A stretch of 36,001 bases of DNA from Klenkia terrae (lineage in GTDB: Bacteria; Actinomycetota; Actinomycetes; Mycobacteriales; Geodermatophilaceae): assembly GCF_900491935.1 (NCBI RefSeq), contig NZ_UEXK01000004.1:3565510-3601510 (forward strand), in the 5' to 3' direction. Every line of letters begins with the position of its first letter. Position 1 is the first letter of the stretch. Below the pieces are notes generated by a model. That model was not told the DNA's origin. It was given only the letters and a program-made list of their open reading frames with translations, and did not search any database. Of the stretch, positions 1 through 36,001 are shown piece by piece. The position numbers were made by a program, and so were the translations under genes.

Positions 1-1
1 G

Positions 2-757
2 TCAACCGATCTCGAGGTCGAGCTGGAGGGGGTGGTGGTCCGAGCAGGTCGAGCCGTCCAGCACCTCGGCGCCGCGGACGCCCACGCCGGGGGAGACCCA
101 GACCTGGTCGATCCGGACGCGGGGACTGCGGGCCGGGTGGGTCAGGCCCTGCTCGCGCTTCCACAGCTGCCAGCCGCTGGCCTGGTCGGCGCGGGAGCCG
201 GCGGCCTGCCAGCCGTCGCGCAGCCGCTGCCGCAGCGGGGCCAGCTCGGGCGCCGTCGGCCCGCAGTTCAGGTCACCGACGACGACCGCGGGTCCCTCGG
301 CCGGGAGCAGCCCCACCAGGGCCTCGGCCTGCGCCGCCCGCGCCCGGGCGGACTGGCTGGACAGGTGCGTGGTCACCACGGTCAGCGCGCTGCTGCCCAG
401 CCCCAGCAGCGCCCGGACGGCGCTGCGCGGCTCGCCCTCGCCCGGCAGCGCCAGCACCTGCTCGTCGAGGACCGGCAGCCGGGACAGCAGCGCGTTGCCG
501 TACCGCCGCGCGGGGGCGCCGGCGACGCCCTTCTCGATCGCCGAGGCCCAGACCAGCTCGCGGTCCAGCGCCCGGGACAGCACCTCGGCCTGGTCGACGT
601 CCTCGCTGCGCGGCCCGAAGTTCCGGTCCACCTCCTGCAGGCAGACGACGTCGGCGTCGGTGCGCTGCAGCAGCTCGGCGACCCGCACCAGGTCGTGGCG
701 GCCGTCGTCGCCGACGCCGTGTCGGATGTTGAACGTGACCAGCCGGAGCGCCGCCAT
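2..757 (-). CDS. endonuclease/exonuclease/phosphatase (EEP) family protein
   Basis: A 251-residue hydrolase of the metal-dependent DNase I / inositol phosphatase fold. The family blocks are present in order: TFNIRHG near residue 8 (Asn10), LQEVDR near 40 (Glu42), TTHLSS near 155, GDLN near 190, and the C-terminal SDHH near 240. This is the full catalytic set. Substrates in the family range from DNA to phospholipid head groups, so the exact reaction cannot be named. An in-frame ATG lies 27 codons upstream, but I chose the start at 757: it begins directly before the first conserved strand and has a GGAAGG-like ribosome site about 8 bases upstream. There is no signal peptide, so it is probably cytoplasmic. 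It is divergent from the epimerase gene, 49 bases away. The stop codon lies at the window edge, so the gene is complete. Confidence 0.85.
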   Translation of the reverse strand: MAALRLVTFNIRHGVGDDGRHDLVRVAELLQRTDADVVCLQEVDRNFGPRSEDVDQAEVLSRALDRELVWASAIEKGVAGAPARRYGNALLSRLPVLDEQVLALPGEGEPRSAVRALLGLGSSALTVVTTHLSSQSARARAAQAEALVGLLPAEGPAVVVGDLNCGPTAPELAPLRQRLRDGWQAAGSRADQASGWQLWKREQGLTHPARSPRVRIDQVWVSPGVGVRGAEVLDGSTCSDHHPLQLDLEIG

Positions 758-806
758 GGCCCCACCTTCCCAGGCGCGCCCGGCCGGGGCGATGTTGCAT
801 GGGGGC

Positions 807-1703
807 ATGCGCATCTTCTTCACCGGCGGCTCCGGCAAGGCCGGGCACCACGTGGCCCCCTACCTGGCCGACCAGGGCCACCAGGTCACCAACGCCGACC
901 TGACCCCGCTGCGGCACGAGGGCATCGCCGACCTGCGGGTCGACCTGACCGACCTGGGTCAGACGTACTCCGCGCTGGCTGGGGCCGCGCGCCCGGCGGA
1001 ACTCGACCTGCCCGCGGTGCCGGCCTACGACGCCGTCGTCCACTTCGCCGCCGTCCCGGCGATCCTGCTGTCCGCCGACGCGACGACCTACGCGACCAAC
1101 GTGCTGAGCACCTACAACGTGCTGGAGGCGGCCACCCGGCTGGGCATCGGCAAGGTGGTGTTCGCCTCCTCGGAGACCACCTACGGCATCTGCTTCGCCC
1201 AGGGCGAGCGCCGTCCGCAGTACCTGCCCGTCGACGAGGAGCACCCCACGGTGCCCGAGGACTCCTACGCGATGAGCAAGGTGGCCGGCGAGGTCACCGC
1301 GCGGTCGTTCCAGGCCCGCACCGGGGCCGACGTGTACGGGCTGCGGGTCAACAACGTGATCGAGCCGCACGAGTACGAGCAGCTGTTCCCGGCCTTCCTC
1401 GCCGACCCTGCGCTGCGCCGGCGCAACGTCTTCTCCTACATCGACACCCGCGACCTGGGCCAGTTCGTCCAGCGCTGCCTCACCACCGACGGGCTGGGCT
1501 ACGAGGTGTTCAACGTGGCCAACGCCGACACCTCCGTGGCCGCGACGACCGAGGAGGTCCGGGAGCGGTTCTACGACGGCGTCGAGCTGCGCCGGGAGAT
1601 GGGCCCGCACGAGACCTTCTACTCGATCGAGAAGGCCCGCCGGCTGCTCGGCTTCCAGCCGCAGCACTCCTGGCGCGACGTGCTGGCCGACCCGCGGGCC
1701 TGA
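807..1703 (+). CDS. NAD-dependent epimerase/dehydratase family protein
   Basis: A 298-residue short-chain dehydrogenase of the extended (nucleotide-sugar epimerase) type. The N-terminus MRIFFTGGSGKAG carries the dinucleotide-binding glycine motif. A SSETTYG strand sits near residue 120, and the catalytic Tyr154-x-x-x-Lys158 occurs in SYAMSK. These features support NAD(P)-dependent oxidation or epimerisation of a sugar or a similar hydroxylated substrate; the substrate cannot be read from sequence. The start at 807 places the Rossmann motif at the very N-terminus; longer upstream extensions of the frame run into the divergent EEP gene and look non-coding. The gene is convergent with the PhoD-like gene, with only 18 bases between the stop codons and no clear terminator. 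It may be an isolated housekeeping or polysaccharide gene. Confidence 0.85.
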   Translation: MRIFFTGGSGKAGHHVAPYLADQGHQVTNADLTPLRHEGIADLRVDLTDLGQTYSALAGAARPAELDLPAVPAYDAVVHFAAVPAILLSADATTYATNVLSTYNVLEAATRLGIGKVVFASSETTYGICFAQGERRPQYLPVDEEHPTVPEDSYAMSKVAGEVTARSFQARTGADVYGLRVNNVIEPHEYEQLFPAFLADPALRRRNVFSYIDTRDLGQFVQRCLTTDGLGYEVFNVANADTSVAATTEEVRERFYDGVELRREMGPHETFYSIEKARRLLGFQPQHSWRDVLADPRA

Positions 1704-1721
1704 GCCCGGGCCGGCAGCGGC

Positions 1722-3359
1722 TCAGGCGAGCTCGGTGTCCAGCACCCGGGTGAACACCGGCGCCCCGTCGTCGTCCCGGCTGGTGGCCCACAGCCGGAAC
1801 CGGGCGTCCCGGCCCTGGAACACCAGCTCGCCCAGCTCGTTGCCGAAGAACGGCCCGGCCTGCTTGCGCCACTCCAGGCCGGTGCGGGGCACCCGGGCGG
1901 CCTTGGTGATCGAGCCGGTGAGCGCCCGGGCCCAGCGGCTCCAGCCGATCCGGAAGCCGATCTCGATGGCGTGCGGTGCCTGGTTGTGCAGGGGCGACAC
2001 CGTCAGCTGGTGCACCCGCCCGGTCAGCCCGCCGGGGGCGACCAGCTCGGCGGCGTAGGCGTGGTGCACGTCACCGGACAGCACCAGGGTGGTCGCCGGG
2101 GCCGGCCCCGCCTCGCCGCGGGCGACCGAGACCAGCAGGCGGCCCAGCCGCTCGAAGGACTGCCCGAACGCCGCCCAGTGCTCCAGGTCCGCGGCCTGGC
2201 GCAGCTTCTCGGCCAGCCGGCCCAGCAGGCGGCCGTGGTGCCGGACGGCGAGCGTCTCGTCCCACCGCTCGATGTCGTGGATCGCGTGCGGCAGCAGCCA
2301 CGGCAGCGACGTGCCGACCAGCACGTGCTCGACGCCGTCGGACACCGCCTCCCGCACCGCCTCCTCCACCCAGGTGAACTCGGCGTCGTCCAGGATCTGC
2401 CGGTCGCGCTCGGCCAGCACCCGGCCCGCCCGGCTGTCCACCATGACCAGCCGCACGTGGTCCCAGTGCCGCACGTAGCTCCAGCGGAACGCGGTCGGGT
2501 CGCCGTCGGCGCGCTCGGCCATCGCGGTGAGCATGGGCTCGGCGTCGTCGTGGCCCTGCATCTGCTGCCAGGTGTCGTTGGCGGCCAGCTCGGCCGGCGA
2601 CAGGTTGCCCAGGTGCTGGTAGACGAAGTAGCTGGTCAGGCCGCCGGTGATCCGGGCGCGCCACCAGGGCTCGTCGACCACGGAGTCCCGCCAGGCCGCC
2701 GAGGTGTTCCAGTCGTCGATCATCTCGTGGTCGTCGAAGATCATGGCCGACGGGATGGTGGACAGCAGCCAGCGCACCTCGGGGTCGCCCCAGGACTCCC
2801 GGTACAGCCGGGTGTACTCATCGAAGTCGGCGACCTGGGTGCCCGGCGCCACCGACACGTCCCGGCGCCCGGCCAGCCACGCCTGGGTGGGCGGGGTCGT
2901 CTCGTCGGCGTAGACCTGGTCGCCCAGCAGCACCAGGGCGTCGGGCCACTCCGCCTCGTCCTGGCCGGCCAGCCGGGTCGCGTAGCAGTCCAGCGCGTCG
3001 GGCGGGATGCCGTCGCGGACGTCGACCGACGCGGGGGTGGCGTACCGGCAGGACCCGAAGGCGATCCGGAAGGGCCCGGGGCCGCCGGGCGTGCGGATCC
3101 GGCTGGGCGGGAAGGCCGAGTGCCGCGACGGCCACGCCGGGACGTCGTCGAGGTGCACCTCGTAGGGGGTCGTGCTGCCGGGGGCCAGGCCCTCGACCAC
3201 GAGCAGCGCGAAGTGGTGGCCGCCCACGCAGAACGTGCGCGCGGTGGCGTCGAGGACCCGGACGGTGCACGCGCGGTCGGTCTCGACCCAGACGGTGGCG
3301 GACACCGGGTCCACGTGGCGGAGCAGGGGGCCGAGGACCAGCCGCGGGTTGTCGGGCAC
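1722..3359 (-). CDS. PhoD-like alkaline phosphatase / metallophosphoesterase
   Basis: A 545-residue protein of the PhoD-like metallophosphatase family. Visible landmarks are an N-terminal Ig-like strand region (TVWVETDRACTVRV), FGSCRYA near residue 100, LLGDQVYADE (metal-binding Asp), FDDHEMIDDWN (Asp-His metal ligands), the mid-domain VMVDSRAG, VLVGTSLPWLLPH, and the late LSGDVHH metal site. PhoD enzymes cleave phosphodiesters or phosphomonoesters using Fe/Ca. Unlike classical secreted PhoD, this protein has no twin-arginine or Sec signal, so a cytoplasmic role is inferred. The GTG start at 3359 is preferred because the protein begins with the usual PRLVLGPLLRHV block and has a GGAAG site upstream; the open frame continues much further upstream but antisense to ftsY. 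It is divergent from ftsY, 60 bases apart. Confidence 0.88.
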   Translation of the reverse strand: MPDNPRLVLGPLLRHVDPVSATVWVETDRACTVRVLDATARTFCVGGHHFALLVVEGLAPGSTTPYEVHLDDVPAWPSRHSAFPPSRIRTPGGPGPFRIAFGSCRYATPASVDVRDGIPPDALDCYATRLAGQDEAEWPDALVLLGDQVYADETTPPTQAWLAGRRDVSVAPGTQVADFDEYTRLYRESWGDPEVRWLLSTIPSAMIFDDHEMIDDWNTSAAWRDSVVDEPWWRARITGGLTSYFVYQHLGNLSPAELAANDTWQQMQGHDDAEPMLTAMAERADGDPTAFRWSYVRHWDHVRLVMVDSRAGRVLAERDRQILDDAEFTWVEEAVREAVSDGVEHVLVGTSLPWLLPHAIHDIERWDETLAVRHHGRLLGRLAEKLRQAADLEHWAAFGQSFERLGRLLVSVARGEAGPAPATTLVLSGDVHHAYAAELVAPGGLTGRVHQLTVSPLHNQAPHAIEIGFRIGWSRWARALTGSITKAARVPRTGLEWRKQAGPFFGNELGELVFQGRDARFRLWATSRDDDGAPVFTRVLDTELA

Positions 3360-3419
3360 GCGACCAGCTTCCCGCACCGCACCCGGTGGCGCGCAGCGCG
3401 GGCTGGGAGACTGCTGTCC

Positions 3420-4610
3420 ATGGAGTTCGTGATCATCGCCGTGGCGATCGTCGTCCTCGCCCTGCTCGTCGGGGCGGGGCTGCTGGTCGGCCGCGGCCGC
3501 CGCACCACCCGCCTGGACGACGACGCGGCCGCCGGCACGACGCTCACCCGGCCGCGCCCCACCGACGTCGTCCCCCCGGCGGCGCCACCGGCCACCGCGC
3601 CGCCGACCGGCACCCCGACCGACGAGGACGTCGTCCCGGTCGACCTGCCGCCGGCCGAGCCCGAGCCCGGGCTGGTCTTCGACGTCCCGCCGCCCTCGGC
3701 CGGTCGGCTGGTCCGGCTGCGCAGCCGGCTGGCCCGCTCGCAGTCCTCGCTGGGCCGCGGCCTGCTGACGGTGCTGGCCCGGGAGAAGCTGACCGAGGAC
3801 GACTGGGAGGAGGTCGAGGAGACCCTCCTGGCCGCCGACGTCGGCGTGGCCGCCACCACCCAGATCGTGCAGCGGCTGCGCACCCAGTCCCTGGTGCTGG
3901 CCACCGGGGACGCCGGGGCGCTGCGGGAGCTGCTGGTCACCGAGCTGGCCGCCGTCCTCGGGCCGGACATGGACCGCACCCTGGCCACCGACCGCGAGCT
4001 CGACCGCCCCGCGGTGGTGCTGGTGGTCGGGGTCAACGGGGCCGGCAAGACCACCACCTGCGGCAAGATCGCCCGGGTGCTGGTCGGCGACGGGCGCAGC
4101 GTGCTGCTCGGTGCCGCCGACACCTTCCGCGCCGCGGCCGCCGACCAGCTGGAGACCTGGGGCGAGCGGGTCGGCGTCCCCACCGTGCGCGGGGCCGAGG
4201 GCGGCGACCCGGCCTCGGTCGCCTTCGAGGCGGTCAAGGTGGGCAAGGCCGCCGACGTCGACGCCGTCCTGATCGACACCGCCGGCCGGCTGCACACCAA
4301 GAGCGGCCTGATGGACGAGCTGGGCAAGGTCAAGCGGGTCGTGGAGAAGCAGAGCCCGGTCGACGAGGTGCTGCTGGTGCTGGACGCCACCACCGGCCAG
4401 AACGGCGTGGTGCAGGCCCGGGTGTTCACCGAGGCGGTCACCGTCACCGGGATCGTGCTCACCAAGCTCGACGGCACCGCCAAGGGCGGCATCGTGGTCT
4501 CGGTGCAGCGCGAGCTGGGGATCCCGGTGAAGCTGGTCGGGCTGGGGGAGGGGGCCGACGACCTGGCCCCGTTCGAGCCCCGCGCCTTCGCCGAGGCCCT
4601 GGTCGGTTAA
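3420..4610 (+). CDS. ftsY: signal recognition particle receptor FtsY
   Basis: The SRP receptor GTPase, 396 residues. It docks the Ffh-ribosome complex at the membrane for co-translational insertion. Residues 1-24 form a hydrophobic N-terminal membrane anchor (MEFVIIAVAIVV...), followed by a proline/acid-rich linker to about residue 95. The N domain contains LTEDDWEEVEETLL. The G domain has GVNGAGKTTT (P-loop, about residue 204), DTFRAAAADQL, DTAGRLHT, TKLDGTAKGG and the closing GLGEGADDL. Anchored FtsY of this form is typical of Actinobacteria, which usually have smc just upstream; here smc is absent and a PhoD-like gene is divergent instead. The TAA stop interlocks with the stop of the convergent nickel permease in the palindrome TTAA at 4607-4610. 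Its partner ffh lies about 5.6 kb downstream. Confidence 0.97.
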   Translation: MEFVIIAVAIVVLALLVGAGLLVGRGRRTTRLDDDAAAGTTLTRPRPTDVVPPAAPPATAPPTGTPTDEDVVPVDLPPAEPEPGLVFDVPPPSAGRLVRLRSRLARSQSSLGRGLLTVLAREKLTEDDWEEVEETLLAADVGVAATTQIVQRLRTQSLVLATGDAGALRELLVTELAAVLGPDMDRTLATDRELDRPAVVLVVGVNGAGKTTTCGKIARVLVGDGRSVLLGAADTFRAAAADQLETWGERVGVPTVRGAEGGDPASVAFEAVKVGKAADVDAVLIDTAGRLHTKSGLMDELGKVKRVVEKQSPVDEVLLVLDATTGQNGVVQARVFTEAVTVTGIVLTKLDGTAKGGIVVSVQRELGIPVKLVGLGEGADDLAPFEPRAFAEALVG

Positions 4611-5719
4611 CCCGCGACCGGGTCCTGCTGCCAGCGGTCCTCGATCCGGCCGTAGCGCCAGACGGCCAGGGCCACCGCCCAGGTGACCACGAACAGGCCG
4701 ACGATCGCGAAGCCGACGTAGTCCAGGTCCAGCGAGGCGATCCAGGCCAGCGGGCCGCCGTCGATGCCCAGCCGCTCCACCAGCAGCCCGATGAGCACCA
4801 TCGTGCCGACGACCAGGGCCACCAGGACCGACAGCACCGTGATGGTCAGGTTGTAGAAGACCTTGCGGACCGGCTTGACCATCGCCCAGCCGTAGGCCCG
4901 GGTCATCAGGATGCCGTCGGCGGTGTCGAACAGGCTCATGCCGGCCATGAAGAGCACCGGCAGCACGACGATGGCGTACCAGGGCAGCACGAAGGCCGCG
5001 GAGCCGGCGATGAGCACCAGCAGGCCGACCTGGGTGGCGGTGTCGAAGCCCAGGCCCATGAGCAGGCCGACCGGGTACAGGTGCCAGGGCTCGGACACCC
5101 GCCGGGTCACCCGGCCCAGGATCCGCGCCATGAACCCGCGGTTGTGCAGGTGGTGCTCGAGCTGGGCCTCGTCCAGCTCGCCGGACCGCATGCCGCGGAA
5201 CACCTTGGCGATGCCGACCACCGACACCAGGTTCATCAGCCCGATCAGCAGCAGGAACCCGCCGGCCACCAGGGTGCCGATCAGCCCCAGGGTCTGCGCG
5301 CTGGAGGAGTCGCCGTCCTGCATGACACCGGCCACCGACTCGACGCCCACCGCGAGCAGCACGCTGGCCACCAGCACCACCGACGAGTGACCCAGGGAGA
5401 ACCAGAACCCGGTCCCGACGGCGGACCGGCCGTCGCCGACCAGCTTGCGGGTGGTGTTGTCGATCGTGGCGATGTGGTCGGCGTCGAAGGCGTGCCGGAC
5501 GCCGAGCAGGTAGGCGGTCAGCCCGACCCCGACCCCGAGGACGCCGGCGCTGCCCAGCTCCAGCCGCTGCGGTGCTACGCCGAGGACGAGCACCCCCCAG
5601 CCGACGACGTGCAGCGCCACGACGACCAGGGTCATCACGGTGATGCTGCGCTTGTCCTGCGCGCTGAACCGTGCGCCCGTCGCGGGGCTGGTGGGCGACG
5701 TCGTCGCTGCCGTGGTCAC
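4607..5719 (-). CDS. nickel/cobalt permease, NiCoT (HoxN/NixA) family
   Basis: A 370-residue integral membrane transporter for uptake of Ni2+ and/or Co2+. The family signature RHAFDADHI (HX4DH, metal-binding helix 2) and the following FSLGHSSVV motif are both present, with about eight hydrophobic segments. The large loop after helix 4 contains the RGMRSGELDEAQLEHHLHNRG stretch usual for NiCoT. The start is taken as GTG 5719, which gives a short polar cytoplasmic leader before helix 1. A TAGAGT -10-like hexamer ends six bases before this GTG, so the mRNA may be leaderless. A Nur-like palindrome lies 30 bases upstream. The gene sits between ftsY and amt, normally adjacent in Actinobacteria, so it looks like a lineage insertion. 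Metal specificity (Ni versus Co) cannot be told from sequence. Confidence 0.92.
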   Translation of the reverse strand: MTTAATTSPTSPATGARFSAQDKRSITVMTLVVVALHVVGWGVLVLGVAPQRLELGSAGVLGVGVGLTAYLLGVRHAFDADHIATIDNTTRKLVGDGRSAVGTGFWFSLGHSSVVLVASVLLAVGVESVAGVMQDGDSSSAQTLGLIGTLVAGGFLLLIGLMNLVSVVGIAKVFRGMRSGELDEAQLEHHLHNRGFMARILGRVTRRVSEPWHLYPVGLLMGLGFDTATQVGLLVLIAGSAAFVLPWYAIVVLPVLFMAGMSLFDTADGILMTRAYGWAMVKPVRKVFYNLTITVLSVLVALVVGTMVLIGLLVERLGIDGGPLAWIASLDLDYVGFAIVGLFVVTWAVALAVWRYGRIEDRWQQDPVAG

Positions 5720-5725
5720 GGCGGG

Positions 5726-5756
5726 ACTCTAGTGCGACTTCCCCGCATCTGCACAA
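5726..5756 (-). promoter_or_regulatory. candidate promoter of the nickel/cobalt permease
   Basis: Reading the minus strand, TTGTGC (5756-5751) and TAGAGT (5731-5726) could serve as -35 and -10 with a long 19-base spacer. The -10 ends six bases before the GTG start, compatible with a leaderless transcript. The -35 overlaps the Nur-like palindrome, so binding there would be expected to repress. This rests on pattern only. Confidence 0.4.
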
Positions 5757-5765
5757 GGGTTGCAA
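5749..5765 (-). promoter_or_regulatory. candidate Nur-type nickel operator
   Basis: On the minus strand the sequence is TTGCAA-CCCTT-GTGCAG. The Streptomyces Nur (Fur-family nickel regulator) box is described as TTGCAA-N5-TTGCAA; this site matches 10 of 12 half-site bases with the exact five-base spacer. It lies 30 bases upstream of a nickel/cobalt permease gene and overlaps its candidate -35. The match was made by eye without scoring against background. Confidence 0.45.
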
Positions 5766-5850
5766 CAAGGCGCGAACGAGGGTGGCCGCGGACACGTCTG
5801 CGGGGTCGGCAACAGCACCGCAACACGGGCCCGCGACACGCGCAGCGGAG

Positions 5851-5889
5851 TTCACGGTGCGGAAACACGCGCGCGCAGCCCCCGGAAAC
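5851..5889 (+). promoter_or_regulatory. candidate GlnR-type nitrogen operator upstream of amt
   Basis: TTCAC-N6-GAAAC (5851-5866) matches the GTnAC-N6-GAAAC half of the actinobacterial GlnR box in spacing and at most positions. A second GAAAC lies at 5885-5889, 23 bases after the first (22 would be canonical). The second GTnAC element is not recognisable. The position, about 90-130 bases before amt, and the target operon both fit GlnR control, but the site is degenerate. Confidence 0.4.
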
Positions 5890-5978
5890 ACGGGATCGGC
5901 ACTGTCTCACCACATCACCCCGCCCTCCCGGGCTCCCGATGCGGCCGATGGCCGACGACCCCTGATCAGGAGGTTGCC

Positions 5979-7651
<1,673 letters not shown>

Positions 7652-7666
7652 CTCCACCGCACGACC

Positions 7667-7710
7667 CGTCGGCCGGGGTGGAGGGATGCGTCCCACCGCC
7701 CCGGCCGACG
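7667..7710 (+). terminator. hairpin between glnK and glnD (attenuator-like)
   Basis: Arms 7667-7681 and 7693-7710 pair over 15 bases with one three-base bulge, around an 11-base loop. There is no T-run. Because it stands inside the operon it more likely attenuates or stabilises the amt-glnK mRNA than fully terminates it. The alternative glnD ATG at 7686 falls in its loop. Confidence 0.6.
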
Positions 7711-7763
7711 GCGTTGCGCCCCCGCTGCGCGGCACCGCCGCCGCCCACCCGGAAGAGGAGCCC

Positions 7764-10160
7764 GTGGTCGACCCCGCACCCGCACCGCAGGACCCGCAGG
7801 ACGACGCACCCCGGCCGCACGACCTGGGCGCCCTGGACCGGGCCGGCCGGGTGGCGGCCCTGGACGGCTGGCTGGCCGGTCTGCTCGCCGGCGCCGTGGC
7901 CGCCGCCCCCGCGCAGAAGGTCCGCCGGGGTCAGTCCGCGCCCGAGCCGGGCACCGGGATCGCGCTGGTCGCGGTCGGCAGCCTGGGCCGGCGCGAGCCC
8001 GCGCCCTACGGCGACCTGGACCTGGTGCTGGTGCACGACGGCCGGCCCGCGATCGCCGCGGTGGCCGACGCCCTCTGGTACCCGATCTGGGACGCCGGGC
8101 ACCAGCTCGACCACTCGGTGCGCACCGTGGCCGAGGCGGTGCAGGTGGCCGGCACCGACGTGAAGGCGGGCCTGGGCCTGCTCGACGCCCGGCTGGTCGC
8201 CGGGGACGCCGAGCTGGCCGCGGGGCTGCGCACCGCCACCCTCGCCGGCTGGCGGCAGTCGGCCAGCCGGCTGCTGCCCGAGCTGCGTGACCTCCGCCGC
8301 GGCCGGATCCGCACCGTCGGCGAGCTGGGCTTCCTGCTCGAGCCCGACCTCAAGGAGGCCTACGGCGGGCTGCGCGAGGGCCAGGTCCTGCGCGCGCTGT
8401 CCCTCGCCCAGCTGGTCGACCAGCCCCCGGCCGACGCCGAGGAGGCCTACGCGTTCCTGGTCGACGTCCGCGACGAGCTGCGCCGGCGCACCCGCCGGGC
8501 CACCGACGTGCTGGTCCGGCAGGAGCAGGCCGGTGTCGCCGACGCCCTGGCGCTGGCCGACGACGACGTCCTGCTGCGCCGGGTGAGCCTGGCCGGCCGA
8601 CGGCTGGCATTCGTCGCCGACGAGGCCTGGCGCCGGGTGGACGCCGCCCTGGTGCGCCGCCCGCGCGCCCGCTATCGGCGGGTGCAGCGCGAGCCGCTGG
8701 CCGAGGGCGTCGTGCGCCAGGGCGACGAGGTGGTGCTGGCCCGCGAGGCCCGCCCGGCCGCCGACCCCGGCCTGGTGCTGCGCGCCGCCGCCGCGGCCGC
8801 GCACGCCGACCTCCGGCTGTCGCCGTACACGCTCAAGGTGCTCGCGGTGCACGCCCCGCCGCTGCCCGAGCCGTGGACGGCGGAGGTGCGCTGGTCGTTC
8901 CTGCGGCTGCTGGCCAGCGGGCGCAGCGCCGTCCCGGTGCTGGAGCAGCTGGACCAGGAGGGCCTGCTGGTCCGGATGCTGCCGGAGTGGGACCACGTCC
9001 GGTCCCTGCCCCAGCGCCACCCCTGGCACCGGTTCACCGTCGACCGCCACCTGGTGGAGGCCGCCGCGGCCGGGGCCGAGCTGACCCGGGACGTCGACCG
9101 CCCCGACCTGCTGCTGGTCGGCGCGCTGCTGCACGACATCGGCAAGGGCCGGCCCGGGGACCACTCCGAGGTGGGCGGCGTGCTGGTCCGCGGCATCGCC
9201 GCCCGGATGGGCTTCCCGCCGGCCGACGTCGACGTGCTCGTCGCCATGGTCCGGTTCCACCTCGTGCTGCCCGACGTGGCCACCCACCGCGACCTCGACG
9301 ACCCGGCGACCATCGACCGGGTGGTGGAGACCATCGGCGGGGACGGCGCGCTGCTGCAGCTGCTGCACGCCCTGGCCCAGGCCGACGGCGCGGCCACCTC
9401 CAGCTCGGCCTGGTCGCCGTGGAAGGCGCACCTGGTGGCCGCCCTCGTCGGCCGGGTGGCCGCCCGGCTGGGCTCGACCGCGGTGCCCGAGCCGGTGCTG
9501 GAGCCCAGCGACCCGCAGGTCGAGGCGCCGGCGCCGGAGATCCCGGGCCCGACCCGGCCGGTGACCGTCGGCGTGGAGGACGTGGTGGACGGCCAGCAGG
9601 TCACCATCGGCGCCCCCGACCGGCCCGGTCTGTTCAGCGTCTGCGCCGGGGTGCTGGCGCTCAACCAGCTCGACGTCCGCGCCGCCCGGGTGACCGTGGA
9701 CGCCGGGTACGCGACGTCGGTCTTCGCCGTCCGGCCGCGGTTCGGCCGCCCGCCGGTGCCGGGCATCCTCGCCGACGCCGTCCGGGCGGCGATGGAGGGC
9801 ACCCTCCCGCTGGGGGAGCGGCTGGCCCAGCGCGAGCGGGACTACAGCCAGGACGGCTCCCGCGGCGCCCCGCCCCGGGTCGCCTGGTTCGACGCCGAGG
9901 CGACCGGCGCGGCGAACACGCTGGTGGAGGTGCGGGCCGCCGACCGGACCGGCCTGCTCTACCGGCTCACCGCGGCGCTGGCCGCCGAGGGCCTGGACGT
10001 CCGGGGCGCGACGGTGGAAACCCTCGGGGCCGACGCCGTCGACGCCTTCTACCTGGCCGACCCCTCGGGCACCCCGGTCGACGAGGGCCAGCGGGAGCGG
10101 GCGGCGCGCTCGCTGCTCGCCGCGGCGTCGGGCACGGCACCGGACCCGGCCCCGCGCTGA
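7764..10160 (+). CDS. glnD: PII uridylyl/adenylyltransferase GlnD
   Basis: A 798-residue bifunctional nitrogen sensor that nucleotidylates and deadenylylates/deuridylylates GlnK. Domain order is: nucleotidyltransferase with GSLGRREPAPYGDLD near residue 72 (the G-S and D-x-D motif), a linker with KEAYGGLREGQ, an HD hydrolase domain with LLHDIGKG near 458, and two C-terminal glutamine-sensing ACT domains (GAPDRPGLFSV near 613 and AADRTGLLYRL near 722). I prefer GTG 7764, preceded by GGAAGAGGAG five bases upstream, over ATG 7686, which lies in the loop of a hairpin, or ATG 7626 inside glnK. In Actinobacteria the enzyme acts as an adenylyltransferase. It is third in the amt-glnK-glnD operon, 112 bases after glnK. 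Confidence 0.94.
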   Translation: MVDPAPAPQDPQDDAPRPHDLGALDRAGRVAALDGWLAGLLAGAVAAAPAQKVRRGQSAPEPGTGIALVAVGSLGRREPAPYGDLDLVLVHDGRPAIAAVADALWYPIWDAGHQLDHSVRTVAEAVQVAGTDVKAGLGLLDARLVAGDAELAAGLRTATLAGWRQSASRLLPELRDLRRGRIRTVGELGFLLEPDLKEAYGGLREGQVLRALSLAQLVDQPPADAEEAYAFLVDVRDELRRRTRRATDVLVRQEQAGVADALALADDDVLLRRVSLAGRRLAFVADEAWRRVDAALVRRPRARYRRVQREPLAEGVVRQGDEVVLAREARPAADPGLVLRAAAAAAHADLRLSPYTLKVLAVHAPPLPEPWTAEVRWSFLRLLASGRSAVPVLEQLDQEGLLVRMLPEWDHVRSLPQRHPWHRFTVDRHLVEAAAAGAELTRDVDRPDLLLVGALLHDIGKGRPGDHSEVGGVLVRGIAARMGFPPADVDVLVAMVRFHLVLPDVATHRDLDDPATIDRVVETIGGDGALLQLLHALAQADGAATSSSAWSPWKAHLVAALVGRVAARLGSTAVPEPVLEPSDPQVEAPAPEIPGPTRPVTVGVEDVVDGQQVTIGAPDRPGLFSVCAGVLALNQLDVRAARVTVDAGYATSVFAVRPRFGRPPVPGILADAVRAAMEGTLPLGERLAQRERDYSQDGSRGAPPRVAWFDAEATGAANTLVEVRAADRTGLLYRLTAALAAEGLDVRGATVETLGADAVDAFYLADPSGTPVDEGQRERAARSLLAAASGTAPDPAPR

Positions 10161-10167
10161 GCCTGGA

Positions 10168-10173
10168 TACCCT
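10168..10173 (+). promoter_or_regulatory. candidate -10 of the ffh promoter
   Basis: TACCCT (TANNNT form) lies in the 49-base glnD-ffh gap, 36 bases before the ffh GTG. I see no convincing -35. It would allow ffh to be expressed independently of the nitrogen operon. Confidence 0.3.
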
Positions 10174-10209
10174 GGGGCCCGTTGGTTCCACCGCTGCTGA
10201 GGACGTGTT

Positions 10210-11727
10210 GTGTTCGAGACCCTCTCCGACCGGCTCGACAAGGTCTTCACCGGGCTGCGCGGCAAGGGCCGCCTGTCCGAGGCCGACATCGACGCCACGG
10301 CCCGCGAGATCCGCATCGCGCTGCTCGAGGCCGACGTCGCGCTGCCAGTGGTGCGCGAGTTCATCACCGCGATCAAGGAGCGGGCCCGCGGCGCCGAGGT
10401 CAGCCAGGCGCTGAACCCGGCGCAGCAGATCATCAAGATCGTCAACGAGGAGCTGATCGGCGTCCTCGGCGGGGAGACCCGGCGGATCCGCTACGCCAAG
10501 AACTCCCCGACGGTGATCATGCTGGCCGGCCTGCAGGGCGCCGGCAAGACCACGCTGGCCGGCAAGCTCGGCCGCTGGCTCAAGGCGCAGGGGCACACCC
10601 CGCTGCTGGTGGCCTGCGACCTGCAGCGCCCCAACGCGGTCAACCAGCTGTCCATCGTCGCCGGCCAGGCCGGCGTGGACGTCTACGCCCCGCAGCCGGG
10701 CAACGGGGTGGGCGACCCGGTCGCGGTGGCCCGTGAGTCGATCGAGCACGCGCGGCGCACCATGCACGACGTCGTCGTCGTCGACACCGCCGGCCGGCTG
10801 GGCATCGACGCCGAGCTGATGGCCCAGGCCGCCGGCATCCGCGACGCCGTCCAGCCCGACGAGACGCTCTTCGTCGTCGACGCGATGATCGGCCAGGACG
10901 CCGTCACCACCGCGATCGCCTTCCAGGAGGGCGTCGGGTTCTCCGGCGTCGTGCTCACCAAGCTCGACGGCGACGCCCGCGGTGGTGCCGCGCTGTCGGT
11001 GCGCGGGGTGACCGGGCAGCCGATCATGTTCGCGTCGACCGGTGAGAAGCTCGCCGACTTCGACGTCTTCCACCCCGAGCGGATGGCCTCGCGCATCCTC
11101 GGGATGGGCGACGTCCTCACCCTGATCGAGCAGGCCGAGCAGGCCTTCGACGCCGACCAGGCCGAGGCCATGGCGAGCAAGCTCGCCAGCCGCGAGGGCT
11201 TCACCCTCGAGGACTTCCTCGAGCAGATGATGGCCATCCGCAAGATGGGCCCGATCGCCAACCTGCTGAAGATGCTGCCCGGCGCCGGGCAGATGAAGGA
11301 GCAGCTGGCGAACATCGACGACCGCGACCTCGACCGCACCGCGGCGATCATCCGGTCGATGACCCCGGGGGAGCGGGTCACCCCCAAGATCATCAACTCC
11401 TCCCGCAAGGTGCGCATCGCCAACGGCTCCGGCGTCACCGTCACCGAGGTGAACTCGCTGCTGGAGCGGTTCGTGCAGGCCCAGAAGATGATGGGCCAGA
11501 TGGCCGGCTCCATGGGCATGCCGGGCATGGGCCCGATGTCGAAGAAGGCCCGCGGCCGGCAGCAGCAGGCGGTCGCCCGCAAGGGCAAGAAGGGCAAGAA
11601 GGCTCCGGCCCGCCGGCAGATCGGTGCGGGGTCCGGCATGCCACCGGGCGGGATCCCGGGCCTGCCGCCGGGCCAGGCGATGCCGGACCTGAGCAAGCTG
11701 GACTTCAGCCAGTTCAAGGACCGCTGA
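10210..11727 (+). CDS. ffh: signal recognition particle protein Ffh (SRP54)
   Basis: A 505-residue SRP GTPase that binds 4.5S RNA and signal sequences and delivers ribosomes to FtsY. The N domain begins VFETLSDRLDKVFTGLRGKG. The G domain has GLQGAGKTT (about residue 107), DTAGRLGID and TKLDGDARGG. The methionine-rich M domain has DFLEQMMAIRKMGP and the RNA-binding helix TPKIINSSRKVRIANGSG. After the M domain comes a basic Lys/Arg tail (KKGKKAPARR) and a Gly/Pro/Met end, common in Actinobacteria. The GTG start at 10210 has a GAGGA site seven bases upstream. The amidohydrolase follows after 5 bases, so they are likely co-transcribed. Confidence 0.97.
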   Translation: MFETLSDRLDKVFTGLRGKGRLSEADIDATAREIRIALLEADVALPVVREFITAIKERARGAEVSQALNPAQQIIKIVNEELIGVLGGETRRIRYAKNSPTVIMLAGLQGAGKTTLAGKLGRWLKAQGHTPLLVACDLQRPNAVNQLSIVAGQAGVDVYAPQPGNGVGDPVAVARESIEHARRTMHDVVVVDTAGRLGIDAELMAQAAGIRDAVQPDETLFVVDAMIGQDAVTTAIAFQEGVGFSGVVLTKLDGDARGGAALSVRGVTGQPIMFASTGEKLADFDVFHPERMASRILGMGDVLTLIEQAEQAFDADQAEAMASKLASREGFTLEDFLEQMMAIRKMGPIANLLKMLPGAGQMKEQLANIDDRDLDRTAAIIRSMTPGERVTPKIINSSRKVRIANGSGVTVTEVNSLLERFVQAQKMMGQMAGSMGMPGMGPMSKKARGRQQQAVARKGKKGKKAPARRQIGAGSGMPPGGIPGLPPGQAMPDLSKLDFSQFKDR

Positions 11728-11732
11728 CCGCC

Positions 11733-12818
11733 GTGCTGCACCTGTCGGGGGTGCTGCTGCCCGAGGGCGAGCAGCGCGACCTGTGGGTGCGGGACGGCGC
11801 GATCACCTTCGAGCGGGTGCCCGGCGCCGAGACGGTCTCCCGGGGCGGCTTCGTGCTGCCCGGGCTGGTCGACGCGCACTGCCACGTGGGCATCGCCCGC
11901 GGCGGCGGCCCCGTCGACGACCTCACCGCCGCCCGGGAGCAGGCGCTGGTCGAGCGGGACGCCGGGGTGCTGCTGCTGCGCGACTGCGGCTCCCCGGTCG
12001 ACACCCGGGCGCTGGACGACGACCCCGCCCTGCCGCGGATCCTGCGCGCCGGGCGGCACGTGGCCCGGGAGCGCCGCTACATCCCCGGGCTGGCCGTCGA
12101 GGTCGAGCCGGCCGACCTGGTCGAGGAGGTGCGCCGGCAGGCCCGCCGCGGCGACGGCTGGGTGAAGCTGGTCGGCGACTGGATCGACCGCAGCGCCGGT
12201 GACCTGGGTCCGCTGTGGCCCGACGACGTGCTGGCCGCCGCGGTCTCGGCCGCGCACGCCGAGGGCGCTCGGGTCACCGCGCACACCTTCGGCACCGACG
12301 CGCTGCCGGGCCTGGTCGGGGCCGGCATCGACTGCATCGAGCACGGCACCGGCCTGACCGAGGACCTGATCGGCGAGATGGCCGCGCGCGGCACGGCCGT
12401 CGTCCCGACGCTGGTGAACGTGGCGCACTTCCCGGGCTTCGCCGACGCGGGGGAGCGCAAGTTCCCGTCCTACGCCTCGACGATGCGTCGGCTGCACGCC
12501 TCGTCGGGGGCCGTCGTCCGGGCGGCGTACGAGGCCGGGGTGCCGGTGTTCGCCGGCACCGACGCCGGCGGCGGGATCGACCACGGGGTGGTCGCCGACG
12601 AGATCCGCGCGCTGCACGCCGCCGGGCTGCCGCGCGCCGCCGCGCTGGCCGCCGGCTCGTGGGCCGCGCGGGAGTGGCTGGGCCTGCCCGGCCTGGTGGA
12701 GGGCGCGCCCGCCGACCTGGTCGTCTACGCCACCGACCCGCGGGAGGACCTGGACGCCCTGACCGGCCCCGAGCTGACCCTCCTCCGCGGCCGGGTGGTC
12801 AGCGCTCCCCGGAGTTGA
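11733..12818 (+). CDS. amidohydrolase family protein
   Basis: A 361-residue metal-dependent hydrolase of the imidazolonepropionase/amidohydrolase superfamily. It shows the N-terminal metal pair His49-Cys-His51 in GLVDAHCHVG, a WVKLVGDW strand whose lysine could be the carbamylated ligand, a later TAHTFG histidine, EHGTG, and the catalytic Asp in FAGTDAGGG. The C-terminus ends in the usual small beta-sandwich (GAPADLVVY). The reaction cannot be assigned more precisely. A homologous gene directly downstream of ffh is common in Actinobacteria (Mycobacterium Rv2915c is the type I recall). The GTG start lies five bases after ffh. The stop codon is embedded in the left arm of the palindromic element 12814-12886. 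Confidence 0.88.
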   Translation: MLHLSGVLLPEGEQRDLWVRDGAITFERVPGAETVSRGGFVLPGLVDAHCHVGIARGGGPVDDLTAAREQALVERDAGVLLLRDCGSPVDTRALDDDPALPRILRAGRHVARERRYIPGLAVEVEPADLVEEVRRQARRGDGWVKLVGDWIDRSAGDLGPLWPDDVLAAAVSAAHAEGARVTAHTFGTDALPGLVGAGIDCIEHGTGLTEDLIGEMAARGTAVVPTLVNVAHFPGFADAGERKFPSYASTMRRLHASSGAVVRAAYEAGVPVFAGTDAGGGIDHGVVADEIRALHAAGLPRAAALAAGSWAAREWLGLPGLVEGAPADLVVYATDPREDLDALTGPELTLLRGRVVSAPRS

Positions 12819-12886
12819 TCATCGTCATCCGCAGGTCGGACCCGCCGCCCGCCGGCGTGTCCCACCTGCACCTCACGATGATCAAC
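12814..12886. repeat. imperfect palindromic element between convergent genes
   Basis: The outer 12 bases of each arm pair perfectly (GTTGATCATCGT, 12814-12825, with 12875-12886). After a five-base mismatched stretch there are a further six paired bases (GCAGGT), one mismatch and four more pairs, around a 17-base loop. The TGA stops of both the amidohydrolase (12816-12818) and the acetyltransferase (12882-12884) lie within the arms. It could act as a bidirectional terminator or be a member of a REP-like family. Confidence 0.7.
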
Positions 12887-13361
12887 GAGGCAGCTCGAGC
12901 TTGAACCCGGTGTGCGAGGCGCGGAAGCCCAGGCGCTCGTAGAAGCGGTGGGCGTCGGCGCGCTGCGCGTCGTTGGTGAGCTGGATCAGCGCGCACCCCC
13001 GTCCCGCTGCCTCCTCGACCGCCCAGCGCACCAGCGCGGACCCCAGCCCGGAGCCGCGGTGGTCGCGGTGCACCCGGACCGCCTCGACCTGCCCGCGCCG
13101 TGCTCCGCCGCGGGACAGGGAGGTCAGCACGCTGAGCTGCAGGGTCCCCACCACCATGTGCTCGGCCTCGGCGACGACCAGCAGGTGCGCCGGGTCGGCG
13201 TCCACCTCGGCGAACGCGCGCCGGTACGGGGCCAGGTCGGTCGGTGACTCCCGCGTGCGACCCAGCGGGTCGTCGGCGAGCAGCCCGACCAGGGCGGGGA
13301 CGTCGTCGGCCCGGGCCCGGCGCAGGGTCGCCGCGGGGGTGAGCGCCACGGACAGGTCCAC
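12882..13361 (-). CDS. GNAT-family N-acetyltransferase
   Basis: A 159-residue acetyl-CoA-dependent acetyltransferase. The acetyl-CoA motif A is visible as [20 protein letters not shown] (the R/Q-x-x-G-x-G/A loop is RGSGLG), followed by the typical [19 protein letters not shown]-terminal strand. The substrate is unknown; small GNATs of this type may acetylate amino groups of metabolites, antibiotics or proteins. The GTG start at 13361 is the first start before the RRARADD domain entry. It is divergent from proS (56-base gap) and convergent with the amidohydrolase; its stop codon sits in the palindromic element. Confidence 0.87.
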
Positions 13362-13417
13362 GCCGGCACCGTAAACCGGTCGCGGGTGGCCCGGAGGGTG
13401 CTGGGAGGATGCAGCCC

Positions 13418-15166
13418 GTGCTGCTCAAGATGTCCACCCTGTTCGTGCGCACCCTCCGGGACGACCCGGCCGACGCCGAGGTCCCCAGCCACCGTCTGCT
13501 CGCCCGCGGCGGGTACATCCGCCGGGCGGCCCCCGGTGGGTTCACCTGGCTGCCGCTGGGCTGGCGGGTGCTGCGCAACGTGGAGCGGATCGTCCGCGAG
13601 GAGATGGACGCGATGGGCGCCCAGGAGGTGCACTTCCCGGCCCTGCTGCCCCGCGAGCCCTACGAGGCCACCGGCCGCTGGACCGAGTACGGGGACAACG
13701 TGTTCCGGCTCAAGGACCGCCGGGGCGCCGACTTCCTGCTCGGCCCCACCCACGAGGAGATGTTCACGCTCCTGGTGAAGGACCTCTACGGCTCCTACAA
13801 GGACCTGCCGGTCTCGCTGTACCAGATCCAGACCAAGTACCGGGACGAGGCGCGGCCCCGGGCCGGGCTGTTCCGCACCCGCGAGTTCGTCATGAAGGAC
13901 AGCTACAGCTTCGACGTCGACGACGCCGGGCTCGAGCGCTCCTACGCCGCCCACCGCGAGGCCTACACCCGGGTCTTCGAGCGGCTGGGCCTGGAGTACG
14001 TCATCGTCTCGGCGACGTCGGGGGCCATGGGCGGCTCCCGGTCCGAGGAGTTCCTGACCCCGACGGCCATCGGCGAGGACACCTTCGTCCGCTCGGCCGG
14101 CGGCTACGCGGCCAACGTGGAGGCGGTCACCACCGTCGTCCCCGAGTCGATCCCGCTCAAGGGCCTGCCCGCCGCGCACGTCGAGGACACCCCCGACACC
14201 CCGACCATCGACACCCTGGTGGCCGTCGCCGTCGAGCGCTTCCCGGACGCCGGGTACACCGCGGCGCACACGCTGAAGAACGTCGTCGTCCAGCTGCGGC
14301 ACCCCGACGGCACCGCGCAGCCGCTGGTCATCGGCCTGCCCGGCGACCGGGACGTGGACACCAAGCGGCTGGAGGCCCAGGTGGCCCCGGCCGAGGTCGA
14401 GCCGTTCACCGACTTCGCCGCGCACCCCGCGCTGGTCAAGGGCTACATCGGGCCGCAGGTGCTGGGGGAGGAGTCGGCCTCGGGCATCCGCTACCTGGTC
14501 GACCCCCGCGTGGTCCCCGGCACCCGCTGGATCACCGGGGCCAACGAGCCCGGCAAGCACGTCTTCGACCTCGCCGCCGGCCGGGACTTCACCTGGGACG
14601 GCGTGATCGAGGCCGCCGAGGTGCGCGCCGGCGACCCCGCCCCCGACGGCTCGGGCCCCCTGGAGCTCGCCCGCGGGGTCGAGATGGGCCACGTGTTCGC
14701 CCTGGGCCGCAAGTACGCCGAGGCGCTGGACCTCAAGGTGCTCGACGAGAACGGCAAGCTGGTCACGGTGACCATGGGCTCCTACGGCATCGGGGTCTCC
14801 CGGGCCGTGGCCGCGATCGCCGAGTCCACCCACGACGAGCTGGGCCTGGTCTGGCCGCGCGCGGTCGCCCCCGCCGACGTGCACGTCGTGGCCACCGGCA
14901 AGGACGCCGCGGTGTTCGAGGCTGCCCTCGCGCTGTCCCAGGAGCTGGTCGCCGCCGGGCTCACCGTGCTCTACGACGACCGGCCCAAGGTCAGCCCCGG
15001 CGTGAAGTTCAAGGACGCCGAGCTGCTCGGGATGCCGACCATCGTCACCGTCGGCCGCGGCCTGGTCGACGGCGTCCTGGAGCTGCGCGACCGGGCCACC
15101 GGCGAGCGCGAGGAGATCCCCGTCGACGGCGCGGCCGCCGCCGTCCTGGCCGCCGTCCGCGGCTGA
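13418..15166 (+). CDS. proS: prolyl-tRNA synthetase (bacterial type with editing domain)
   Basis: A class II aminoacyl-tRNA synthetase of about 582 residues that charges tRNA-Pro. Motif 2 ([26 protein letters not shown]) and the TxE-type loop GPTHEEMFT are visible. A YbaK-like cis-editing insertion lies around residues 230-380 ([33 protein letters not shown]). Motif 3 is [16 protein letters not shown], and there is a C-terminal anticodon-binding domain. GTG 13418 (VLLKMSTLF) is favoured because GGGAGG lies nine bases upstream; the ATG at 13409 overlaps that site, and ATG 13430 is a further alternative. It is single and divergent from the GNAT gene. A palindromic element begins five bases after the stop. 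Confidence 0.96.
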
Positions 15167-15171
15167 CGCCC

Positions 15172-15267
15172 CCGGCGTGGATCAGCTCAGCTGATCCACG
15201 TCCGTCCTGGCTCACCGACGCCGGTGAGCCAGGACGCACGGTGCTGCACCCAGCTGATCCACGCCGG
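15172..15267. repeat. 96-bp element with 16-bp terminal inverted repeats and two internal palindromes
   Basis: The ends CCGGCGTGGATCAGCT (15172-15187) and 15252-15267 are perfect inverted copies. Inside, 15176-15200 is a 12+1+12 palindrome using the left end. A separate 15-bp perfect hairpin with a four-base loop spans 15203-15236. The motif CAGCTGATCCACG therefore occurs twice in direct orientation and once inverted. The element fills the gap between the proS stop and the convergent glyoxalase stop. It looks like a MITE/REP-type sequence or an elaborate bidirectional terminator. No open frame or target duplication is seen. Confidence 0.75.
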
Positions 15268-15647
15268 TCAGCGGGCGACCAGCTCCACCTCGAAGCCGTC
15301 GGCGTCCTCCAGGTAGGCGGCGCGGTGGTCCGGGCCGCCGGCGAACGGGTGCCGGTCGCCGAAGAACAACCGCCACCCGTGGGACGGCGCCGCGGCCACC
15401 AGCTCGTCCAGGTGGCCGGCCGCGACGTGGAACGCCAGCAGAAGGACCCCGTCCCCCTCACGACTCGCAAGCTCGCCGCGAGCCTCTGGACGGGGCCGAG
15501 CACCACGTACAGGTCGCCGTCCCGCCACGACCGCCCGTGGTCCCACGCCTGGTACGGCTGCGCGCCCAGCGCCGTCAGCAACCACCCCCACGAGCGCTCG
15601 GCGCGCGTGAGGTCGGGCACCCACAGCTCCAGGTGGTGCAGCAGCAT
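15268..15647 (-). pseudogene. glyoxalase/VOC-family gene, frame-disrupted
   Basis: The first part, from ATG 15647 (AGGAGG site upstream), reads MLLHHLELWVPDLTRAE...GDLYVVLGP, the normal start of a small vicinal-oxygen-chelate protein of about 125 residues. The second part reads LLLAFHVAAGHLDELVAAAPSHGWRL...AYLEDADGFEVELVAR, the normal end, but in another frame; the 380-base span is not a multiple of three. The family segment expected between VVL and LAFHV (about 19 residues ending GLNH) is replaced by a 49-base palindrome (15447-15495). Either this element disrupted the gene or it replaced its middle. Translating from the start alone gives nonsense after residue 50. An assembly error is possible but would not explain the palindrome. 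Confidence 0.75.
15447..15495. repeat. 49-bp palindromic element inside the glyoxalase gene
   Basis: Outer arms CCCCGTCC (15447-15454) and GGACGGGG (15488-15495) pair perfectly. Inner arms CTCGC (15464-15468) and GCGAG (15478-15482) pair too, with an alternative GCTCG/CGAGC pairing. It sits exactly where the reading frame of the host gene breaks, suggesting an inserted REP-like unit. Confidence 0.6.
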
Positions 15648-15669
15648 CCGGCGTCCTCCTGTCGTCTGG

Positions 15670-15675
15670 CATGAT
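15670..15675 (+). promoter_or_regulatory. candidate -10 of the rpsP operon
   Basis: CATGAT preceded by TGG, 135 bases upstream of rpsP. The same GGCANGAT form occurs ahead of rplS and pyrH in this window. A matching -35 is not evident. It implies a leader of over 120 bases. Confidence 0.4.
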
Positions 15676-15809
15676 GAGCGGTCGAACACGTGACCCGGCG
15701 GCCCTCTCACCGTCGACGAGCGTGTCCAGCCGCACCGCCCCCGGACGCAACCCCACACGTCTGCCGGGGTGGGCACCCCGAATCTCGTACGAGGAGCACA
15801 CCACACACC

Positions 15810-16283
15810 GTGGCCACCAAGATCAAGCTCATGCGTCTCGGCAAGAAGCGCGCGCCGTACTACCGCATCGTCGTCGCCGACGCCCGCACCAAGCGCGATG
15901 GCCGGTCGATCGAGACCATCGGTCTGTACCACCCCAAGGAGGACCCCTCCTACATGGAGGTCGACGCCGAGCGCGCGGCCTACTGGCTCGGTGTCGGCGC
16001 CCAGCCGACCGAGGCCGTGGCCGCGATCTTCCGCGTGACCGGTGACTGGCAGAAGTTCAAGGGCGAGCCGGCGCCGGCCCCCATGCGCGTCGCCGAGCCC
16101 AAGCCGGACAAGAAGGCCACCTACGAGGAGGCCGCCCGTGCGGCCGCCGACGAGCCCGCCGCCGGTGCCACCACGCCGAAGAAGAAGGCTGCGGTCAAGG
16201 CCGACGCCACCCCCGAGGCCGAGGCCAAGCTGGCCGAGAACGCCCCTGCCGACGGCTCCGCCGGCAAGACGGCCGCCGAGTAA
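15810..16283 (+). CDS. rpsP: 30S ribosomal protein S16
   Basis: A 157-residue S16. The conserved core is residues 1-80: [24 protein letters not shown], then [16 protein letters not shown] and [16 protein letters not shown] long Ala/Lys/Glu-rich C-terminal extension (about 75 residues) follows, as in many high-GC Actinobacteria; E. coli S16 is only 82 residues. The GTG start at 15810 places the conserved VATKIKLMR at the N-terminus; the open frame upstream is leader. A GAGGAG lies 13 bases upstream, somewhat far. It is first in rpsP-khpA-rimM-trmD-Nudix and is probably transcribed from the promoter near 15670. Confidence 0.97.
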
Positions 16284-16286
16284 CCC

Positions 16287-16523
16287 GTGCTCGAAGAAGC
16301 GCTCGAGCACCTGGTCAAGGGCATCGTCGACAACCCCGACGACGTCGCCGTCGACCTGATCGACGGCCGCCGCGGCAAGACCCTCGAGGTCCGGGTGCAC
16401 CCCGAGGACCTGGGCAAGGTGATCGGCCGCGGCGGGCGCACCGCCAAGGCGCTGCGCCAGGTCATGACCGGTGTCGGGGGGCGCGGCCTGCGGGTCGACG
16501 TCGTCGACACCGACGGGCGCTGA
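16287..16523 (+). CDS. khpA: KH-domain RNA-binding protein KhpA
   Basis: A 78-residue protein consisting of one KH domain. The GxxG RNA-binding loop appears as VIGRGGRTAKALRQV (about residues 44-58), preceded by the LVKGIVDNPDDVAV entry. The KhpA family partners with KhpB/Jag in some bacteria and influences cell elongation and sRNA biology; the role here is inferred only. The GTG start lies 3 bases after the rpsP stop, so it is operonic and probably coupled. Location between rpsP and rimM is the standard actinobacterial and firmicute arrangement. Confidence 0.95.
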   Translation: MLEEALEHLVKGIVDNPDDVAVDLIDGRRGKTLEVRVHPEDLGKVIGRGGRTAKALRQVMTGVGGRGLRVDVVDTDGR

Positions 16524-16561
16524 GCACCACCCCGCACCCGCAGGACAGCTCACCGGACACC

Positions 16562-17059
16562 GTGGTGGTCGGCCGCATCGGCCGGCCCCACGGTGTCCGT
16601 GGTGAGGTGACCGTCGAGGTGCGCACGGACGACCCCGACCGCCGCTTCACCGCCGGCGCGGTGCTGGCCACCGAGCCGGCCGAGCGCGGCCCGCTCACTG
16701 TCGAGTCGGTCAAATGGCACTCGGGCACGCTCCTGCTGCGGATCGCCGGGGTCGAGGACCGGCAGGCCGCCGAGGCCATCCGCAACACGATGCTCGTGGT
16801 CGAGGTCGCCGACCTCCCCGAGCTCGACGACGACTCGTTCTACGACCACCAGCTCGTCGGGCTCACCGTCCAGCTGGTCGACGGCACCGTGGTGGGCACC
16901 GTGTCCGGGGTCCGGCACGACGCCGCCGAGCTGCTCGTCGTCCGCCGCCCCGGCACCCACGACCTGCTGGTGCCGTTCGTGACCGCGATCGTGCCGACCG
17001 TCGACCTGGCCGCCGGCCACCTGGTCCTGACCCCGCCCGAGGGGCTGCTGGAGCTGTGA
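16562..17059 (+). CDS. rimM: ribosome maturation factor RimM
   Basis: A 165-residue 16S rRNA processing protein that binds S19 and assists 30S head maturation. It begins VVVGRIGRPHGVRGEVTVEV (the family-defining N-terminal barrel) and carries the PRC-barrel half from about residue 90 (DSFYDHQLVGLTVQ) to VPFVTAIVPTVD, closing PPEGLLEL. GTG 16562 is used, with a neighbouring GTG at 16565. A CTG at 16520 could extend it by 14 residues (STTPHPQDSSPDT) and cannot be excluded, since the Shine-Dalgarno is weak (AGGA). The stop overlaps the trmD start in GTGA. Confidence 0.95.
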   Translation: MVVGRIGRPHGVRGEVTVEVRTDDPDRRFTAGAVLATEPAERGPLTVESVKWHSGTLLLRIAGVEDRQAAEAIRNTMLVVEVADLPELDDDSFYDHQLVGLTVQLVDGTVVGTVSGVRHDAAELLVVRRPGTHDLLVPFVTAIVPTVDLAAGHLVLTPPEGLLEL

Positions 17060-17781
17060 GGATCGACGTCCTCACGATCTTCCCGGAGTACCTCGCCCCG
17101 CTCGGCCAGGCGCTGCTGGGCAAGGCCGCGGCCAAGGGCCTGGTCGAGATCGGCGTGCACGACCTGCGCCGGTGGACCGACGACGTGCACCGCACCGTCG
17201 ACGACAGCCCCTACGGCGGTGGCCCCGGGATGGTCATGCGCCCCGAGCCGTGGGGCCGCGCGCTGGCCGAGGTCCGCCCGCCCGGCACCCGGCTGGTCGT
17301 GCCCACCCCTGCGGGCCGGCCGTTCACCCAGGCCGTCGCCGCGCAGTGGGCCACCGAGCCCGGCCTGGTGTTCGCCTGCGGCCGCTACGAGGGCATCGAC
17401 CAGCGGGTCGCCGACGCCGCGGCCGCCGCCGGCCCGGTGTCCGAGGTCAGCATCGGTGACTACGTGCTGGCCGGTGGGGAGTCCGCCGTCCTGGTGATGG
17501 TCGAGGCGGTCACCCGGCTGCTGCCCGGCGTGGTCGGAAACGCCGAGTCCGTGGAGTTCGACTCGCACGCCGACGGCCTGCTGGAGGGCCCGTCCTACAC
17601 CCGACCGGCCGTCTGGGAGGGGCACGCAGTGCCCCCGGTGCTGCTGTCCGGCGACCACGCGGCCATCGCCCGCTGGCGGCGGGCCGAGTCGATCCGGCGC
17701 ACCGCCGACCGCCGTCCCGACCTGCTGGCCGGGGTGGAGCTGACCGCGGCCGACCGCGCCGCGCTGGACGCCGACGCGTGA
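17056..17781 (+). CDS. trmD: tRNA (guanine-37-N1)-methyltransferase TrmD
   Basis: A 241-residue SPOUT methyltransferase that makes m1G37 and prevents frameshifting. Visible are VRIDVLTIFPEY at the start, DDSPYGGGPGMVM, FACGRYEGIDQRV, the trefoil-knot SIGDYVLAGGE, and NAESVEFDSHADGLLEGPSYTRP. The length is close to the usual 240-250. The GTG start at 17056 overlaps the rimM stop by four bases. The stop in turn overlaps the Nudix start by four bases. The frame extends upstream inside rimM but without family similarity. It is fourth gene of the rpsP operon. Confidence 0.97.
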   Translation: MRIDVLTIFPEYLAPLGQALLGKAAAKGLVEIGVHDLRRWTDDVHRTVDDSPYGGGPGMVMRPEPWGRALAEVRPPGTRLVVPTPAGRPFTQAVAAQWATEPGLVFACGRYEGIDQRVADAAAAAGPVSEVSIGDYVLAGGESAVLVMVEAVTRLLPGVVGNAESVEFDSHADGLLEGPSYTRPAVWEGHAVPPVLLSGDHAAIARWRRAESIRRTADRRPDLLAGVELTAADRAALDADA

Positions 17782-18272
17782 GCTGGGTCCGGCCCACCGC
17801 CCGCGTGCTGGTGCTGTCGCCGGAGGGCCGGGTGCTGCTGCTGGGGGCCCGGCTGACCGGTCCGGACGCCGTCCCCGGGGACGTCCTGTTCTGGTACACC
17901 CCCGGCGGCGGCGTCGAGGACGGCGAGACGCTGCGGGCGGCCGCCGCCCGGGAGCTGGCCGAGGAGGTCGGGCTGGTCGTCGCGCCCGAGGACCTGGAGG
18001 GCCCGGTGTGGCTGCGCCGGCACCTGGGCCGGTTCGGCGATGAGGAGATCGACAGCCGCGAGACCTTTTTCGTCCTGCGCGGCGTCGAGCACGTGGTGCA
18101 GGTCGGGGCCCGCACGGAGCTCGAGGTGCTGGCCGACGAGCCGCACCGCTGGTGGAGCCGGGACGAGGTGTCCGCGTCGGGGGAGGCGTTCGCCCCCGGA
18201 GACCTCGCCGACCTGCTCCCCGGCCTGGTGGTCGGGCCCTGGACCGGCCCGCCGCGGGTGGTCGAGGGCTGA
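17778..18272 (+). CDS. Nudix hydrolase
   Basis: A 164-residue Nudix-fold pyrophosphohydrolase. The Nudix box GGGVEDGETLRAAAARELAEEVG (Gx5Ex7REUxEExGU) spans about residues 45-67 with all catalytic glutamates. The substrate, some nucleoside diphosphate linked to X, is not readable. The GTG overlaps the trmD stop by four bases, implying translational coupling, so it is a lineage addition to the rpsP-trmD operon. A stable hairpin follows at 18280. Confidence 0.88.
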   Translation: MSWVRPTARVLVLSPEGRVLLLGARLTGPDAVPGDVLFWYTPGGGVEDGETLRAAAARELAEEVGLVVAPEDLEGPVWLRRHLGRFGDEEIDSRETFFVLRGVEHVVQVGARTELEVLADEPHRWWSRDEVSASGEAFAPGDLADLLPGLVVGPWTGPPRVVEG

Positions 18273-18279
18273 GATCACA

Positions 18280-18300
18280 GGCCCCCGGCACCCGGGGGCC
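18280..18300 (+). terminator. GC-rich hairpin after the rpsP-Nudix operon
   Basis: GGCCCCCGG and CCGGGGGCC pair perfectly (9 bp) around a CAC loop, 8 bases after the Nudix stop. There is no T-run, as is usual in high-GC Actinobacteria. It separates the operon from the rplS promoter. Confidence 0.7.
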
Positions 18301-18311
18301 GGCAGGTGTGG

Positions 18312-18317
18312 CAGGAT
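18312..18317 (+). promoter_or_regulatory. candidate -10 of rplS
   Basis: CAGGAT within TGTGGCAGGATAGG, 117 bases upstream of rplS, matching the form seen ahead of pyrH (GCGGCAGGATCG). It implies a leader of about 110 bases for rplS. No -35 was identified. Confidence 0.45.
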
Positions 18318-18434
18318 AGGACGCTGCTGCTGCCGCTCTGCATCGAGCGCGGTTCCCCGGATCAGACGCCGAGGCCGCTGCGCGCCCGGCAGGCAGCCCG
18401 GATACAGACACCGCTAGGACTGAGGACTGCTGCG

Positions 18435-18800
18435 ATGAACACCCTGGACGCCCTCGACGCCGAGTCGCTGCGCGACGACATCCCCGACTTCCGCCCCGGG
18501 GACACCGTGAAGGTGCACGTGCGGGTCATCGAGGGCACCCGCTCGCGCATCCAGGTGTTCCAGGGCGTCATCCTGCGTCGCCAGGGCGGCGGGATCCGCG
18601 AGACCTTCACCGTCCGCAAGGTCAGCTTCGGCGTCGGCGTGGAGCGCACCTTCCCGGTGCACACCCCGGTCGTCGAGCAGATCGAGGTGCTGACCCGCGG
18701 TGACGTCCGCCGGGCCAAGCTGTACTACCTCCGCGACCTGCGCGGCAAGGCCGCCAAGATCAAGGAGAAGCGCGAGGTCCGCGAGGCCGTCGCCCGCTGA
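18435..18800 (+). CDS. rplS: 50S ribosomal protein L19
   Basis: A 121-residue L19, at the interface of the subunits. It shows [71 protein letters not shown] and [21 protein letters not shown]. The ATG at 18435 is the family start; the frame extends upstream into leader without similarity. It is transcribed from its own promoter after the hairpin at 18280, and is followed by a very strong terminator. Confidence 0.97.
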
Positions 18801-18833
18801 CCCTGCGCCACCCGCACCACCCCAGCACCACCC

Positions 18834-18870
18834 AGGACGGCCCGGCTGCGACACGCAGCCGGGCCGTCCT
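18834..18870 (+). terminator. strong terminator after rplS
   Basis: A perfect 17-bp stem (18834-18850 with 18854-18870) closes on a three-base ACA loop, 34 bases after the rplS stop. It is GC-rich with no long T-run. It isolates lepB from rplS. Confidence 0.85.
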
Positions 18871-18915
18871 GCGTCCCGGGGGGCTCGTCGGCGGCGGACC
18901 GTACGCTGACCGGCG

Positions 18916-19821
18916 ATGAGCACCGACCGGGCACGCGGCCCCGCCGACGACGACAGCGCCGGCCACCGCGCCGAGGGTGCCCGCGCCGAGGTGCCGGTCG
19001 GGCGGTTCTCCCGCCGCGCCCGCCGCCGCGACCGCGAGGAGCAGAAGAAGGGGTCGCTGCTCAAGGAGCTGCCGATCCTGCTGGTCGTCGCGTTCGTGCT
19101 GGCCCTGCTGGTCAAGACCTTCCTCGTGCAGGCCTTCTTCATCCCCTCGGGGTCGATGGAGACCACGCTGCACGGCTGCACCGGCTGCACGGGGGACCGG
19201 GTGCTGGTCACCAAGCCGCCCTACTGGTTCTCCGACCCGCAGCCCGGCGACATCGTCGTCTTCCAGGGCCCGGACACCTGGACGCCGGAGGTCGAGGTCG
19301 CCGAGCCCACCAACTGGTTCTCCTCGGCGGCGCTGTTCCTGGGCCGGGCGATCGGGGTGGCCCCGCCCAGCGAGGACGACTACGTCAAGCGGGTCATCGC
19401 CACCGGCGGCCAGACCGTGCTGTGCTGCGACGACCAGGGCCGCATCACCGTCGACGGCCAGCCGCTGGACGAGCCGTACATCTACCAGAACACCCCGCCG
19501 GAGTCCCGTCCGTTCGGACCGGTCACCGTGCCCGAGGGACGGCTCTGGGTGATGGGCGACCACCGGTCGGCGTCGGCGGACTCCCGCTCCCACGTCTCCG
19601 ACCAGTACTCCGGGACGATCGCCGTGGACGACGTGATCGGCAAGGCCTCGGTCATCGTCTGGCCGTTCAGCCGGTTCACCTTCCTGGACAGCCCGGACAT
19701 CCAGCCCCAGCAGGTCGAGGGTGCCGCGCCGCAGGCCGACGTGGTGGCCGTGGCCCCGGTCCTGCTCGGCCTGGCCGGTGCCGTGCCGGTCACCGCCTGG
19801 CGCCGTCGCCGGTACGGCTGA
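18916..19821 (+). CDS. lepB: signal peptidase I
   Basis: A 301-residue type I signal peptidase that cleaves signal peptides on the outer face of the membrane. A basic cytoplasmic N-terminus (RRARRRDREEQKKG) precedes one transmembrane helix (about residues 52-70, LPILLVVAFVLALLVKTFLV). Next are the catalytic Ser80 in IPSGSM, Lys158 in YVKRVIATGG, and the MGDHRSASADSR box. Unlike short LepB it has a Cys-rich insert (HGCTGCTGD) and a hydrophobic C-terminal segment (VVAVAPVLLGLAG) with basic end, probably a second membrane anchor. It lies between rplS and rnhB as in other Actinobacteria, although a LuxR regulator now separates lepB from rnhB. Confidence 0.95.
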   Translation: MSTDRARGPADDDSAGHRAEGARAEVPVGRFSRRARRRDREEQKKGSLLKELPILLVVAFVLALLVKTFLVQAFFIPSGSMETTLHGCTGCTGDRVLVTKPPYWFSDPQPGDIVVFQGPDTWTPEVEVAEPTNWFSSAALFLGRAIGVAPPSEDDYVKRVIATGGQTVLCCDDQGRITVDGQPLDEPYIYQNTPPESRPFGPVTVPEGRLWVMGDHRSASADSRSHVSDQYSGTIAVDDVIGKASVIVWPFSRFTFLDSPDIQPQQVEGAAPQADVVAVAPVLLGLAGAVPVTAWRRRRYG

Positions 19822-19958
19822 TCCGCGACTCCATTCGGGAATGGCATTGCGTGTTTCTGGTGGTGTTCGAGAAAAATCATCAGAAAGTGTTCAAGCACCC
19901 CGTGGGGTGAGTCGATGAACTCATTGTCAGTTATCGCTCTCGAAACGGAGAAATCGCA
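19822..19958 (+). promoter_or_regulatory. AT-rich regulatory region upstream of the LuxR-type regulator
   Basis: This 137-base gap is visibly AT-richer than everything around it. It contains three inverted repeats: CCATTC-GG-GAATGG, CACCCC-GT-GGGGTG (19896-19909) and TGAGT-N6-ACTCA (19908-19923), the last two overlapping by two bases. A TTGTCA hexamer lies at 19924-19929. These are candidate operator and promoter elements; none matches a box I can name with confidence. Confidence 0.5.
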
Positions 19959-20687
19959 ATGTCCAGCACCCCGGCCGGAACGACCCGCGGCGTCACCCGC
20001 GTGCTGCTGCTCGCCGACGCCCCGGTCCTGCGCCGCGGCCTGGTCAGCATGATCAACGAGACCGCCGGCATGCAGGCCGTCGGCGTCCCCGGCGAGGTCC
20101 GCCGCGCGCTCACCCTGGTCGAGTCCGCCCGCCCCGACGCCGTCGTCGTCGAGCTGGGTGCCGGCCGCGCCGCCACCCTGAACGTCTGCCGCGACCTGCG
20201 CCGCCGCTACCCCCGCGTCGCCATCGTCGCCCTGGCCACCTCCGAGGACCCGGCCGTGGTGAACGAGGCCCTGGCCGCCGGCATCCGCGGCTACCTGCTG
20301 ATGAACACCTCGCCCACGCTGCTGGGCTGGTCCGTGCTGGCCGCCCGCGCCGGGCGCACCGTCGTCGACCCCCAGATCCGTCGGGTGGAGCCCAGCGAGG
20401 TGCCCGCCGCCAAGGAGCTCACCCCCTCCGTGCCGCTGACCCGGCGCGAGTCCGATGTCCTCGACGAGCTCATCCAGGGCCAGAGCAACCGCGCCATCGG
20501 CCGGAACCTGTTCATCAGCGAGGACACCGTCAAGAGCCACGTCAAGGCCATCTTGCGCAAGCTGGGTGCCCGCGACCGGGCGCACGCCGTCTCGCTGGTG
20601 CTCTCGGCCCGCAACGGCAGCACCTGCACCTGCTCGCACGGCCACACCGCCGAGGCCCCCGCCGACGTCGAGGCCGCCGCGGTCTGA
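19959..20687 (+). CDS. LuxR-family regulator with degenerate receiver domain
   Basis: A 242-residue NarL/FixJ-shaped regulator. The N-terminal receiver-like domain (1-130) lacks key residues: against NarL, the acidic pair is Ala19-Asp20, the phospho-acceptor Asp is Glu65 (VVVEL), and the conserved Lys is Met115 (YLLMN). Phosphorylation-independent action is inferred. The C-terminal LuxR HTH (about 160-212, LTRRESDVLDEL..SEDTVKSHVKAILRKL) is intact, so DNA binding is expected. A tail motif, Cys223-x-Cys-x-His-x-His229, could bind metal. The ATG at 19959 has GGAG eight bases upstream. No sensor kinase is nearby. It interrupts the usual lepB-rnhB neighbourhood. Confidence 0.88.
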   Translation: MSSTPAGTTRGVTRVLLLADAPVLRRGLVSMINETAGMQAVGVPGEVRRALTLVESARPDAVVVELGAGRAATLNVCRDLRRRYPRVAIVALATSEDPAVVNEALAAGIRGYLLMNTSPTLLGWSVLAARAGRTVVDPQIRRVEPSEVPAAKELTPSVPLTRRESDVLDELIQGQSNRAIGRNLFISEDTVKSHVKAILRKLGARDRAHAVSLVLSARNGSTCTCSHGHTAEAPADVEAAAV

Positions 20688-20823
20688 CCCCCCGACCCGT
20701 GCGGTCGGGGTGTCCGCCTCCTCGGCGCCCCGGCCGCACTCCCACCCTCCGACCCCCGGGCCGGTCCCCGTCGCCCGGGGGCCGGCCCGTGACCCGTCCC
20801 GGGCGTCGTAGGGTCGGGAGGCG

Positions 20824-21567
20824 ATGTCTGCTCCCGCCCGCCGTGCCGACGCCCGGCCCGACGCCCTCTGGTCCATGGAGGGCTCCCTGCGCCGCCGCGG
20901 GTTCGCCGCCGTCGCCGGCGCGGACGAGGCCGGGCGCGGTGCCTGCGCCGGACCGCTGGTGGCCGCGGCGTGCATCCTCCCGGCCGGACGACGGGGCCGG
21001 GTGCCCGGCCTGGCCGACTCCAAGCTGCTCACCGCCGCCGCCCGCGAACGCGTCTACGCCGAGGTCGTCGACCGCGCCCTGGCCTGGTCGGTGGTCGTCG
21101 TCGACGTCCCCGAGCTCGACGAGCGCGGCATGCACGTCACCAACATCGAGGCCCTGCGCCGCGCGGTGGGCACGCTGGCGGTCACGCCGGACTACGTGCT
21201 CACCGACGGCTTCCCGGTGCCCGGGCTCGCCCAGCCAGGCCTGGCGGTGTGGAAGGGCGACCGGGTCGCAGCCTGCGTCGCGGCGGCGTCCGTGCTGGCC
21301 AAGGTCACCCGGGACGCGATGATGGTCGACCTGCACGGCCGGTTCCCGCACTACGAGTTCGACGTGCACAAGGGCTACATCACCGACCTGCACACCGCCG
21401 CGCTGGACCGGTTCGGCCCCTGCCCGGAGCACCGGCACCGGTTCGTCAACGTGGCCCGGGCCCGCGACGCGCACGCCGCGCGGACCGCCCCCGGGACCGC
21501 GCGCGGCCCGATGGACGATGATGGCCGCGTGCACCAGTCCCCGACGCCCGTGGAGAACTCGCGATGA
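20824..21567 (+). CDS. rnhB: ribonuclease HII
   Basis: A 247-residue RNase HII that removes ribonucleotides from DNA and RNA of RNA-DNA hybrids. The catalytic DEAG block is Asp34-Glu35 in GADEAGRG, with LADSKLL, VLTDGF and the metal-binding VAAASVLAKVTRD following, then HYEFDVHKGYITDLHTAAL. A non-conserved C-terminal tail of about 40 residues follows. ATG 20824 follows a GGGAGG spaced only three bases, so initiation may be modest. The stop overlaps the ATG of DUF2469 (ATGA), the usual coupling in Actinobacteria. Confidence 0.96.
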   Translation: MSAPARRADARPDALWSMEGSLRRRGFAAVAGADEAGRGACAGPLVAAACILPAGRRGRVPGLADSKLLTAAARERVYAEVVDRALAWSVVVVDVPELDERGMHVTNIEALRRAVGTLAVTPDYVLTDGFPVPGLAQPGLAVWKGDRVAACVAAASVLAKVTRDAMMVDLHGRFPHYEFDVHKGYITDLHTAALDRFGPCPEHRHRFVNVARARDAHAARTAPGTARGPMDDDGRVHQSPTPVENSR

Positions 21568-21884
21568 GCACCGAGGACCTCGAGAAGTACGAGACCGAGA
21601 TGGAGCTGCAGCTCTACCGGGAGTACAAGGACATCGTCCGGCAGTTCTCCTACGTGGTGGAGACCGAGCGGCGGTTCTACCTGGCCAACTCGGTCGACCT
21701 GCAGGGGCGGGGGGGCGGCGGCGAGGGCTACTTCGAGCTGTAGCTGTCCGCCGCCTGGGGCTGGGGCATGTACCGACCGGCCCGGTTCGTCAAGAACGTG
21801 CGGGTCGTGACGTTCAAGGACGTCAACGTCGAGGAGCTGGACAAGCCCGACCTCGAGCTGCCGGAGAACCCGCGGATCACCTGA
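21564..21884 (+). pseudogene. DUF2469 protein gene with in-frame amber codon
   Basis: In one unbroken frame the sequence encodes the conserved actinobacterial DUF2469 protein (MSTEDLEKYETEMELQLYRE, then VVETERRFYLANSVDLQ, MYRPARFVKNVRVVTFKDVNVEEL), about 106 residues, but codon 60 is TAG (21741-21743). The family normally has a sense residue here (FEV/FELxLxDAWVWDMYRP); CAG to TAG is the simplest explanation. Flanking residues also differ (SAAWGWGMYRP, GRGGGGEG), clustered between 21705 and 21770. The function of DUF2469 is unknown. Either this is a true nonsense mutation, with possible restart at ATG 21768, or base-call errors in a G-rich tract. The gene overlaps rnhB by four bases. Confidence 0.8.
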
Positions 21885-21995
21885 TCCCCAGCACATCCGC
21901 GCCGGTCGTGCGCGCCGTCGTCCACATCCGGGGGCGCCGTCCACAGATCGGCGCCGGGCACCCCGCGGAGCACGTGTGCGCGGAACGGTGACGGG

Positions 21996-22376
21996 GTGCC
22001 CCCACCTCCCGCCCGTCCACCGCTCACCAGGTCCCAGCTCGGCGCCCTCGGCGAGGACATCGCCGTCCGGTACCTCACCGACCACGGCCTGCTCGTGCTG
22101 GACCGCAACTGGCGGCACGCCCGCGGGGAGCTCGACGTGGTGGCCCGCGAGGCCGACGCGCTGGTGTTCTGCGAGGTGAAGACCCGGCGCGGCACCGGCT
22201 ACGGCGTCCCGGCCGAGGCGGTCACGGCGGTCAAGCGCCGCCGGCTGCGGACGCTGTCCGGGTTGTGGCTGCAGGCGCACGAGGCGCACGCCGCGCAGCT
22301 GCGGTTCGACGTCGTCGCCGTGCTGGCCCTGCCCGGCCGCCCGGTCCAGGTCACCCACCACCGGGCAGCGTTCTGA
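21996..22376 (+). CDS. YraN family (UPF0102) putative nuclease-like protein
   Basis: A 126-residue protein with a restriction-endonuclease-like core: LGALGEDIAVRYL, then GELDVVAREADALVFCEVKTR. Candidate metal and catalytic residues are Asp47, Glu60 and Lys62 (the D...ExK pattern). The molecular role of YraN is not established; the position directly before comM and dprA is highly conserved and suggests a DNA-processing role. The GTG start at 21996 leaves a Pro-rich tail of about 9 residues. The stop overlaps the comM ATG (TGATG). The 111-base gap after DUF2469 shows nothing definite. Confidence 0.9.
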   Translation: MPPPPARPPLTRSQLGALGEDIAVRYLTDHGLLVLDRNWRHARGELDVVAREADALVFCEVKTRRGTGYGVPAEAVTAVKRRRLRTLSGLWLQAHEAHAAQLRFDVVAVLALPGRPVQVTHHRAAF

Positions 22377-23893
22377 TGCTGGCCCGCACCTGGTCGGTGG
22401 GTCTGGCCGGCGTCACCGGCACGCCCGTCGAGGTCGAGGTGGACAACGCGCAGGGCCTGCCGGGCATCGCCCTGGTCGGCCTGCCCGACGCCGTGGTCCG
22501 CCAGTCGCTGGACCGCGTCCGCGCGGCGCTGGGCAACGTCGGCCACGCCCTGCCGCAGCGCAAGTTCACGATCGGGCTGTCCCCGGCCTCGATGCCCAAG
22601 CAGGGCAGCGGGTTCGACATGGCCATCGCGGTCGGGCTGCTGGCCGCGTGCCAGGTGGTGCCGCGCACCGGGTTGGACGACCTGGTGTTCCTGGGCGAGC
22701 TCGGGCTCGACGGCTCGGTCCGCGCCGTGCGGGGCGTTCTCCCGGCCGTCCTGGCCGCCTCGCGGACCGGGCGCACCCGGGTGGTGGTGGCCCGGGCCAA
22801 CGCCGACGAGGCGTCCCTGGTGCCCGGGGTGGAGGTGCTGGCGGTCGGCGAGCTGGCCGAGGTCCTCGCCCACCTGGCCGGCCGGGTCCGGGTGGCGCCG
22901 CACCGGCGCCGTCCCCGTGGCCCGCCCGCGCCGGGGCCCGCCCTGTCCGACGTGGTCGGTCAGGCCACCGGCCGCCGGGCACTGGAGGTGGCCGCGGCGG
23001 GCGGGCACCACCTGTTCCTGTCCGGTCCACCGGGTGCGGGCAAGACCATGCTCGCCGAGCGGCTGCCCGGATTGCTGCCGGCGCTGGCCGACGACCTGGC
23101 GACCGAGGTCACCGCGATCGCGTCGGTGGCCGGCACGCTGCCGCCCGGTGCACCGCTGATCACCCGGCCGCCGTTCGAGGCGCCGCACCACTCGGCGACC
23201 GCGGTCAGCCTGGTCGGCGGCGGCTCCGGGCAGATCCGGCCCGGCGCGCTGTCCCGGGCGCACGCCGGCGTCCTCTTCCTGGACGAGGCGCCCGAGTTCC
23301 CGCGGGCGGTGCTGGACACCCTCCGCCAGCCGCTCGAGCGGGGCACGGTGACCATCCACCGGGCGCACGGGTCGGCCACCTTCCCGTGCCGCTCCCAGCT
23401 CGTCCTGGCCGCCAACCCGTGCCCCTGCGCCTCCCCGGCCGGCGACGCGTCCTGCACCTGCGGCTCGGTCGAGCGCCGCCGGTACGCCGCGCGGCTGTCG
23501 GGCCCGCTGCTGGACCGGGTCGACCTCCGGGTGCAGTTGCCGCCGGTCACCCGGGCCGGCTGGCTGGACGGCCGCACCACGCCGGAGTCGACGGCCGCCG
23601 TCGCCACCCGGGTGGAGCAGGCCCGCGCCGCCGCGGCCGACCGGCTGGCCGGCACCGGCCTGCGGACGACGGCCGAGGTGCCCGGACGGCTGCTGCGCGA
23701 GAGGTGGCCGGTGCCGCGGGGTGCGCTGCAGCTGGCCGAGCGCGCCCTCGAGCGCGGCGCGCTGTCGGTGCGGGGGCTGGACCGGGTGATCCGGGTGTCC
23801 TGGACGATCGCCGACCTGGCCGGCCGGGCCGTCCCCGGGGCCGACGAGGTGGCCGAGGCCCTGGGGCTGCGGCTGACCGGGGCAGCGGCGTGA
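22376..23893 (+). CDS. comM: YifB/ComM-type Mg-chelatase-like AAA+ ATPase
   Basis: A 505-residue AAA+ helicase-like protein. The N-terminal fold is MLARTWSVGLAGV..VEVEVDNAQGLPG and SPASMPKQGSGFDMAIAVG. The chelatase-type ATPase has Walker A GPPGAGKTMLAERL (about residue 220), Walker B GVLFLDEAPEF and the sensor block LVLAANPCPC, followed by the C-terminal LDRVDLRVQLP and the winged end. In Vibrio, ComM is a branch-migration helicase for natural transformation. The function in Actinobacteria is inferred. The ATG overlaps the yraN stop, and the stop overlaps the dprA GTG by four bases, so yraN-comM-dprA is a tightly coupled unit. Confidence 0.94.
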   Translation: MLARTWSVGLAGVTGTPVEVEVDNAQGLPGIALVGLPDAVVRQSLDRVRAALGNVGHALPQRKFTIGLSPASMPKQGSGFDMAIAVGLLAACQVVPRTGLDDLVFLGELGLDGSVRAVRGVLPAVLAASRTGRTRVVVARANADEASLVPGVEVLAVGELAEVLAHLAGRVRVAPHRRRPRGPPAPGPALSDVVGQATGRRALEVAAAGGHHLFLSGPPGAGKTMLAERLPGLLPALADDLATEVTAIASVAGTLPPGAPLITRPPFEAPHHSATAVSLVGGGSGQIRPGALSRAHAGVLFLDEAPEFPRAVLDTLRQPLERGTVTIHRAHGSATFPCRSQLVLAANPCPCASPAGDASCTCGSVERRRYAARLSGPLLDRVDLRVQLPPVTRAGWLDGRTTPESTAAVATRVEQARAAAADRLAGTGLRTTAEVPGRLLRERWPVPRGALQLAERALERGALSVRGLDRVIRVSWTIADLAGRAVPGADEVAEALGLRLTGAAA

Positions 23894-25119
23894 GCGCGGT
23901 GCCGGGCGGCCCGCTGCCGGCCGCCCTCGCCGGGGACGCCGACGAACCCGGGCGGTCGCGCCGCGCGCGGGCGTGGCTGTCCCGCGCCTTCGAGCCGGGC
24001 GCGGCGGAGGTGGTGCGCTGGGTGGAGCAGCAGGGTCCGGTCGCCGCCGTCCGCGCCCTGCTGCGGGGGTCTGCGCCGCCCCGGGTGCTCGCCCTCGCCG
24101 GCTCCCGGCTGGCCGAGGACCGCACGGCCGACGACCTGGCGGCCGCGGCCCGGATCGGCGCGCGGCTGGTCACCCCGGAGGACGAGGAGTGGCCGACGGT
24201 GGCCCTGCACTGCCTGACCGTCGCCGCCGCGGGCGGGGCCCAGGGCGGCGACCGGACGACGGCGCTGGTGCCCCCGCTGGCGCTGTGGGTGCGGGGGCGG
24301 CCGCGGCTGGACCACGCCACGGTCCGGTCGGTGGCCGTGGTGGGGTCCCGGGCGAGCACCGCCTACGGCAACCACGTGGCCGCCGACCTCGCCGCCGGGC
24401 TGGCCGACCGCGGGTGGTCGACGGTGTCCGGGGGAGCGCTGGGCATCGACGCCGCCGCGCACCGCGGCGCGCTGGCCGCCGGCGGCACGACGGTGGCGGT
24501 GCTGGCGTGCGGGGTCGACCGGGTCTACCCGCGGCAGCACGAGGCGCTGTTCGCCGCCGTGCTGGCCGAGGGCCTGCTGGTCAGCGAGTGGCCGCCGGGC
24601 TGCGCGTCGCTGGGGCACCGCTTCCTGGTCCGCAACCGGCTGATCGCGGCGCTGACCGCCGGCACGGTGGTGGTCGAGGCGGCGGCCAGGTCGGGCGCGC
24701 AGGCCACCGCCCACCGGGCCCGCGGCCTGGGCAAGGTGGTGATGGCCGTCCCCGGCCCGGTCACCAGCGCGATGAGCGTGGGCTGCCACCAGCTGCTGCG
24801 CGCCGACGACGGTGTGCAGCTGGTCAGCTCGGCCGCCGAGGTGCTGGAGGCGGTGGGGGAGCTGGGGGTCGACCTGGCCGACCCGCCCGCGCGGCCCGAC
24901 GACGTCCGCGACGACCTGCCCGACGTGGCCCGGCGGGTGCTGGACGCCTGCCCGGTGCGGGTCGGCGTGCCGCCCGAGCGGCTGGCCGCGATCGCCGGCT
25001 GCGCCGAGCTCGACGCGCTGCGGGTGCTCCCGGTGCTGGAGCTGCACGGGCTGGTCGAGCGCACCGGCACCGGCTGGCGGGGGGCGCGGGGGAGGAGCTC
25101 GACGGTGCACGCTCGGTGA
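23890..25119 (+). CDS. dprA: DNA-processing protein DprA
   Basis: A 409-residue DprA/Smf. The N-terminus is divergent with Arg-rich helices. The Rossmann-like core begins near residue 148: VAVVGSRASTAYG, VSGGALGIDAAAHRGAL, ACGVDRVYPRQHEALF, SEWPPG and FLVRNRLIAALTAGTVVVEAAARSGAQATA. The C-terminal winged-helix follows (GVPPERLAAIAGCAELDALRVLPVLELHGLVER). DprA loads RecA onto incoming ssDNA in transformable bacteria. Competence has not been shown for such strains; this role is family knowledge. GTG 23890 lies inside the comM stop. A 109-base gap to xerC follows with nothing clear. Confidence 0.95.
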   Translation: MSAVPGGPLPAALAGDADEPGRSRRARAWLSRAFEPGAAEVVRWVEQQGPVAAVRALLRGSAPPRVLALAGSRLAEDRTADDLAAAARIGARLVTPEDEEWPTVALHCLTVAAAGGAQGGDRTTALVPPLALWVRGRPRLDHATVRSVAVVGSRASTAYGNHVAADLAAGLADRGWSTVSGGALGIDAAAHRGALAAGGTTVAVLACGVDRVYPRQHEALFAAVLAEGLLVSEWPPGCASLGHRFLVRNRLIAALTAGTVVVEAAARSGAQATAHRARGLGKVVMAVPGPVTSAMSVGCHQLLRADDGVQLVSSAAEVLEAVGELGVDLADPPARPDDVRDDLPDVARRVLDACPVRVGVPPERLAAIAGCAELDALRVLPVLELHGLVERTGTGWRGARGRSSTVHAR

Positions 25120-25228
25120 TCGGCTGCGACGGCGCTCACCCGGGGGCCTGCACCTGCGTGCCCGAGGGGATGGCGTGCGCGGCGTGGCCGGTTGACCAGC
25201 CGGGGCGGCCTCGCGCAGGCTCGCCGTC

Positions 25229-26185
25229 ATGACCAGCCGGACCGCCCTGGCGCGTGCGGCGCTGCCGCCGACGCTGGCCGAGCCGCTGGACGCCTGGGTC
25301 GAGCACCTGGTCGCCGGGCGGGACCTGTCCGCGCACACGGTCCGCGCCTACACCGGTGACGTGGTCTCGCTGCTGGACCACCTGGTGCGCCTGGGCGGGA
25401 CCCGGGTGACCGACCTGGACCTCGCGGCGCTGCGCAGCTGGCTGGCGCTCGGGCGCACCCGGGGCGACAGCCGGGCCACCACCGCCCGCCGCGCCGCCTC
25501 CGCGCGCGGGTTCACCGCCCACCTGCGGCGCAGCGGCCTGACGACGGAGGACGTCGGCCTGCGGCTGGCCAGCCCCCGGGCGCACCGCACCCTCCCCGAC
25601 GTGCTGACCGCCGACCAGGCGCGGGCGGTGGCCGAGGTGCCCCGCCCGGTGGCCGCGGACGCCCCGCCCGCCGAGGCCGCCCTCGCGCTGCGCGACGCGC
25701 TGGCCGTGGACCTGCTCTACGCCAGCGGCATCCGGGTGGCCGAGCTGGTCGGCCTGGACGTCGACGACGTGGACCACGGCCGGCGGCTGCTGCGGGTGCT
25801 GGGCAAGGGCCGCAAGGAGCGCAGCGTCCCGTTCGGCGTCCCGGCCGAGCAGGCACTGCGCCGCTGGCTGGCCGACGGCCGCCCGCTGCTGGCCCGCGAG
25901 GGCAGCGGACCGGCGCTGCTGCTGGGCGTGCGCGGCGCGCGGATCGACCCCCGGGAGGTGCGCCGGGTGGTGCACGCGGCCACCGCGGCGGTGCCCGGGG
26001 CGCCCGAGCTGGGCCCGCACGGGCTGCGGCACTCAGCCGCCACGCACGTGCTGGAGGGGGGCGCGGACCTGCGGTCGGTCCAGGAGCTGCTCGGTCACGC
26101 TAGCCTCGCGACGACGCAGATCTACACGCACGTGACGGTCGAGCGGCTCCGGGCGGTCCATGCGGCAGCCCATCCGCGGGCCTGA
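25229..26185 (+). CDS. xerC: tyrosine recombinase XerC
   Basis: A 318-residue site-specific recombinase. The catalytic set is complete: Arg169 (ASGIRVAEL), Lys193 ([11 protein letters not shown]), His264-x-x-Arg267 ([12 protein letters not shown]), His290 (LLGHASL) and nucleophile Tyr299 (TQIYTHV). An N-terminal SAM-like domain precedes ([17 protein letters not shown]). With XerD it would resolve chromosome dimers at dif; a dif site is not in the window. Length and the dprA-xerC-whiG context favour chromosomal XerC over an element-encoded integrase. It is probably the first gene of the xerC-whiG unit, with a 13-base gap to the small frame before whiG. Confidence 0.93.
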
Positions 26186-26198
26186 GGAGGAGCACACG

Positions 26199-26243
26199 GT
26201 GACGGGGACGACCAGCACGGCACAGGAGCGCTCGCGTGGCTGA
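26199..26243 (+). other. possible 14-residue leader ORF overlapping the whiG start
   Basis: GTG 26199, with a long GAGGAGGAG Shine-Dalgarno about seven bases upstream, opens the short frame [14 protein letters not shown] ending TGA at 26241-26243, eight bases into whiG in another frame. It has the best ribosome site in the neighbourhood, so termination-reinitiation coupling to whiG (GTG 26236) is possible. Alternatively it is a remnant of a longer WhiG N-terminus. Confidence 0.35.
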
Positions 26244-27030
26244 GGCCCGGGTGGACGACCAGGCGGCCCGGGACGCGGACGCCGCGCTGGCCGACCTGTG
26301 GGCCCGGTACGTCGCGGGCCGGGACGGCGGCCTGCGGGACCGGCTGATCCTGCACTACGCCCCCCTGGTCAAGTACGTGGCCGGGCGGGTCGGCTCCGGC
26401 CTCCCCGCGCACGTGGAGCAGGCCGACCTGGTCTCCTACGGCACGTTCGGCCTGATCGACGCGATCAGCCGCTACGAGCCCTCGCGCGAGGTCAAGTTCG
26501 AGAGCTACGCGATGGCCCGCATCCGCGGCGCGATCATCGACGAGCTGCGCTCCACCGACTGGATCCCGCGCTCGGTGCGGATGAAGGCCCGGGAGTTCGA
26601 GCGCACCGTGGCGTCGCTGGAGACCACGCTGCAGCGCAGCCCCACCGACAGCGAGGTCGCCGACGCGATGGGCGTCGAGGTGGAGGAGATCCGCAAGTTC
26701 CTCGGCCAGCTCTCGCTGGTCAACGTGGTGGCCCTCGACGAGCTCCTGGGCGACGACGACGGCGGCGCGCCGCGGCTGGTCGACACCCTCAAGGACACCT
26801 CCGCGCTGGACCCGCAGGCGATGGCCGAGCACGGCGAGGCCCGCCAGCTGCTGGCCCGCGCGGTGGAGCAGCTGCCCGACCGGGAGAAGGTCGTCGTGAG
26901 CCTCTACTACTTCGAGGGCCTCACCCTGGCCGAGATCGGCCGGGTGCTCGGGGTGACCGAGAGCCGGATCTGCCAGCTGCACACCAAGGCCGTGCTGCAC
27001 CTGCGCACCAAGCTCGCCGACATCGCCTGA
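26236..27030 (+). CDS. whiG: sigma factor WhiG (FliA/sigma-28 type)
   Basis: A 264-residue group 3 sigma factor. Region 2 contains [39 protein letters not shown] and [19 protein letters not shown]; region 3 contains [14 protein letters not shown] and [13 protein letters not shown]; region 4 contains [23 protein letters not shown] and [18 protein letters not shown]. The match to Streptomyces WhiG is close. In Streptomyces, WhiG starts aerial hyphae on the path to spores and is inhibited by RsiG with c-di-GMP. Here it would direct development or motility (inferred). GTG 26236 has AGGAG seven bases upstream. The rsiG gene is not in the window. Confidence 0.93.
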
Positions 27031-27092
27031 GCGCCGGTACCGCCGGGGGCCACATCCCGGCGTAGCACCCCCCTCGACCCGGGTAGCGCGCC

Positions 27093-27728
27093 GTGGTGGA
27101 CCAGCTGACCGGACCCCGCCGCCCCGCCCCGCCCACCGTCGTCGACGCCACCCCGCTCTGGGTGGACTCACGCCTGCGGTACGAGCTGGGCCTGCGGGTC
27201 GAGGGGGCGGCGCTGGCCCGCCTGGGTGCGCACGGGGCCCGGTGCCTGGACGTCGGCCCCGGCCGCCGCGGCCTCGGTGCGCGGGTCGCGGTCACAGCCC
27301 TGGGCGCCACCGCGGTCCGCGCGGTCGACCTGCACCCGGCCTCGGTCGAGGCGGCCCGGCGTGCCCTGGCCGACCTGGGCGACCGGGTCACCGTCGAGCG
27401 CGCCGACGCGACTGCGCTGCCGGTGGACTCCGCCAGCCAGGACCTCGTGGTCTCGATGCACACGCTGCACCACGTCCCGGACTGGCCGGCCGTGGTCGCC
27501 GAGTACGCCCGGGTGCTCCGGCCCGGCGGGCAGCTGGCCTACGCCGAGCTGACGTCGGCGTTGATCGACGCCCGGTGGTTCCGCCTGGTCTCCCGGCACC
27601 CGACGGACCGGTTCACCGAGGACGACCTGCTCCGCGGGCTGGAGGAGGCCGGCTTCGACGTCCCCGCGCGGACGCACCGCAGCCGGGTCGGGGGACGGTG
27701 GCTGCTGGGCGTGGCCACCCGCCGGTGA
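27093..27728 (+). CDS. class I SAM-dependent methyltransferase
   Basis: A 211-residue methyltransferase of the UbiE/methyltransferase type 11 fold. It has motif I CLDVGPGRRGLG (about residue 51), an acidic tip AVDLHPASVE, motif II ADATALPVDSASQDLVVS, HTLHHVPDW and the EYARVLRPGG block. The substrate is unknown. The GTG start at 27093 is the earliest reasonable one; a gap of 62 bases after whiG contains only a weak six-base inverted repeat. The stop overlaps the next gene's GTG (GTGA), making a four-gene chain of small proteins to 29060. Confidence 0.88.
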   Translation: MVDQLTGPRRPAPPTVVDATPLWVDSRLRYELGLRVEGAALARLGAHGARCLDVGPGRRGLGARVAVTALGATAVRAVDLHPASVEAARRALADLGDRVTVERADATALPVDSASQDLVVSMHTLHHVPDWPAVVAEYARVLRPGGQLAYAELTSALIDARWFRLVSRHPTDRFTEDDLLRGLEEAGFDVPARTHRSRVGGRWLLGVATRR

Positions 27729-28297
27729 CCGGGTCGCCGCGGGACGTGCTGACCCGGGCGCTCCGCCTGCTGGTCCGCCACCGCCGCACCGCCTACCTGA
27801 CCGCCGCGCTGGCCACGGCGGTCAACACCGTCCCCGACGTCGTCCGTCAGCTCCTGGTCCGGGACGACCCCAGCCGCTGGCACGCGCTGGCGGTCGACGT
27901 CGTCGGCGTGCTGACCGCGGTCCTCGCGCAGCTGTGGGTCACCGGTGCCCTGGTGGACCTGCCCGAGGGAGGGGTGGCGCGTCGCCGCGGGGCCCTCGCC
28001 CGGGGCACGCGGGTGGGCCTGCGGGCGGTCCGTGCGGCACCGGCGACGGTGCTGGCCGGGGTCGTCGCCGGGGGTGCGGTGTCGGCGGTCCTCACCCTGC
28101 CGGCCTCGGTCGCGGCGCTCGGGGCGGGCCAGGTGATCGGCCCGCTGCGGGACCCGGACGTCGGTGCCTTCGCCGTCGCCACCGTCAGCGACGTCGTGGC
28201 CAGCGCCGCCACCTTGCCCTTCCTGGCGCTGGTCCTGGTGCTGGTCGGCGCCGGCAGGGTTCGGGACGGGGGCGACCGGGTTACCGGGGAGCCATGA
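27725..28297 (+). CDS. membrane protein of unknown function
   Basis: A 190-residue hydrophobic protein with about four transmembrane stretches (for example VVGVLTAVLAQLWVTGALVDL, ATVLAGVVAGGAVSAVLTLP and VVASAATLPFLALVLVLVGA) joined by Arg-rich loops. I recognise no family motif. The GTG at 27725 overlaps the methyltransferase stop by four bases, and its own stop overlaps the next ATG, so it is translated in the same operon. No signal peptide is evident other than the membrane segments. Confidence 0.8.
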   Translation: MTGSPRDVLTRALRLLVRHRRTAYLTAALATAVNTVPDVVRQLLVRDDPSRWHALAVDVVGVLTAVLAQLWVTGALVDLPEGGVARRRGALARGTRVGLRAVRAAPATVLAGVVAGGAVSAVLTLPASVAALGAGQVIGPLRDPDVGAFAVATVSDVVASAATLPFLALVLVLVGAGRVRDGGDRVTGEP

Positions 28298-28671
28298 CCG
28301 ATCCCTGGGCCACCACCCGCCTGTCCGTCGGCTCCCTCTCGATGTGGCTGGGCACGGTCGCCCTGTTCGCACCGCGGCGGACGGCCCGGCTGCTCGGGGT
28401 GCACCCCCGGGCGACGGAGCACGACCGCGCCCTGCCGTTGCTGGTCCGGCTCGCCGCCGCCCGCAACATCGCCATGGGTGCGGCCCTGCTGGTCAGCCCG
28501 CCTCCCCAGGCGCAGCGCACCACCGAGGTGACCCTGCTGCTGACCGGCATCGACGCGGCTGCGGTCCTGGTGGCCACGCGGAAGTCCGACACCGCGACCC
28601 GCAGCGCGGTGCTGTCCCTGCTGGTCCTCGCCACCAGCGCTGCCGGGGCCCTGCGCTGGCACCGTCGGTGA
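28294..28671 (+). CDS. small membrane protein of unknown function
   Basis: A 125-residue protein with about four short hydrophobic segments: the N-terminal SVGSLSMWLGTVALFAP, then LVRLAAARNIAMGAALLVS, TLLLTGIDAAAVLVA, and a C-terminal LSLLVLATSAAGALRW. The ARxxxRLLGV turn followed by an AARNIAMG helix resembles DUF4267-like proteins, but this is weak. It overlaps both neighbours by four bases (ATGA upstream, GTGA downstream). Confidence 0.78.
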   Translation: MTDPWATTRLSVGSLSMWLGTVALFAPRRTARLLGVHPRATEHDRALPLLVRLAAARNIAMGAALLVSPPPQAQRTTEVTLLLTGIDAAAVLVATRKSDTATRSAVLSLLVLATSAAGALRWHRR

Positions 28672-29060
28672 GCACGCCGACCGACGACGGGGTGCGCCAG
28701 GCGGTCGAGGGCGAGCTCGCCCTGCTGCGGCCGCAGGTGCGGTCCTCGGCGCAGGCCGGGGAGCTCCTGCACCCGGACTTCGTGGAGTTCGGGTCCTCCG
28801 GCCGGGTCTGGACCAGGCCGGAGATCGTGGCGGCGATGGCGGGGGAGCTGTCCCTGGCCGGCGTCGAGCTGGTGGTGTCCGGCATGGGCGGCACCCGGCT
28901 GGCCGACGACGTCGTCCACCTGACCTACCGCACCGAGCGCGACGGGGTGGCCGTGGGGCGCAGCTCGGTCTGGCGGCGCACGGGCGACCGCTGGCAGATC
29001 TGGTTCCACCAGGGCACGCCGCTCAGCCCCACGGCAGCAGCCGCACCCCCGGAGGGGTGA
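28668..29060 (+). CDS. nuclear transport factor 2-like (DUF4440/SnoaL-type) protein
   Basis: A 130-residue cone-shaped alpha+beta protein. The family signature LHPDFVEFGSSGRVWTRPEIVAAM, a central strand LADDVVHLTYRTER and the ending [20 protein letters not shown] are characteristic of DUF4440 proteins. Members are enzymes or ligand binders of varied function, so none is claimed. GTG 28668 overlaps the preceding stop. The last 38 bases overlap the 3' end of the convergent M23 peptidase gene. Confidence 0.83.
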   Translation: MSTPTDDGVRQAVEGELALLRPQVRSSAQAGELLHPDFVEFGSSGRVWTRPEIVAAMAGELSLAGVELVVSGMGGTRLADDVVHLTYRTERDGVAVGRSSVWRRTGDRWQIWFHQGTPLSPTAAAAPPEG

Positions 29061-29526
29061 GCAGCAGCAGCGGGTCCAGGTAGGTCTCCCCGGTCCGGGC
29101 ACCCCAGTGCAGGCAGGCCTCGACCGGGCAGCCCGCGTGACCGGCCAGCAGCACGCCGACCGGTGCGCCCCGGGCCACCGGCTGCCCGGCCGCCACGGTC
29201 GGCTGCACCGGCTCGTAGGTGGTCCGGACGCCGTCGGGGTGGTCGACGCTGACCACCGGTCGGCCGGCCACCATGCCGGCGAAGGCCACCACGCCCGCGC
29301 CCGCGGCGAGCACCGGGGCACCGGCCGGGCCGGCCAGGTCCACCCCGCGGTGGCCGGGCCCGTACGTGCTGGCCGGCGGTGCGAACGGGCGGGTCACCGA
29401 CGGCGTCCCCGCCAGCGGCCAGCCGTAGGTCCCGACCGGCACGGGCGGCGCGGCCACCGCCGGGGCGGCCCCGGTGAGCAGGGCGCCGGTCAGCGCGGCG
29501 AGCAGGACCAGGCGCAGCACGGGCAT
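29023..29526 (-). CDS. secreted M23-family peptidase
   Basis: A 167-residue secreted zinc peptidase expected to act on peptidoglycan. A clear Sec signal peptide ([25 protein letters not shown]) is followed by a LytM domain. The first metal motif GHRGVDLAG (H-x-x-x-D) is present. The second motif is ACLHWGART rather than the canonical HxH, a variant common in actinobacterial short M23 proteins. Activity is likely but should not be assumed. The ATG at 29526 gives the proper signal peptide. It is convergent with, and overlaps, the DUF4440-like gene, and diverges from rpsB. Confidence 0.88.
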
Positions 29527-29854
29527 GACCGCAGGGTGCCGCGGAGGACCGCCCGGCAGGGCCGGCGAGGCCCGGCTGTGGACGGCGGGCCCGGCTGTGG
29601 AGGACCGCGGTCGGAGGTCCCCGGGGTGCGGGTATGCTCGCCCCTGCGACCGGTCTCGCGACCGGTCGACTTCGCGCGTCCTCCTCCCACCGCCACGCGG
29701 TGGGGCGGATGCCACCTCGGTCCCGCTCCGGCGGGGGAGTGGCCCGCTCAGGACGCCAGGGCGGTGCACCACCCGGTGCCCGCGACAACCGAGTAGCGCG
29801 GTGGACCGGCCGGAGGGTCGGGTGCCGCGCGTGCACACAGAGAGGCGGCGCCAC
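29527..29854. promoter_or_regulatory. rpsB promoter and long structured leader region
   Basis: This 328-base gene-free stretch holds TATGCT (29633-29638, a -10 candidate) and then about 210 bases of leader before the rpsB GTG. Hairpins in the leader are CGACCGGT/ACCGGTCG (29647-29668, 6-base loop) and CCCACCGC/GCGGTGGG (29686-29704, 3-base loop), with a weaker CCCGC/GCGGG pair near 29727. I see no encoded small protein. A ribosomal-protein autoregulatory leader is possible but untested. Confidence 0.45.
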
Positions 29855-30817
29855 GTGGCAGTCGTCAGCATGAAGAACCTGCTCGACAGCGGGGTCCACT
29901 TCGGGCACCAGACCCGTCGCTGGAACCCGAAGATGAAGCGCTTCATCTTCACCGAGCGCAACGGCATCTACATCATCGACATCCAGCAGACGCTGGGCTA
30001 CATCGACCAGGCCTACGAGTTCGTGAAGCAGACCGTCGCCCACGGCGGTTCGATCATGTTCATCGGGACCAAGCGCCAGGCCCAGGAGGCCATCGCCGAG
30101 CAGGCGACCCGCGTCGGCATGCCCTACGTGAACCAGCGCTGGCTGGGCGGGATGCTCACCAACTTCCAGACCGTCTACAAGCGGCTGGAGCGCCTCAAGG
30201 AGCTCGAGGACCTCGAGCAGACCGGTTCGCTGGTCAGCCTGTCCAAGAAGGAGCAGCTGGTCCTCTCCCGCGAGAAGGCCAAGCTGGAGCGCTCCCTCGG
30301 CGGTATCCGCGACATGAAGAAGGTCCCCAGCGCCGTCTGGGTCGTGGACACCAAGAAGGAGCACATCGCCGTCGGCGAGGCCCGCAAGCTGGGCATCCCC
30401 GTCGTGGCGATCCTGGACACCAACTGCGACCCCGACGAGGTCGACTACAAGATCCCGGGCAACGACGACGCGATCCGCAGCGCCGCCCTGCTCACCCGGG
30501 TGATCGCCGACGCCGTCGCCGAGGGCCTCATGGCCCGCTCCGCCGCGCAGGCCAACGCCGGTCGCGGTGAGGACGGCGCTGCGCCGGCCGCCGCCGACGC
30601 CGAGCCGCTGGCCGACTGGGAGAAGGAGCTGCTGACCGGTGGTCAGGGCGCCGACGCCGCTGCGCCGGCCGACAGCTCGGTCCCGGCCGACGCCGCTGCC
30701 GAGACCCCGGCGGAGACCCCTGCCGAGGTCCCCGCGGTGACCGAGGCCGACCAGGCGCCGAACGCCGGCGACCCGGCCGTCACCGAGATCGTGCAGGACA
30801 GCACCACCCAGGCGTGA
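29855..30817 (+). CDS. rpsB: 30S ribosomal protein S2
   Basis: A 320-residue S2. The conserved part covers [90 protein letters not shown] and [13 protein letters not shown] to about residue 235. An Ala/Pro/Glu-rich C-terminal extension of about 85 residues follows, usual in Actinobacteria; E. coli S2 is 241 residues. The GTG start at 29855 follows a GAGAGG site. It is first of rpsB-tsf, with a long structured leader upstream. Confidence 0.97.
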
Positions 30818-30822
30818 CCCGA

Positions 30823-30862
30823 CGGCGCCGCCGTCCGTCCACCCGGGCGGACGGCGGCGCCG
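30823..30862 (+). terminator. strong hairpin between rpsB and tsf
   Basis: A perfect 15-bp stem pairs 30823-30837 with 30848-30862, extendable inward by three more pairs (one G-T wobble) to a four-base loop. It begins 5 bases after the rpsB stop. No T-run follows; it may attenuate rather than end transcription, since tsf follows with no clear promoter of its own. Confidence 0.75.
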
Positions 30863-30902
30863 CGGCATGTCCCCCCACACCCAGCACAGAAGAGGAAGTG
30901 AC

Positions 30903-31718
30903 ATGGCTGCTGTCACAGCGACCGACGTCAAGCGTCTGCGCGACGCCACCGGCGCCGGCATGATGGACTGCAAGAAGGCCCTGACCGAGTCCGACGGCGA
31001 CTACGACAAGGCCGTCGAGCTCCTGCGCGTCAAGGGCGCCAAGGACGTGGGCAAGCGCCTGGAGCGCTCGACCACCAACGGCCTGGTCGTCACCCGCGAC
31101 GGCGCGATGCTCGAGCTCGACTGCGAGACCGACTTCGTCGCCAAGAACACCGACTTCGCCGCGCTGGCCGAGCGTCTGCTCGACATCGCGCTGCAGAGCA
31201 AGCCGGCCGACGCCGCCGCGCTGCTGGCCACCGAGGTCGACGGCCAGACCGTGGAGAAGCTCGTCGAGGGCGAGTCCGCCCGCATCGGCGAGAAGCTCGT
31301 GCTCTCCCGCTTCACCGTCTTCGACGGCCCGACCGCGGTCTACCTGCACAAGCGGGCCACGGACCTGCCCCCGGCCATCGGCGTCGCGGTGCAGTACTCC
31401 TCAGGCACCGAGGAGGCCGCCCGGTCGCTGGCGATGCACATCGCCGCCGCCCGTCCGCGCTTCCTCACCCGCGACGAGGTCCCGGCCGAGGCCGTCGAGA
31501 CCGAGCGCCGCGTCGCCGAGCAGACCGCGAAGGAGGAGGGCAAGCCGGAGCAGGCGATCACCAAGATCGTCGAGGGTCGGGTGAACTCCTTCTACAAGGA
31601 CTTCGTGCTCCTCGAGCAGCCCTCCATCACCGAGCCCAAGCGCACGGTGAAGCAGGTCATCGACGAGGCCGGCCTGACCGTCGACCGGTTCGCCCGGTTC
31701 GAGGTCGGCCAGAGCTGA
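30903..31718 (+). CDS. tsf: elongation factor Ts
   Basis: A 271-residue nucleotide exchange factor for EF-Tu. The N-terminal domain reads [29 protein letters not shown] (EF-Ts signature 1), then [15 protein letters not shown] (signature 2), with the core [16 protein letters not shown] and [17 protein letters not shown]. The ATG at 30903 is supported by GAGGAA six bases upstream. The C-terminal part (VVxxx...[16 protein letters not shown]) is full length. It follows rpsB after a strong hairpin and precedes pyrH after another. Confidence 0.97.
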
Positions 31719-31735
31719 CAGCAGGACCCGCACGT

Positions 31736-31777
31736 CGCCACCGGCCCCGCTCCCGCCCGGGAGCGGGGCCGGTGGCG
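31736..31777 (+). terminator. very strong hairpin after tsf
   Basis: A perfect 20-bp stem pairs 31736-31755 with 31758-31777; the two central bases leave an effective four-base loop. It begins 18 bases after the tsf stop, is GC-rich and lacks a T-run. It is the strongest hairpin in the window and probably ends the rpsB-tsf transcript. Confidence 0.87.
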
Positions 31778-31813
31778 CGTCCGCCCGCCGCTGCCGCCGG
31801 GCACGCGATGCGG

Positions 31814-31819
31814 CAGGAT
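31814..31819 (+). promoter_or_regulatory. candidate -10 of pyrH
   Basis: CAGGAT in GCGGCAGGATCG, 63 bases before the pyrH GTG and just after the tsf terminator. A six-base hairpin (CCCCGT/ACGGGG) follows downstream in the leader. No -35 is evident. Confidence 0.4.
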
Positions 31820-31881
31820 CGTCGAAGCATCCCGTCCCCGTGACGGGGCCGTCCCAGCACGTCGCCACGGATGAGGACCAC

Positions 31882-32655
31882 GTGACCCAGACCCCCGCAC
31901 TGCCGCTCTCGGCCCCCACCGCCTTCCAGGCCGCCGGGGCCGGCGGCTACGACCGGGTGCTGCTCAAGCTCTCCGGTGAGGCCTTCGGCGGAGGTGGCGT
32001 CGGGGTCGACCCGACCATCATCCGCGACATCGCCGAGCAGCTGGCCGTCGTCGTCTCCCGGGGCACCCAGGTGGCCATCGTCGTCGGCGGCGGCAACTTC
32101 TTCCGCGGCGCCGAGCTCTCGCAGGCGGGCATGGACCGCGGGCACGCCGACTACATGGGCATGCTCGGCACGGTCATGAACTGCCTGGCGCTGCAGGACT
32201 TCTGCGAGAAGGCCGGCATCGAGACCCGGGTGCAGACCGCCATCACGATGGGCCAGGTCGCCGAGCCCTACATCCCGCGCAAGGCCATGCGGCACCTGGA
32301 GAAGGGCCGCGTGGTCATCTTCGGCGCCGGCGCCGGCATGCCGTACTTCTCCACCGACACCGTGGCCGCCCAGCGGGCCCTGGAGATCGAGTGCCAGGTG
32401 CTGCTGATGGCCAAGAACGGGGTGGACGGCGTCTACGACGACGACCCCCGCACCAACCCTGCCGCCACGATGTACACCGACCTGGACTACGCCACGGTGC
32501 TCACCGACCAGCTGGCCGTCGCCGACGCGACCGCGATCAGCCTGTGCATGGACAACCGCATGCCGATCGTCGTGTTCAACCTGCTCCGTGACGGCAACAT
32601 CGCCCGCGCGGTGGCGGGTGAGAGGATCGGCACGCTGATCAGCCGGTCCGCCTGA
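31882..32655 (+). CDS. pyrH: uridylate kinase
   Basis: A 257-residue bacterial UMP kinase of the amino acid kinase fold, making UDP from UMP. It shows [91 protein letters not shown] and [16 protein letters not shown]. The GTG start 31882 adds about 18 poorly conserved residues before the first strand; GAGGA lies four bases upstream. It begins the pyrH-frr-cdsA unit, separated from tsf by a 20-bp hairpin. Confidence 0.97.
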
Positions 32656-32711
32656 GGCCCAGCCCGCACGACCAGAACAGACCGGCCGCAGGGCCGCAGG
32701 AGGAGAACAAC

Positions 32712-33269
32712 GTGATCGACGACACCCTGCTCGACGCCGAGGACAGGATGGACAAGGCGCTCTCCGTGGCCCGCGAGGACCTCGGCTCCGTGCGCACCGG
32801 CCGGGCCGCCCCGTCGATGTTCAACCGCATCGTGGTCGAGTACTACGGCGCGATGACCCCGGTCCCGCAGATGGCCTCCATCACCGTGCCCGAGGCCCGC
32901 ATGGCGGTCATCAAGCCCTACGACGCCGGCCAGCTGGGCGCCATCGAGAAGGCGATCCGCAACTCCGACCTGGGCGTCAACCCGACCAACGACGGCCAGC
33001 TGATCCGGGTCAACTTCCCGCAGCTGACCGAGGAGCGTCGCCGCGACCTGGTCAAGCAGGCCCGCAGCAAGGGCGAGGACGCCAAGATCGCGATCCGCAA
33101 CGTCCGCCGCCGGGCCAAGGAGGAGCTGGACCGGATCAACAAGGACGGCGAGGCCGGCGAGGACGAGGTGCGCCGCGCGGAGAAGGAGCTCGATGACCTC
33201 ACCGCCCAGCACATCACCGGCATCGACGACGCGATGAAGAACAAGGAAGCCGAGCTGCTCGAGGTCTGA
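32712..33269 (+). CDS. frr: ribosome recycling factor
   Basis: A 185-residue RRF that splits post-termination ribosomes with EF-G. Recognisable are the start [32 protein letters not shown], the hinge [22 protein letters not shown], and the C-terminal helix [34 protein letters not shown]. Length equals the family norm. The GTG at 32712 has AGGAGGAG seven bases upstream, a strong ribosome site. It lies 56 bases after pyrH, in the same orientation. Confidence 0.97.
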
Positions 33270-33291
33270 CCGACCCCCGCCGCCACCGCCG

Positions 33292-34359
33292 ATGGCCTCC
33301 TCACCGCACCCGCAGCCCGGTCCCGACGGACCGGGCTCCGGCCGTTCCCGGCTGGCCGAGCCCACCACCGAGGCCCTGCCGCTGGTCGGCCGGCCGGCGC
33401 CGGCCGCGGACGGCCCCCGGCCCGAGATCCCGCCACCGGCCAGCCCCGCCGACGACGGCGACGAGCCCCCGCTGACCGCGCTGCCCGACGCCCTGGGCGC
33501 CGAGGCCACCGGCGAGCCGCCGGCCGACACCCCCAGCGGGGCACCGCGGACCAGCCGGACCGGGCGCAACCTGGGTGCGGCGATCGGGGTCGGCGCCGGC
33601 ATGGGGGCGGTGGTCATCGCCTCCCTGTTCCTGTACCGGCCCTCGTTCCTGCTGGTCGTGGCGCTGGCCGTGGTGGTCAGCGTGACCGAGCTGGTGCGGG
33701 CGCTGGACCGGGGCGGCTACCGGCCGCCGCTGCCGCCGGTGCTGGTCGGCGGGCTGCTGATGGTGGGCCTGGCCTGGACCCGCGGCGCCTCGGGCCTGGT
33801 CGTCGCCTTCCTGCTCACCGTGCTGGCCGTGCTGCTCTGGCGGCTGGGCGACGGCCCGGTGGGCTACCTGCGCGACGCCTCCGCGGCGGTTCTGGTGGCG
33901 CTGTACGTCCCGTTGCTGGCCGGGTTCGCCGTCCTGCTGCTGACCCCGGCGGACGGCACGGCCCGGGTGCTGCTGTTCATCGCCACCGTGGTCTGCAGCG
34001 ACGTCGGCGGCTTCGCCGCCGGCGTGCTGTTCGGCAAGCACCCGATGGCCAAGTCGATCAGCCCCAAGAAGTCGTGGGAGGGCTTCGCGGGCTCCGTGCT
34101 GGCGTGCGCGGTCATCGGCACCCTGGTCATCACGCTCACCTTCCACGGGCCCTGGTGGGGCGGCATCGCCTTCGGGGTGGCCATGGCGGCCACCGCCACC
34201 CTCGGCGACCTGGCGGAGTCCCTGATCAAGCGCGACCTCGGCATCAAGGACATGGGCACGATGCTGCCCGGGCACGGCGGCCTGATGGACCGGATGGACT
34301 CGCTGCTGCCCTCGGCCGTGGTGGCCTACCTGCTGCTCACCGCGATCGTCCCGGGCTAG
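33292..34359 (+). CDS. cdsA: phosphatidate cytidylyltransferase (CDP-diacylglycerol synthase)
   Basis: A 355-residue integral membrane enzyme that makes CDP-diacylglycerol for phospholipids. An N-terminal Pro/Ala/Asp-rich soluble stretch of about 95 residues precedes about eight membrane helices. The CDP-diglyceride synthase signature spans about residues 306-334: SLIKRDLGIKD, then GHGGLMDRMDS, with the catalytic acidic residues. Earlier SDVGGFAAGVLFGKHP and SPKKSWEGF loops are also conserved. The long leader is unlike E. coli CdsA (285 residues) but occurs in Actinobacteria. The stop interlocks in CTAG with the stop of the convergent DUF952 gene. Confidence 0.94.
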   Translation: MASSPHPQPGPDGPGSGRSRLAEPTTEALPLVGRPAPAADGPRPEIPPPASPADDGDEPPLTALPDALGAEATGEPPADTPSGAPRTSRTGRNLGAAIGVGAGMGAVVIASLFLYRPSFLLVVALAVVVSVTELVRALDRGGYRPPLPPVLVGGLLMVGLAWTRGASGLVVAFLLTVLAVLLWRLGDGPVGYLRDASAAVLVALYVPLLAGFAVLLLTPADGTARVLLFIATVVCSDVGGFAAGVLFGKHPMAKSISPKKSWEGFAGSVLACAVIGTLVITLTFHGPWWGGIAFGVAMAATATLGDLAESLIKRDLGIKDMGTMLPGHGGLMDRMDSLLPSAVVAYLLLTAIVPG

Positions 34360-34688
34360 AGCGCCGGCAGGTCGGTCGCCGTCCGCGGCTCCGGCCACGG
34401 CACGGTCCGCACCACCGCGGCGGCGGGCAGCGGGCCGTAGAGGTGCGGGAAGCGCATGGACTCCGGGTCACCGGGGACGCCGGGCTCGTAGCGCACCGGG
34501 TCGGTCAGCCGGTCCTCGTCCACCACGAGCAGCAGGACGTCGTCCCGGCCGGCGAACAGCCGCTGGGCCGGCAGGTGGACCTGGTCGGGTGTCGACAGGT
34601 GGACGAAGCCGACCTCGGGCAGCGGGTCGACACCGCCCCGCGCAGCAGCGGTGTCCCAGTCCTCGACGGTGCACAGGTGCAGCAACAC
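34356..34688 (-). CDS. DUF952 family protein
   Basis: A 110-residue protein of the glutathione S-transferase-like DUF952 family. Conserved features seen are GFVHLSTPDQV, LLVVDEDRL, VRYEPG, FPHLYGPLPAAAVV. No molecular function is established that I can cite. The GTG start 34688 lies six bases after a TAGGTT -10-like hexamer on the minus strand, so the message is probably leaderless. Its stop codon overlaps that of cdsA in the palindrome CTAG (34356-34359). Confidence 0.87.
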   Translation of the reverse strand: MLLHLCTVEDWDTAAARGGVDPLPEVGFVHLSTPDQVHLPAQRLFAGRDDVLLLVVDEDRLTDPVRYEPGVPGDPESMRFPHLYGPLPAAAVVRTVPWPEPRTATDLPAL

Positions 34689-34711
34689 GCGGCCAACCTA
34701 GGCTGCCCGCG
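34689..34711. promoter_or_regulatory. compact divergent promoter with overlapping -10 elements
   Basis: In this 23-base gap, TAGGCT (34699-34704, plus strand) ends seven bases before the SpoU methyltransferase ATG, and TAGGTT (34700-34695, minus strand) ends six bases before the DUF952 GTG. The two boxes share the CCTAGG palindrome (34698-34703). Both fit TANNNT and both predict leaderless transcripts. Confidence 0.5.
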
Positions 34712-35431
34712 ATGGACCAGCAGCCCGACGCCACCGATGACCCCGGTCCGATCGACGAGCCCGGTCCGATCGACGAGCCCGGCCAGGTCGACGAGCCCGG
34801 CCCCACCGAGTGGCCGACGTCGGTCGGGGTCGGTCCGTGGCCAGGGCCGTGGCCCACGGACCCCCGGTACGACCCGCAGCTGCTGGCCGAGGGCGACCGG
34901 CGCAACGTCGTCGACGGCTACCGGTACTGGACCCTCGAGGCGGTGGTGGCCGACCTGGACCGCAGGCGGCACCCCTTCCACGTGGCGATCGAGAACTTCG
35001 GCCACGACCTGAACATCGGGACGGTGGTGCGCACCGCCAACGCGTTCCTGGCCGCCGAGGTCCACGTGGTCGGCCGCCGCCGCTGGAACCGCCGGGGGGC
35101 CATGGTCACCGACCGCTACCAGCACCTGCGCCACCACCCCGACGTCGCCGGGCTGCTGGACCACGCCCACGCCGAGGGGCTGGCCGTGGTCGCGGTGGAC
35201 AACGGCCCGGGCACCGTCCCGCTGGAGACCGCCGACCTGCCGGCGGCCTGCGTGCTGCTCTTCGGCGAGGAGGGACCCGGCCTCACCCCCGAGGCGCGGG
35301 CCGGCGCGGACCTGACGGTGTCGATCGCCCAGTTCGGGTCCACCCGGTCGCTGAACGCCGGGGTGGCGGCCGGGATCGCGATGCACGCCTGGATCCGGCA
35401 GCACACCAGCCCCACCGGTCACGGCGGCTGA
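34712..35431 (+). CDS. SpoU/TrmH-family RNA 2'-O-methyltransferase
   Basis: A 239-residue SPOUT methyltransferase. Motif 1 is NIGTVVRTANAF (about residue 107), motif 2 LLFGEEGPGLTPEA, and motif 3 AQFGSTRSLNAGVAAGIAMHAW. The RNA target cannot be given. The N-terminal 35 residues are low-complexity Asp/Glu/Pro repeats (18-base units DNA-repeated at 34742-34795). ATG 34712 lies seven bases after a TAGGCT -10-like box, suggesting a leaderless mRNA. The open frame upstream crosses the divergent DUF952 gene and was rejected. Confidence 0.9.
   Translation: MDQQPDATDDPGPIDEPGPIDEPGQVDEPGPTEWPTSVGVGPWPGPWPTDPRYDPQLLAEGDRRNVVDGYRYWTLEAVVADLDRRRHPFHVAIENFGHDLNIGTVVRTANAFLAAEVHVVGRRRWNRRGAMVTDRYQHLRHHPDVAGLLDHAHAEGLAVVAVDNGPGTVPLETADLPAACVLLFGEEGPGLTPEARAGADLTVSIAQFGSTRSLNAGVAAGIAMHAWIRQHTSPTGHGG
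34742..34795 (+). repeat. three tandem 18-bp units in the methyltransferase gene
   Basis: Units of 18 bases (two identical, CCCGGTCCGATCGACGAG, plus one diverged) encode PGPIDE/PGQVDE repeats at the N-terminus of the SpoU protein. Being a multiple of three, copy-number change would keep frame. Confidence 0.85.
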
Positions 35432-35439
35432 CCGCACCC

Positions 35440-35474
35440 CGGCCCGGGCCGTGGCGCCTCCCGCGTCGGGCGCC
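35440..35474 (+). terminator. weak hairpins after the SpoU gene
   Basis: CGGCCCGGGCCG is a 12-bp palindrome at 35440-35451, followed by GGCGCC/GGCGCC (35453-35458, 35469-35474) with a ten-base loop. Either could terminate the SpoU transcript; neither is strong. The region to 35529 contains nothing else clear. Confidence 0.35.
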
Positions 35475-35529
35475 GGTGGTCGGTCAGCATGGCCTGCGTC
35501 CGGGACCCGCCGGGCCGGAGGGAGGTCCC

Positions 35530-35850
35530 GTGAGCAGCTCCGTGGTGCCGCGGCCCGGACCGGCCTGGGACGACGGCTGGCTGCCCGAGTGGCTCACCGC
35601 GGGGGACGCCGTCGCCCCGTCCGACGCCGCCGGGGACCCCGTCCCGGAGGTCCCGGAGGTCGACCCGTCCCCTGCCCGGTCCCCGGGCTCGGTGGGCCGC
35701 CTGGTCGTGGCCACCGGTGCGGTGGTGCTGGTCGTCCTCGCCGCCGTCCTGGCGTCGCTGGGCAGCCCGACGGCCCCGGCACCCGCGTCCGCCGCCGTCC
35801 CCGCCGCGGCGGGCACCGCGGGGACGGTCGGCGGGGCGGGGCCGCCCCCG
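35530..35850 (+). CDS. truncated single-pass membrane protein (partial, chimeric 3' end)
   Basis: The GTG start at 35530 lies behind GGAGG. The readable part encodes a soluble Asp/Pro-rich N-terminus of about 55 residues (starts SSSVVPRPGPAWDDGW), one transmembrane helix (about 57-78, LVVATGAVVLVVLAAVL), and the beginning of a Pro/Ala-rich external part. I do not recognise the family. From about 35850 the sequence changes abruptly to satellite-like DNA, yet the frame stays open to the window end, so any gene call will give a false chimeric protein. The native 3' end is missing. Confidence 0.7.
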
Positions 35851-36001
35851 TTCCTTTTCAACCTCTTGCGTTGCCGACCATTCCCCTCCACTCTAGTCTA
35901 TTCCACTCCATTCCCTTCCATTGCATTCCATACTATTCCATTCCATTCCTTTGCATTCCGTTTCCAATCTATTCGATTCCATTGCATTCCAGTCCAATCC
36001 A
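35851..36001. repeat. ATTCC/CATTC satellite-like array, probable human satellite II/III contamination
   Basis: From about 35879 on, the sequence is a degenerate array of the pentamer ATTCC/CATTC (for example CATTCCATACTATTCCATTC), the form of human satellite II/III. Positions 35851-35878 are transitional, AT-rich and neither clearly host nor satellite. The change of base composition at the junction is abrupt. High-GC actinobacterial DNA would not be expected to carry this. Confidence 0.88.

Follow-up and report, generated by a model that had tools for sequence, protein, structure and literature searches.

The window analysed here, by which we mean the whole stretch of 36,001 nucleotides, corresponds to positions 3565510-3601510 of G000:C4 and is part of a sequence of 4,731,847 bases (a 4.73-Mb scaffold). 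At its right end lies a gene starting with GTG at 35530, located between a gene for a SpoU-family methylase and rlmN. The gene is interrupted, and the letters that follow its native part can be divided as follows:

35530..35847, forward strand: the first 106 codons, native, of a gene encoding a Pro/Ala/Ser/Thr-rich protein (recognised by comparison with relatives), which lacks its 3' part at the gap
35848..35880, forward strand: reverse complement of Tn5ME-A (Nextera mosaic end plus i5-side adapter) with an overlay of bases in ATTCC phase; 22/33 letters match
35881..35917, forward strand: expected span of the i5 index (8 bases) and the P5 oligo (29 bases), mostly satellite letters as judged from the ATTCC-phase fit
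35918..36001, forward strand: satellite-like degenerate ATTCC array past the adapter span, recognised by its lag-5 identity; N (36002) and TATAAGAG follow outside the window

The base immediately to the right of 36001 is N, after which come TATAAGAG, an apparent Nextera mosaic-end stub, and native DNA running into rlmN; the gene on this side encodes Radical SAM and RlmN N-terminal domains. An N precedes the window as well, which makes the window one N-bounded contig of the scaffold. The tail preceding that left-hand N weakly resembles the i5 adapter (21/33). Single-N joins are the notation of some scaffolders for zero or negative gaps. The initial annotation of this DNA, made from the letters of the window, had placed the tail at a contig end. 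It is indeed a contig edge, but the window sits inside the 4,731,847-base sequence and the edge therefore borders a gap within the scaffold instead of being the terminus of the deposited sequence.

The reading frame that begins at 35530 remains open through the foreign letters, past the N and up to the window-equivalent position 36147. It thus comprises 205 codons, the first 106 of which are native, and the earlier statement that the junction falls inside a frame open to the end of the window holds even beyond that end. Comparison of this gene with close relatives, which the initial annotation had recommended, covered four of the eight same-genus genomes; L016 and L017 (other strand), L015 (upstream gene on another contig) and L018 were left out. 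All four (L011-L014) have a complete gene, free of the array, in the interval from the SpoU-family methylase gene to rlmN. The encoded proteins are 285 (L011), 402 (L012), 291 (L013) and 299 (L014) amino acids long according to mechanical frame calls, the length in L012 resulting from a more upstream start. In these proteins a hydrophobic segment precedes a Pro/Ala/Ser/Thr-rich region, and the gene stops just before rlmN. The protein started at 35530 has a hydrophobic segment too, which is probably membrane-spanning. The L011 copy gave no Pfam match, and nothing was found by Rfam at gathering thresholds in 35401-36001. Roughly 385-575 native bases are missing at the gap, as calculated from the spacing of the aligned flanks in the four relatives after subtraction of the 167 bases of artefact that extend from 35848 to about 36014, an estimate that is rough because the gene is divergent. 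In the neighbouring SpoU-family methylase frame, an 18-base tandem repeat (34742-34800; 3.3 copies, 92% matches) encodes an acidic Gly-Pro repeat in the N-terminal part.

At the level of composition, the end of the window differs sharply from the rest. GC content is 0.43 in 35881-36001 vs. 0.69-0.80 across the 1-kb bins of the window, and the minimum for any 100 bases (0.40) is reached at a start of 35889. Tandem Repeats Finder, run on the 36,001-nt window, reported a period-5 array at 35878-36001 with 24.6 copies, the consensus CCATT and 71% matches; its score of 99 is the highest among the 77 rows obtained for the window, the second being 97. Lag-5 identity is 0.71 in the final 84 bases (35918-36001), a value reached by none of 5,000 shuffles, and a single ATTCC phase accounts for 60 of the 72 letters in 35889-35960. 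On the same strand, CATTC occurs six times in the 121 bases of 35881-36001 vs. twice in 1-35847. Repeat detection, GC content and lag-5 identity thus all confirm the degenerate ATTCC/CATTC pentamer tail, alien to a high-GC window, that had been noticed at first.

Could the array be a genuine bacterial simple-sequence repeat within the gene? Pentamer repeats of this kind do turn up in prokaryote assemblies, where some of them may be native. When the genome_contigs collection was scanned (84,980 species with a single genome each, contigs shorter than 3 kb left out), an exact 25-mer of CATTC repeats was found at 21 prokaryote loci. Eleven of these have perfect repeats 27-80 bases long, and no N lies within 300 bases of any of the 21. 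Because CATTC repeats occur at these loci with no N nearby, the pentamer repeat alone is no proof of contamination, and the case for contamination in the window rests on the adapter, the overlay and the gap together. A native repeat is nevertheless close to inconceivable here. The array is degenerate and is not continuous with native DNA, having adapter on its left and N plus an adapter-like stub on its right. It is absent from the corresponding stretch of all four relatives, where the best 40-base ATTCC match on either strand scores 15-17 vs. 36 in the window. In addition, a 15-base ATTCC word (up to two mismatches) matches only one other place in the genome, where an adapter junction borders an N run. 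Three further matches with three mismatches were discarded as being within chance, the reversed control having given eight. Among the other prokaryotes, the perfect CATTC repeats of L123 (64 bases, Planctomycetes chromosome) and L135 (80 bases, Kapaibacterium MAG) are possibly native microsatellites. A 132-base degenerate ATTCC-like array with 80% pentamer identity was seen around 184-208 of L133, a Pseudobdellovibrionaceae MAG contig; some 134 bases separate it from the end of the stretch examined, and it is possibly also a satellite contaminant.

A derivation from CATTC is assumed for human satellites 2 and 3 (Altemose et al. 2014, PMC4022460), and the tail at 35878-36001 has the CATTC-derived pentamer structure. 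The resemblance to human satellite II/III noted at first therefore agrees with the description given in PMC4022460, the human species itself being a likely origin suggested by this likeness in sequence. As regards the subfamilies, the 84 bases past the adapter span were compared with the 14 subfamily 24-mers of Table 1 in the same source (one word per subfamily). The 11 HSat3 words scored 16-20/24 and the three HSat2 words 14-17/24; three of the HSat3 words were reached by no more than 4/500 phase-preserving shuffles, uncorrected for the 14 words. The scores favour an HSat3-like source, somewhat closer to HSat3 than to HSat2. What the tail shares with the human satellites is thus a degenerate CATTC-derived array with HSat3 24-mers matched at up to 20/24, whereas the difference is that only 84 adapter-free bases are available here and none of the 14 tabulated 24-mers is matched exactly.

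The first foreign letters are not plain satellite. Oligo sequences of Tn5ME-A and Tn5ME-B are given in PMC4248319, and the i5-side adapter oligo has its best fit in the entire window at 35848-35880 (22/33), a value equalled by 0/5,000 shuffled tails. The runner-up place elsewhere in the window gave 20/33, so that the match, taken alone, exceeds what chance achieves at best in the window by just a small margin; it gains weight because of its place and the overlay described below. As in Nextera read-through, the insert is followed at once, from 35848 on, by a mosaic end with the i5-side adapter. In the part that follows, five of the eight index letters agree with TACTCCTT, and P5 is almost lost under satellite letters. 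Consequently, the direct junction of bacterial and satellite DNA proposed at first has to be abandoned: adapter read-through lies between the two, interleaved with the satellite, and the end consists of a single N and an adapter-like stub. The foreign tail itself stands, but its start moves from 35851 to 35848, and its first 33 bases are mainly adapter.

Untrimmed adapters are found at other gaps of this genome as well. The Nextera mosaic-end word (up to one mismatch) occurs 19 times vs. 0 for the reversed control, and all eight of the sites inspected are within 158 bases of an N; the P7 flow-cell word occurs eight times, four of them exact, vs. 0 in the control. A 400,000-base sample of the 4,731,847-base sequence contains 17 N runs, of which 12 are single bases, four are ten bases long and one is longer. 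An adapter word lies within 250 bases of 8/17 of them vs. 2/17 random places; nine runs are without an adapter word, and three of the eight positives depend on one two-mismatch word. A search for i5-side junctions yielded 19 sites, 18 of which have an N within 181 bases after the adapter, the remaining one (L100) being without N in the stretch examined. Removal of a duplicate (L116) left 18 distinct junctions in addition to the window. This search recovers low-error junctions only and misses that of the window itself, and badly overlaid junctions elsewhere may be missed too. The fuller junctions have the order native DNA, mosaic end, i5 adapter, index, P5, noise and N, and a run of at least seven A follows P5 at five sites. 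The index TACTCCTT is exact at L098 and is matched in at least six of eight letters at 9/18 of the distinct junctions outside the window. Across loci L030-L037 and L098-L116 of G000:C4, untrimmed Nextera adapters, indices and P5 or P7 oligos are seen next to N runs at many points of the scaffold. It is likely that genes at such adapter-bearing edges of the scaffold have false ends.

The adapter mismatches in the window turned out to follow a rule. In 35848-35880, continuing the array's own ATTCC phase to the left predicts 10 of the 11 letters that disagree with the adapter; with the other four phases the numbers are 6, 3, 0 and 0. All 10 positions at which adapter and satellite agree carry the correct letter, and altogether 32/33 letters are explained by adapter or in-phase satellite, one by neither. 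The binomial chance of 10/11 at one third is 1.3e-4; permuting the wrong letters, however, reaches 10/11 in 189/20,000 trials, for which reason these 33 bases alone provide moderate support. When adapter, index and P5 are considered together (35848-35917, 70 bases), 27/33 mismatches fit the ATTCC phase, as did 0/2,000 permutations. The same test was applied to the 18 other distinct i5-side junctions. At 17 of them there is no overlay, with at most 0.47 of the misfits fitting any phase and permutation equalling this in at least 540/2,000 trials. As the misfits follow the ATTCC phase here and not at 17/18 other junctions, two overlaid templates are the best reading of the junction.

The single positive junction, L103 (the L039 site; G000:C4 about 2039982-2040052), has 19/27 misfits in ATTCC phase, a level reached by 3/2,000 permutations, which suggests the same satellite contaminant at another gap. 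The evidence is weaker than in the window, because the part past P5 is just 24 bases long and its lag-5 identity is not above that of shuffles (267/500). Two other assignments of this site, which is the second ATTCC-like hit in the genome, as a second satellite and then as a plain degraded P5 oligo, were rejected when the overlay test grouped it with the window.

According to another explanation, an ordinary satellite read from a contaminant would have been attached to the contig end, and the adapter likeness would be due to chance. The array is clean over the last 84 bases, and 20/33 letters of 35848-35880 also fit the ATTCC phase, as this explanation would have it. Of the 13 letters there that do not belong to the satellite, however, 12 are those of the adapter; moreover, the adapter lies between native DNA and the array, and the order native DNA, adapter, tail and N recurs at other gaps. 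We therefore consider a chance likeness very improbable. The contaminating read put forward in the initial annotation survives in part: there is a satellite-like contaminant at the edge, the chimeric frame is open and the four relatives lack the array, but the clean direct join is not what the letters spell.

We conclude with high confidence that the tail is a sequencing/assembly artefact in which adapter and satellite are overlaid. The following course of events would account for it. Sequencing of a Nextera fragment, whose short bacterial insert stops at 35847, would have run on into the fragment's own adapter, while signal was added to the same read by a second template: a pentameric ATTCC satellite, most probably human. 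The adapter stretch would then be a base-by-base mixture, the satellite alone remaining after the first template had run out. Left untrimmed, the tail would have become the contig edge, to which scaffolding added the single N and the next contig, starting with its adapter-like stub. The mixing of templates probably took place on the flow cell, in a mixed cluster. In mixed Illumina clusters the signals of two sequences are combined, and the result may resemble one molecule with errors at some positions (PMC3163567); mixed clusters are also among the listed causes of cross-talk between samples (PMC5759201). Two merged templates and a blended signal would be common to the case described in PMC3163567 and to ours, the difference being that the former concerns reads and the latter an assembly.

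Alternatively, the per-base consensus of an assembler or polisher might have interleaved two clean reads, one bacterial-adapter read and one bacterial-satellite chimera. Such mixing would yield identical interleaving, and few reads would be expected to vote at a contig edge. It would also suit the behaviour of P5: adapter letters fall off sharply in the P5 part of the window, other junctions retaining up to 25/29 P5 letters, and an abrupt loss is what the end of one read would produce. Steady fading of the first template is not a full explanation of this loss. On the other hand, consensus mixing requires the chimera to break at or near the adapter-junction base and the software to average reads that disagree, and a similar overlay (19/27) is present at a second, separate junction (L103). 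We regard it as a rather unlikely, yet serious, alternative to a mixed cluster.

In the work of Breitwieser et al. (2019), as referred to in PMC7053099 and PMC7484160, human contamination of bacterial assemblies is reported to create spurious proteins. As in the cases reported there, human-type sequence in a deposited bacterial assembly results in a false protein, but here the foreign letters overlie adapter read-through at a scaffold gap. Contamination of this class is familiar; what sets the present case apart is the base-by-base overlay. A contaminant can apparently enter an assembly with no contig of its own, and screens for whole foreign contigs could miss such cases.

The tail is not bacterial biology; it gives a false end to a real gene, the product of which cannot be trusted past residue 106. 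Since 8/17 sampled gaps carry adapter tails, other genes at the gap edges of this scaffold need to be treated with care. In more general terms, there is perhaps an even chance that mixed clusters can leave base-level fingerprints in assemblies, in the form of adapter-tail errors that spell out a second template. If this is true, scanning the untrimmed adapter tails at the contig edges of public genomes could reveal what shared the flow cell with them, even where no contaminant contig has survived.
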